Position numbers and translations under genes: made by a program
In this document: positions 1 through 64,000 of the stretch, in pieces
Position numbering within the stretch: position 1 is the first letter of the stretch
Layout of the letters: every line of letters begins with the position of its first letter
Assembly: GCA_028456385.1 (NCBI GenBank)
Contig: JALNQF010000178.1
Coordinates: forward strand, 26,016-90,015
DNA: 64,000 nucleotides
From: Ophiosphaerella korrae
Taxonomy: Eukaryota > Ascomycota > Dothideomycetes > Pleosporales > Phaeosphaeriaceae
Direction: 5' to 3'
Notes under the pieces: generated by a model
The model's input: only the letters and a program-made list of their open reading frames with translations
Told to the model about the DNA's origin: nothing
Databases searched by the model: none

Positions 1-592
1 AAGACTTACTATAGTAATATTAAACGCCTTATTTAAGTCTAGCTTAGCTTCTAGAGCTACTAACTACTTAGCTAATTTCTTATTATTTAAGGCTTTTATT
101 TTATAAAGACAAAAGAGATAAGCTTAATTCTTTACTAGCTTACTTTACGTAAGCTCCTAGATACGCTTACGCTTAGCTTTAGCCTCTATAATTTAAGATA
201 GTAATTTCTCTTAAGTCTAGTTAATAGCTTTCCCTATTATTATTAAGCCTAGATACAAGAATAAGTATAATAAACCTATACTTAGAAAGAGAAATACTAG
301 ATATATTATAAGAACTATATATATTTATATAAATATATACTTTATAAGCCTTACTATTATTTATAGAAATAATATAAAGAAGAGACTTAAGGTTTAACTT
401 AAGAGAAGTATAACAAGAATAAAGAAATATTTTAATACTATTACGTAACACGTAATTAGTAAGGAGGTAGTAATAACGTATAGACAAAATAAGTATAAGG
501 GAAGATAAAGAACTTTATATTAATAAAGAAACTAGACTAATAACTTTAGCTCTAAGACGAGAAAACTAGGACCTACTTAAAAGAGGAGATAG
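1..592. other. RIP-degraded AT-rich sequence, unidentified remnant
   Basis: Very AT-rich sequence with almost no CA or TG dinucleotides on either strand, as expected when CpA has been converted to TpA on both strands. Minus-strand reading of roughly 1-250 gives a lysine/leucine-rich, coding-looking stretch broken by stops, so a dead coding region probably runs off the left edge. The open stretch 221-487 on the minus strand is compositional. I could not assign a family. Confidence 0.5.
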
Positions 593-1020
593 TATTATAG
601 GTGTAATAGAGGAAATTAAGATAGAACTAATTAGTCTTAATCTAGGCGCTAACAAAGTATAAGACAAGTAAGGTAATAACTTTAATTAGGAGACTATATA
701 TAACTAGGATACCTAGGCTAATCTATAATCTATAGACTCTTAGTAACTATAGATTATAGATTAAAATAATCTATAATCTACTAAGTTTTAGTAACTATAG
801 ATTATAGATTATAATAAGTATATAGTTAGTAGAATATATATTATTAAGATAGTATTAGTAATTTAATCTTTTAACTATAGAACGCTAGTACAAGATAGTT
901 ATAAAATATCTTCTACTATTTATAGTTATTATAGATCTTAATATAAGCTTTTGTTATTACTTCTTAATCTACTAACTCCTAATATAAGTGCCTATAGTTG
1001 ATAATAGGTAGCCTATAATA
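593..1020 (+). repeat. LTR-like repeat, copy A (inverted relative to copies B and C)
   Basis: A 428-bp unit that is the reverse complement of 5864-6289 and 62470-62898 apart from C/T and G/A differences. Its ends read TATTATAGG and CCTATAATA, consistent with RIP-mutated TG...CA LTR termini. It contains repeated AATCTATAATCTATAG motifs. The five bases outside (GATAG) do not match those inside (TAGTA), so there is no visible target duplication for this copy. Confidence 0.75.
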
Positions 1021-4000
1021 TAGTAGCTATACCTAATTGTTCTAGTTATAGTTAAGGTAGTATCTTAGATATTATTCTACTATCTAATTTATTTATTTAG
1101 ATTATCTATCTATTTATAGATAATATACTATAGATATTATATATTATATTCTTAATTACGCTATTATTATTCTCTATAGTTTTAATATAAATTATATATC
1201 TTTATCTATAATAATTTTATCTAGTAGTCTATATTAACTAATTATAGTTCCTAGGACCTAGTATATAGTAACTTCTATTCTACTTTTTTCTTTATATAGT
1301 CTAAAGTATAAATACTTTATAAGTTTATCTACTATTATTAGGATTCTATTATACTTAACCTTTAATATTAAGTCTTTAGACTTTAGTAGTTTTGTAATAA
1401 AGTCTATTGTAATAACTTTCTATAGTTATTCTAGTATTTCTACTAGTTATAATATCTTATATAGTATATATCTATTATACTTATTCTTCTAGTATTTTAT
1501 ATAGTCTTGTAGTACTTCTATTACTAATTATTTTACTTTTAGGATATAATAGTCTTGTAGTAGTCTATCTAATATTTTTTTAATACCTTAGTAACTATAT
1601 ACTAGTAATTTATAGAATTATTATATAAATTCTTTTTAAATTTTCTTTAGAATATATATTTTTCTATAAGCTTATATAAATCCTTCTTAGATTTCTAGTT
1701 TTTTTATTTCTTTAGATACTTCTTACGTTATTTTCTAAATCTATTTGTCTAACTTACTACTCGTTCTTTTAAGTATTATAGCTATCTTAAGTATATTTAG
1801 GACTAGATATCTTTCTTTATTCTTTACTAGAACTATACTAGTAGTACTTATTTCTTCTTATAAGTCTAGTCTTCTACTAAAAGTATCTATAAATTAATTG
1901 TCTTTCCCTTTTATATATATAATTTCTAAGTTAAATATTAATAAGTATTCTTACTATCTTATATAGTATTATAATAATTCCTTATTTATTATAAATTTTA
2001 TAAAGTTCTTGTAGTCTATATAAACCTTTATCTAGTACTTTACTCTTTATAGGTATACTCTCTATTATTTAAATACTTTATAGATTACTAGTATCTCTTT
2101 ATTATAGATTAAGTAATTAAGCTCTACTATCTTTATCTTCTTAGAGAAGTACTTAACTAAGTATTTCTTTTTAGTCTCTAAGTCTTCTTATATTAGTACT
2201 ATTCTATAAACTAAGTTAGATATATCTATTTTTACTATTACTAGTAGGTCTAGGTTATATATTCTAATAACTAGGTTTTTTATAAACTTTTTCTTAATCT
2301 TATTAAATACTTTATTATATTCCTATATCTATTTAAATAGTGTATCTTTCTTTATAAGTCTTGTAATAGATTCTATATCTTTAAACTATCTTACTATTAA
2401 CTTTCTATAAAAATTTACTAGTCTATAGAATTATTATACTTCTTTTAAGTTCTTTAGTGTTAGCTATTTGTTAATTAATTTAATTTTCTCTAGGTTAATC
2501 TTAATTTTTCTTAGTTTAATAATAAACCCTAGAAAATCTATTTTCTTTATATAGAACTCGCATTTTCTTATTTTAAAAAATATTTTAGCTTTTACTAGCT
2601 TTTCTAGTACTTTATATATATATTATATATATTCTTCTTTTATTTCTAAGAATATAAGGATATTATCTAGGTATATAAATATAAATATATCTAAGTACTC
2701 TCTTAGTACTATATTAATTCTTTCTTAAAATACTACTAGTATATTTATTAAGCTAAAAGGTATAACTAAGTATTTATATAGTCCCTATTATATTCTAAAC
2801 GCTATTTTCTATTTATCGCCTATTTTAATTCTAATTTAGTAGTAAGTGTTCTAGATATCTAGTTTTATAAAGATTGTTACTTTTTATAGTTTATCTTATA
2901 TTGTATTTATTTATAGTAATAGGTATTAGTTCTTACTTATAACTACGTTAGTTTTTCTAAAGTCTACGTAAGATCTTTTATTATTTATCTTTTTCTTATC
3001 TATAAAGATAAGTCTATATACTACTATAGATTTAGATTCTTTTATCTATCTCTTTTTTATTATATTTTAAATAAACGCTTGTTTAATTTTTAACTCTTTT
3101 TCTATCTTCTAATAGACTAGGCTCTATCTTATATCTTTTTCTTCTTTAGTTTCTATTACTAAGTCCTATAGCTAATACTCTAGAAGATAATCTTTAGGCT
3201 CTATAAGTTATTCTTCCTATTTCTTGTATTCTTTAGGGAATTTTCTTTTACAAGTACTTATATTAGCTTTTAATATATCTATTCTACTATAACTAATTTT
3301 TCTAGTTCTCTAATTAATATATAGGTTAGTTATCTATAACTATAGTATACCTAATATTATATTTTATTTATTATTAATTGTTATTATATCTATAACTATA
3401 TTCTTAATTTCTAGTCCTTCTAACTTTAGTATTAAAGGTACTATCTTAAACTATATAAGTTTTTAGAATAGTTTTCCTTTAATTATACTTAGTTATTAAG
3501 GGTATTTCTTTATTATATATTTTATTCCTTATATTTCTATAAACTTCTTTAATATAAAGTTCTTTATAGCTCTACTATTAATTATTAATTATACTTTTCT
3601 TTCTTAGTATATACTTATTTTTATAATATATAGTCTTCTTATACCTTCTAGCTTTTCTTACTTTAGTAACTTAGTAAATTATCTATCTTTCTAAGGCTAT
3701 AGGCTTATTTTAAGTTTATATTCTTTGTATTTTAGATATTTATTATATATATATTTATACTATAGTCTTCTTTAGATATATTTCTTAGATAGTTTTAGGC
3801 TAGGTCTTACTACTACGTATCTATCTTCTAGGGTTATTTCTTATCCTTAGATATTTTCTACTAGAATTACTCTAGTATAGTTATAGCCTCTTTTTCTTAT
3901 AAGCTATATACTATTATTTACTTTAGAGTTTCTATATATAATATAATTCTTGTCTAAGTATAATATCTATAATACTTTAAAATATACTAGGTATTTTAGA

Positions 4001-5863
4001 TCTATTATTTTATTATTTCCTTCTTAGTATTTACTTCTACTAGGCGTATCTATTATTAGAATATAGTATACTACTAGTACTCTAGGTATATAGGCTTTAT
4101 TAATCTATTACGTTTTTTTTATAAAGTACTACTACTCTTTTAGTATAAGTATTCTTTTTACTATAACTATATATTACTTTATTTATTCTTAAAATAGTAT
4201 AAACTTTATTTCTTTAGGATTACGTTCTTTCTAGTCTTTATACGCTTCCTCTATACTTATAACTAGTAAGTATTTTTAAATAAACTTCTATTCTTTATTT
4301 TATTCCTCTATATTTATTATTATATAGCTATTATAGCTATATATTATTAGTTAGGTATATTCTATACCTCTTATACTAACTTATTTCTTACTTTCTTATA
4401 GTCTTTTAGAAGAAGCTATAGTAGTCTCTTTATCTAGTACTAGTCTTTTAGCCTAGATTAATAGTACTAGGGGCTCTTCTCTTTCTAGATCTTCTACTAG
4501 TAAGCCTATTACTTAAGCTATCTCTTCTAGCTAAGCTTTTATTCTACTTTTTTTTATTATAGCTACTTTATATCTCTATTTCTATAGGAACTATACTACT
4601 TTCTATTTACTAGAAAAATATATATAGTAGTTATTATTATAATAAAAGGTTTAATAGAGTATTATATATTATACTTTTTTACTCCTAGCTACTTTCTCTT
4701 AAGGTTTAGCTTATACTTATAGTACTTCCTTCTTCTTTTTAGTTATTTTAAACTAAGTTTCTTTCTTTAAGTCTTTACTTTTATAGTCTTTTACAAAGTA
4801 TCCTAGTTTCCTATATTTATAATATACTATATCTTTTTTCTTTTTTAATTAGTATTCTTTTATATAGTAGCTTAGTTTACTATAGTTAAAGTATATAAAG
4901 TCTTTATTCTTTTTTTTCTTTTTATCTTTATTTACGTTAAAGACTATAGAGTCTCCCTTATTATAATTCTAGGTGTAACCTCTATATTTATTCTTCTTCT
5001 ATTCTTAAAGATTATTATTAATTTATATTACTTATTACTTTAGAGCTTCTAGTATTCTTAGTTTCTCTATATATATTATTTTGTATTAAATTTTTAAATT
5101 TAGTCTTTACTTAAATTATAATATTAAAGCTAACTTATTCTATTTTATATTTTATAATAGTTATTTAAATTATAATACGTACTTAAGAATACTCTAACTT
5201 TATATAAGTTTTTCTAGCTATTCTTTAGCTTATTAAGTAATATCTATATCTCTAAATACTACTCTTATTCGCTTAGTAAAGTACTTATAACTTCTAAAAA
5301 TAGCTCTAGTTTTATCTTTCTAGGTTATTAGAGAATATATTATATAATCTATCTAGTAAGGTTTATACTATCTTATTACGTCTTCTTTAAGGTATAGTCT
5401 AATATATATTACCTTCTTTTCTTTTATATTAAAGTATAGTACTTATATATCTATCTAGAGTTATACTAATATAATAAAAGGTTTTAGTTTTTCTTTAGTT
5501 CTATTAAATTTCTTAAAGACAAGTATCTTTAGTAGTTTCTTTATCGCGCTTATTACTAGGCGTTATATAATTAGTTCTATCTAATTCTATCCTTTAATAA
5601 TAGCTTTAATCTATACTTTATTCTATTTCGCGTAATCTTAAAGCTCTTTATTCTATATTTCTAAGGTATTAATTACTATCTTTATATCTTTTTTATCTAA
5701 AATCAAGTTATTAATTTAGTTCTTAATTATTTCTTATATAGTACTATTAGACTTATAGCTACTCTTAGAGGCTTTACTTATTTTAGTTAAACTTTCTACT
5801 ATTATATTAGCTAGACTATACACTACTTACGCTTTACTTCTTATAATAACTAAATTAGTAAAG
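1021..5863 (-). mobile_element. RIP-dead Ty3/gypsy retrotransposon internal region
   Basis: Read on the minus strand, gag-pol order is preserved with many stops. Around 4790-4890 two zinc knuckles are visible in which Cys codons have become Tyr (the spacing of C-x2-C-x4-H-x4-C is kept; TGC/TGT to TAC/TAT). Around 2800-2870 is the reverse transcriptase block beginning FTKLDI. Near 2650-2690 the catalytic YLDD reads YLDN. Around 1270-1420 is the integrase-type block with ITIDFITKLLKSKD and ILIIVDKLIKY. These substitutions are all explained by C-to-T changes at CpA on one strand or the other. The element cannot encode protein. The flanking LTR-like repeats are inverted rather than direct, which a simple insertion does not explain. 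Confidence 0.85.
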
Positions 5864-6289
5864 TATTATAAGCTACTTATTATTAACTATAAGTACTTAT
5901 ATAGAAGTTAGTAGATTATAAGTTAATAGTAAAAGCTTAAAAGAGATTTATAATAACTTATAAATAATAGAAGATATTTTATAACTATCTTGTATTAGTA
6001 TTCTATAGTTAAAAGATTAAATTACTAATACTATCTTAATAATATATATCCTATTAACTATATACTTATTGTAATCTATAATCTATAGTTACTAAGATTA
6101 GTAAATTATAGATTATCTTAATCTATAATCTATTAATACTAAGAGTATATAGATTATAGATTAACCTAGGTATCTTAGTTATATATAGTTTCCTAATTAA
6201 AGTTATTACTTTACTTATCTTATACTTTATTAGCGCCTAGATCGAGACTAATTAGTTCTATCTTAATTTCTTCTATTATACTTATAATA
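5864..6289 (-). repeat. LTR-like repeat, copy B
   Basis: A 426-bp repeat, reverse complement of copy A (593-1020) and in the same orientation as copy C (62470-62898). Its outer end abuts the truncated C-terminal part of the Fot1/pogo transposase remnant, suggesting that the LTR element inserted into, or recombined with, that transposon. Flanking pentamers (TAAAG inside, ACTTT outside) do not form a direct duplication. Confidence 0.75.
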
Positions 6290-7452
6290 ACTTTAGAGTT
6301 CTTTAGCTAGACTTTAGTTACCTTAAAAGCTTTTAAAATAGTTTCTTTTTTAAAAAAAGAGATCTAGGTAAACTAAAATAAAAAAAAGAAGTTACCTTTA
6401 GTAATTAGTATAAAGCCTTAGCTATAGTATAAGTAGTTTATAAGTTTAGATAAGTAAGTAGATAAGAGAAGCTTAAATATTACTATATTAAGTAGTTAGA
6501 AAGTATAAGTTAAATAAAGAAGAAAGATTACTAAGATAATTTTATTCTAATAGTAATACTTAATAAAATCTATAGTAATATAAGATCTATAGCTATCTAA
6601 GATTAGAAGTTAATAAAATCTTTATATACTCTTCTTAGTATAGTAATTAAATACCTATTTAAGCTATATAAGGCCTATTTTATTATTAGTCTATCTAGAA
6701 AGAGATAAAGTAACTAAGACTTAATATTTACTAGCCTTAATATCTTTAACTTAAGATAATTAAATATTACTCTATTTAGCTTAGTAGATAAGGCTAGGTA
6801 GTAGAGCCTCTCTATCTACTTTAATATAGGCTAGAATAGTTATCTATTTATATAAGCTATCTTAAAGTAAATCTCTTACTTCTTTTTTCTTTTACTTTTA
6901 CTTACTAAAGATCTTCTTACTTCTACTTATAATACTAATTAAGAAGCCCTTCTTATCTATATTATACGTATACTAAGGCTCTATCTTATACTAATCTATC
7001 TTCTAGTAGAGAAGATTAAAGTAAAGTCTATATTTAATCTCTAAATTAGCTTAGTAGTATATATAGTCTATACCTAATATCTACTAAGAGATAAGATAGT
7101 TCTTATTTTTATTAATAAAGCGCGTTACCTAGCCCTCTCTTATAGCCTCTTTTACTACGCTTAAAGTAAAATTTTATACTATCTTTCTTATAAGTAGTAG
7201 GCCTTTCTCTATAAGACTTTTAATATATTAAATAAGCTCTAGCTCTTGTTGTAGGCTTAGCTTGCGCTAGTTAATTCCTTTGACTGAACGTAGGGCTTGA
7301 CAACCCCGGTGCCTTCGAGACAACGTAGTTCTGCTTACACTATAGGTATTAGCAATCTTTTGATACAAAAAAGGTTCTCCTGGCTCTAGCAACTTAATTG
7401 CTGCAAGCGCGTCCTTAATTGCTCCCATTTTGATAGAGTTGTGGCTCGTCAA
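6290..7452 (-). mobile_element. Fot1/pogo-type DNA transposon, RIP-degraded transposase
   Basis: The minus strand from ATG 7452 encodes an N-terminal psq/CENP-B-like helix-turn-helix (IANTYSVSRTTLSRR). The reading continues below 7260 with many TAA/TAG codons but clear family blocks: GINxRKLSLQQELELI after the helix-turn-helix, then a YNIDKKGFLI block and an LLILDSYRSYITIDFI block that correspond to the DDE_1 catalytic region (NMDEKGF and LDGHGSH types). It ends near 6290 at LTR copy B, so the C-terminus is lost. The first 180 bases keep normal composition while the rest is RIP-mutated. A dead cut-and-paste transposase; the terminal repeat is perhaps at 7486-7517. Confidence 0.8.
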
Positions 7453-7485
7453 AGTTGGCGTTGAGTCTGGTGGTTTGGTGTTCGC

Positions 7486-7517
7486 CGGGCGTTACGCCGA
7501 GGCGGGCGTTACGCCGA
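7486..7517. repeat. Two copies of a 15-bp GC-rich palindromic motif
   Basis: CGGGCGTTACGCCGA occurs at 7486-7500 and again at 7503-7517. Each copy contains the near-palindrome GGCGTTACGCC. The position 34 bases upstream of the transposase start fits a terminal or subterminal repeat of the Fot1/pogo element, but the opposite end is destroyed so this cannot be confirmed. Confidence 0.5.
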
Positions 7518-8956
7518 CGGGCACGGTAAGAGCATCCGTTGGATCACTCGCCTGATACTTTGAACACATCAACTTCATATTCAAGTAACAGCTTTGCACA
7601 TTTATGACCTCTAGTCAAATGCTACAATCATATTTTTGTTTATATGAGGTAACAGGTATGGAAGAAGTAACAAGGTCTGAAACGCAATATTCTGCTCTAT
7701 AAAGCTACAGGAAGAATGCATAGAGAATATGAAATTCTACTCGCGTGCTGTAATTTGTTTGAAATATCATCCTCGAAATCAGCTTCTGTGAGCTATGTTA
7801 TCGCAATTGCACTTCACATAGACTTTACTAGTGTGTGCTCTACAAGTGGCTTACGATGGGTCCTACCCTACCTCAAACAGATTCGCATCTTGATCTATGC
7901 GCTTTAAGTGAGTTCCTAAGCAAGAACAATTACGTTTACTTATGGAGTGGAGAAATGAAGTCTTGAGATAGATATAAGTTTTTGGTTATGTTTCTTACTA
8001 GTGTTTGGTAGGGTCATCGTAGAATCTGACTACTCTCCCACTCTAACTGCTCGCTCGTTTGGTACGTTATAGTAAGGATTAGTGCGTAGATAGAAATAAG
8101 TAACACCTAGTCTCTTCACATGAGGATGTAGGTGGGGTGGGTAGCTGTAAGGTAACCTCGGGATAGCTCTACTCTACCTGCAATGTGCCAAATAACCTAC
8201 AAAAAGGTAAAGAATAAGGGAAAACTTATTCGGCCGTGCATCAAGCTTAAGATGTGAAAGTGAAAATTTAGTGCTCTAGTCTAAGGACCTACTTATACTT
8301 CTTATATCTAATAGAATGAGCAGAGATCTAAGTATAGGTCTAAGGTATCTACCTAGATATGAATATTTCTACGCCCCCGCGAGTAAATATTCCTTCGCTA
8401 AGAGTAAAAATCTAATGCTTATGAAACTTCCAAGAAGACTCGGTGATAAATAAACCTTTAGATTTCCTCATTCTTGCTCTTCTCGTATTTTGAGTTTAGC
8501 GCACTGCCGAATAAGTTCTCAAGAATAATTAACAACAGTTGATTATCTTTAGTAGAATATTACATATACGCTACAGCCAGTGTTCAGTCTGACAGTAGCG
8601 TTGAAGTACGATTGGTTAAAATACCGCTTACATTTGCTACCAATTCAGCCTGACTTGTTTATAGACACCGGTTGCAGTTACTCTGGGGACACGATAGGCT
8701 CGAGGTTTTGAAGGACTTATCGGATGGGGTTGGGCTAAGGAAGTCACTTTCAAGGTTTGGTGTCCAAGCTTACTCCCGACGCTGAATGTGGGCCTCTGCC
8801 CGATAGCAGGCCTCGGGGTCACTTTATAGTATCCTCCAGGCTCTATTTCATCAAAGCCTTTACCCTTGCCTTGCAAAATTGCTCTGGTCAGCTCTTCCAA
8901 ACTGTGTTTTCGGTAGGCAAATGTCTTTGCAAGCTACCACAGGCGTTCAATCATGA
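7518..8956. other. Non-coding or degenerate region
   Basis: Mixed composition with no gene I can support. Short open stretches (for example 7716-7907 plus, 8637-8900 minus) lack recognisable domains. AT-rich patches near 8280-8350 resemble mild RIP. I see no RNA gene. Confidence 0.4.
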
Positions 8957-11124
8957 GTGGCAATCGGAATAGGTGTCGGCGATGTTGCCGCTCTGTTTTC
9001 GTTGAGTAAAAGAGTAGGAAACTGGCTGAGTACTGCATCTGGAGACCGCGACTTCCTGGAGCTACTCGATCAGGATGAACTTGACATCATGCAAAGAGGC
9101 GGCTTGGTTAATCTTCTGCGATTCAACAAAGGCTGGGGATTTGAAATGTCACTCCTCGTCGACGGTGGACCTACAACCATTCGGGGTAATGCTACGAGCG
9201 ACAACCTCGAAAATCCTCGGCTCATTCACAGTAGTGGTAGTTTGCATCGTAGCCACTCTAGATGATTTTGCGGCTCCGGGCATCGCCAAATCCACTATTC
9301 GAGGTCTCCTTCTGGATTTCTTGTGAGCAACTAAATATTAAGATGATGTCGTAGCATCGCAATACAAACATCGTATCAACGCCTGGCGATCATCTGCTGT
9401 TATATGTGGATTGAGTTCTGAGGCACGGCACTTCCGAAAGAATTGATTCAACGAAGTGTTCTCATGGCAGGACCGATGCCTCGAGATGACTTAATATACC
9501 ATACGCGGTACTTCCTGAGGTGGCTTTTAGGAGAAAAGAATGAACACTATCGAACGTATTCATGTGATATCGCTGGAATCACCTCGTACCTGGCGCATCT
9601 CGGCATTGATATTTTAAGTATCGTCGGGCTGGGGGATCCTCTTATCACAACTCCATGTTGCCCGGAGTATACTTCAGACTTTGTGATAGCCCAACCTAGC
9701 GCACCATCTAGAATAGAAGCTCAAGGAACCCTATTCGTATCGCGACCACCTTCAATATCTGTCAATATTCAATATCCTGAAGAGCCCTAATAGAGTTCAT
9801 AGTTGACGTCGACACCGCCCTCAGGTGTAGAAAAGCGTGGCTGGAAGGCCGGACGGCCTCGAAGTTCGTTGCCCATCGCCCACTAACGGGTAATAATGAG
9901 AACAGTCACGATACAGGTAGTACACCAAATTGTCCTACACGACCTGGAGTGTTCCAGCTAGTTTCGACCATGCGCTTATTGTGAACAAGTTTGTCAAGGC
10001 CGGGAGGATTTTTCAACATGAGGAAACTGCAGTATTGACCTGACTGAAAACATAGACTATTGACGGAACAATTGGTAATGCGTATATATTTAGCTCTATG
10101 TTCACTGAGGAACCGATGGTTAACGCTTTTACAGTATTTCAGGCCTTTGTTATGGGATATTATTATGGCATATTTCTTCCCAAAATGGAGACACAGGGTC
10201 TTCAATTCCAAGTAGTTGATGACACTTGGGGATTCCGTTCAACGACCTTCCTCTGCAATATGCATATGCTGTATTTGCCTACTGATGTGCCGCCACAAGA
10301 GCATGGAGTTCGGATATTGCGACGCGGAGATGTCCTGAGCATTCTTTCTGCTTTGGTTCTAGATACACCCAACATCATTACTAGAATCAAAAAGTACTAT
10401 AATCATGATAGCTGGTGTCTGGGCATCATCAAAAAAAGGGCGTTGCTAACCCTCGAAGACTTGGTCTCTTACATGTTAGCGATACTTTGCGTGAAGTGTG
10501 GGGTGCTATGAGTGGTCGATGTACAGGACCTAGAATAGACCTGGATTTTACTTTCCACATAGAAGTCACTGGAATGGAGATCTAGAGACTTCCTTGCTTT
10601 GCGTACGGTACAGAGGGCGACGGATCGAGACCATAAACCGAAGTGATGCAGATATCCTGTTTCTCCGAGCACTTCAACGACTTCATGTAGAACCACAGGA
10701 CGATGACTCACCAACCGACTCACAATTAGCAGCAATAGAACTAATCGAGTGGGATGTATCAGATATCCTCAACAACTCGCCGCTTCCGAAAATCGACAGA
10801 GTCCCTATTATTCTCACATCGACATTGAATGAACGTCCTCGAATGCAATATTTTGTTGCTCAAGTATACGGTTACTATAATTTTGTGTGCGTAGCGCAAT
10901 TCCCTATACCAGCTGCAATGGTATCGCGATGTACGGTCACTAAAGATGGGTCATTCAGAGTAGCCGGTGATCAAAGTTGTATCGTTGTTGTCAAGTATGG
11001 AGACCCAAGTGGACAAGTGAAGCCTGATGACTGGCTGCTAGAGCACGTCGAGACAAAAGTAGCGAAAGCCCCGAAGAAGGCTACTTCGGTAAAATGGCAG
11101 GGAATGCTTGGGGACTCAAACTGA
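8957..11124 (+). pseudogene. Broken plus-strand gene of a large uncharacterised fungal family
   Basis: Successive plus-strand segments read as one protein only if frames are changed repeatedly. 8957-9265 begins with GVGDVAALFSLSKRVGNW and LLDQDELDIMQRGGLVNLLRF; 9075-9326 carries a hydrophobic FTVVVVCIVATLDDF segment followed by IAKSTIRGLLLDFL; 9443-9790 carries VLMAGPMPRDDL and GIDILSIVGLGDP; about 9795-9990 reads VDTALRCRKAWLEGRTAS; 10098-10511 carries NAFTVFQAFVMGYYYGIF and HGVRILRRGDVLSILSAL; 10594-11124 carries LCVRYRGRRIETIN and LNERPRMQYFVAQVYGYY. This order and spacing look like a membrane-associated protein of roughly 700 residues in a family I associate with hypothetical proteins of Pleosporales. 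Several stops and frame changes make it non-functional. Function unknown. Confidence 0.6.
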
Positions 11125-13166
11125 GCAGATAGCCTGGTGCTAAGTGTAAATAAGGAGACCCCTGCTAAACAACTACATCGATCAACATTATGTGCACTTG
11201 CTATGAGGAATGTGTGGTCGTACTCAGCACGAGATAGGCATGGAGTAAAAATGGTCAGGATGAGTCGATATGACGAACGTCGTCGTCTAAACGTCGTCGA
11301 TGAATCTTGTACGCGACTCTAACAATAGGCGAGAAATAAGTAAACGATAACACAACCGTTTTGAAACGAGTGTTCGCGGTTTAGGCCATGGTGGTAGAAG
11401 TGAATCGCCGCTTTAAGAAGTGATGGTTATGCACAGCGTACTGCGGCTTCCCCGGTGTGAGCAAACACCAATTGACAAATTTCATCTTGCCACCCGCAAA
11501 ACAACGCAGCCGCCACCCCGCATATCATTTAACTACCAAAGCCAAGAACGGCGGCTATGGGATTTATTTCTGAGTATTGTGACTGCCACAGAACAAGGTC
11601 GGCGCTGCTGCTACAAGGGTCAAGGTGGATCTACTACACTTGGACACGCTTCAAATGAGCCCACATAGCTGAGGCATTGAAGGCTTGGAGCATCGGCAGG
11701 TGCCCCTCACGATCTCCGGATCACCTCAAGAATCCATCATCTCCGGCCTAATCCTTGGATGTATGATGTATCTCTACGATCTAATATTTGGCGAATAGGT
11801 ACTCCAATTGGCGCTTGACCAAGTTGGGGCTGGTAACCTTGATACAGTACCTGACGGGGATGCACGCGTAGCATATCATTGCCAACTTTTATTGAGGAGG
11901 CTTATGATCATCGAAAGAATCGAACAGAAAGAGTAGGGTGACAGATGCGGGACGGTCGGCAGTGAGCGGCAAAGATGCAAGCCAAGACGTGCCAGAGTGT
12001 AAAGACACTGAAACGCTCAGCTTAATGCTACCTCAACGGATGCCGACTGGATGCCTTGCATGGGATTGCTTGATAGCACGCGCTATTCTGAACGCTGTAG
12101 ATGACATGCATCTCGCCCAGCGTGGATAGTGACGCAACCATGGTTGAGCAACTTGAAGCACGAGGAGTCGCCGAAGGCACCGGTAGAGCGTAAGAGCACA
12201 TGGAGCAAGCAAGGCGGCCGTGCTCATTCTCCTATCTTGGTTGGGCGCTCTTTAAACATGTCGGTGAGAGACGTAAATGAAGGCAAAATTCCGCCATCTT
12301 TGAGTTGCATGCTGGTCATGCCAGGGTCATACCAGTGAGGCAAATCCGCGCACTATCCTGGTCTATCGTACATGCGCTACTACTACAACGTCGCAAGTCA
12401 TGGATGCGCCAAGTGGCTTGTTGTAATCATGGTTAGAGCTGTTGAGGGGCGATTCTAGTTGTGCTGTTGCTGCGGTGCACCCAACGGATATTTGCCTCCA
12501 TTTGCGTGAGGAGAGACTGGAGACTGGAGACTGCAAGCGAGAGACTCGAACGGTATATTGCTTCTTCCGAGACCCCTCTCCACGCGTTGATCTCACCACC
12601 CCGAGTCTAACGCTTCTTGGGTGTTACTGAAAGAGGGGTCTGCTCGAGCGACACACACCTGGTCGCATTGGTCTCTGACTGGCTCAGGTTGGCGGTTGGC
12701 GAGGCGTCAGCTGGCGTTAGTGGATTGGTACACTGCACCCTCCCAGTCCGGTGATTGCGGGCAAACACGGTTCCGATCTCTTGCTATGATCTGTGAACTG
12801 TTCAGCCTACCAGCAAACCACCCCGCCCTACATGTTGCCGGCCTGCTTGAGTTAGCACATGACTGCCTAGGCATGGCCAGGAACCCTCGCCCAATTTGCC
12901 GGTTTATCAAGGCATTCTTGCACTCGATTGCGAATCGCGCGGTCCGTTGCAGCGCTTGAGGCGCTACTGCGAGCCTAGCAGATCCAGACGCGATTGGATG
13001 TGTGGGCAGTGGGGCTGGGAGCTGCTCACCGACTTTTGCTTGGCTCCCGCCGCGAGTCTTGCTGGACTCTTTCTCCCGCTTACGCTCACGGTTCACCGCT
13101 GGCTCCATCAGCTCACTGAGGCTGAGAAGACTCACTCAACTTCACCATTCCCACTCCGTGCAAACC
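11125..13166. other. Intergenic region upstream of the Zn2Cys6 gene
   Basis: No gene supported. Several overlapping open stretches of 60-140 codons on both strands lack domains and conserved composition. The last 500 bases are probably the promoter and 5' leader of the regulator that starts at 13167. The reading frame of that gene is open back to 13002, but the strong context CAAACCATGG at 13167 is the better start. Confidence 0.45.
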
Positions 13167-15717
13167 ATGGAGAACCAAAACCTCGAATTTGACGGCTCCC
13201 TTTATGCGGGTGAGGGCGTCTTTGACCCCAACTACGACCCGAACCGCCAGGCCTTCACGTTCTCCCCAACCTGGCCGATTCCGCTCTCACCGAGCACCAT
13301 GTCACAGCACCAGCATCATCATGATGACAGCCAGCAGCAGCAGCATCAACAGCAACAACAGCAACACCAGCGTCGTGTGCAGACCGTTGGTGTGTCCAAC
13401 GCTCACCATGCCATCCCAACCACGACGGGCACTATCGCTCCCCTCCAGACCATGGGACTCGGCTTCCCCGCCGCCATGCAGGCCATGAATCCCATGCTGG
13501 CCAACTGGATGAACATGAACACCGATGGTTTCACCCAGGATACTTTCACGCAGAACATGGGCATGGGCAATTTTGCAACCTATGGGGGCGGCCAGCTCGA
13601 GTCTTCGCCGGTAGACTTCACCATCAACACCTCGCAGGCCGCCCTCTCACAGGCCGCCCTCCTGAGCTCGATGAGCATGGCTCCCTTCGCCCTCATGCCC
13701 ACAACCATGGAGATGCCTACGATGACTAATGAGCCCCTCCAAATGGCATATTTCCAGCAGGAGCTCCATGACACAAGCCTCGCGAGTGCGCCAGACTTCA
13801 CTGGTTCTAATGCAGCTACTGCTAGTGTTTCTACCGGCTCACCGGGTGAGCAGTGGATGGACATCCGCTCAATTCCTGGCAGCGAAAACGACTGGGTCAA
13901 CATCAACCATCGCAGCTCGTACGATTTCTCCGACTTCTCGGCAACGGTTTCCAATCCGGCGCAGTCGCTTCACATTCGTACCAATTCGGACTCGACAAAC
14001 TCGAACCTGTCAGACAATCCACGGTCGGCCCATTCATTCAGCAGTTTCGAGGAGATCCACTTCCCGATAAACTCGCCGCAGTCCGAGACAGATAACACCC
14101 TCGATCTGGTGCGCTCACATCATCATTCAGATAATTGCAATCATGGTCACGGTCATATTCACACTCACGGGCTCCCCATCGAACAGGATTTTGCCAACTA
14201 CATTTCTCCGAACCAGTCGGTCAGTCCGCCAATGGCCCGTGCCGAACCCCTTGTCATCAAACAGACCGCTTCGAGTACAGCATCTCCAACCTCCTCGGCC
14301 GTAAGCTCGCCGCCTGCTGCGGTACGCCGAAGGAAATCTCCTCAGGGACAGAAGCCGGCTAAGACCATCGTGAAGAAGACTACGGCACACACCACTAAGA
14401 AGGACACTACTGGTGAGAAGCGTGTGGGAAGACGGCGTGGTCCTCTCAGGCCCGACCAGCGACAGCAAGCACACGAAATCCGCAAACTTCGTGCCTGCTT
14501 GAGGTGCAAGTTCCTCAAGAAAACCTGCGATAAGGGCGATCCGTGCGCCGGCTGCCAGCCATCCCACGCTCGTCTCTGGCAGGTACCGTGCACGCGCATT
14601 GACATCAAGGACATCGCCTATTTTATGAAGGACTGGAAGGCCGACTACGAGCGTCACGTTAGCCTCGGCTTCTCCATCGGAAACATCAAAGGTTTCTCGC
14701 CCCAGGAACGTCCCATCTACGTCACACACGGTTATGGTCATTATCTACCTATTATGGCCCGTGAGGTCTACGTTCGGGATGAGAAATGTTTCGGCGTCGA
14801 CTGGTTCGAGACGCTCAACGGCCTCCATTTTGAAATCAACACAGCCAAACTCTCCGCTGGTATGGAGGGTATTTCTCGCGCCATGCTTTCCGATTATCTT
14901 GACCGTCACATTGATGGAGGATTCGAGAACTTTGTCGACGAATACTTCGAGGGTACTTTCTTCGTCACCGAGCTTCTTAAGACCGCATACCGCTATTACT
15001 GCCGCGAGAAGCTCCCCGTCCTCCGTAAAGCACTGAAGCTTGTGCTTGCCTACAATCTGACTCTCCACGTTACCATGGTTGAGGGTCTTGCTGGTGAGGA
15101 GGAATCCAACCTTGGAAAGGTTGAGGATCAACAATCTAAGTTCTGTGGCAAGACGGTTGCACCAGTCATGATCAACTTCCAGGTCAAGTGTGCTCTTGCC
15201 GATATGTGGCGTGAGTTGCAGAAGGATGTCCTTGAGGAGCTTTCCTCATTGTACCAATCCGTCTACAGTGGTGATAAGCTAAAGAACTGGCCAACCATCT
15301 TCATGCTTGCCGCGATCCTTCTCGCAGTTTGGGAGCTTATCCAATTCGACTGCAATTATCGCGTACCAGATATTGGCGCCGTGAACCACTTCTGCTCTGA
15401 GATGGAGGGTACGCCTGTTGGTGTCATCGTCGGCTTGTTCTCAGCCATCTCACAGAAACTCCCCGCCTTTACTGAGTGGGACTCAAGGAAACATCACCAC
15501 CTGCTCAACTCGAATCCGGCAGTGTGCGATGCCATGACCGAAGTTCGAGGCCATGTCACTAAATATGGTAGGTTCCAAATATTGTTTATTGAATTTGTTA
15601 CTAACTATCACTACAGAGGGCTACCTACGCTCAAGAAGTGACTGCAAGTTCGACCGACAGGACTTTGACTCCTTGTCGAACAAGTTCCTCTCCAAGCTCG
15701 TCATCCGAGCCAACTAG
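13167..15717 (+). CDS. Zn2Cys6-type zinc-cluster transcription regulator
   Basis: Two exons, 13167-15567 and 15617-15717, joined by a 49-base GT-AG intron with a CTAAC branch site; 833 residues. The N-terminal half is low complexity: a His/Gln-rich stretch near residues 48-70, many Met/Asn/Ser, and a His-rich segment near residue 315-335. A basic stretch leads into a zinc cluster near residues 443-480 with C-x2-C-x6-C-x5-C-x2-C spacing (CLRCKFLKKTCDKGDPCAGC) and a final Cys after about ten residues. The C-terminal 350 residues are folded-looking and helical, with FDCNYRVPDIGAVNHFCSEM. Splicing replaces an early stop with a tail ending KLVIRAN. Likely a nuclear DNA-binding regulator; targets unknown. 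Unlike most of this class, the zinc cluster is central rather than N-terminal. Confidence 0.85.
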
Positions 15718-18211
15718 AGCCTTTCGGCTCGCCTACCAGTTAAACGCCATCTTTACCATAATGTTCCTCCAGGCTGCATGATTCTTTTCAACCCGCATAT
15801 CCTTACTACTTCAACTCCCGACCGACACCCCGCAGCTCAACTCTCACGGCACCACGAGACTGTCTTTCCACGATTTAACGTGTCCGATGTTTGCAATGTA
15901 ACGGCTGACGACCCTACCAAAAACGGTGAAACGACCTATCTTTGCATTTTTTGCGATTCCCCGGCGTCTTTGCATGCCATGTTAGCGATCAACATGTCGA
16001 TGCCCAATGTTCCAACTACAACACACTCCTTTCCGAGGCACCCCGGATCCATTTCCTTCCTGATCTCTATTAAAGCTTGCTGAATATTTGTTGCTATTAA
16101 TGGTTTGACGATAGTCCGACGACTCATGGTCACGACTTTTATACAAATCCCTATCTGTGCGAGGCGGCAGAACAGTGTGTTCTGTCTTCCCTCTGCCAAT
16201 CTCCTTTCATGCCTTGGAGGTGAATGCCGGCTATGACTAGGCTACATCCACTGTTGATGTAAGCTTTAATCAACACTGTTCTTCTCACAAAAGATATCTT
16301 TTCTTTCTCCTTTCCCGATGATTGTGTTACTGGCATAGCGAGCGAGCTAGATGGGCTTTTTGAAATACCAGCGGCGGCGGTATGACAATAGTTTTTTTCT
16401 GCAGACTCTTCTTTCTATTGAACGACACTATGTTCTACTCTCAGAGTGTATTGTTGTGTTTCCTTTTTCCGATTTTCAAGTGTATCTATCAAAGTGTTAC
16501 TGGACAAATGCGAAACTATGGTTGCTTATCACAATATTCAACTTTTGCATTTGCAGATATCTTGCCCGCGATTCCAGCTCACGATTGGACCCCCCAGGCG
16601 AACTGCCAGTCCAAACAAATGTGACTCAGAGAGTTTTTCCTCGCAGTAATATGCATGGGACAGCGCATTAGCGCACAATTCTCCTCCATGAGGCACCTTC
16701 ATCAACCCACATCACTAATAACCCACCCCTAAATTTCCCATACACCTAACATTAGCCCTCCATGCATTCCCTCAGCGCAGCCCTGTTTCACCTTTAAAAA
16801 AAAAAAAGCATATACCGCAGTCAACACTCCCATACTCACCGCCAGTTTTCCGCCCGCCAGACCGCGGGCCGTCATAACCCGAATTGTCCCGCGTCGAGGC
16901 ACCGGGCTTTTGCGCCAGTAATAGGTCGTCGCGAACCGCAGATCAGCCGCTATGCCAGGGTGTTGGATACTGGTTTTTGTGGGGGCTTGGGGGGTGTGTG
17001 TGACGCTAGTAGGTTTATAGAGGTGCCGCGCTGTGCGTGTGCCCGGCTGTGCTGCGGGATGTGGACGTGGCGCTGCGCTTTGGTGTATCACGTTGTTTGT
17101 TTGCGGGGGGCTGGGGAGACTTGCTTGCTCTGTGGGGACAGAGTGGTATGGCCGGAGTTTGATGAGTGGGGGGGTTGGTGAGGTGGCCTGATTGGTATGC
17201 AGGCAGGCATGTTGTGTACCTGTTTGTGGTGAGTGGCGGTTGATGAGCGCTACACCAATTGCACTTGCAATTCGGGGATTGGGTTAGTGTGTTTATGTGC
17301 TTTTGTGCGGTTCTTGAGTAGGGAATTGTTGGCCATGTCTAGTACGTTTTGAGTCGGATAGCATGACCCTTGATGTGGAGTACATAGACGAACTAGGTAA
17401 TGCTGTGCTCAAACAATACTACACAATAATCGTCTCAAAAGACTAGGCACTTTATAGCGTGATTGAGAATATTGAAATATATTGTCTAGTTTAACAAGTT
17501 GACGAGGGTGGCGTAACCACGTTGACTTGCATTACACCCGACATGTTGAACACGTCCCACCATTCGACTACATGTGTGCCCTCCAATCGGTTTGCAATAA
17601 TGTCGCTTATAGCTCTAAGCCATATCTTATTAATGTAGTTCGTAATGGATAGAGCAAGTTAGAGATTGATCTTCTCCAACAAGTCGTGCTTTTGCCTATA
17701 CTATCATGATGATCGTCATGATCTGGGTGCAGTCTAATTGAGACAGAATTTCTGCTGAGTCAAATGAGAAATTTCGCCCATTCCAGCACAACAGAGATGT
17801 ACCTATTCCTAATATGCTTACTTTGATTGCCATAGTTCTGCCGTATGCCACAACCAGCTTGTCGTAGCTTGATGCCCTGATTCTATCTGCATAACGTGTA
17901 ACGACCCCGTCAATGCCAGGTTTGCCAGCTGGAAATAATTTTAACTTGAAATACATTACCGATACTTATTCGACAGGAATGTTCCTATATCCATATCCTA
18001 CGCGTGCAATGTTGTTGTTGTTCTTCCTTACAGCTATGTTCTAGCACAACATATCTAATCTACGCCAAGAGTAGTGTGGCGCAGTAATTTCGTAGGACCC
18101 GGTGAATTTGCTGCGCCGCAATATCACCATTTTGCCAATACACTTCCAAGATTGTTCCACCTTGCGCAGTTTCGAGTGTACCATCTCATCAAAGGCTAGA
18201 TACTCTATACA
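15718..18211. other. Intergenic region
   Basis: No gene supported. 15718-16300 probably includes the 3' untranslated part of the zinc-cluster gene. 16790-16806 holds a short A run. Open stretches at 16351-16671, 16729-17091 (minus) and 17696-17956 (minus) have no recognisable domain. The region 16970-17240 is G/T-rich on the plus strand. Confidence 0.4.
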
Positions 18212-19186
18212 ATGGCGTCCAAACGCTTGATCGACTCCAAGCCATGCAATACCAGAACCAAAGACATGGAAATCCTCGTCTTCGGTTTCAGCCGAACAGG
18301 TGAAGTGGCCTACCCCTTGCACTAGACAATTGCTTACAACCCGACACAGGAACAATGTGCAAGTCAACATACCCACATCCCAAAAAAACCATAGCATTAA
18401 CGGAGCCTAGCCCTCAAAGCCGCCCTTGAAAAATTAGACTACAAAGTATACCACATGTCCGTCGCCGCCCGAAACGTGGCCAAAGGGGACTTAGCATTCT
18501 GGAACGAAGCGCTCAAAGCAAAATTCTATAACCAAGGAAAGCCCTTTACTCGCATCGATTTCGACAAATTCCTCGCAGACTACAACGTTCGTACCCAGAA
18601 TCCTCCTCTTAGGCCACACTTCTAACCCACCCAGGTCCTAGAAGACATACCATGCATAATGTTCGTCGACGAACTGCTCGCCGCCTATCCCGATGCAAAG
18701 GTTATTCTCACAAACCGAGATGTAGATTCGTGGTTCGCTTCATATGAGGCTACTTTCTCTGTAGTTATGAACTGGATGACGATGCCTATCTTGGCCCGTT
18801 GCGATACGCTATTCTGGGGCCCATACATGTCTATCATACATATGATTACCGCACAGTGGGGCGCAGGCGACATGAATGATAGCGTCGCATTGCGCCGCTC
18901 ATATGTTGAGCATTACGCCCATGTACGACAGGTGGTGCCGGCGACCAAACTGTTGGAATTTGAGTCAAAGGATGGGTGGGGGCCGTTGTGTAGGTTTCTG
19001 GGGAAAGAGGTACCGGATGGGGACTATCCAAGACTTAATGAAGCAACGGCTACGGTGAAAATGCTTGCAGCCGTGTACTACATCCGCGTGGTTGTTTTGG
19101 GTTTGACGGCGCTGCTGAAAGCGACAGGAGTTGGCGTGGTTGTTTGGGCGGTTTGGTTGGGTTACCGGAAATTTGGAATGGAGTGA
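18212..19186 (+). CDS. P-loop sulfotransferase-like protein with C-terminal membrane segment
   Basis: Proposed exons 18212-18299, 18350-18358, 18411-18586 and 18635-19186 give 274 residues in one frame. Family features: N-terminal ILVFGFSRTGTMS, a 5'-phosphosulfate-type P-loop; then LKAALEKLDYKVYHM; FVDELLAAYPDAKVILTNRD with the following W; a late KLLEFESKDGWGPLCRFLG block; and a hydrophobic C-terminal segment (VVVLGLTALLKATGVGVVVW). This matches the fungal Sulfotransfer_4-like family; true sulfotransferase activity is not established for many members. The second exon is only nine bases and lies inside the P-loop, and the second intron would be GC-AG (donor GCAAGT). No other combination I tried keeps the P-loop and frame. 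Confidence 0.75.
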
Positions 19187-20601
19187 ATAGTTTCTTTGGG
19201 TCATTTAATGGAAGGAAGATATATGGTGTGAGGAAGTCAGACATGTTAGAATCAATCATGTATCTCGCTATACAAACGCTCCAGGTTCTGTGTAGGCCAC
19301 GCTTAGTTTGAAGAAGACGAACCTCGCTGAATTGGCATTGAATTACGCTATCTCTAATAGTATCCTTTTGATCAATAATGTGCAGTCTAGATTTGGCTCA
19401 AGACGGTTAGAAAATCTCAGATCTCAACATAGATTGTGAAAAACACTCGAATACCTAGTTTGATTTCTTCTACAAAAAATTTACCCGGAAGGTTATCTCA
19501 CCCTAGACTATGCATAGGTTTACTAACCACTATTAAGGCCTGGGAAGGGGGAGGGCAGATATCACTAAAATTAACAAAATCTAGCTTACACACACCTACA
19601 TGCAAGTAGGCAAGAAATGATAAGATAGAGAAGTAAATAGCGTCAGTGACCTATTTACAACGAGCTATTGCCATTTCGCCTTAATTGATATACTGAATAG
19701 AACTAAATCGTACATGAGACCTCTCTAAGGTCATCTTCCTTTTCACTATGTTGATCAATCAATCATGGGACGAAAATCTATTTCAACCAACCGACCAAGC
19801 GTCAATCAATCCGCCTCAGAAGAGGGAAGTTACTTAGATACCAGATCGTACGGATACTAAACGGCTGACGTATGTTCTTAACAGGAATAAAGAATACCTT
19901 CATATAATTTGAGTAGTAGCTTTCAACAACGTGATCAAAACAAATGCTCTAGTTTTTGAACTTGAAAAACAAAACTTGGGAAGTTATATCTACGTCTACG
20001 CCAAGAACGGGTACTTGAATGGTGACGTGGTCTCGCAAATTGGCTTCAGCGTAGTATGCCTAGGTATACGTGAGAGAAAAATGCTCATCATGGGAACATT
20101 TTTGTTTTAATTGACGTCTATCCCTGTGTTGAGGGGCGCACCCTGTAGCGGGACAAACCATAAGCACTTTGAATTCAAACAACTTTGACTCTATCAGCAC
20201 AACGAATTTTCCTGAAATTTGATATCAGTCATGTCGTGTGCCCAATCTTGAACACTTATTGCCCTATTTTTCCAAAAATTTCGATCGCGTCATTGCCTTC
20301 TCACCCAATTGGGGAGAGTCTCTGTTCCTGAGCGCAGGAGCACTCGTCCACCACAGCCCCACAATCGAGCTCATTTCGCCTTTCAAATCCATAGAACAAT
20401 TTAATCTAGGTTTCCGAGCCTTTCCCCTGTGCTAAGCAGTTATTGTCAGCCCTGTAGCGGCCGTGGCACGCTGTGTCATGCGAGGTCGCCGCATTGGTTA
20501 TATAACCGCTTTCCTCGGTCAAGGCATCTGCATCTCCTGATGCTCCTCTGAGCACCTTCTCACGCATCGCCAGCGTCTGCTTGCACATCGCTTCGCGGCC
20601 T
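19187..20601. other. Intergenic region
   Basis: No gene supported. Only short open stretches without domains (for example 20238-20435). I saw no RNA gene or long repeat. Confidence 0.4.
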
Positions 20602-22160
20602 CTAATCCGAATAAAAAGGTCCCAGCGTCGCCCTTATCCCAGCATCAGTCCCCTTAATCAGCTGCACCGTCGCAATCGTCGCCGCAACGTTTGCAAAGAA
20701 TCCTAGAATGCCACTAGCTTCCCAAGAGTAAGGGTACACGATTACCGATACAATTGCCGAAAGTGTGCTCAAGCCGATGCTCAGCACGAACCAGTCTTTT
20801 GGGATCTCTAAGGCCCGCTTTCGAAGAATAGGCAGGATGAGGAGGTAGAGAGAAGAGCTGCAGGCAGGCCGCTGAGCTGCAGGTGAAGAAGCCGTCGTCA
20901 AGGTGCCAGTTTGACGATCAGGAACGGGTCGTGGAGACGGCGATTAGGCCTGCAGATAGAGCCAGGATGAGAGGGAAGAGGAAGAGGACAGCAGTTCTAT
21001 GAGCAATACGGTCGATGAAGAGATGGAACCCGCGTCGTTTCTTACTTTGGGATGCCGGTTGTACATTGGATTGGGTGGACAATGCACGAGCGTCTCGCTA
21101 TACCACTGGTCTCTCATGGAACCATGGGCCATCTGGAATGTCCTCAGTTGGTAATTTGGTTTCATGCTATGCGTACTATAGGAAGCGAGAGGGACGTACT
21201 TGCCAGACGGTGCCGATCACCGTGTACAATGCCAGAAGTCGTGACTGGGGCCAGGAGTGGCATCGTTACTCTGGGCCGTTCACTACTAGGTGCCTGAAGC
21301 CTCGATGACGTGTCTTGGTCAAGTCCTAAAGCTTGAGCAACAGGCACGGTCGATTCCGAAGACGGAAATCTCAATTGCGGCTCCAATTCCCCTATCTCCT
21401 TATCAGACTCAGGCTGCTCTGAGCTGGACAAAGGTCGCCGTCGGCGAAGACCTGAATAGGCTAGTCGGTGATTGCGAACCTTAGTAAACTAGATTTGATA
21501 TTGCCACCTACCCGTTTCCGTTGCTTTCTTAGCTGCCTCGGCTTCCCTGCGAATTGTAGAAATACGGTCAAGAGTCTCCAAGCTTTCTCTCAGGATCTGA
21601 CTCCGTTCCTGAGCACCTCGAAGGACAAAATGGACTTTGGACTCAGCAGGTTCCTCCATGAGCTCCAGATCCCTAGCGATTTTCTGGCAGAGATCGGCAT
21701 GCTCCGGTTTCTCTGCTACCCGGCGAAATTCCCACAATCTATTTGAACCCACACCCTGAATAAGCAGATCTATATCGTAACGCCAACTGTCCATTCTCCT
21801 CTGGAATGCTTCCGAAAAATACGAAAGGGGTGTTAAGATACCATCCGAATTCAGTTCGTAATCCGGGATAAACAACTCATCCACCTCGCCGAAAATCTTT
21901 TGTAATTCCAGGATCCGAAATCCAGTCGCTGGCCAACCAAGCAAGAATACCATCCAATCTAGAGAAGAGGCTGCTGAAGAAAAAATTTCTTTGGGTGACG
22001 CCTCGTTTCCATACTTGACGAGAAATTTGGCTTTGTAGAGACGGATAATCTGCGCCTCCACTAAACCGGAGGCACCCCTCTGTTGAAAGCAAGGCGCATA
22101 ACAGGCTGACAGCAGTGAACGGTGGCTGGATCTGTGTCGCAAACTGGACCCTCCAGCCAC
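20602..22160 (-). pseudogene. Probable broken membrane-protein gene, family not recognised
   Basis: Minus strand. 22160 down to about 21506 encodes a soluble helical region (AQIIRLYKAKFLVKYGNEAS, ELQKIFGEVDELFIPDYELN, ALDRISTIRREAEAAKK-like coiled coil). A plausible 60-base intron leads, in frame, to a Ser/Pro-rich stretch at 21162-21430. Downstream, around 21010-20602, are three hydrophobic segments (AVLFLFPLILALSAGLIAV, WFVLSIGLSTLSAIVSVIVY, ASGILGFFANVAATIATVQL) ending at GPFYSD. The middle cannot be joined cleanly: a TAG follows RPVV near 21104, and a TGA separates TTRS from SSNWHLDD near 20914. Either some introns are missed or the gene is dead. The 22160 start is approximate. Confidence 0.5.
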
Positions 22161-22627
22161 AGGCTAAGCCACGTATGATGTGGGCTCGGCCTGGGTATAT
22201 CTACCACACACTCCTTGATTCAGAACTTGAGGACAGAATACATCTTATTGAGGCCTCTCACCAGAAAGAGAGGACTCTCCTACTGCATGTTTTCCACGCT
22301 CCTTGGCCGGAATCAAAAGCGTTTATGTGCCACAGTTGTTCCGGAAGGCTAATTCAAAAGCACGAGTATGATAGCGCCAAAATATGATACTTTTTAAAAC
22401 TGGATAATATAATTACGCCAGTGCACGCCAAGGGATACAATCTTTCAGTAACAGCCTACATAGTGATTCATAACGAAGCTTTTGGTAATAATACATTGAA
22501 GTGCCAGGTAAACCATGACAACATCACATCACCATACCAAACGCCTCGTCAACACCCTACGACAGTATAACCGAAGAGGAAAAGGCATCAGATATTTGTA
22601 TTCACTCAGCCAAACTCCTCATCCACC
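22161..22627. other. Intergenic region
   Basis: Between the broken membrane-protein gene and the 3' end of the aldo/keto reductase gene. Nothing else recognised. Confidence 0.35.
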
Positions 22628-23756
22628 TCAGTACCCCTGCCTCTCCTTCGGCACATACACCTCCTCCAAATACTTCGCATCCTCATCACTCAACGCCCAC
22701 GCAACATTCTGCACCGCCTCGTCGATCCGCTCTTTACTCCCCAGCCCGATAATCGGCACAACGCCCTTCTTCACACACCACGCCGTCGCCACACACGCCA
22801 TGCTCACCCCATTCTTCTTCGCCACCTCCTCCACTCGCCCAACAATCGCCTTGTCCGCCGCAAGCTCGCGCCCATACACCAACATCGACGTAAACTTGTC
22901 TGTCTCCGCACGCTTAGACGAGCGATCCGCCCAGGGCCGTGCCAACGCGCCGCGCGCAATCGGCGACCAGGGAATCAGCCCGACGCCCGTGTCGCGGCAG
23001 TAAGGGATCATTTCGCGCTCCTCCTCGCGGTACAGCAGGTTGTAGTAGTTCTGCATGGAGATGAACTTGTGCCAGCCGTTCTTCTCCGCAATATTTTGTA
23101 GCGTCTGGAATTCCCACGTGGCCATGCTGCTTGCGCCAATGTAGCGCACCCACCCCTTTTCGATCACGTCGTTGAGCGCTTTCATGATTTCTTCGCGGGG
23201 CGTTTCGTGGTCGAGTCGGTGGATTTGTAGCACGTCGATGTAGGTGCCGAGGCGGGCGACGCTGGCTTCGACGGCGTCGAAGATGTGCTTGCGGCTGAGG
23301 CCGACGTTGTTGACCATGTCGCCACCGTTGGTGATGGACTGGAGGAAGCTGCGGGCAATATTGGATTCGTCGACGCCAAAGTAGCATTTCGAGAGAAGGA
23401 CGACTTTGGAGCGGGGGATGTTGTATTTTTGGAGGGCTTTGCCGATGATGCGTTCGGAGGTGCCGTTTGAGTAGATGTCGGCCTGGGGGTGGGTTAGCTT
23501 TGGTGGGGTAGAGGTGTGGGGTGGGTGAATAGATAGACTTACTGTATCCCAGGTGTTGATGCCGCGCTTGTAGGCGTGCTCGAGGAGAGGGAGACTTTCT
23601 TCTTCGTTGAGGACCCAGGGTTCCCAGTCTGAGCTGCCGTAGCTCATGGCGCCGAGGATCACCTTGGAGACCTTGAGGCCAGACTTACCCAAGCTGTGGT
23701 GCTCGTCAGTGATGTGTTCGCGAAGCTGGCATAGTGTCTTACTTTACGTATTCCAT
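22628..23756 (-). CDS. Aldo/keto reductase
   Basis: Three exons on the minus strand: 23756-23743, 23693-23543 and 23482-22628, giving 339 residues. The 14-base first exon supplies MEYVN, joined to LGKSGLKVSKVILGAMSYG, the usual start of this family. The second intron is 60 bases and in frame, so a naive translation carries a spurious 20-residue insert. Catalytic residues are visible: Asp in NTWDTADIYSNG with the active-site Tyr, Lys in VVLLSKCYFG, and His in VLQIHRLDHETP. The C-terminal NADPH-binding region carries PIIGLGSKERIDEAVQN. It resembles the group often annotated as versiconal hemiacetal acetate reductase or yeast Aad-type reductases; substrate unknown. No secondary-metabolite genes sit next to it. 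Confidence 0.9.
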
Positions 23757-24490
23757 CTTCTTCAATATCATAAATAATCCTTTTGTTACGTGTATCGACT
23801 CAAATGATTGCAGTTGGTATTTGTAGATAGGTGGGGTAGCTTTATTGTGTTTGACTCAGCTATCAAGTTTCCCTGCTCATGGTTAGACAAATCCAAATGG
23901 AACTGGAAGGAGAAACGTACTAAAAGCTAAAGGCTCCGATTGATCAATAAATTTCTTACCTACCGATACCTTTATACCCGCCATCACTGTGGGGTACTGA
24001 CTTCGCGTCGTTGGAGTTATGCGGAATTAACAATAAATGCCGAATCATCGCATCGTTGGCAGGCTATCCTCCGGCGAAACGGACGAATTTAAAGGTTAAA
24101 CCCATTCTTATTATTGCATCAAATTTCTATTCTAGAGTTTAATTGACTGTAATCAAGTCGCGCTAAGTAGGGTTTACCTGGATATGCTCACGGCTTCCAT
24201 GCCATATTCTCGTTCAGCCGAGGTATGCGGGATGCACCGCACCGCCCGGTTGTGTATGCCGAGTCAGCGTGGTAGGAGACCTAAACAATACACACATTAA
24301 GCACATTACACAAATCACTGCACGAAGATACAATGTTTGAGAGTGAACTCTCGACCCGAAGGCATGCTGATTGCATTGTTGGCTTTTACGCCATTAACTA
24401 TGAATAAATCCGACCCATTCACGATCCATCCCGTAGGCTGTGATCATGCCATAAACGCCTTGCGTGAATTTCGTTTTAACCATAACACAC
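23757..24490. other. Intergenic region
   Basis: Holds the promoter of the aldo/keto reductase and the 3' flank of polyubiquitin, both minus strand. No gene supported. Confidence 0.4.
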
Positions 24491-26466
<1,976 letters not shown>

Positions 26467-26703
26467 ATGACCACCCCAACCCTAACAAACCCCTCCATAA
26501 CCGCCGCCATCTGCGCCCTTGAACACCGCGCCTGGTCCGCCCTCTGCACCTCCGGCACCGCCCTCCTCCCCCTCCTCTCCGCCTCCCCCGTCATGATCTT
26601 CCCCGGCAACCTGCTACTCACGGCCATCTCGTCTCCAACACTGCACGCCGTGCTGCGAAGCCCCGACTTCGTGCCGTGGTGCTCGTACGCGTTTATGTGT
26701 TGA
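26467..26703 (+). pseudogene. N-terminal fragment of a SnoaL/DUF4440-like protein
   Basis: A 78-codon frame from ATG 26467 encodes AAICALEHRAWSALCTSGTA and LSASPVMIFPGNLLLTAISS, then SPDFVPWCSY, which looks like the first half of a SnoaL-like (NTF2-fold) protein. It stops after the motif corresponding to the middle of that fold. From there on, a different frame encodes a 2H phosphoesterase. Either a truncated relic or part of a chimera formed by deletion. The family call rests on pattern resemblance only. Confidence 0.45.
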
Positions 26704-27368
26704 CGCTGAAAGTGGAGGAGAGTTTGTCGGGGCCTATGAATGAGTTGCGTGAGCGGTATTTCCTGAGGAGTTTGAATAGGACGCCGGCGCATTTGACGTT
26801 GTTTCATGCCCTGCCGCATTCGCATGTTGATGCACCGGAAAAAAACGTGGCACAAGTGTCGTCAAGTATGAGGCCGTTCCTAGTGACTACCGGTGGGCCG
26901 TTCAGGATGCGCAAAGGGGTGGGAGTAAATGTTGATGACGGGTACCAGAAGATGAAAGAAGTGCATAGCCAGCTTAGATCACAGTGGGTATCGTTCTTGA
27001 GTAAGCAGGATCAAGGGGGTTTCCGTCCTCATTGGACTATCATGAACAAGGCTGATGAAGAGGCTGAGGTGGAGCATGCTCTGAGCGCAGTTCGGAAGGA
27101 ATTGTCCCAGAATACGAAAGAAGGTCGGGCCGTTGGCCTGGAACTATGGAAACATGATCGAGGCAATTGGATTTGGGCCCAGGAATCCATTTTTGGAGAA
27201 GGAGAAACGGCGCTCTTACCAGCAGGATCGACAAGCAGTGGAAGGAAGCCCAAGATTAGTGAGTATGGCGGTCGGACATCTGCAGCCGATAAGAGACCAG
27301 GTTTGGTGAAGCAGGGGGGCAGCGTAGCCAATGTGTGGAAGTCGGTGACTTCACGTTGCAAGGGTTGA
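26676..27368 (+). CDS. 2H phosphoesterase (2'-5' RNA ligase-like), 5' end unresolved
   Basis: The open frame carries both catalytic H-x-T motifs of the 2H superfamily: AHLTLFHALPHS near the start and FRPHWTIMNK in the middle, separated by the usual distance with FRMRKGVGVNVDDGY between them. It ends about 100 residues later with a low-complexity basic tail. The family acts on 2'-5' or cyclic phosphate RNA ends or related substrates. No ATG lies at the beginning: the frame is open to 26676 with a GTG there, and homologous sequence begins near YVLTLKVEES (about 26692). The frame overlaps the end of the SnoaL-like fragment, so either a short first exon is missed or the native start has been lost. 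Confidence 0.6.
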   Translation: MVLVRVYVLTLKVEESLSGPMNELRERYFLRSLNRTPAHLTLFHALPHSHVDAPEKNVAQVSSSMRPFLVTTGGPFRMRKGVGVNVDDGYQKMKEVHSQLRSQWVSFLSKQDQGGFRPHWTIMNKADEEAEVEHALSAVRKELSQNTKEGRAVGLELWKHDRGNWIWAQESIFGEGETALLPAGSTSSGRKPKISEYGGRTSAADKRPGLVKQGGSVANVWKSVTSRCKG

Positions 27369-28404
27369 GGTCATGGAAATACACGTTTCAATGTCTTTGT
27401 CCATAAAGGCATGGTGTTCTAGCGAACCATATCTTAGTGGGCCAATGTTTTCCCGAAAGGGAAGTCGTATGTGAGTATCCCTCGCGTTTTTGTATGGATT
27501 AGTACATTGGGTGTAACGATAACATGAAGAGCATGCAATGTTCCGCAGGGAAGGGTGGTATCCTATGATTCAGAGGATGGCAATTACGAGAGGCTCAAAA
27601 TAGGTGCTTGTCTGGTCTCGTATAGGCTAAGTAAGCCTCGGGAGCGGAGCACAAAGGTCTCGCCACATCAATGCAGCGTGCGTCGTCACCAAGATGGTAC
27701 GTCGGCAGAAGAGCGAGCGAGCAACTCTTGCCCCCGTCCACGATAGCATGTGTTCTGTACTCGGTTGACTGCTTGAAGAAGCAAAGTTTGCTACTCCGTG
27801 ATTTGCCGAATAGGGGTAGGGTCGGATGTCTGAGCCACAGCCAGCCACATGCCACACCTGCAAGGGCGGGAGATAGCCGGGCGTGACCAAAAGACTCTGA
27901 TCTCGAACGCCTCCAATTTCACACGGTGATGCACGTGGGGCCAGGTTCAGGAGATGCTGGGGCGAGGCGGTGACGCGAGAATTGAACAGATTGCCTGTCC
28001 CTTGCGCATAGTGAGGGAACTATGCCTCGTGATGGGGCTGCAGCCAATTGCTGGAGTGGACGCGAGGTCACCCCAGGACACGGACACCAAAGACGGAATT
28101 AGCAGCGGTACATGTACGAGAAGTCGAGTCTCGACGAGCGTAGCGGCCGGGCAGAGTCACGGATGGTCAAGTAGTCGTCCAGGTCAAGTGGGCGTGCCAA
28201 AAGAAAGGAGAAAGCCGAATAGACCCTTCTTGGCAGCTAGACGAGGGGAGGGAAGCTAGGGAGAGGTGACTAGCACTGCAACTAGGACACCGCAAACTGC
28301 CAATAAGTACCAGCTGGCCTCGCCCTCCGTTGTTTGAAAATATTTCTCGACGTTGACTTGCCTTGCTCCCTTTACCATCCATCTTGCCCACTACCACCAC
28401 CAAC
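27369..28404. other. Intergenic region, promoter of GDP-mannose pyrophosphorylase
   Basis: No gene supported. The last few hundred bases lead into the start at 28405, with C/T-rich and CCACCACCACC-like sequence just before the ATG. Confidence 0.4.
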
Positions 28405-29613
28405 ATGAAAGGTTTGCGCCTAATTGGAGTTTGGAGTCACTTCTTTGCTCACCGCTAACACCCCGCGTAGCCATCATTCTCGTCGGAGGCTTTGGAACAA
28501 GGCTACGGCCGCTGACCCTCACATTGCCCAAGCCGCTGGTTGAGTTTGCGAACAAGCCCATGATCCAGCACCAGATTGAGGCTCTTGCCTCTGCTGGCGT
28601 CACCGATGTTGTCCTCGCGGTCAACTACCGTCCAGAGATCATGGCCGAGGCGCTCAAGACAGTCAGTATCCCATATCCAGCACACGGCTCCGACACAGGA
28701 ATAATTGGGTGTGCAGTACGAGAAGCAATACAACGTCAAGATTGAGTTCTCTGTCGAGACGGAGCCTCTTGGCACCGCCGGCCCGCTCAAGCTTGCCGAA
28801 CGCATTCTGGGCAAGGACGACTCACCTTTCTTCGTCCTCAATGCCGATGTCACCTGCGACTATCCCTTCGCCCAGCTCGCCGAATTCCATAAGCAGCACG
28901 GTGGCGAGGGCACCATTGTCGTGACCAAGGTCGAGGAGCCGTCCAAGTACGGTGTCGTGGTCCACAAGCCTGGCCACGCCTCGCAGATCGACCGCTTCGT
29001 CGAGAAGCCCGTCGAGTTCGTCGGCAACCGAATCAATGCCGGCATCTACATCCTCAACCCTACCGTGCTCAAGCGCATAGAGCTTCGCCCCACATCCATC
29101 GAGCAAGAGACTTTCCCTGCCATTGTCAAGGATGGCCTTCTACACTCCTTCGACCTCGAGGGCTTCTGGATGGATGTTGGCCAGCCCAAGGACTTCATCT
29201 CAGGCACTTGCCTGTACCTGTCTTCGCTCTCACGCAAGAATTCCAAACTCCTCACACCGGCATCTGAATCTTACGTCTATGGCGGCAATGTCCTCATTGA
29301 TCCGTCAGCCAAGATTGGCAAGAACTGCCGCATCGGCCCTAACGTCACCATTGGCCCCAACGTTGTTGTTGGTGATGGTGTCCGTCTTCAACGATGTGTC
29401 ATCTTGAGGAACTCCCGCATCAAGGACCATGCCTGGGTCAAGTCGACCATTGTCGGCTGGAACAGCTCAGTTGGCAAGTGGGCGCGTCTGGAGAACGTCA
29501 CTGTGCTTGGTGATGATGTTTCTATTGGCGATGAGGTCTACGTTAATGGTGGCTCTGTTCTCCCCCACAAGTCTATCAAGCAAAACGTCGACACCCCCTC
29601 GATTATCATGTAA
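28405..29613 (+). CDS. mpg1: Mannose-1-phosphate guanylyltransferase (GDP-mannose pyrophosphorylase)
   Basis: Exons 28405-28411, 28471-28661 and 28717-29613 give 364 residues, the normal fungal length. The first exon is only ATGAAAG. The nucleotidyltransferase signature [19 protein letters not shown] follows, then [55 protein letters not shown] and [13 protein letters not shown]. The C-terminal third is a left-handed beta-helix of hexapeptide repeats ([20 protein letters not shown]). The enzyme makes GDP-mannose from mannose-1-phosphate and GTP in the cytosol, feeding protein glycosylation, GPI anchors and cell-wall mannan. Usually essential. No defect seen. Confidence 0.97.
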
Positions 29614-30048
29614 GGATCGTCCGAATCCACGAATACCCCTCGGATGGACCCACCTTTACACCTTTTAATCATCTTGCCACTTCTTTGTAAATCCAGGTGT
29701 TAGGGTTTGGCGGCACTGCATGTAGATTGCAGGTGGTTTTACGGCTTCTTCTCAGTTATCAGTCAGGATCACCAAAAGCGAATGAATTCCGGCTTAAGCG
29801 CAACGGCATATATCAGTCTTAGTATCGTCGTCATTGTTTTGCATAGAGCACTTACGATAGATACGCAACCAATCAAAAAAACTTGAAATTCTCATAACCA
29901 TAAACTCGCCCTATTGCAAACCATGCTTTTGTAACACCCTCAACGCCGAATTAGCTATCCTACGCGGCCTTCTTGACCCCTCCTGGAGCCGCCTGTTGCC
30001 TACGCGCCAAACTTCAGAGCAGGAACGATATACTGCAGATAGCTTCCA
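29614..30048. other. 3' flank of the pyrophosphorylase gene
   Basis: 3' untranslated and intergenic sequence; no gene supported. Confidence 0.4.
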
Positions 30049-30498
30049 CTACGTACTGCTACGAGGCAAGCGGCGCTTCAGCTGGCAGGACTCGTTCTTC
30101 TTAGTCTTGCCATTGCACCTGAGTAAGTGTAGAGGCTCGTCAGCAGCCTCCTTGCGTTGCTTCTTGGCGGAAGGCTGCATATTGGCAGCGGAGACTTGGG
30201 ATGGGACAACAGGTGCCATCTGGTCGATTGTGGGTTGAGGCATAACTGGTTGCTGCTCGCCTGAGCTTTCGTGTCCTCCATCCTCTTTGCGCTTGCGCCT
30301 CGTGCCAGGCGATAGCACTGGCTGGTCGATGGAGGGTTGTTGATCCGTTTTCGTCCCAGCGTATTCTCCTTTAGCGAGATAACGAAGTTGATCTCGCCAA
30401 AGGAGAATACAATAAATACATCCCTGTGAGGCCAAGTGGGGTATAGCAGGACCCTGTGGTCGTAGGAAGTGTGCAGTGATGAATTGCTGGTCCCGCAA
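30049..30498 (-). CDS. Doubtful small protein with a Cys/Lys-rich C-terminus
   Basis: A 149-codon minus-strand frame. The C-terminal end reads LLRCNGKTKKNESCQLKRR, resembling the small C-x-G-x-TKK-x3-C zinc-type motif found in various fungal proteins, after a Lys/Pro/Gln-rich linker. The N-terminal half overlaps the 30361-30410 hairpin and looks non-coding, so the real gene, if any, may begin elsewhere or have introns. Weak call. Confidence 0.25.
   Translation of the reverse strand: MRDQQFITAHFLRPQGPAIPHLASQGCIYCILLWRDQLRYLAKGEYAGTKTDQQPSIDQPVLSPGTRRKRKEDGGHESSGEQQPVMPQPTIDQMAPVVPSQVSAANMQPSAKKQRKEAADEPLHLLRCNGKTKKNESCQLKRRLPRSST
30361..30410. repeat. Inverted repeat, 20-bp arms and 10-base loop
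   Basis: Left arm 30361-30380 (GTATTCTCCTTTAGCGAGAT) and right arm 30391-30410 pair at 19 of 20 positions around the loop AACGAAGTTG. Far longer than expected by chance. No recognised gene lies around it; it could be a small foldback element, a replication-slippage palindrome or a structured RNA. Confidence 0.7.
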
Positions 30499-31544
30499 CG
30501 TTGATAATCAATCCAAAAATTGTCGTGTTCGTGGAGTCGAGTCGGTTATTCCGTAGAGTAGAAACCGCATGTTTGCTTGCTCGTTCCTCAATCGAATTTG
30601 AGTTTGCTGTCTGTCACAGTCGAATAGTGTGAGTCAGGTATGAGTGAGCAAAGGTGGTGGTGGGCCGGTGGAAAATTATGTAAAACCATTGTGTGAGAAA
30701 AAAAGCGAAGAGTGGTAGCTTCATGGAACAATAGCGGGTGGGTCATTGTAAATGAAGCGTTTGTTGTTATTGTAGACACGGCGAACGGCGTTGGTAGGTG
30801 GATGCAAACGGGCGTGGTGTTGCTGTGAATGTTAGCCAGCGCCACGTGAAGTTGTCTAGCGCGAGATGGGGACTACAATTTGAAAACCAAGGTGATGATA
30901 CATGGCACCTATGTGGAAACTGGGTATTTGGTACTACCTTATATTCTTCTAGTGAGTAGAGATAGAGATTGATGGCTCTGAAACTGAGACAGTACGATGA
31001 ATGGGAGGCCTTACAATTGGGTTGCTAGTCCGTTCGATTCCGCTGGCCGGGATGTTCTCTCGCGGCGGATGTGAGGTCAGGGGCTCTAGCTCTGGTCGTT
31101 GTTTAAGTGATGATATGGTGGAAGATGAGGATTCTATATATCGGCGATGTTAGCTTGCTGAGGAAAATATGACATGTAATTGAATATTAAGAGGGAAGAG
31201 TGAGTTGTGCATCAGTGTCGTAGGAGATATGGCTGCAATCGAACAAAGAGATTGTAATGATGTGTGAATTCCTGAAGGCTTACGACGCAGTGCGATCGAG
31301 CTATATATCCACCGTCCTTGCTTTTTCTATCCTGGTTGTTCACTGTGCCCTGTTGCGAACCTGGGCTACTCGCGTTGTTGTTCGGATGTTGGACACCTCA
31401 ACTCCATACTTCGTTGCGCAAAGACGGTAATCCAAAGAGAAATGCGTGAAAAACATGCGCCAAAAAAAAAAAAAAAGCTGCCACAAACTCCTAATCTTGG
31501 TTGATATGTCCATGGTCCAAGAATGCATAAGGATACATCCACCT
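30499..31544. other. Intergenic region
   Basis: No gene supported. An A/T homopolymer (about 15 A) sits at 31462-31476. Minus-strand open stretches at 30588-30845 and 31340-31528 have no domain. Confidence 0.4.
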
Positions 31545-32495
31545 CTATCCTCTCGGGCTCCAGAGCCCGTAGGCCTTGGGTGCGCCAGATTCGGCTAACA
31601 TCTTCAACGAACCCGCGCCAATGTCGAAAATGGCGCCATGGAGCGTCAGGCCGCGGTCGCTAATCGCCCTCTTGATAGCTGGATGTTGCTTCAACACCTC
31701 AATGGAATGCTGGACATTGAGCTCAGCAACACGTGCGGCACGTGCATCGTCGTTGGGCAGTCTATCCAGCTCTGCCTTGTGTTTTCTCCGCAGTCTAGGC
31801 AGAGTCAGCCGAGTGATCAGATGGATCGACGCAAGGACCAGCAAAAAAACTTACTCCCGCACAGGGTGCAACCAAGTGTTGAGCGTTTCGCCCAGATCTG
31901 CGTCTCCAAGCGCCGCTGCGGCTCCTCCACACTTGGTGTGGCCGCAGACAACCACCTTCTTCACCTTAAGATGGGCAACGGCATACTCGACGACGCTCGC
32001 CGAGTTGAGGTCATTGAGATGCACCGTGTTGGCAATGTTGCGATGCACAAAAATATCGCCGGGCTTGCAATGGCAGACGGTCGTCTCAGGCACGCGACTG
32101 TCGGCACAGCCAATCCATAGAATCTCGGGCGCCTGGCCCTTTGCCAGATCTACAAAAGCGTTGGGGTCGCGCTCCGTGGTGCGCTGGGCATAATGACGGT
32201 TGCCGGCAAGGAGGTGGTCAATGGGATCTGTGAAGGAGGAAATCAGGTCATGTTCGACGAAATGGGACGATGATGGAGGAAATCAGGTGAGTTTTGCATG
32301 TTTGAAGGAGCACCCTTGACAAGATCTTGACCAGGGCAACGCGCTGGAAAACCATAAAGCACCAAGCAGCCCCCGACGATCCCCAGATGTTCATGCATGC
32401 TCGTTTTCAAGCTTATCGATCGCCATGCTTATTTCTGTTGCGCTACCCGGCGTGCGAATGAGATGGACTGCGTACTCACCTTGGTAGGTTGCCAT
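31545..32495 (-). CDS. Beta-class carbonic anhydrase
   Basis: Minus-strand exons 32495-32480, 32227-31855 and 31794-31545 give 212 residues. The first exon encodes MATYQ, followed by a 252-base intron, then DPIDHLLAGNRHYAQRT. Zinc-site residues are all present: Cys-Ala-Asp-Ser-Arg in ILWIGCADSRVPE, and His and Cys in VVVCGHTKCGGAAAAL. FVHRNIANTV and SVVEYAVAHLKV are standard blocks; the C-terminus carries LHGAIFDIGAGSLKML. It interconverts CO2 and bicarbonate; fungal members are cytosolic or mitochondrial, supply bicarbonate to carboxylases and act in CO2 sensing. No mitochondrial leader is visible with this start. Confidence 0.95.
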
Positions 32496-34032
32496 ACTAT
32501 GCTAGTAACCAACTAAGCAATACTGAGACGCGGCTACAACGGGACACGGAGGAAGGGCGACAGGGAACTAGCAATACTCAAATGCAACCGTACACAGTAC
32601 AGCAAGAGAAGGATTCGTAAAAGATGAGAGAAGTAGCGATACCCTCGATACACAGAGCAGCCCAACCCCTCTTATCCGCGCTGACAGGTTGCACCTGCAC
32701 TGGGCATCCTCCCCTCTGAACGACAGGGTGCGCAAACGCTCACACTATGCGACACACTCCCGTTGCAGCCACCAAGACATGGAAAGACCCTCTCGCCAAT
32801 CCACCCACGCATTCTGTGGCACCACGCCTTGGCTTCATTCTCACTGGTAGGTCCCGCCCCAGCGCCCCCGGGAATACCTGCTGCGTCCTTCGTCCGGCGT
32901 CCTGCGTGGAAAAAAATGCTCTCTCATGATGCTCTCATGATGCCCCCATCCTATCACCAATCCAGTCCCTCCCGCATATCTCCAAACGCCACACCAACCC
33001 GTCCTACCAACACGCTCAATCACAGCCTGCCCGCGTGCCTGTCGCACACGCCATACACGCGGCCACAATCGGCGCCCGCCGAGCCCCCCATCATGGCTGA
33101 AGCACAGTGAACACACGCCTGCGCGCCCCCAAGCCCATCTCCTCCATTCTTACCCGCTTTCAAAACGGCTTGTCTATCCATCCGCCGCCTCGGCACTCGT
33201 CTTGTCATCTGCCCAGCCTGTTTTGCCGCTGTCATCGTCTCGAGTTGCGAATTGGCCCGCGCGTCACCGACGCATAATGGCAGGGATGCCCACAAGCGAG
33301 CAGTGTTAGCGATGCGCGGTCGCGATTCCCCGGGGCGAGTGCGCCTGTTTGTGGGGGTGTTGGGCACGTAATTGAATTAGTGGGAGATAGGGCGACTGCG
33401 GTTGTCAAGGAAAGGAGATTTGGAATAAGCTTGTGATCTCCTTGCGCGCGGGGTTCGTGGCTTGTTTGCTTATTTGGTTGCTATCTGGCAGGGGGTTTGT
33501 TGTAGATCGACCAGTAGATGGTGTCTGCAGGTACGGTAGATAGTCTATGGACAGCAAATTACCAAACAGATGAGCACACCTTACTTCCAAGCAATCCAAG
33601 TCTCTTCTTACACTGCTTGATATTTCCTCAACGTCACGTTGTACTCTATCTAATTGTTCCATAAATACCCTAGACCGTACCTGCATAGCAACGCAGCACG
33701 GTAGATTGCAAGGGAGCGCGACGCAAACATGTGTCGTCGGCCTGATACAGTGCCAATTCCTTCACCCTGTCGGTGTTGACGGGCTTGGGTGCAGTGTACG
33801 CGTATGGCTTGGCTTTTCTGGTGTAGCAACGGTTCGAGTTGCCTGGCCTCACTGTGACAGGGGGAACAGGGATATCTGAGCGTGTGCTTCTGATGGCGTT
33901 GGATTTTCTTGGGGCACTGGAGAACTGTAGGAAGATGTGTTTGCGAACAGTGAAGGTATGGGAGGGGATAGAACTCGGGCTTTTCATCACTAATCTGATC
34001 CAGTACTCGACGTCGTATAACCATCGCCGAGC
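32496..34032. other. Intergenic region with no convincing gene
   Basis: GC-rich open stretches on both strands at 32747-33367, and a minus-strand frame 33670-34101, have no domain. The latter is probably antisense to a degraded plus-strand gene that begins to be readable near 34033. Confidence 0.35.
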
Positions 34033-34336
34033 GACTCCTTGCTTGGCACCTTTGTCAAAGGCATCGAAGCTTTCCTCGATCCTCATATCCGCCAAGGTCA
34101 CATCTCGAATTTGTGGGGTGTTTTTATTCTGCCTCTGTTCGATATCCTCAACGAGAAGATAAGATACTGAAGACTACTTGTTGAACGAGCGACGAGAGAC
34201 GCGGTCCGGGGAATACAATCTTTGGGAGAAGAAGCTGAGAGGTTTTGAGAGTCTTCTGCAGGATCATCGTGCCTTCATGATTGGTCATCAGCAGATTCTT
34301 CATCACTATGAGGATGCTGCCCGTCGGTCATGGTGA
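34033..34336 (+). pseudogene. Short remnant of an unidentified protein-coding gene
   Basis: The plus strand reads DSLLGTFVKGIEAFLDPHIR, then HISNLWGVFILPLFDILNEK, in one frame, followed by stops at about 34159 and 34246. A neighbouring frame from about 34180 continues with EYNLWEKKLRGFESLLQDHR up to a stop at 34336. The hydrophobic and charged pattern looks like real protein but I do not recognise the family. It ends 380 bases before the effector gene at 34720. Confidence 0.35.
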
Positions 34337-34719
34337 AGCGTACATCTCTATGATATTTTATGTGGAGTCTGATACCTACTAACCCTATCTCGGGTATGTA
34401 GTTGATGGGTAAGGAAGCTGGCCTATGGCTGGAACATACCCTTTGCACCAGGTCTTGCTCATCAAAAAGAGCCATCCTATATACGCTTATGGCCTTAATA
34501 GATGCTGCAACTACCAGCAACCACTATATCAGCTCCGCCTCTGACCCTATCCCGCTCTTTCCCCGCGCAAGCCTCCAAATAAAACAAGCGCTGAGTAGGA
34601 GACGGAGTAACAAAAGACAGCAGTAGTATAATGAATGAACTACGTGTTTGAGTTCGTGGCTATATTGCGAACTGCAATTCTTCCTGGGGATTCTCGAAAT
34701 GCCTCAGCCATATAATCGA

Positions 34720-35621
34720 TCAAGTCCTTCGTGCTCGTAGGAGAGTCGCCAGTGCTTCTGCATCAGCTTTCCCATTGAGAACCATGCTCCCCCCATGCGC
34801 CTTATTTTCTTTATACAGTCTTTGCACAGGCCCGTTGTTCTGCCGTTCGACAAGATCAGTGTTAAACACATTTGCGTCATCGAAAGCTTCATTGCCAACC
34901 CACGACACCTTGTCAAGTTTTAGCACTCCAATATCCTCATTTGTATGCGGTACAGTGCCGTTGCCTGGCATTGTCAGTAGTAGTCAACAAGATGGTATGG
35001 CTTTGCAATACTGTCTTCCTTTGAGCTCTTTCCTTCAGGCTGAGTAGCAATATTAAGTCTCTGGCTAAGAATATGTTGCATGTTTTGATCAACTCGCTGG
35101 ACAATCGCCAGAGTCTCTGTAGAGCCAGCATGGATCGAACCGCTGAGTCCAACATGTGTGGCGAGAATTCGTGTATCAAGTTCTCCCTTTGCGCGATCCA
35201 AGCGCGTCCAGATGTCATCTAGACGTGTTTCATCGCGACCTCCATTTGCAAACTCATGTGTGTACTGTACAAATTTACTCTTCCTTCGTCGTTCAGCTAA
35301 AGTATTCAGCTGATCATACAGCTCGTTCCCTATATTGACAATCACTTGAATTTGCTTTCGGATTGCCGTGGTGTGTAACCCTGTTTCATTTCGCACAAGG
35401 TTTAGAGTGCTGAGTAAGGTGTCGAGCTGGCCTTTATAACGATGAAGACGATCAAATCCGCCATGCACTTTCTCTCTTACGCTCTGTAACTTTTGAACGA
35501 TGGTAATTGCTTGGCTAAGTAGCTGGGACACGGCTGCTGTGCTACCAATTATCTCCTGGTGTGTTCTGTAAGTTTGTACTTTTCACTATATATGGGTTCA
35601 AGAGCATACCAACACTGGCAT
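34720..35621 (-). CDS. HeLo-like-domain protein with two C-terminal amyloid-motif repeats
   Basis: Minus-strand exons 35621-35610, 35555-35012 and 34964-34720 give a complete 266-residue protein. It begins MPVLEIIGSTAAVSQLLSQA, a hydrophobic first helix typical of fungal cell-death and STAND N-terminal domains, and continues as a helical domain to about residue 180 (HRYKGQLDTLLSTLNLVRNE; DDIWTRLDRAKGELDTRILA). A linker leads to two similar 18-residue units: VSWVGNEAFDDANVFNTD and RLYKENKAHGGSMVLNGK. These share N-x-A-x-[DG]-[DG] spacing and an N-[TG] ten to eleven residues after the first Asn, as in HET-s-related amyloid motifs. In known systems such proteins are membrane-disrupting effectors triggered when an NLR templates amyloid folding. 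The divergent neighbour is such an NLR. Gene structure and role are inferred from sequence. Confidence 0.7.
34762..34821 (-). other. Amyloid-motif repeat 2 of the effector
   Basis: Encodes RLYKENKAHGGSMVLNGK plus two residues. It aligns without gaps to repeat 1 and to the motif in the neighbouring NLR (Asn, Ala +2, Gly +4, Asn +10, Gly +11). Confidence 0.6.
34852..34908 (-). other. Amyloid-motif repeat 1 of the effector
   Basis: Encodes VSWVGNEAFDDANVFNTD plus one residue. It aligns without gaps to repeat 2 and to the NLR motif at 35960-36013. Confidence 0.6.
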
Positions 35622-35827
35622 GGTCGCCCGACTGTCCTTCTTTCGAATACGGGGACTGAAGATGATTGCTTTGTTTTGTTGGAGTGGTATTTGTCGTCAA
35701 GGCTGAAAGTAAGCCTGGCAAAGCCTACCTAATTGCTTGCGGGACACTTGGCTGCATGATGACAGCCTTGCGTTCTGCACTAGCGTTTCTCATGCTCTCT
35801 ACCAGCTCACCAACTTTCATTTGCACC

Positions 35828-38335
35828 ATGAAGTGGTCGCCCAGGGACAGGAAGGAGCTTCGCCTTCCACCAGCCACAGACCCCGCGCCCAACCAACTTC
35901 TAAGGGTTGGTACGACAAGCGGTGGCGCACCGCCTACCCCAATGCAGTCTCCAACAACGTACACATACACGGGAAATCGAGCAGATGACGACTTGAAGAA
36001 CGTTTACGGCAACGTCTGTGGTGACGTGCATGTACCGGAGAGATTTAGCGGGATTAATAAATGCATCCAAGAACTGCGAGTCACAGATCCTCACTACGAC
36101 CGGGCCAGGATCGAAGCCGACAAGGACAGGCTACGCAAAGACTGCTATTTCTAGATTTTGAATGACAGCAACTATCAGCGATGGAGGACACACAGTGACT
36201 CGAGGCTGCTGTGGATTAAGGGAGGTCCGGGCAAGGGCAAGACGATGATGTTAATGGGGGTTGCTGAGCTGTCACAAGAAATCCGGGCTGAGCGATCTAG
36301 TAGAAGTGTGGGCCGAGTCGACGTCCACACTTGTAGCTTACTTCTTCTGCCAGATCACGCGGCCAGAACTCAACAACACGGTGTCTGTCCTTCGTGGACT
36401 TGTATACATGCTCATCACGTAAAGAAAGCAACTCAAGCGATATGTTCAAAACCGATACAAGGCAGCAGCTCGCAAGCTGTTCGAAGGACCAAATTCCATC
36501 TACGCGTTGAAAGAAATACTTTCTGACATGCTCAACGACGCCTCTTTGTCCATGACTTACCTTTTAGTTGACGGATTGGATGAGTGCGCCACAGATATGT
36601 GTAATCTTCTGCAGGTTATAACCGATGACAGACTTGTCCAACAGTCGAGGGTCAAGTGGCTAGTCGCGAGCCGTCATTCACCAGAGATTGAGCAATATCT
36701 ATGCCCTAGCATAGCGGGCATCACGGTTAGCCTTGATGTCAATACTAGTCCAATATCGAAAGCCGTAGCAACATTTGCCGATATAAAGGTGCAGTGACTA
36801 GCGGCTATGCAGAAATACGACAATGAGACAAAAGCAGAAGTTCTATGGCTACTCCAAGATAAGGCAGAGGGCACATTTCTGTGGGTGCCTTTGGTGTGCA
36901 AGGAGTTGGAGAGCATTGATCGATATCGTACTCGAGAGGTATTGCGAGAAATGCCGCCTGGGCTCGACCCGCTGTACGCGCGCATGGTTGGACAGATCTT
37001 GAAACAGAAAACTGCACAAACAGCACAATTTCGCAGAGATATAATCCAGGCTGTCATAATCGCTTATCGGCCATTGAAGCTGAATGAGGTGGCTGCAGTT
37101 GTAGGTCTACCCAAAACCCATATTCGGGACATGCAAGACGTTATTGATCTTATCGGCTGCTGTGGCTCATTTCTCGCAATTTGTAACAACACTTTATTTT
37201 TCATTCATTTGCCAGCTAAGGACTATTTTGCAGCTGGTAGAGGCCAAGACTTGCTAAGTGGAACAATAATCGAGAAACATGGACGAACGACCCATCGCCT
37301 ACTAGATGAATGTATAGCATGTTGAGAAGAGACATATGCAACTTACAGAATCCAGAGACATCCATAGATGACGCAGTGGATTGTGTTGAGCATAGCGATC
37401 TTCCTCAGATTGCATATGCATGCGAGTACTGGTTTCATCATCTTTGAGATACGTGTGAAAGAAGAGTCTGAAAGTATCGTATCCGACAATGGCAAAGTCC
37501 ACAACTTCCTATAGAAGCATTTTAATCACTGGCTGGAAGCAATGAGCTTATTGCAGAAGATTCCCGAGACATTCGTGTGTTCTGGGGTTTGCAAGCAATG
37601 ATATCATGTGTAAGTAGGAAACTCATGATAGGTCAACGTGGCGACTAAATCAATCCAGCGCAGTAACTGCGTCATACTATGCGAATGGGTAAGGGATGCA
37701 CTGTTGCTCGTAGCAAGCGAGTATGCCATGATACAGTACACGCCTTTGCAGGTGTATGCTGGTGTACTCCTTGGACCAGAGCAGAACTCCGTCCGGCAAA
37801 AACTTTTTCTGTCAATGCTGGAGGAAGTAAAAGGTCCTGTACACCTTCGACAACCACCGTGTGCACAAACCCTTGAAGTCTCGCCAGCAGGAGATCACCT
37901 TGTATCGGTTTCCGTAGATCAGGCCCTGAAGGTGTGGACTATGAAGACTGGGCAACTGCTGCTCCATCTCAATGGTCGTCGAAAACGCAAGGTGTGTATT
38001 GCCTTCTCACCACTAGGTAATCAACTAGCATCGACTCACGGAGGTATGAACGTGTGGTTATGGGATTTGACGACAGAACAACCTTCGCACATGCTTATTG
38101 GTCATGGAGACTTGGTGACCCAAGTAGTATAATATCGGTTTCCCGGGATAAGGAATTGGGGGTGTGGAATTCAAAGACGGGAGAGCCTCTACACACATTC
38201 CAGTATCTTGACAGAGTGGATCATGGCATGGTATTCTCGCTAGCAGGAAATCATATATTATCATTATCTTCAGATGGTACATATAGGATATGGGATTTGA
38301 AGACAGGACTACTCTGGTATAGGCTTATATCTTAG
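35828..38335 (+). pseudogene. Broken NACHT-WD40 NLR with an N-terminal amyloid motif
   Basis: Starting near ATG 35828 (MKWSPRDRKE), a Pro-rich stretch is followed by the motif YTYTGNRADDDLKNVYGN (35960-36013), then CIQELRVTDPHYDRARIE, the standard lead-in to a fungal NACHT domain. Walker A is GGPGKGKT (about 36225-36250). Walker B reads YLLVDGLDEC (36558-36590). The helical region (GTFLWVPLVCKELESI; MPPGLDPLYARMV) and the post-NACHT block (PLKLNEVAAVVGL) follow. From about 37740, PLQVYAGVLL leads into WD40 repeats ending in IWDLKTG-type strands. Inactivating changes: TAG at 36152 in place of an expected Trp, a frame change near 36300, a stop near 36420 in place of Gln, TGA near 36796, a frame change near 37320, and TAG near 37516. 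It cannot give a full protein. Confidence 0.8.
35960..36013 (+). other. Amyloid motif before the NACHT domain of the broken NLR
   Basis: Encodes YTYTGNRADDDLKNVYGN, which aligns gap-free with the two effector repeats (shared Asn, Ala +2, Asp/Gly +4 and +5, Gly +11). One copy in the NLR and two in the adjacent effector is the stoichiometry seen in HET-S/NWD2-type pairs. Confidence 0.6.
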
Positions 38336-38650
38336 CTATGTTGTGTAACAAGTCACAATTTCCTTGCCCCTTCGCTAGCTGTAATAGAACAGTGTTTCCA
38401 GCGAAGCTGTATAGCTCGCCATCCTAGATTTAGGGTCGGACGTAGTGCGGATGCTTGGAATACAGCTCCTTCAGGTGTATCTGTGGCAGCAAATGTGCGG
38501 GGAATTCTACCCAGTGTAGTACGGGCGATAGAGGCCACACAACGGAGGCGCCTTCTCTTGGATCTCTGTTCCTTAGAGCCCAAAACTGCTCTTGGGAACT
38601 GCTGCCAAAGGCTAGCTATTGGCTCGTTTCCAGTCACTATTTTGGTGAAG

Positions 38651-38681
<31 letters not shown>

Positions 38682-39090
38682 ATATATATATATATGAGCG
38701 ATTCGGCATTTCTAATTCATCTTGGGCTTGTTTGTCGGCTTCTTATCCCTTCCAGGGATTATTTGACGCCATGCTGTCGTCAGTTAAATTATATAAAATT
38801 GACACTGTCAACATGAACGAGCTTCATTGTAGTCAGCATAACCGTATACACTAAAGAGCTAAGTGACGTAGACATCAGGCATATCTGTTCGGCAAGCCAG
38901 TCTCAAAAGCCCATACCACGAGCCCAGAACAACAACAACAACAACAATGCTTCTTTGGGTCAATGCCCATACATATATTTGCTTTGTCATTTGCGCATTG
39001 CAAAATCATCACCCAAAACCCCCTGGGCCTCAATGTCAACAACACGCTTACGGGCGCCGACCCGCAGCGCCCCCACACCTCCACTCCCTC
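38336..39090. other. Intergenic region with homopolymer and microsatellites
   Basis: Contains a run of 27 T (38651-38677) followed by AAA and a TA repeat to about 38695, and an AAC repeat near 38930-38946. No gene supported; the WD40 remnant may extend a little past 38336. Confidence 0.5.
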
Positions 39091-41298
39091 CTAAACAGTC
39101 ACATACTCCATCACAGTCGACGTAACATACCTCGTCTGCGGCCCCACCGGCGTTGGCTTCGGGGCCTCACCACCTCCAGGATTTAGCGTCACACTGCCCA
39201 TGGACATCGACGTTGCTACGGGCCTTGCACTCGACGCCCCACTCCGCGAAGCACTCGCGCGCGCACTAGATGAAACACTCACATTTACGCTCGCGCTCCC
39301 ATTCCTCCACTCAAACTCGCCCTTTTCCTTATCAAACACCCCATGCACCACGCCCGTCTCATTCGTCCCCCCCACACCCGGCCCATCATAAACCGGCGGA
39401 TTCCCATCAATCTCCTCCCGATACTCGACGTCGCCAATCCACTCGGGCACCTGTGTATCCGACTTGGGCACACTCACCGGCACGCTGAACACGGTGACGT
39501 TGAGACCCGCGGGCGGGTCGTTGCGCGGAATCTCAGTAAAATCTAGGGCCTGGATGCGCCAGGAGAAATTCTCCTTTAGGTATGCCGCTACGTCGGACTT
39601 TGCTAGCGATGGTAGGGCGCCGGTGGCGTGTAGCTGGGCGAGACGCGCGGTGAGGGATATGCTGCCTGTGACGATGGTGTCTGATTTCATGCGGGGCGAG
39701 GACATAGAGGCGAGTTGGCCGACGTATGTTTCGGCGATGGGCCAATTCTTTGGGTCTTTAGGGGGCGCGCCGAGGAAGGCGCGGACGGCGTAGGATACCT
39801 TGATGTCGGTGGGCATGTTGACCTCGCAGAGCCAGTCGGTCGCTTGGGTGGTTTTGTTGGAGCCGGGACCGGGGGTGGGGGTGGTGGCGTTGAGGCCTTG
39901 TGTGGCGGGCTTGTACAGCTTGTTGAGGGTGGCGGTGAAGGAGTCGTTGGAGGGGTTGGGTAGGAGCTCTGGGTAGGTGTAGCCGAAGGAGGACCAGTTG
40001 CGGGAGGTGGCGGAGGTCCACATGTGGCCGTCGGCGTTCATGTGGAAGGGGGTAAGGGGCGAGTCGGCGGTTTGGGCGCTGCCTTTGGCGATGGTGAAGG
40101 TTCCCATGGCTTGGCTAGCAGATTCAACCCAGGTGTCTGGGTAACGATACTGGTATAGGGCGATGATTCGGTCAATGTTGCTAGATAAAGTTAGCATATT
40201 ATTGAATATTAGGTTCGCACCACCCACCAATGATGAAGCCAGAAAAGCGGATCAAAAGCAGAGACCTCGACGATACCCATGTGGCCCAACCCAAAAACGT
40301 TGTGAATACCATCGTGAAGCGTCTCAAAATTACCAATAGACCCGCCATTGGCTTTATTGCTGACCTGGTTGAATGGCTGGTAGGTGGTGAGTAGCTTGTA
40401 AAGCATGTCCCGAAGATTCGGCTGTTGTTTGGTAACGCGAGCGTTGACATCGTCGTCGCGACTTGTAGCATTGATGGCAAATCCATCTAGTGGGTAACGG
40501 ATAGTGTGGTTCCAGTTCTTGAACTGAAACTCGCTCTGCAAATCATTAGTCTCTGCAACTTGCATACTAAGAACCTAAACATACCAAGGGAGCAAAGTCA
40601 TCGTACTTCAAGGGATGGAAGTTGTATCGATACAACGGGTTGTTAACTTGACCAGTAGTTCCATTCGGGAAAGTGAGCGTCACAACCGGACGTCGAAGGC
40701 TGCCGGGTATAGAACCTTGGTCGTTTGGAGGATCAACTGCCCAATCCCAGTACGGAAGTCGGACTTTATGTGCGACTTGCATAGCTTTGTCTCTTGCGCC
40801 ACCCTCAGGATACTCGTTTGCAATATCCACAGCTCGATCATGAAGAATTTGTTCAAAAAGGGCAAGGTATGGTCGATGCCACGGTCCAAACAAACTGCTT
40901 TGATGAGGACAATAGCCCATGACGCCTGTATCGCTTTGCCCACCCACACGATCCCATTTGTTAAACGGAGCGCCGTGGATTCCTAACCTGTCTTAGAGGA
41001 CGAATTCAACTCACGGAGAATACATACCAGCAATCTGATAATACGAGATCTTCTCGTTCTGATCCATGGCCTGAAATCTCGCCAAGGCTAGCAAAAACAT
41101 ATTCCATGTCTCCGTGTCTTTTTCAAGTTCACGGAGATCCTGTCGAGCATGTACACCCGTGCCTTGCACCCCAACAACGCTGAAGAAGCTGTCATCCGCC
41201 TTGGCAACTCCGCAAGACGGGCCAGACGACGCGGCTAGTGCAGTTCCTAAGAACGAAAGTGAAGTCGTAAGGCTTATGAAGAAAAAGAAGAACTTCAT
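39091..41298 (-). CDS. Secreted tyrosinase (type 3 copper monooxygenase)
   Basis: Minus-strand exons 41298-41028, 40982-40585, 40535-40228 and 40180-39091 give 688 residues. A signal peptide is clear (MKFFFFFISLTTSLSFLGTA). Copper-A ligands: His in IHGAPFNKWDRVGG and the two His of YCPHQSSLFGPWHRPYLALF. Copper-B ligands: HDGIHNVFG and DPLFWLHHCNIDRI, the latter created by the third splice. The C-terminal 300 residues form the usual tyrosinase extension, with many N-x-S/T sites and a Ser/Ala-rich stretch before a hydrophobic end (STVMEYVTV). The enzyme oxidises phenols to quinones, for melanin or phenol metabolism. No melanin cluster genes are next to it. No defect seen. Confidence 0.95.
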
Positions 41299-42266
41299 CG
41301 TGGCCGGCCAAAAAAAAAAGAGTGAAATGGCCCGTCAAGAGCCGAAAGGAACGAACGTGCAAATGCAACGAAGAAAAGAATGAACGGCCGGTGCCCGGTC
41401 TGGAGGAGCTGCAGGTTGGGGTGCAGGAGGGCGGCTTGGTGGCGAGCTCCATTGAGATATTTATGAATTCGTCGGTGGAATGAGTGTCCAGGTCCTTGCC
41501 CCGCTGTGGACGTGTGAGGTCATGCCAGGCTGTGCCGTACGCCTTCATGCAACCTCGCCAGCCAGACAGAGGACCACCAATGTTTCTTGATGTATCCCTG
41601 TATGCCGTTAGGCGTCCGAAACATGTTCCGTTTCCTCGCATGAAGTGGGGCTGGAGTATAATGAGATGTGGTGGAGGACTAATCAGGGGAGGGGAAATCT
41701 ACCGGTATACCGAGACTTGTAGAAGTAATCGAAATGAGAAAAACAATGGTCAATTTGAAATATCTCTAAAGCAACACTACAGAAACCGCTTGACGTGAAA
41801 GGTACCATCGAGGATAAAAGTTGTCGACTTGGATGCAGAGCAAGGCCATGAACGCTCTCTACATCACGCATTAAACAGTACGTCAGCAGAAGCGGTCCAG
41901 ATCACTACATTTGACTCTTGCATAGGCACTGGGTAATGGTATTGCTTAGTTGTGAGATAGCAGGGCGAGCGCACGGGCCGATGCAGATGGTGCGACAGGG
42001 CCAACAGCAAATAAACGAGCCACTGAAATTTCCTGCAGAACAGAATTGGTCAGCGTAGACCACTCACAGGGCGTGTACCCAATCGGTGTATGGCAAATGC
42101 TGGCCTGGTAGAAACCGTACCTGGCGAACAGCAGGCTCGGTAAATGCGATATATGCCGATGATGATCGACCCACCCGAGGTGGGGTGGCTGTGCATACTA
42201 CCAAGATGATGCGTACACTCATCCCCGTTGAAACTCTCTCGGCCTACATTTCACGCTGCTATTGCT
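41299..42266. other. Intergenic region
   Basis: Tyrosinase promoter (minus) and 3' flank of the OB-fold gene. No gene supported. Confidence 0.4.
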
Positions 42267-43523
42267 TTATATAGCTTCCAAAGTATCTGGCGGCAGATAT
42301 TCTTCGTGAAACGAACTGGTGTGTTTCCTCTCTAGTTCACTTCCAGATGTCTTTCGCTTCCTTGTGCCTCCATGAGAAGCGGCAACATGGACGCTCGCCC
42401 ATCTCTTAACCCTGGTAAATGATTCGATTACCGTTGCCGGTAGTCCGCTAAACTGTCTGATTGAACCACCTGTGCTCTTCATCATGACATCGATTGTGGT
42501 TCTCGCTCGTGTGATGGCCGGGTGCAAAGACTGGCCATATACAGTGTTGCGAAAGGATGTGAGGGCAACATTGCGTAGGAGCAAAATGTCCCCGATTTTG
42601 ATCTGCTCTAAAGTTTGGAGTAGGTGGTCTTGCATGCTGGCTCGCTCGCTGTTGGAATCGCGAGCCGGGCGTATCCAGAAAGTAACTTTGAAGGCCGATT
42701 GGGTGTCATCGGCCACGGTGATGTCGAAGAGGTTCATTCTATGTCCGCCTTTTCGAAGTGAGACTTCTCGGCGCTCCGGATGGGCTATGACGATACAAAT
42801 CGTATTTATGGTTGGCGTTTGGGGATGAATTGCTTGGAGGTGCTGTGCACTTGGTAGAGAGCCAAGCGGTGCAATAGCTATCTTTGGGGGTACCTCCAGA
42901 ATCAAGGTTGGATCAGCTATCTTGCTGGGACTGCTCAGCTCTGATGCAGTGGCGCCAAACGAAGTAGTTGCAAAGGACGAGGACGACACCGTTTGGTCAG
43001 CACCCGCATCCTGCATGACCTGCGACGAAAGCAGAGTATCATGGAAGATGAACGAATGCTGTACAAATTCATCTGCAGCGACAGATTGCTCGTCTGCAGC
43101 CATGGCACTCAGACCAAGAAACGTCGAAGTCTGCTCAATATGCGGTATCGATATCGATAAATCTACGCCGCTGAGATGTCTGTCATCCTGTGGAAGGCAG
43201 GGCTGCGACCACCCAGTGTGCAGCTGCGCATCTTTAGCCGCAAGACGCCGCCACTTGGGCGCCGTTACATCCTCGTCCGGCTGTGTAGATTCGGTATAGA
43301 CGGTGAAAGAGCACTCCTCAGGGGCAAGAAGAGCATGCTCGTCAAAGTCCAGGTGATGAGGCAAAGGGGCTCCATTAAACGTCTTGAGGCCCATGGGCCA
43401 CCAGAGTGCGCTCGGAATATCCTTTGGAGGAAGTGTAGTCAGCGCCAGTCCACGCTGGGCAGCAACGTGGTAGCGGTCTGTGGACTCGGAGATCAAGGAG
43501 CAAGCGCAGATCACCCAGGGCAA
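42267..43523 (-). CDS. Uncharacterised protein with an OB-fold-like domain
   Basis: A long minus-strand frame of about 418 codons, with no ATG at its head. The first in-frame ATG is at 43394, but coding-looking residues (LALTTLPPKDIPSALWWPMG) lie upstream, so a short first exon is probably missing. Residues 235-360 look like a single-strand nucleic-acid-binding OB fold: TICIVIAHPERREVSLRKGG, FDITVADDTQSAFKVTFWIR, KIGDILLLRNVALTSFRNTV. A basic tail (RKRKTSGSELERK) follows. The N-terminal half is acidic and Ser-rich. I do not recognise the orthologue; single-stranded DNA, telomere or RNA binding are all possible. It shares a 276-base divergent promoter with the Aim32-like gene. Confidence 0.6.
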   Translation of the reverse strand: MPWVICACSLISESTDRYHVAAQRGLALTTLPPKDIPSALWWPMGLKTFNGAPLPHHLDFDEHALLAPEECSFTVYTESTQPDEDVTAPKWRRLAAKDAQLHTGWSQPCLPQDDRHLSGVDLSISIPHIEQTSTFLGLSAMAADEQSVAADEFVQHSFIFHDTLLSSQVMQDAGADQTVSSSSFATTSFGATASELSSPSKIADPTLILEVPPKIAIAPLGSLPSAQHLQAIHPQTPTINTICIVIAHPERREVSLRKGGHRMNLFDITVADDTQSAFKVTFWIRPARDSNSERASMQDHLLQTLEQIKIGDILLLRNVALTSFRNTVYGQSLHPAITRARTTIDVMMKSTGGSIRQFSGLPATVIESFTRVKRWASVHVAASHGGTRKRKTSGSELERKHTSSFHEEYLPPDTLEAI

Positions 43524-43799
43524 GTCCGAGCAGGCTCGTCCGGCTCTCGCGTATCGCCGAAGGCATCAGCGCAACATACAAAAAGGAGCAATTACCGAAA
43601 GATTTGAGCCAAAACCACTAGCTTCCACCCGCACCTATTCACACAGCGAGCCGAGTATCTGTCAGCGAGGGTGCCGGAAGAGAGTACAGCCCGACACGAC
43701 GTGAGGTAAGCTGGATCGGCATCGCGCCCACATTCCGCGCCGAGATTGGCGATCTAATCAGCACATCTGATAATAAAAAAAAGACGCGACCGCACCTAG

Positions 43800-45038
43800 A
43801 TGGCGACTACAAAAGCGCAGAGCCGGCCGCTCAACGCATACCGGGTGCCGGCCATGTTGAAAAACTTTGGATACAAGCTGTCGTCGGCGCTCTCCTCGGC
43901 GTCGACATCGACGTCCGAATTGCCCACGCCAAGCAAAGATGGGGAATTCGTGAGGGCGGCCAGGACGGAGCATTTGTTTCCTAGCACCGACCCCGCCGTC
44001 GATGGGGACGACTGTCTGCATGACTGCTCGAGCTGCAGCGTCAAGTACCCGCGCAGATTCGACATCGACCAGACGGAGGAGTTGTACGGGCACGTCAAGG
44101 GATGGAACACGCACCTGCTCGTTGCCACGGGGAAAACGGACTGGGTGCGCGATGTAGCGGATGAAAAGGGCAGCATCATGGAAGCCGTGGACAAGGGGAG
44201 CACCCGGCCGACCAACGGCGTACGTATGCATGCACTGCATACCGCATGTTTTTTTTTTTTTTTTTTTTTTTGCTTTTTGGTTTTTTTGGGGGGAGGGGGG
44301 ATTTATTTATGTACTGACTGAGCGCAGAAACTCATGCTCTCCGCCTCCAACATCCCCGTCCCAGACCACTCCGACCACACCACATCCGTCCTCCTCCTCC
44401 CCGCCTGGGTCTTCATCGACAACGTCACGCCCGCCAACACCGCCTCCCTCATCACGCACTACATCAACCCAGCCCCAACAAACACCTCGCCCCTCCCGCC
44501 ACCATCATCCCTCCCTCCGCCACCCCCGGAAAACATCTCACCCGGCGGCGGCGGCGCCGCAGACCTGCGTGCCCGCCCCTGCCCCCACAAATACCTCATC
44601 CTCATGTGCTCGCAGAAAACCCGCGACGCCCGCTGCGGCCAGTCTGCACCCTTGCTGCGCCGCGAATTCGAGCGCATCCTACGGCCCCTCGGGCTCTACC
44701 GCGACCTGCACGACGAGCGGCCGGGCGGCGTCGGCATATACTTCATCAGCCACGTGGGCGGGCACAAGTTCTCTGCAAACGTGATGATATACCGACACTC
44801 GAGCGCGGTAGGGGGGCAGGATCAGCGGCGGGAGGAAGCGGAGGCGAACGGCGAGGTGGTGCTGGATGTGGATAAAGAAGGGGGAGGGCAGGCGGCGCAG
44901 TGCATTTGGCTGGGGCGCGTGCGGCCGGAGGATTGCGAGAATATTGTGCGGTATACCGTGTTGGGGGGGAAGGTTGTGAAGCCGGCGAGGCAGTTGCGGG
45001 GCGGGTTTGATCGGGGGAGGGGGGTGGTGAGTTGGTAG
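43800..45038 (+). CDS. Aim32/sucrase-ferredoxin-like protein
   Basis: Exons 43800-44219 and 44328-45038 give 376 residues. A Ser/Thr-rich, basic N-terminus fits mitochondrial import. A Cys-rich segment (DCLHDCSSCSVKYPRRF) precedes a thioredoxin-like [2Fe-2S] ferredoxin domain with LMCSQKTRDARCGQSAPLLR and the conserved HVGGHKFSANVMIY. Yeast Aim32 is a mitochondrial iron-sulfur redox protein. The 108-base intron holds a run of about 23 T. A Pro-rich insert (residues about 180-200) follows the THYINP segment, and a Gly/Gln/Glu-rich insert lies after HSSAV. Complete as predicted. Confidence 0.85.
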
Positions 45039-45239
45039 CTGTGTGTGTGTGTGTGGTGTACGATATAAATATTGGCACAGACGCAACGGGATTGGATACG
45101 GAATAGACAATGTATGATCTATACTGCACAGTGTACATTTGTCACGTCGCCACCCAGGCGGATATTGCATCCCAACGCCGCACCCAACGCATGCTCCATG
45201 CAAACACAAATACCTCCCCCTCCCCCCCAACCTCGCACT

Positions 45240-45697
45240 CTACACAACAACCCCCTTCCCATCCGTCCCCACCCCAACACCCCCTTTCCCCTTCCCCTCC
45301 TCATCATCCTCCTCACCCCCCTCATAACTGCCCAAACTCTCCTCATCGCTACTATCCTCGATGCCCTCAAACATGCGCGCAAACCGCTGATGGCCCTCGC
45401 GCTCCTCCTGCTCCTGTGTCTTCTCCTCCAGATCGTCGTCTTGCTCGCGCATGGATTCGAGTTGCGCCTTGCGCTGCGCGAGGCGGAGCGCGAATTGGCG
45501 GCGCGCGCGCGACGGCGGGATTTGTAGGGGCGGCGGGACTTTGAGCTGTGAGGGGAAATGATTAGCAGGGTTGGGTGCATGGAGGGGTGAGATGAGATGA
45601 GATGAGATGGGGCGAGCGGAGGGGAGAACGAGATTGAGAAAGGGGGCACGGAAAGATGATCGTTTTTGACTTTGAATGGGCGATGAAGATCGGACAT
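45240..45697 (-). CDS. Small acidic protein, family not recognised
   Basis: Proposed exons 45697-45671 and 45545-45240 give 110 residues: MSDLHRPFK joined to LKVPPPLQIPPSRARRQFAL, then a charged coiled coil (RKAQLESMREQDDDLEEKTQ) and a Glu/Asp/Gly-rich tail (SSDEESLGSYEGGEEDDEEG). The second exon starts right after a good acceptor (CCCCTCACAG). The first exon is less certain. An A-rich tract just upstream (45711-45743) would be in the leader. It converges with the Aim32-like gene, 200 bases apart. Confidence 0.45.
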
Positions 45698-46009
45698 CAC
45701 CAAAGGAACCAAAAAAAAAACAAAAAAAAAACAAAAACAAAAACGGCGGACATAGAAAACGGATGCAATGCACGTTTCCTCGGGGAGAAACGCATATTAC
45801 TACATGAGTATCATACATCTAGACCGATGTATGCACACGAATAACATGAGGGAGGCCATGACGCGCCACACACGCACCACGCATCCCATCGCCAAAAGCT
45901 CCTGAGAACAAAAGCGAGAAGAGAAAAAATAGAGGAAAAAGAAACGCACCAAGCGCGCAAACAAGATCGTGTTGTGCTGTTGCGGGGAACCGGTGATATT
46001 TCGGGTATT

Positions 46010-48998
46010 TTATCGATAATCCATATCAGCTTCGTCAAATGAGATTTCACCCACTTGTTCCGAGTCGTCGACAGGTCCCTGTCGCTGCTCTCGCTCATTG
46101 TCGACGTCATCCATCTCCTCGTCTTCTTCGTCACTCGAGTGAGTAAAGCCACTAAGCAAGGAGCCTCCGCTGAAGGTGTACCCACCACCCCCAGTGTCAC
46201 CATGATTGGCAAGCTCCATGCTATCCAGGCCAATGTTGCCGTTGTTTGCCAAGCTGGCGTTGGAGAGCCCGCCCCCATCGCCGCCAAAGCCTGATGCCGC
46301 GTTGACCGCGTTGAGCACTGCCTGTCTTGGTCCGACGCTCATGTCCGGTCGTACGCCTCCGAGGATCGCGTTGTCTCGCTCTCGGGTTTCTGATAGGACG
46401 CTCTCTACATAGAAGACCCAGTCTTCACTGTGTACCTTGTCGATGACCGCCCGTGAAAGCGTGTCCTCGGTATGTCGTTCCGTAAATTTCAGCACCTCTT
46501 CTGCAATAAGCGTGAGATGGCCCATGTATCCCAGTCGCATATGCGTCTCTTTCTGGGCTTGGTCGCTTGCCTGCTGACCTTCTATAATCCTCTCTGTTAT
46601 TCGCCCGGTCTCAAAGAGGTCAATTGCCAATGAGCGATTGAATCCCCGATCCATATGCCCGTTAAATACCTGCTGAACAACATCGTATACTACATTGTGG
46701 AGGAAGTTATTCCACGGGAATCTGAAAAAGAAGTCCTACCTAGGTTAGTTGTGGCAAGCAGGGCGGTTGAAGTGGCTTACTAGTATTGTCGGGACGACCC
46801 TGTTCTCTACAAACGTCATTTTCAACAAATCGCCAACAACAGCGGTTCCGTCAATATCAATCTCGAAACTTGCGTTTGCATCGCCTTCGATGCTGCCGAG
46901 CACTACTGATCGTACACTTACTGAATCATCAATAGGAGTAATATCTGCGGGTTCAATCTCTGGTGCGGATGCGGTAAAGTGACTAGTATCGACACTGACA
47001 GCCTCGGGGTTACTCTCGCGGCTCTTACCCGCGAAGAGTGGTGCGGGCTTGTCATCAGGATGAGGCGACAACTCATCTGATGGATCTACGTTCCTTGATT
47101 CCGAGCTCTGGCTCAATTGCTGAGTTAGTAGAGACGGCCGGTCTTTGCCTTCGTGCTCCGACGAAGTGGCATCAGATGGTTCTTGCCCCTCCCCCATAAC
47201 CGTGTCGTTATCAAGATCGAGACCGCCAACCTTTGCAGACAACCCAGCTGACGTGGGCGATTCAGCATCATCCGCCAATTTGGGTGTGGCAACAGACTCA
47301 GATGCGACTGAATCCTTCGGTGGGGTCAAAGGCTCATCTACGAATTCGCTCTCGCCCCCACAAGCCTTCTCAGCAGGCGACTCCTTTGGCGTAACCTTTG
47401 GCGAGCGTTCGAGTGGCTCGCCAATCTGTTCTCTCTCATCTTTACTGGGTTGTGGAGGATCTACAGTTACCTCTGGTGCCGTGACTTTCTCGAAATCGTC
47501 TTCTGACGTGTTTTGCACCTGGAGAGGCTTAATTTCTGGAGGGAAATCCATTGATGGCGCGCGCGCATGGTGGAAGCCATGACTATCCACGCTCGTTGAG
47601 ACATCGCCTAGATTAATCGTTGTGGCGGGTGTAAGCTTACCCTCTGCCTTCAGGCGCTCGCGCTCAGTGTCTCGTCGTCTAACTTCAGCTTCACTGCCAC
47701 GTTCGTTGAGCAGAGCCATATTACTACAATGTAGTAACTCCGCCATTAGCTCGCATGTCTTGAAACGGTCGAACCCCAGAGGTTCAATCTTCTCGCCAAA
47801 GGCCGTCTTGAGCTCACGTTTCTTCGTAGTGGTGCTCCCATCCTTTTGCGTCACGATCTGGCTTGGGCTGTGTACTAGCTCCATGAACTGTGGGATATGG
47901 GTGGCAAATTGACGAAGTAATGTGCCAAGATAGATAGGATCGGAATTCTTGGGTACAGGACCGATCTGGTTTTCGAGGTCGTAATCCGAGTTGTTTTTAC
48001 GGATGACTTCGATAATGATGCCAACACCAACAGTTAAGGGATTGCCGCCACGTAACATGAAGTCTATTAGCTGCTTCAAGCACGAATCAGATACCAGCTG
48101 GCGAGTGAGCTCGTTGGGCCCAATGACAGACTGGTCTTGTGTGGTAGCATTGGCAGATATGGTGATGATGGCTTTCAGAAAGTCGCCGGCGGATGTTTGT
48201 GTAGACGTCGACTGATTCGGGCCGAGGAAGGAAATCAAATGCGGCACGAGATTCTGCTGTTGTAACCACTGCACGAGATTAGTCTCTCCTCGTTGGGCGT
48301 AAAAGACCACCTACATCGACAATGCCTTGCCCTCCTTCGTTCTTCTCGAGGCTGATAATTTTCAACAGCAAGTCCATGATAACAGGACAGTCAACATGCT
48401 GAAGCATGTCTGGCACGACATTGTCGAGCGACCTGAAGAACTCGAGCATCTCCTCCATCTTGCGGTCCAGAAGCGACTCGTTGACTTTGGTGAAATAGCC
48501 AGCCTGGACAGGATCAAGCGGTGCTGGCTGCTTGATGTAGGCCCAGAAGTGGCGCAAGGTTTCCTGGTTCTCCAAGACAGCCTCGGAGATAGACCAGACC
48601 TCAGAGGACAGGATCTCGCACGACACATAGGCGTACTTCATGCGCTGCCGCTCCTCCTTGCTCTCCTCTCCATCTTCAGACTGGGCGGTTGACGACGAGC
48701 GTGCCCGGCCAGCAACCTTGCCGAAGAAGCTGGCGCGATTGGAGCTGCCCGAATCGCTGACGACCTCCTCGCTCGCCTCTTCATCGGGGGTGCGGGCCTG
48801 CTTTGCCGCGGTGACATAGCGCAGCAGGCGCTCGAGGACATTTTCGTCGCGCAGATATTCAACCAGCTTGGAGTTTTGCTGCTTGAGCTCCTGGATCAGG
48901 TCGGACTCGTCCAGCAGCTCCTCGACGGTGACGTCAGGCTTGTCGAGGATGCTGTCGAGCGACGACAGCTGTGCATAGCCGCCAAAGCGCCAGAACAT
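46010..48998 (-). CDS. SAPS-domain protein phosphatase regulatory subunit (Sit4/PP6-associated)
   Basis: Minus-strand exons 48998-48315, 48268-46781 and 46735-46010 give 965 residues. It starts MFWRFGGYAQLSSLDSILDK, the usual opening of SAPS proteins, followed by LDESDLIQELKQQNSKLVEY. Both introns (46 and 45 bases) fall inside conserved blocks: after GGQGIVD before WLQQQNLVPHL, and after VVPTIL before DFFFRFPWNNFLHN. A long Ser/Pro/Glu-rich insert separates the two parts of the helical domain, and an acidic tail ends EISFDEADMDYR. Family members (yeast Sap155/Sap190, human PP6R) bind the Sit4/PP6 catalytic subunit and control cell cycle and TOR responses. It shares a divergent promoter of about 610 bases with vps60. 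Confidence 0.93.
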
Positions 48999-49609
48999 GG
49001 TGGGCTGGGCGGGGATGGGCTGGTGAAGCTCCCGTGTGTGCGGCTGCTTTGCGGGCGGGGCACGGAAAGGAGCGTGGAACTCGAGGGCGGCGGCAACACG
49101 GTGGAGCTCATGCGTGCTGGGAGGGGGGCCACGTCGATGCAAACAGCTGGGGCAGGGCACCGAGTTAGCAGAGCACGCAGAGGCAGAGGCAGAAGCAGAG
49201 GGTGAGACAGGAGGGCACGCATACCGGGGCTGGCGGTACACGGGACAAGTCGCCTGGCAGTGGCTGCACCTCTGTGATCTACACACACCCACGTAGCGAG
49301 AACACGATGGAGGGCAGGGCCGAGCAGAGCAGAGGTCCAAGAAGAAAAACAACCCAAGCATGCAATCCCCAAGGGCGTCTTTAGTAACGCCGCGTCAGGC
49401 CCCGGACTTCGATACGAGCAGCTCACTAATTGTTCTCTACCGTGTAGTGTGACAGGGCTGGCCAGGCTTGCCATGTGGGGATCTATCCGTTGGCGCCCGG
49501 CACGTGACAAAATGACGCCACGGCTGTGTAGCTGCAGGCGCCCTGATAACACCAAACCCACTGCCCGTGTACAGGAACATAGCACATAATCTGCGCAAAA
49601 CACCCCACC
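48999..49609. promoter_or_regulatory. Divergent intergenic promoter region (SAPS gene and vps60)
   Basis: Between the starts of two divergent genes. The minus-strand frame stays open back to 49361, but the conserved start is at 48998. No particular element identified. Confidence 0.4.
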
Positions 49610-50316
49610 ATGAACCGCCTATTCGGAGCAAAGAGCACCGCGCCCAAGCCCACGCTCACCAGCGCCATCTCCAACGTACGCACCATCCTTCCCCCCCCAC
49701 CACCACCACCACCACCACCCCTCCCAGCTAACCCTCCCAGGTCGACACGCGCATCGAAAGCCTCGACGTCAAGCTCTCCAAGCTCAACGCCGAGCTGACC
49801 GCCTACCAGCAGAAACTCACCAAGATGCGCGACGGCCCGGGCAAAACGGCCATCAAGCAAAAAGCCCTCAAGGTGCTGCAGCAGCGCAAGATGTACGAGG
49901 CCCAGCGCGACCAGCTGCAGGCGCAGTCGTGGAACATGGAGCAGGCCGGCATGATGCAGGACAACCTCAAGAACACCATGACGACCATCGACGCGATGAA
50001 GACGACGACCAAGGAGCTGCGCAAGCAGTATGGCAAGGTCGACATCGACAAGATCGAGAAGCTGCAGGATGAAATGGCCGACTTGATGGATATGGGCAAC
50101 GACATACAGGACGCGATTAGTCGCAGCTACGATGTGCCCGAGGACGTGGATGAGTCCGAGTTGGATGCTGAGCTGGAGGCGCTGGGCGACGAGGTGGAGC
50201 TTGAGGGCATTGGGGAGTCGTCGGGTGTTCCCAATTTCATGCTGGACGATGCGGCGCCGCCGCAGTTTATTGATGAGCCGCCAGAGGTGAATAAGGTTAA
50301 GGAGGCGGCGGGGTGA
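49610..50316 (+). CDS. vps60: ESCRT-III-related protein Vps60/CHMP5
   Basis: Exons 49610-49675 and 49741-50316 give 213 residues. It begins MNRLFGAKSTAPKPTLTSAI and, after the intron, has the Snf7 fold: DTRIESLDVKLSKLNAELTA, KALKVLQQRKMYEAQRDQLQ, then the Met-rich helix (ALTTIDAMK-type) and acidic C-terminal SELDAELEALGDEVELE with FIDEPPE. A basic N-terminal half and acidic C-terminal half are typical of ESCRT-III. Vps60 acts with Vta1/Vps4 in endosomal sorting. The 65-base intron is a C-rich, CCA-repeat tract. Confidence 0.95.
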
Positions 50317-50829
50317 GGGGTGTGGGGTGTGGGAGACGTATGCTTTATTTTGCCTCTGTGATGTTGCGTGCGCTGTGGTCATGCTGCGTGGGCGCACTCT
50401 TCTGCCTGTGACGGCTGGCTAGTTGCACATATCCAGCTGCGAGCATCTGCATCCGCTCGGTAGTGGGGGAGCGCGGACTGCATTGCTGCCTTGGTACCGG
50501 CTTACCGACCAAGAGCGATGCTGAACCGTCCGGAATTAGACATGGACGAGTTCTGATATGTATAATGTATAGTTAGCTAGGCATGGCTAATTCATTGTTC
50601 TAGCATCGCATGCTGTCTCTTGTCCTTACCGTTGAAGATCATGAACCCATCATACGCAGCACGTGCTTAACCAAGCAACAATATAAATCTTCACAGTCGA
50701 ATACAGTCATCATTAACAGCAATCATCAATAAATTTCAAATTTAATTCCTACCGGAAAACCTATCAACCATCCACCCACCATCAAACCCTAACGCCACCC
50801 ATGCTCGTAAATCGTAAAACACAAACCCA
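50317..50829. other. Convergent 3' region between vps60 and rei1
   Basis: 3' flanks of two convergent genes; AT-richer near 50690-50760. No gene supported. Confidence 0.4.
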
Positions 50830-52476
50830 CTACTGCAGGAGAGGATCACGGAAATGCTTCTGGAAATTTCCGCGCTTCTCATTGCCCGCCTGGTAATGAT
50901 TCTTCGCTCGCTGCGCCCGCTTCTGCTCGCGCTTTTCAACCGCGCGAATCTCAGCCTTCTTGGCGTCACTGACGCCAATCATGCCCATGCCGCCTTCTGC
51001 GCGGGTGACGAGTTGGCGGCTGCGTCCTTGTCTTTGTTCATTGTCGTCAGCGTCGTCAGCATCCATGTCGACGTCCGAGCCGTCATCTTTAGTCGAGCCA
51101 GCGGTCAGGCGGCGTTGGGCGTTTTCCATGCGTTCTGCAACGCCCGGGTAGTTGCGGAGGTTCTGGCGGAAGTATTTGTTGAGTGATCGATGGCCGGCGG
51201 TGCGTCCTGAGGGGAGGTGGAGCTCGTAGTCGTCGTGGTAAACAGCATGGGGTGTGCCGTGGGCATGTGAATGAAAGCCGTCGGCCGCGCGGTGGGGGCG
51301 GGGGTCGGCGTGGTTGTGATGTTTGGATTTGTTGAGTGACTTGAGGCGATGGGTGCGATCGATAGGGACGGCGGTTATCTCGTCGGTTGGCACGCTGGAC
51401 ACAGTGCTATCGGTCTCCCAGCCAGCATCGTCCTCGTTGCTTGACATGGCGGCGTTGTCGTTGGTGGCAGTGACCGTCTCACGCTTGGCGCCAAGCTTGA
51501 CGCCACCTCCTTGTGTTGATGTCGAGTCGTCCGAGTCCTCTGCGTCGTTCTCCATATCATCGAATTGGGCAGCATCTGGGTATGAGCTCCGGAAGTCGTA
51601 AAACTGGCCAACTTCGACAAGCTCAGCGTCCGTCTCAAACGCAATCATGCAATGGCCCCTGTCGCGCATGTGTGTCTGGATACCGGCTGGTGTGTGGACA
51701 ATCTTGTGGCACTTCAAACATTCGTGATTGATGTGAATCTTGTCGTGGAGATACTTGATGAGTTTCTCGGGTTCCACTAGATACTCCTTCTCGGGAATGA
51801 ACATGCCATGGAAGCGGCCCATGTGATTGACGTTTAGGGAATAGCTCGGTGACTTGTAGTTGCAGAAGAGGCAGTCTACTAAGGGATCGCTGGGGACCTT
51901 TGCAGACGTCGCTACCGAGTTCTTGTCGTCATCGACACCAGCTTCATCCGTGTCCATGGGGTTCTCAGATCTGTCTAAGCTTGCATTCTTGATGCCATCA
52001 ACGACTTCGGACAACTCTTTTTCAGTACTGCCATTGACTGTGGCCTCCGACTCAGCCATGGATTCGCCAAGAGAGAAGGACGAGCTGACCATGGAGCCCG
52101 TGACTGAGGCGGCATCGTCCAGGTGTGCGCACCTGCCTGCCTTGACAACATTCGTCCTGTGCTTTTGGCTGTTAAGATGGTTGTTGTAGGCATTTTCGCT
52201 AAAGTACGTCTTCTGGCAAATTGTGCACGATTTTTCAAATGAGGCTTTTGCGGCAGAGGCGGCGGCTGTGGCCTTGTTGGCCAGGACTTTTTCAGTGAAG
52301 ACCTCGGAGGAGAGGGGTGGCAGGGAGGCCACGCGGCGCTTGAGATTGTAGCGATGCCAGTCGGTTTGCATGTGTGCCCGCTGTAGTTCACTGGAGCGGA
52401 AGGCAACCTGGCATGTGTTGCAGGTAAAGGGGTGGGTGGACTGGACATTTGCCTGTGTTGGGGCCTGAGACGCCAT
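50830..52476 (-). CDS. rei1: Cytoplasmic 60S ribosome biogenesis factor Rei1/Reh1
   Basis: A single-exon minus-strand gene of 548 residues. Four C2H2-type zinc fingers: FTCNTCQVAFRSSELQRAHM (residues 18-40), CTICQKTYFSENAYNNHLNS (about 85-105), DCLFCNYKSPSYSLNVNHM (about 200-222) and HECLKCHKIVHTPAGIQTHM (about 250-275). An acidic linker and a His-rich stretch follow, then the C-terminal LPSGRTAGHRSLNKYFRQNL block and a basic tail. Rei1 probes the polypeptide exit tunnel of pre-60S particles and helps recycle Arx1 in the cytoplasm. The divergent neighbour is the HECT ligase, about 510 bases away. Confidence 0.93.
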   Translation of the reverse strand: MASQAPTQANVQSTHPFTCNTCQVAFRSSELQRAHMQTDWHRYNLKRRVASLPPLSSEVFTEKVLANKATAAASAAKASFEKSCTICQKTYFSENAYNNHLNSQKHRTNVVKAGRCAHLDDAASVTGSMVSSSFSLGESMAESEATVNGSTEKELSEVVDGIKNASLDRSENPMDTDEAGVDDDKNSVATSAKVPSDPLVDCLFCNYKSPSYSLNVNHMGRFHGMFIPEKEYLVEPEKLIKYLHDKIHINHECLKCHKIVHTPAGIQTHMRDRGHCMIAFETDAELVEVGQFYDFRSSYPDAAQFDDMENDAEDSDDSTSTQGGGVKLGAKRETVTATNDNAAMSSNEDDAGWETDSTVSSVPTDEITAVPIDRTHRLKSLNKSKHHNHADPRPHRAADGFHSHAHGTPHAVYHDDYELHLPSGRTAGHRSLNKYFRQNLRNYPGVAERMENAQRRLTAGSTKDDGSDVDMDADDADDNEQRQGRSRQLVTRAEGGMGMIGVSDAKKAEIRAVEKREQKRAQRAKNHYQAGNEKRGNFQKHFRDPLLQ

Positions 52477-52988
52477 GGTGAGCGCTGTAGATAGTCTGGG
52501 GATATGGGTAAGAGGTGGTGGGTGGTGTTGGGCAGAAAAGTAGAATAATTCAAGTTAGTGGGGGTTGTGGGCAGTCACTTCGGGGCGTTTGTGACTGGCT
52601 AGGAGGCAAAATTTGGCTCAGCCGGCTCAACCGCGATTATGAATCAAAACGTGGGCTCCACCATGTATTGCTTTTAGGGTGCCGGAAAGGCGGAGATGAC
52701 GAGAATAGGGCGAATGGAGCATGCGGCGGCGATGCTGCCATTGTACTAATTGTGTCGACAAGAGGGCCCCAGAGCTATGACGTTAAGATGCCAAGCCACA
52801 CCCCTGCTCTCGCTTTCGGAAGAGCCACCCCACCGGCCGCTACCCAGCCCCTCAGCCCTATAGACAGGTTCTAATGCACTGCTCATGCCACTTTCACCCA
52901 CGCTGACAGAGTGGGATTAGCGACACAGGGACAGGGAAATAACTCGCACCATGACCACCAGAGGCCTCACAGCTGAGCCGCAGATGAT
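52477..52988. promoter_or_regulatory. Divergent promoter region (rei1 and HECT ligase)
   Basis: Between the two divergent starts. No gene or defined site supported. Confidence 0.4.
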
Positions 52989-55900
52989 ATGACCTCGCCA
53001 GACGGAGGGCACGCGCCCTCGCCTTCGGCCACGACAATAGGCAGCCGGACGAACCAGATGGACGGCATGGGCAGCATACCGCTAGTCGACGTGAGCGATG
53101 CCAGCCGGGTGTTGGATTGCGCACAGGCAAAGAGACAGCTTCGCTTCCAGCGGCTTGTCCGGCAGTATGTCCTCCCCCCCCCTCCGGCCTTCCCCTTGTC
53201 GTGTCCCTCTAAGGGAAGCTAATAAGTGGTGAAGCTACATGTCTCAAATACTCCATGGCTGCAAGAACCCCATTTGCACCACGCCTACCTGCCTCTCCTG
53301 CCTGAAACGCGTTGCCTCGCGCCCTGTTCGCCCACCCACCCAACTGACCGCATGTGCCCTTGCCCACTACCTCGCCAACCAGGGCGACCCGTCAGGCCGA
53401 CTCTGCCCCCACGAGCTCAATGTTCTGCCTATGTCCTTGGGCATCGATAGCACGGCTGGCCCTGCAACACGTACCAAAGCTATCGCACACGGAGAAGCTA
53501 TCAACAGGCGGCATCAGACGAGGATGGATTCGAAATCGCTGTCGCAGAATTTGTATGACAGCATGAGTCTCATATGTGCTTACTCGAGCCAACTCCCTAG
53601 CCCTTCTTCGCTTCTCCAATCCATTCGTTCTCTCAGTCCTTCCACGTCCCACGCAGTGGCTGCTCCTCGTGAAACAATTGATACAGAGTCGCAAAGCGGG
53701 CCAGATACCTTGCCGCGTGTTGTCGCTACCGTCCGCACAAATGGCGGAAGCGTCATACCTCGTGCCAGTGGACGTACGCGTACTGCCTCTGCCTCGCCTG
53801 AGATTCTTGATAGTGGTCAGCAGATTCACAGAATTCCATATCAACGGCCTGAATCAGCTGGGCCAGTTGATCAACCTTTGCCTGATAAAGCCCAAGGCTC
53901 ATCAAAATTAGTCATATCAAAAACAGGAAAGAAAAACTTCACCCTTGGCAGATCTGCTCATACGATGAGGCAGACCATTGCACCGTCTGAGACGCCAGAA
54001 AGTATCCAAAGAAACTGGAATTCTGCTTCTCATACTGATCCAGTGCTTCCTGTACTATCGTTACTGAATTGCACAACTTTGGAAGAGCTCAAAAATAGTC
54101 TTCATAGCCAGCATGAGAATCAACGTCATGGCAATCACAGCTTCAATCTAAATCACGGTACGAATCGCCATTTGCAGCCACCACGATCGTTCGTCGATAG
54201 ATCCTTATTCTATACGTTGAGTGACCCTGAAACGCTGCTGAAGTCTTTCCATGATACCAACAGCACTTTCGGAATGTCGTCGCTATCGCATCTTGATTCC
54301 GCCCGCCTTACACAATCCTTTGCGGATTGGCATGCATTCAATGGACCTCTGATATTTGATAGTCTGTGGATTGCATTAGACGCACTCTTTAGGCCTCCTC
54401 CACAGCTTAAAAATCAAAGAAACTCATGCCCAACATCTCCGCGCAGAGGTGCCGCAAAGAGCAGTCCTACCGAACGTCACGACCAAGCACAGACATCAGC
54501 ATCCCAGCGTTACTTTACCAATAAAGAGGCGGCCCATATTATTATGATATGTATCCATGCACTAACTTCTTCGGTGTCCGTTGGCCTACCACATATCTGG
54601 CCTTACTTACGTTCACTGAGAGCTCGTGGTGTCAGCTTTTCAAGCGAAGCCCCCTTCGCTGCCGACGACAACGAATCCAAGCGCTCATTGATACGCATAA
54701 TAGATGAACTTGAATACGAGCCAGCTGTTCGCCTCGCTGAGCGACTGCTATGTGCCATAGGTGCACGAATCTGCTTCCAACAAATTATATGGACCATTAA
54801 AGAGCAGGGGGGGTACCAGGGCCAGCACACTGATGAGAATTCAGATCCTCCTGTTCTGGAAATCCTTATGCAGCATCTGAGTGTGATCGAGGAGGTTGCT
54901 TTGGCCAGCAAACAGGGTACAACGCCTGACAATACTAGAAGTGATGATCCGGGTTGGACCGTGACCGCCACTTTTTTTGAGTGGGTGAAGACTATTATCA
55001 TTAAAAAATGGAATACAAAGCCCGAAATCAATAAATGGTCAAGTGTAGGAGCATCAATCATGCTATTAGATCATTTTTGTAAGTGATCATCCAAGCGCTA
55101 CTGATCGCCTTACTGATAAGAACAGACGCATCAAAATATTTTTTGAACCTCCGCCCGGAGATGTTCGCTATTGAATTCATAAGTGAGCGACTGGATACAA
55201 CAGAGGAACCCTTGAAATATCTTAGCTGGACAGAGCAGCCGAACACGTTTCACGTCCTCCAATACAAGTCTCTGTTTCACGCGGATCATCTGGTTAAGTA
55301 CTTCCGGACAATAAACTTCACGAGTATGATGTCGCAATATGATCACACTACGCGCACGCATCACATGTCACGATCTCTTGACTCACTTGTTCGCGGATCC
55401 CACCGGACGTTACTGATCACCCTAATGGCGGTTACAATGAGCGACTGTTTGATCCTAGATGTCAGTAGAGAAAACCCTTTCAAAGATACCCTTGATCAAT
55501 TGTGGAACCTGGAAAAACGTATGCTATTAAAACCATTGAAGGTTAAAATGGGCCAGCACGAGGGTGAGGTTGGCGCTGACCACGGAGGTGTATCTTATGA
55601 GTTCTTTCGCGTAGTGTTAAGCGAGGCATTCAAACCAGACTATGGTGCGAGTTCATTCCTCGTTGTTACTTTTGACACGGCTAACAGCAATAGGTATGTT
55701 CACGCTCGATCCAAACACGCGCATGACATGGTTTCAGCCTAATACTTTGGAGCCTAATTGGAAATTTGAGATGATTGGTGTGCTCTTTAGTCTCGCTATC
55801 TATAATGGCATCACTCTGCCAGTCACGTTTCCATTAGCCTTGTACCGCTTTTTGCTCCTCAAAGGAGCCCCTTGTCGTCCCGAAAAACTTCAAGATTACG

Positions 55901-56658
55901 ACATGGACATCCTGGAGGATGGCTGGCCTGATCTGTTCAAGGGATTTGAGCAACTGCTTGCTTGGACGGATGGTGATGTCGGAGATGTTTTCGTACGTGA
56001 CTACACATTCAGTTACCAGGCTTTTGGGCAGCGGATCGATCACAATATGAGGGAACCTTATACCTGGCCCAGACAAGCGACCCCCCATTCTCCAATCTTA
56101 CGGCCAGAGGATTTGTTATGCATCGAAAACAAAGAAGAAGCTGAGTCAGTCACAAACGAGAACAGAGAAGACTTCATCTGCGACTACATACACCACCTCA
56201 TCTACCTTTCTATCGAACCACAACTTCAGGCCTTCAAGAAGGGCTTCCTAGCTTGTTTACAACCAAAGTCTTTACAATTGTTTACAGCGGAAACTCTTCG
56301 ACACTTAGTAGAAGGCGAGCAGCACATCTCCATCCCTGCGCTTCGTCGCTGTACACGCTACGAGGAGGGCTATTCAGCTACTCATCCTACGATCCAGTAC
56401 TTCTGGGCCGTTGTAGAGAAGTTCGACCAAAATGACTGCCGCCATCTACTGGAATTCGTCACAGCATCAGATCGAGTTCCGGTCACTGGATACAACGGCA
56501 TCACTTTTCACATTGTGAAAGTTGGAGATGTAGACATGCTGCCGACAAGCTCGACATGCTTTGGTAAGCTTTGTCTGCCGGAATACAAGGATGAAGAGAC
56601 CTTGAAATCGAAGCTGGAGCTGGCGATTCGGAATTCAAAAGGGTTTGGCGTAGTGTAG
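52989..56658 (+). CDS. HECT-domain E3 ubiquitin ligase with N-terminal zinc-binding AZUL-like domain
   Basis: Exons 52989-53164, 53235-55078, 55126-55644 and 55694-56658 give 1167 residues. The first splice produces a Cys-rich segment, MSQILHGCKNPICTTPTCLS, like the AZUL domain of E6AP-type ligases. The middle is Ser/Thr/Pro-rich and poorly conserved. The HECT domain begins near residue 800: DTLDQLWNLEKRMLLKPLKV, EGEVGADHGGVSYEFFRVVL, and, across the last intron, DYGMFTLDPNTRMTWFQPNT. Next come LAWTDGDVGDVFVRDYTFSY, LEFVTASDRVPVTGYNG and the catalytic Cys in MLPTSSTCFGKLCLPEY, ending NSKGFGVV. It transfers ubiquitin through a thioester on that Cys; substrates unknown. Intact as predicted. Confidence 0.92.
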
Positions 56659-57765
56659 TGATTGGGATGTGCTCTGTGGAATAGAAAAAAGTCACGGCTA
56701 GACAATCACATGCAGCAATGTTTTCTGCGGAATAGGACTAGATGACATGGACACAAATGGTAGTATAAAAAATCATTTCATTAAAATGGTCCAAATGCAT
56801 AACCCAAATCTCCCAGTCACGTAAGCCCATGTGTCGTTATTCCCACGCAGATAGTAGTTGTTCACCACCTGACGTCATGCCTCCCCATGCCCCATTGCCG
56901 ATCCCCCAATCTTATCAAATCCACCATTCTTACCCCGCAGGACTCCATCCGCGCACCCTGAACGATCACACGATCACATTTCCCACAATCACCACCCCAT
57001 CCAGGGTCAGCAGCACAAGCCAAGTCCTGATAAGCTCGACGATCCCCAGTGGTGCCCGCATCTCACCACTCACCATCTCCTGCCAATGCGTTCAAGCCTT
57101 GAGGCAAGACTTGGCCCATGATGCTTGCAGGCCCAAAACACCGATAAACATGTCCAGTGTGAATGGCTGCTCGCGTGCGGGATAATTCGGAGGAGCTAAA
57201 CAGCTACACCCGCATAGCCCAACCCGTGGTTGCGCATTGCGTAGTGTGTGAAGATCACCGCACAGGCGCGCGATATAAAACCACCCAGCGTCCATTGCAC
57301 CAACGCGACCCAAACAAACGACCACTATCCCAAGTTTCCATGCACGTATCCCAGGGAACGTGGCTTTGCACCCTGGCCACAGCATTCCACACCACTGAGC
57401 ACAACTTGCCCCTCTGGGCACAGCTGAGCAGCAGCGCCCAGCCCGCTTGATATCAAGCATTCCGCACTCCCCTGCACAACCGACCAGCGCACAAAGTCAT
57501 CCTGGACAACGTGGCTTTGGCACGCCGTTGCTTGTTTGCACCCTGGACACAGCGTTCTACACCCATCTACTTTACATGCCCCTTTGGGTGCGGCTGAGTT
57601 GTCTATGCGCCGCCTAGACCAAGCGAGGCGCAATACTTGTCTAGTCAATATCAAGCTACCCCTGCTGGCCTAAACCTAAACCCACTAAAACTACACGTCT
57701 AGCCCGCCTTTGACTCGCTGGTGAAATCATTGTGTAATTACCCAGGCGATTTACTGGATGCAATT
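56659..57765. other. Intergenic region with a tandemly similar segment
   Basis: No gene supported. Related sequence occurs twice, near 57350-57450 (GGGAACGTGGCTTTGCACCC, CTGGCCACAGC) and 57510-57600 (ACAACGTGGCTTTGGCAC, CCTGGACACAGC), suggesting an imperfect local duplication. Confidence 0.4.
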
Positions 57766-58181
57766 ATGTTTGGCGCGGCGGAGCGGAATAGTTATGTCCC
57801 GTATGGGCGGGGTGGAGCGGGCAACATGCGTAAGTTTTTTTTTTTTAACATTTTTCACTTCTTTGCGTAGTTCTGTACGCTGTTTAAATCGCAGCTCACG
57901 ATGTATGTATAGGCAGTAAATCGTCGATTCGCGAGGCGTGGATGAAGATTTTGGCGCAGCCTGAGCGGCGGGGCCCGGTGCTAGTGTCGAGTCCCGAGGA
58001 GCATTATGCCACGTCCAAGTCGGAGCCTCGCTCGCCGTATTCGAGGAGGCGAAAGAGTACAGGGAGTAGTTTGTGGAGTTCTTCGGGTACCGCGACCGAG
58101 CATCGGTCGGGGTGGAGTCGGTTGTTTAGGAGAAGTTCGGCGAGGGAAGAGGATGAGAAGATTGATGAGACGGGGTTATGA
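57766..58181 (+). CDS. Small GRGGAGN-motif protein (DUF3602-like)
   Basis: Exons 57766-57829 and 57913-58181 give 110 residues. The first exon carries YVPYGRGGAGNM, the hallmark of the fungal DUF3602/Par32 type. The second, after an 83-base intron with a T run, reads RSKSSIREAWMKILAQPERR, then Ser/Arg-rich low-complexity sequence ending EEDEKIDETGL. Members are small phosphoproteins, in yeast linked to TOR and rapamycin responses; role here unknown. Only one GRGGAGN copy is present, whereas longer relatives have several. Confidence 0.7.
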
Positions 58182-59507
58182 GTGGATTTTGGTACGGGGA
58201 GATTGGCATTTTGGAAGCGTCGAAGGAGAGTTGAGAGCGATGAGAAGATTTTCGTTGTGTTCTGTTGTATATATTGATCGCCTCATGATACAGTACGGTG
58301 TCGAAAGAGATAAATGTTCATACGTATCAGTCGTGCACTACCTGCTAGACCTAACTTAGAAGTAGGATATGCGTTGTGGTGTGTGCATCAAAATCACCAG
58401 ATTTGGGATCACGTGCTTCGCAACAGAATCCAGCTGGAGTATGCCTTCACAATCTACGAATGATATTGTAGTCGTCAAAGCATATTCCGAGACACAATCC
58501 TAGGGATCAGTGGATATGAGGTATTTGAATAGTAGCTCTCCAGCGATTCATTCGACTCGCTACGTAGGAAAGCATGGCGAGAGTTATATTCTCGTTCTAC
58601 AAATTTTTGTCAAAAGAGGCAGAAATACAGTGAAAGATGGTTTACAATGGCTATTAAGGACAGTGGGCTGCTACGTTGTAAAATTAATGTGTATGTAAAA
58701 GGTGGCTAGGCGACACACGAGGCTAGATTAGTAAAAAGCTTTGTGTATGGCGTGAAGAGCAGGCTCGTTGCTGTTATGGTTAGTGAATAGCAAATCACTT
58801 AGATATGTTTCAGGCCTAGCTCGCTTGCGCTTAAGAATTAGGAACACAAGCTAGACTTTGATTATGCCTAGGTAGGTATGTGTTAATATACAGAGTATGT
58901 CTTTGACTCCCTCTTCAAGATGCTTGGTACGTGGCATGCAATAGACAATATAATATAAAATTATGTAATAAGGAACTTGAGGTTACTCTAAGCATTCTTA
59001 GAAAAAGGTTCTAGGTAGCTGAAGTATCTTGTGGCTGCCATAACTTAAGTGGCCAATATCCTACCTTTCCAGTTGACCGAGAGACTGAATGTTTGTACTT
59101 TTGAAACTTGGTACCGGGAACGCTATGCGAGCAGCATTAGATAGAACTATATAAAAGCTGGTAGGATTGTCCCTAAGGGAGTAGGTAATTACTGTGATCA
59201 CGCTGGTAATGCAACCTGAAAGCCCTTCGATGCATTTTATTCACTATTACTCCTAGGTTGAATAAGTGACAAGTGCTATTAAAAGATACAAATTATACAG
59301 TGTATTCATGTAATAAGAACAAATACAACGCAAGAGCAGCTTCCCCATTGCTATTTACTCTGTCATGTTTCAAGATTAGATAGAGAAGCCCCAGATTAAA
59401 CGGACATATCACGAGAAACTTTGCTATCAAATCGAGTAAAAGGAGCTTCACAGAATACGTTTCTTTGATGTGATGAGGTAATTTTTCAGCATTTGCCAAC
59501 AAACTAA
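58182..59507. other. Intergenic region
   Basis: No gene supported. Composition becomes AT-richer to the right. Short open stretches at 58510-58698 and 59293-59502 (minus) show no domain, though the latter could be a degraded tail of the lipase-like gene. Confidence 0.4.
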
Positions 59508-60656
59508 TTATTGCACCAATTCAGCAGCCTCGTTGTGACGTTTCGACTTCAACATCTCCTCCGCTTGTACCCATCGCATAGAAATCATATCGGGAGCATC
59601 TTTGGGATATCGAATTAATGCGGCGACAACAAGTCGATAATCTGGCGAGCTACGGTCCTCAAATTTGATCATACCGCTGTGATCGTATGGGAGACCTGCT
59701 CTTTCCGTATTGTCGAGAATTGGCGCCGCAGAATTCTCCTCCACGATCTACAATGGTTAGTAGTGTGATTATTCGGTAATGAATCAGAAGACTCCATATA
59801 TAAGCTAGGGTGGCCCCAAGACTCGTCTTCTCCTGCTCCCAGAAGAAGTATATTCGGAAATTCTTCATCAAGGGCGCAAACATATCTATAATGTTATGCA
59901 GCGCCTCTGACCCTTCATGTAATGCATCTACAAGCTGGCTGTCCGTGCTAAGCACTTTAGAAGGCGTCAAAGCACTGGTCATTCGGCTACTAACTAAGGC
60001 AATAACGGCTTTGCTACTACCGTTGTGTGGAGTACCTAGGAATAGGATGCCGTATGTTGACACAAAAATCGAATGGAGGTGTTGAACTAGTTTGCTAGTT
60101 CTTCCTGCAGAATAGTCAAGGGCCTAAGCAAATTTCAGTCATCCGATACTAAGCTTGATTATTAGAAAGGCTATTGGGCTTACCCGTTTGACAACGATGC
60201 CGTCGAGTGAGTGAAAGATGAAAATTATCGGTCGTTGTGATGCATCTTCGATCTTCGCGGCATTGTTAGTGGGTTTCAATGTCTCGGTCCTTCTCGAGGT
60301 TGGCTTGGGTCGAACTGATCTGACGATCTGCAACTAACTCTGCAACAAGAGTTTGGGCGCGTTGTAGAATTCGATCTGATGATGTGCGTCCCAGTAACGC
60401 TACGACGGCGGCATGATAGCCAAATGTCAAGATGCGTGCCGACTTCAGGTTATTTGGCAAAAGCTCAGCGTCTTTGAGCCAGAGCTTCTTTGTTTTCTCC
60501 GTAGTCCATGTCTTAGTAGGATGACCGTTGAGCCCATGAACAGCAACGATACTTGGAGCTGTCAATATTCAGATAGGGCAGAGAGCAACAATAAACGTAC
60601 TCAATAGTGGGATTCTCTCCTCGGTAAAGTTCGATCAGACCGGTAGACGGCTCCAT
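59508..60656 (-). pseudogene. Broken lipase/esterase-like domain gene of the NLR-associated type
   Basis: Minus strand. From ATG 60656: MEPSTGLIELYRGENPTIE, then (intron or frame change) SIVAVHGLNGHPTKTWTTEK, an alpha/beta-hydrolase opening. Next FGYHAAVVALLG, then after another frame change RPIIFIFHSLDGIVVKR, which corresponds to the GHSLGG nucleophile elbow with Ser kept but both flanking Gly positions changed. An intron ending near 60122 leads to LVQHLHSIFVSTYGILFLGT and PHNGSS, then FRIYFFWEQEKTSLGATLAY. The last segment (VEENSAAPILDNTERAGLPY, DHSGMIKFED) can be reached only through a splice donor that now reads ATATGG instead of GT. Such DUF676-like domains often head fungal NACHT or TPR proteins; no NACHT follows here. 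Confidence 0.7.
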
Positions 60657-61255
60657 CACGCAATGAAAAGTTGAAATAAAATCTTGAAATACGCAAGTGG
60701 CCAGCAAACTCGACAGAAACCATCTTGATCAAGTTTAGGAGTGCGACCACCTAAGTAGTTTGAGAAATGCGCAGTAGAAATCTCTCAGCACAAACACCTG
60801 GCGAACGGGCAACGAGACAGCGGCAAGAGGCTCCATATTGTTGGACAAACAGTCTGGTTATTACAGCGGCCCTTTGCTTCTGACACCGCCTGCAAAGACG
60901 CCCATACCGCAACCGCATCGGGTATGGTACCTTACACTCAAAAGATTAGGTACGATTGCTCCTAGCCTAGTGATATGATAGAAAAGATGATACCTAGTGA
61001 CAAATTACAACTCGCAGCATTAGGTTCAACGGGTAAGTTCTTTCCGTATGAGGTTACATGCAATCGTGCTGCCCTGAAGACCAGCTTCTCACTCAAGGCT
61101 CTATCTATTGAAATTCTGTCGGGTGACCTCCCTGTGCGAAGTCAGGTGCCGGAATTGTACGAAGTGTCACAACAGTCGCATGCAAGCAGTGTGATGCAGC
61201 ATCATGAGTGCAACGTGTTATCACACGTTAAGTCTTTGTAGTGCTTCCTAGTCAC
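60657..61255. other. Region next to the right AT-rich block
   Basis: Normal composition up to about 61255. A plus-strand open stretch 60975-61241 (88 codons) has no recognisable domain. The change to RIP-type sequence is abrupt, just after 61255. Confidence 0.35.
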
Positions 61256-62240
61256 GACGAAACTAACTACTTTTACTTAAGTAAGTTTAGATGTATAAAT
61301 TTAATTAAGATAGATTCTTTTAAAAGTATAAAGCTGAGTTTATTATAAGAAGTAATTTTTAAGAAAAAGATATACTTTATTTAACTTATACTACTACTTT
61401 AGTAGTAGAGTCTTTTTAAATAGAAATAGTAATTACTACTTAGTTTAATTTAGAAGTTATATAATATAATATAGTAAGAGTATTCTTAAACGCTAAGATT
61501 ATAAAAGATAATCTAGTAATCTATAAAATACTAAATAGATTTAAGAAAATAGAAACCTATATTAAGCTTAATAGAGCCCTATATAGATTAAAGAACTTAC
61601 TACGCTTTTAGTATAAAGAATTCTTAATAATACTAAGATTACTTAATCTATAACTATTAATAGAAAAGCTATACTTCTTTTTAGTAAAGATTAAAAGATT
61701 ATAATCTTATTTTATATAAATAACATACTACTACTCTTTTATAAAAATTAAGAATAAGTAGTAAAAAAACTATAAAATTAAATTAATATAAAATATAAGA
61801 TATAAGATTTAAAGCTAGTTAAATAGTTTTTAAGAGTATAAGTAATCTAGTATAATAAAAAAAAGAAAATTACTTTTATTTATAATTTATATATTAATAA
61901 AAATATAAAGAAATTTAAACTTAAAGATAGTAGCTTTTTAAAAATACTACTCTTTATAAAAAATTTAATTAAAAATATATTAGACTATAGCTTTACTTTA
62001 CTATACTAAATAAAATTAAAAAAGTAAATAAGTATTTAATAATATTAAATAGTAGAGTAGAATAGTATATATTATTATAAAGGCTTACTAGCTCTTAGTA
62101 CTTAGCTTAGTATATACTAATTATAATACTACTATAGCTCTATAATCTTTATAAGTACTATAGCTTAATAAAATACTAATAAACTATTAAAATAAAAGAT
62201 AAAAAAATATTAATAAAAAGTAAAATTAGTACTCTATATA

Positions 62241-63098
62241 ATATATTTTACTAGTAAGCTAGTTAAACTACTAAGCTAGTTACTCTAAAATATATAAAAA
62301 AATCTAAAACTTAATACTTATTATTTCTATAACTATAGTATAATAAATTCTAAAAAATTAATAGATTACTACTATATATATAATTATCTATCTATTAAAT
62401 TTTTAAAGCGTATAGTTTAGTAGTTCTAAAGTTAATAAGAAATAAGTATTTTTAAAGCTAAAAATTCTATATAATAGGCTACCTATTGTTAACTATAGGT
62501 ACTTATATTAGGGGTTAGTAGATTAGGAGGTAATAACAAAGAGCTTATATAGAGATCTATAATAACTATAAATAGTAGAAGATATTTTATAACTATCTTA
62601 TACTAGCGTTCTATAGTTAAAGGATTAAATTACTAATACTATCCTAATAATACATATTACTATTAACTATATACTTATTGTAATCTATAATCTATAGTTA
62701 CTAAGATTAATAGATTATAGATCGCTTTAATCTATAATCTATTACTACTAAGAATCTATAGATTATAGATTACTCTAGGTATCCTAATTATATGTAGTCT
62801 CCTAATTAAGATTATTACTCTACTTATCTTATACTTTGTTAGTATCTAAGTTAAGACTAATTAGTTTTATCTTAATTCTTTCTATTACGCTTATAATATT
62901 CTACTATCTTAAAAACTACCTAGCTATATATTTTAAAAATTTAATAGATTAAAGACTATATAAATAGTAGTAATCTATTAAATTTTTAGAATTTATTATA
63001 TTATAGTTATAGAAATAATAAGTATTAGGTTTTAGATTTTTTAGTATATTTTAGAGTAACTAGCTTAGTAGTTTAACTAGCTTACTAGTAAAATATAT
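62241..63098. mobile_element. Foldback/MITE-like element with long terminal inverted repeats
   Basis: Left arm about 62241-62435 and right arm about 62905-63098 are reverse complements over roughly 190 bases with few differences (both contain ACTAGTAAGCTAGTTAAAC on one strand). The ends read ATATATTTTACTAG flanked by TA on both sides, suggesting TA target-site use. Without the solo LTR inside it, the element would be about 424 bases and nearly all inverted repeat. It lies between the reverse transcriptase and RNase H parts of the copia pol remnant. Confidence 0.75.
62470..62898 (-). repeat. Solo LTR, copy C, with perfect 5-bp target duplication
   Basis: A 429-bp copy of the LTR seen at 593-1020 and 5864-6289, with no internal element beside it. 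It is bordered by TTCTA at 62465-62469 and TTCTA at 62899-62903. This defines the LTR ends independently and shows insertion into the foldback element, followed by LTR-LTR recombination. Confidence 0.85.
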
Positions 63099-63600
63099 TA
63101 GTAATTATAATAAGACCTAATATAGTATTTACTATATTAAAGCTATTTTATTTTTTAATAAATCTAAGTAATTAATACTAAAAAGTAATTATATACTTAT
63201 ATAAATTAAGATATAAAAAGATTTAGTATAAAAACTATAATAAACCTAATTTTATAATTTATAGAAATACTTTATTTACTAATAATTAAGAAACTAGAAA
63301 TTCTTTATATAAATATCTAGTAATTATATTTAAAAAACTAATTTTCTAAAAAGTAGTAAAGTAAAATATAGTAACTATATCTACTATAAAAGCTAAGCTT
63401 TTAGCTCTTAAGTATATAAAAAAAAGTAATTATACTTTATTAGTATTTTAAAAAAATTACTTTAATTTTAAAGTATTTATTATAGTAGTAATAGAAAAAA
63501 ACTAGATAGAACTAATTAGCTCTAAAATAAAAGATAATAATATATATAACTTATAAGATAATAAGCTTAATTAAAAAGTTAATTATAATAAAAATATATA

Positions 63601-64000
63601 ATAACTTTATAGCTTTATAAAGCTTAGTACTTATAAAGCTATAAAGTAAGTAAAATAGTATAAGTATATAGTTAGTAAAGATTGTTATAATACTAAGTAG
63701 TAAGTAAGCTATTATATTATACGTAATTAGGCTAAGTAATATAGCGTAGTAAAATACGTAACTATTTAGTAGTAAACGCTCTAGAGTAAGTACTTAGAAA
63801 TAAACGCTAGATAGTAAGTATATAGGAACGTTAATAGACCTTTATAGACTATTATATTTAATCTCTTTTTTACTTCTTATCTTAATAGAGTATTATAACT
63901 AATACTTTAATTAGATTCTTATTTACTTATTAATACTTATATACTTTATAATACTCTAATAAAAGCTAACTATTAATTAAGTTAAGTAACTAACTTATTT
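63601..64000. other. RIP-degraded AT-rich sequence, right edge
   Basis: Continues the CpA/TpG-depleted composition to the window end. No family recognised. Confidence 0.4.

Follow-up and report, generated by a model that had tools for sequence, protein, structure and literature searches.

A divergent NLR/effector gene pair of Ophiosphaerella korrae with a common short motif as a candidate two-gene cell-death module

Two divergent neighbouring genes, an intact three-exon effector gene and an NLR pseudogene of the NACHT-WD40 type, carry a common short motif in the window (the whole stretch of 64,000 nucleotides analysed here, part of contig C88 of a 63 Mb genome). The motif is present once in the NLR (R0) and twice in the effector (R1 and R2). 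The locus is read, with a probability of about two in three, as a two-gene cell-death module of the HET-S/NWD2 type, in which R0 of the NLR would template R1 and R2 of the effector. According to this model, the NLR would lack an effector domain of its own and its oligomerisation would bring copies of R0 together; stacked in this way, R0 would serve as a template on which both repeats of the adjacent effector adopt its own stacked fold, probably a beta-arch amyloid. This templating would release or cluster the N-terminal SesA-like helical bundle, which might then kill the cell, probably through an effect on membranes. The model is proposed because of the analogy with NWD2/HET-S and HET-eN/SESA, as far as these are described in the available text of PMC3321046 and PMC5485727.

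The effector gene and its N-terminal domain

The effector gene (34720..35621, minus strand) encodes a product of 266 amino acids, in which a helical domain is followed by two C-terminal pseudo-repeats. According to the splice model, it consists of an exon 1 of only 12 bases (35621-35610), exon 2 with the SesA-like domain, a predicted helical bundle (35012..35555), and exon 3 including the stop codon (34964-34720), separated by introns of 54 and 47 bases. This minus-strand three-exon structure, which had already been proposed in the sequence-only reading, was confirmed by the splice model and by deposited relatives of the same layout; complete paralogues are located on contigs C379 and C458. 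The full-length relatives show 48-58% identity, among them proteins from Macroventuria (267 aa, 58% across 100% of the length), Byssothecium (267 aa, 57%) and Didymella (51%), all three aligning end to end. The 12-base exon 1 is supported because six relatives (P0001, P0002, P0003, P0006, P0007 and P0008) start with four residues followed by EVIGG, the four residues of P0003 (MPVL) being identical to those of the window effector, and because the frame of the paralogue L020 opens at the same codon, directly past an acceptor-like TAG. Support for intron 2 comes from the many single-frame metagenome relatives, since these run out just past its place.

In a search of 5.8 billion proteins, 34 effector relatives were found with the single sequence, while the profile, applied to the 7997 candidates with the most words in common, yielded at least 78. 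The deposited forms of three of them (P0006, P0163 and P0194) are without a readable R2. Macroventuria, Byssothecium, Plenodomus, Paraphoma and Didymella, from which relatives originate, belong to the Pleosporales; Viridothelium, the source of one NLR relative, lies outside this group.

The N-terminal part of the effector had been described beforehand as a helical domain of fungal cell-death type, to be compared with HeLo, HELL and SesA. By the number of weak matches, the domain of the relatives appears nearest to SesA, not to HeLo or HELL, an assignment that applies to the relatives, as exon 2 of the window gave no SesA match at E up to 1. Weak SesA matches (E up to 1) were obtained for 26 of 35 effector relatives and for 45 of 78 in the larger set, with a best E of 1.1e-4 among the 78. 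The match of P0001 to SesA (PF17107) extends over profile positions 1-117 of 122 and reaches 16.9 bits, below the gathering score of 26.3 bits. Coiled-coil families match the relatives as well (TPR_MLP1_2 in 23 and Nuf2 in 21 of the 78), and weak sequence matches to MLKL_N and Rx_N were found in seven of the 78 each. NCBIfam gave scattered weak matches only (E up to 0.1). HeLo was not among the Pfam families listed for the effector and its relatives, and PNP_UDP was not among the matches listed for the effector.

The AF2 model of the full-length protein was poor (pLDDT 54) and was left out of the fold search; the domain model of the relative P0008 was of moderate quality (pLDDT 68.8). Rx-CC, MLKL and NRG1 are among the fold matches listed for the latter. 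IncA and designed proteins score level with MLKL against this model, and the Z-scores of MLKL, Rx-CC and CC-R are within the range of unrelated bundles, for which chance Z-scores maybe extend to about 13. With Foldseek, no match below 0.001 was obtained for the P0008 domain model. When the domain profile was searched against PDB sequences, eight chains were returned at E up to 10, the best of which (0.023) is a designed protein. HET-s HeLo structures were not among the best 50 fold matches listed, which is not evidence of absence.

A motif common to the NLR and the effector

The NLR pseudogene is located on the plus strand (35942..38335), and its start at 35942 is probable, judging from the starts of its relatives. 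The 320 bases between the two ATGs (35622..35941) presumably serve as a shared promoter of both genes. Matches to NPHP3_N and WD40, together with R0 at the place where the relatives carry it, bear out the earlier description of a divergent NACHT-WD40 gene with one N-terminal motif. R0 (YTGNRADDDLKNVYGNVC, 35966..36019, plus strand) belongs to a motif of 18-24 residues, YxGNRADGxSTNxYGN, and agrees in place and register with five other NLRs of the same genome. Of the 173 NLR relatives found with residues 10-150 of the C379 NLR, 120 were examined; a loose R0 pattern is located among the N-terminal 90 residues in 104 of these 120 and among the N-terminal 25 in 100, and a stricter full pattern fits 89. 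Typical of this set is YSGNRADGDSTNIYGNVYGDVHFP, and variants include YDSNRIDGNAIAILGN and YTGNRADGDAIQINGN. In three PNP_UDP-NACHT proteins (P0080, P0122 and P0130), R0, whole or shortened, sits between the domains.

Both repeats of the effector, R1 (WVGNEAFDDANVFNTDLV, 34849..34902, minus strand) and R2 (YKENKAHGGSMVLNGKAD, 34762..34815, minus strand), are conserved in A5. A profile of the NLR motif, applied to the window effector, scored R2 best (9.9) and R1 second (2.0), the next segment reaching -3.6. In a set of nine proteins and the C-terminal pieces of L020 and L021, 11 effector sequences in all, R2 ranked first in ten and R1 in one; the repeats were the top two segments in nine and within the top three in all 11. 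The R0 sites of this test, 111 in number, were taken with the loose pattern, by which nine of the 120 NLRs gave no site, and six of the 111 are not the N-terminal motif. In the reverse direction, the R2 profile picked out the exactly registered R0 site as its best segment in 85 of the 111 NLRs; 60 column shuffles averaged 1.3 and reached 35 at most. When only the position was considered (best segment before the linker; 14 of the 120 NLRs without a usable linker or N-terminus were left out), R2 succeeded in 93 and R1 in 37 of 106 NLRs, with 8.4 expected by length. Composition explains part of this result for R2, since 100 column shuffles averaged 30.6 and reached 87, and the result for R1 alone is not decisive because its 100 shuffles (mean 8.2) reached 44, compared to 37 seen.

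The two repeats follow the same pattern with opposite charges. Directly compared, R1 (WVDNEAFDDADMFN-) and R2 (YKGNKAHGRSTVVQGN) share between 1 and 6 of 18 residues in the 11 effectors, and the window R2 is without Arg at +5. The gapless alignment of three 18-residue segments given in the sequence-only reading thus stands insofar as the profile ranks R2 and R1 first and second, whereas R1 and R2 of the window are identical in only four of 18 positions. Their kinship is evident by way of the family and of the NLR motif rather than from a direct comparison. The charge product of R1 and R2, taken over 11 effectors, is -22 in register and -14 at the best other offset. When R2 was permuted among the effectors, a P of 0.006 resulted, a value that ignores their relatedness. 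The residue after the Asn is E in R1 and K in R2 in nine effectors and the reverse in P0007 and P0176; P0168, missed by the pattern of the charge test, has E in R1 and K in R2 by eye. The charge swap must have arisen at least twice or reverted, because each of P0007 and P0176 resembles some E/K effector more than it resembles the other.

A non-amyloid docking motif, with a short beta element that would mediate stoichiometric binding of the NLR to the effector, is suggested by the richness of the motif in D, N and G and its lack of strong hydrophobicity, and all statistics of this analysis fit a docking pair equally. Stacking is nevertheless the better fit to the motif numbers (two per effector, one per NLR), to the charge pairs formed in register inside a single chain and to the precedents of SesA/sigma and HET-S, as far as their available descriptions go, and docking is regarded as improbable. 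Being conserved, peptide-sized, linked to an effector family of its own and provided with natural charge-swap variants, the motif would offer a clean test of signalling specificity and of cross-seeding barriers.

Decay of the NLR and recurrence of the pair

Compared to the intact NLR of C223, the window NLR contains six in-frame stops, and its frame changes near 36318, between the first aligned stretch, which contains one stop, and the next, which contains five. The NLR had been called dead beforehand, and rightly so. RIP as the cause of this decay is unsupported here, the ratio (CA+TG)/(AC+GT) being 1.27 over the window NLR. Six of 47 NLR matches in this genome carry R0 (C88, C217, C223, C379, C458 and C767). 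In the remaining 41, the alignment does not begin before query residue 17, and in 36 of these not before residue 38; of the five starting before 38, C701, C35 and C126 were inspected and are without R0, the remaining two being C137 and C13. Two further R0 NLRs are broken, that of C458 by seven stops in the first exon and that of C217 by one stop and the loss of its middle part. The NLRs of C379, C767 and C223 look intact, being stop-free as far as the contigs run; the contigs C379 and C767 both end inside the WD40 part. With three such R0 NLRs in the genome, the earlier description of the window effector as an orphan appears too strong and is doubtful.

Three complete copies of the effector family are present in this genome (C88, C379 and C458), besides remnants on C217, C340 and at a second place in C379. 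An NLR and an adjacent effector with the common motif, the two-gene arrangement of the HET-S/NWD2 type, were found in divergent order in the window and on C379 and C458; on C217, the NLR adjoins an effector remnant. No effector of this family was found beside the NLRs of C767 and C223. The linkage of one motif in the NLR with two in the effector, for which recurrence in homologous loci had been asked beforehand, is also seen in public proteins. Among effectors on contigs of at least 4.5 kb, 12 of 29 share their contig size with an NLR of the set, compared to 0.06 expected, and among all public effectors 13 of 77, compared to 0.37 in offset controls. In these counts, equal contig size stands in for the same contig, the NLR side comprises 120 of the 173 relatives, and P0197, which has no contig size, was left out. 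Locus tags agree with the linkage in Plenodomus (NX059_012303 and _012301) and Alternaria sp. MG1 (CUC08_Gglean011894 and 011896).

Since the local NLR is dead, the window effector can be switched on only by other R0 NLRs (C379, C767 or C223), or it is idle. Signalling between non-adjacent genes was suggested for other motifs in the available text of PMC9815663, and the three NLRs could reach the window effector from their distant loci. Alternatively, the pair could be a decaying remnant with a dead NLR and an idle effector that is merely not yet broken. The broken NLRs of C88, C458 and C217 are compatible with such a remnant, as is the divergence of the window effector, the highest of ten compared (47-57% identity, compared to 60-78% among the others). 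However, no lesion is present in its 266 codons, although about 3.3 would be expected at the lesion density of the NLR (rough P 0.04); the C458 effector is likewise lesion-free beside its broken NLR, and other R0 NLRs look intact. The dN/dS ratio between the domain pieces of the window and C379 effectors is near 0.18; in one of three domain comparisons, window versus C458, dS is saturated. Retained use of the effector is favoured because of the missing lesions and this dN/dS ratio, and decay of the whole pair is considered unlikely.

To our knowledge, few families of fungal amyloid signalling motifs have been named. An intact effector beside a dead NLR, with a common motif for which no match to a described family was obtained, hints at a further protein-folding death signal in fungi, and such intact effectors make fungal receptor/effector networks testable.

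Relation to known amyloid signalling systems

HRAM, according to the available part of PMC4518210, is a 21-residue motif with N/Q/H at position 3, hydrophobic residues at 5, 8, 10, 16 and 18, K/R at 15 and G at 19; its repeats show a charge anti-correlation, which is read there as in-register stacking. The present motif had been taken for an unusual HRAM subtype, and a divergent HRAM would make the locus an ordinary further member of the HET-s/NWD2 family with a beta-solenoid motif. HRAM-type traits are present, namely a pair of repeats in the effector, a single copy at the same N-terminal place of the adjacent NLR, the divergent gene order of het-s/nwd2 and, as far as the source describes it, the charge anti-correlation of the repeats (-22 in register, P 0.006 with kinship ignored), the residue after the Asn included. 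In contrast, the conserved N and G are 11 residues apart here and 16 in HRAM as given in that part of the source. Of the eight HRAM features, R0 shows three to six at the best of 14 offsets (111 sites, 77 of them at four), compared to three to seven in NACHT controls; R1 and R2 of eight effectors show four to six (mean 4.88), compared to a mean of 4.70 in matched blocks of the helical domain. No Pfam match to the motif was obtained at E up to 10. In the PDB, no HET-s match was found at E up to 10; the R0 profile returned no chain at all and the repeat profile three unrelated chains (E 0.5-0.92). HRAM membership was rejected on the basis of spacing, feature counts at control level and the missing Pfam and PDB matches, and a divergent HRAM is accordingly given little credence.

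The motif is instead read as a separate family, mostly in Pleosporales, that would drive a SesA-like executioner. The chances seem evenly balanced that GNxADGxS represents a further amyloid motif family apart from HRAM, PP, sigma and PUASM, in which many NACHT NLRs would serve few SesA-like executioners and solitary NLRs would reach distant effectors, so that an effector could outlive its own NLR. In the available text of PMC9815663, a survey of 2022, effector counterparts are given for HRAM, PP, sigma and PUASM, besides one further minor PNP_UDP-linked motif with four pairs. Two ascomycete motifs in Table 1 of that survey, NLR34, which is unassigned there, and NLR40, which is termed HRAM-related, are listed with 0 neighbours and 0 effectors; as judged from the table entries, either of them may be R0. 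In the literature searched, neither the motif strings nor a text joining SesA, NLR, amyloid and Dothideomycetes were found, nor was a description of the motif family or its pairing with a SesA-like effector. The kind of module is already known, while the motif family and its SesA-like effector pairing appear to be without description in the texts found.

Among the known systems, the domains MLKL 4HB, plant Rx-CC and RPW8-type CC-R differ in that the effector domain has only weak sequence matches to them. With PUASM and PP, the pair shares a motif common to the NLR N-terminus and the effector C-terminus (available text of PMC9815663), but FxGxGxQxxGxGxF, the PUASM motif of PNP_UDP effectors, and G-h-Q-h-G, as given in that text, were not seen by reading R0, R1 and R2. 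The sigma motif is composed of submotifs, GxGxQFNxx and GGTQNINT, of which about 40 residues contain three (PMC3321046 and PMC5485727, as far as available); neither submotif was seen by reading the three segments. The SESA/SESB/HET-eN system of Nectria haematococca is similar in that, according to the parts available, the C-terminal motif of a SesA-type effector is common to the N-terminus of the adjacent NLR. HET-S/NWD2 of Podospora anserina differs in motif spacing and features and in its HeLo domain, which is not among the Pfam families listed here. As far as its available descriptions extend, that system resembles the pair in the divergent neighbouring genes, the NLR motif in place of an effector domain, the two pseudo-repeats at the effector C-terminus and the charge complementarity between them.

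Neighbouring genes and effector remnants

In the window, the NLR pseudogene is adjoined by a tyrosinase gene on the minus strand (39091-41334), the central and C-terminal tyrosinase domains of which lie in two of its frames. Elsewhere in the genome, two frame-broken remnants of the effector repeat exon were found, both on the plus strand: one adjoins the effector/NLR pair of contig C379 (L020, 2293-2579), while the other is solitary in contig C340 (L023, 2355-2620). Close to the effector of contig C458, a second broken NLR is located on the minus strand (L021, 1177-2310).

The motif R0 among NLRs

The whole genome contains at least 88 NACHT matches, and the N-terminal motif R0 is present in 6 of the 47 N-terminal NLR matches. 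In the NLR of contig C35 (L041), the N-terminal segment immediately ahead of the linker differs from R0 and is enriched in G, N and F.

Among the public NLR relatives listed (120 of 173 matches), R0 occurs in the subtypes RADGDSTNIYGN, RIDGNAIAILGN and RADGDAIQINGN (P0037, P0041, P0053 and others), which may mark separate signalling channels. In the listed PNP_UDP-NACHT proteins P0080, P0122 and P0130, R0 or a shortened R0 is located between the enzyme domain and NACHT, which makes for an all-in-one layout.
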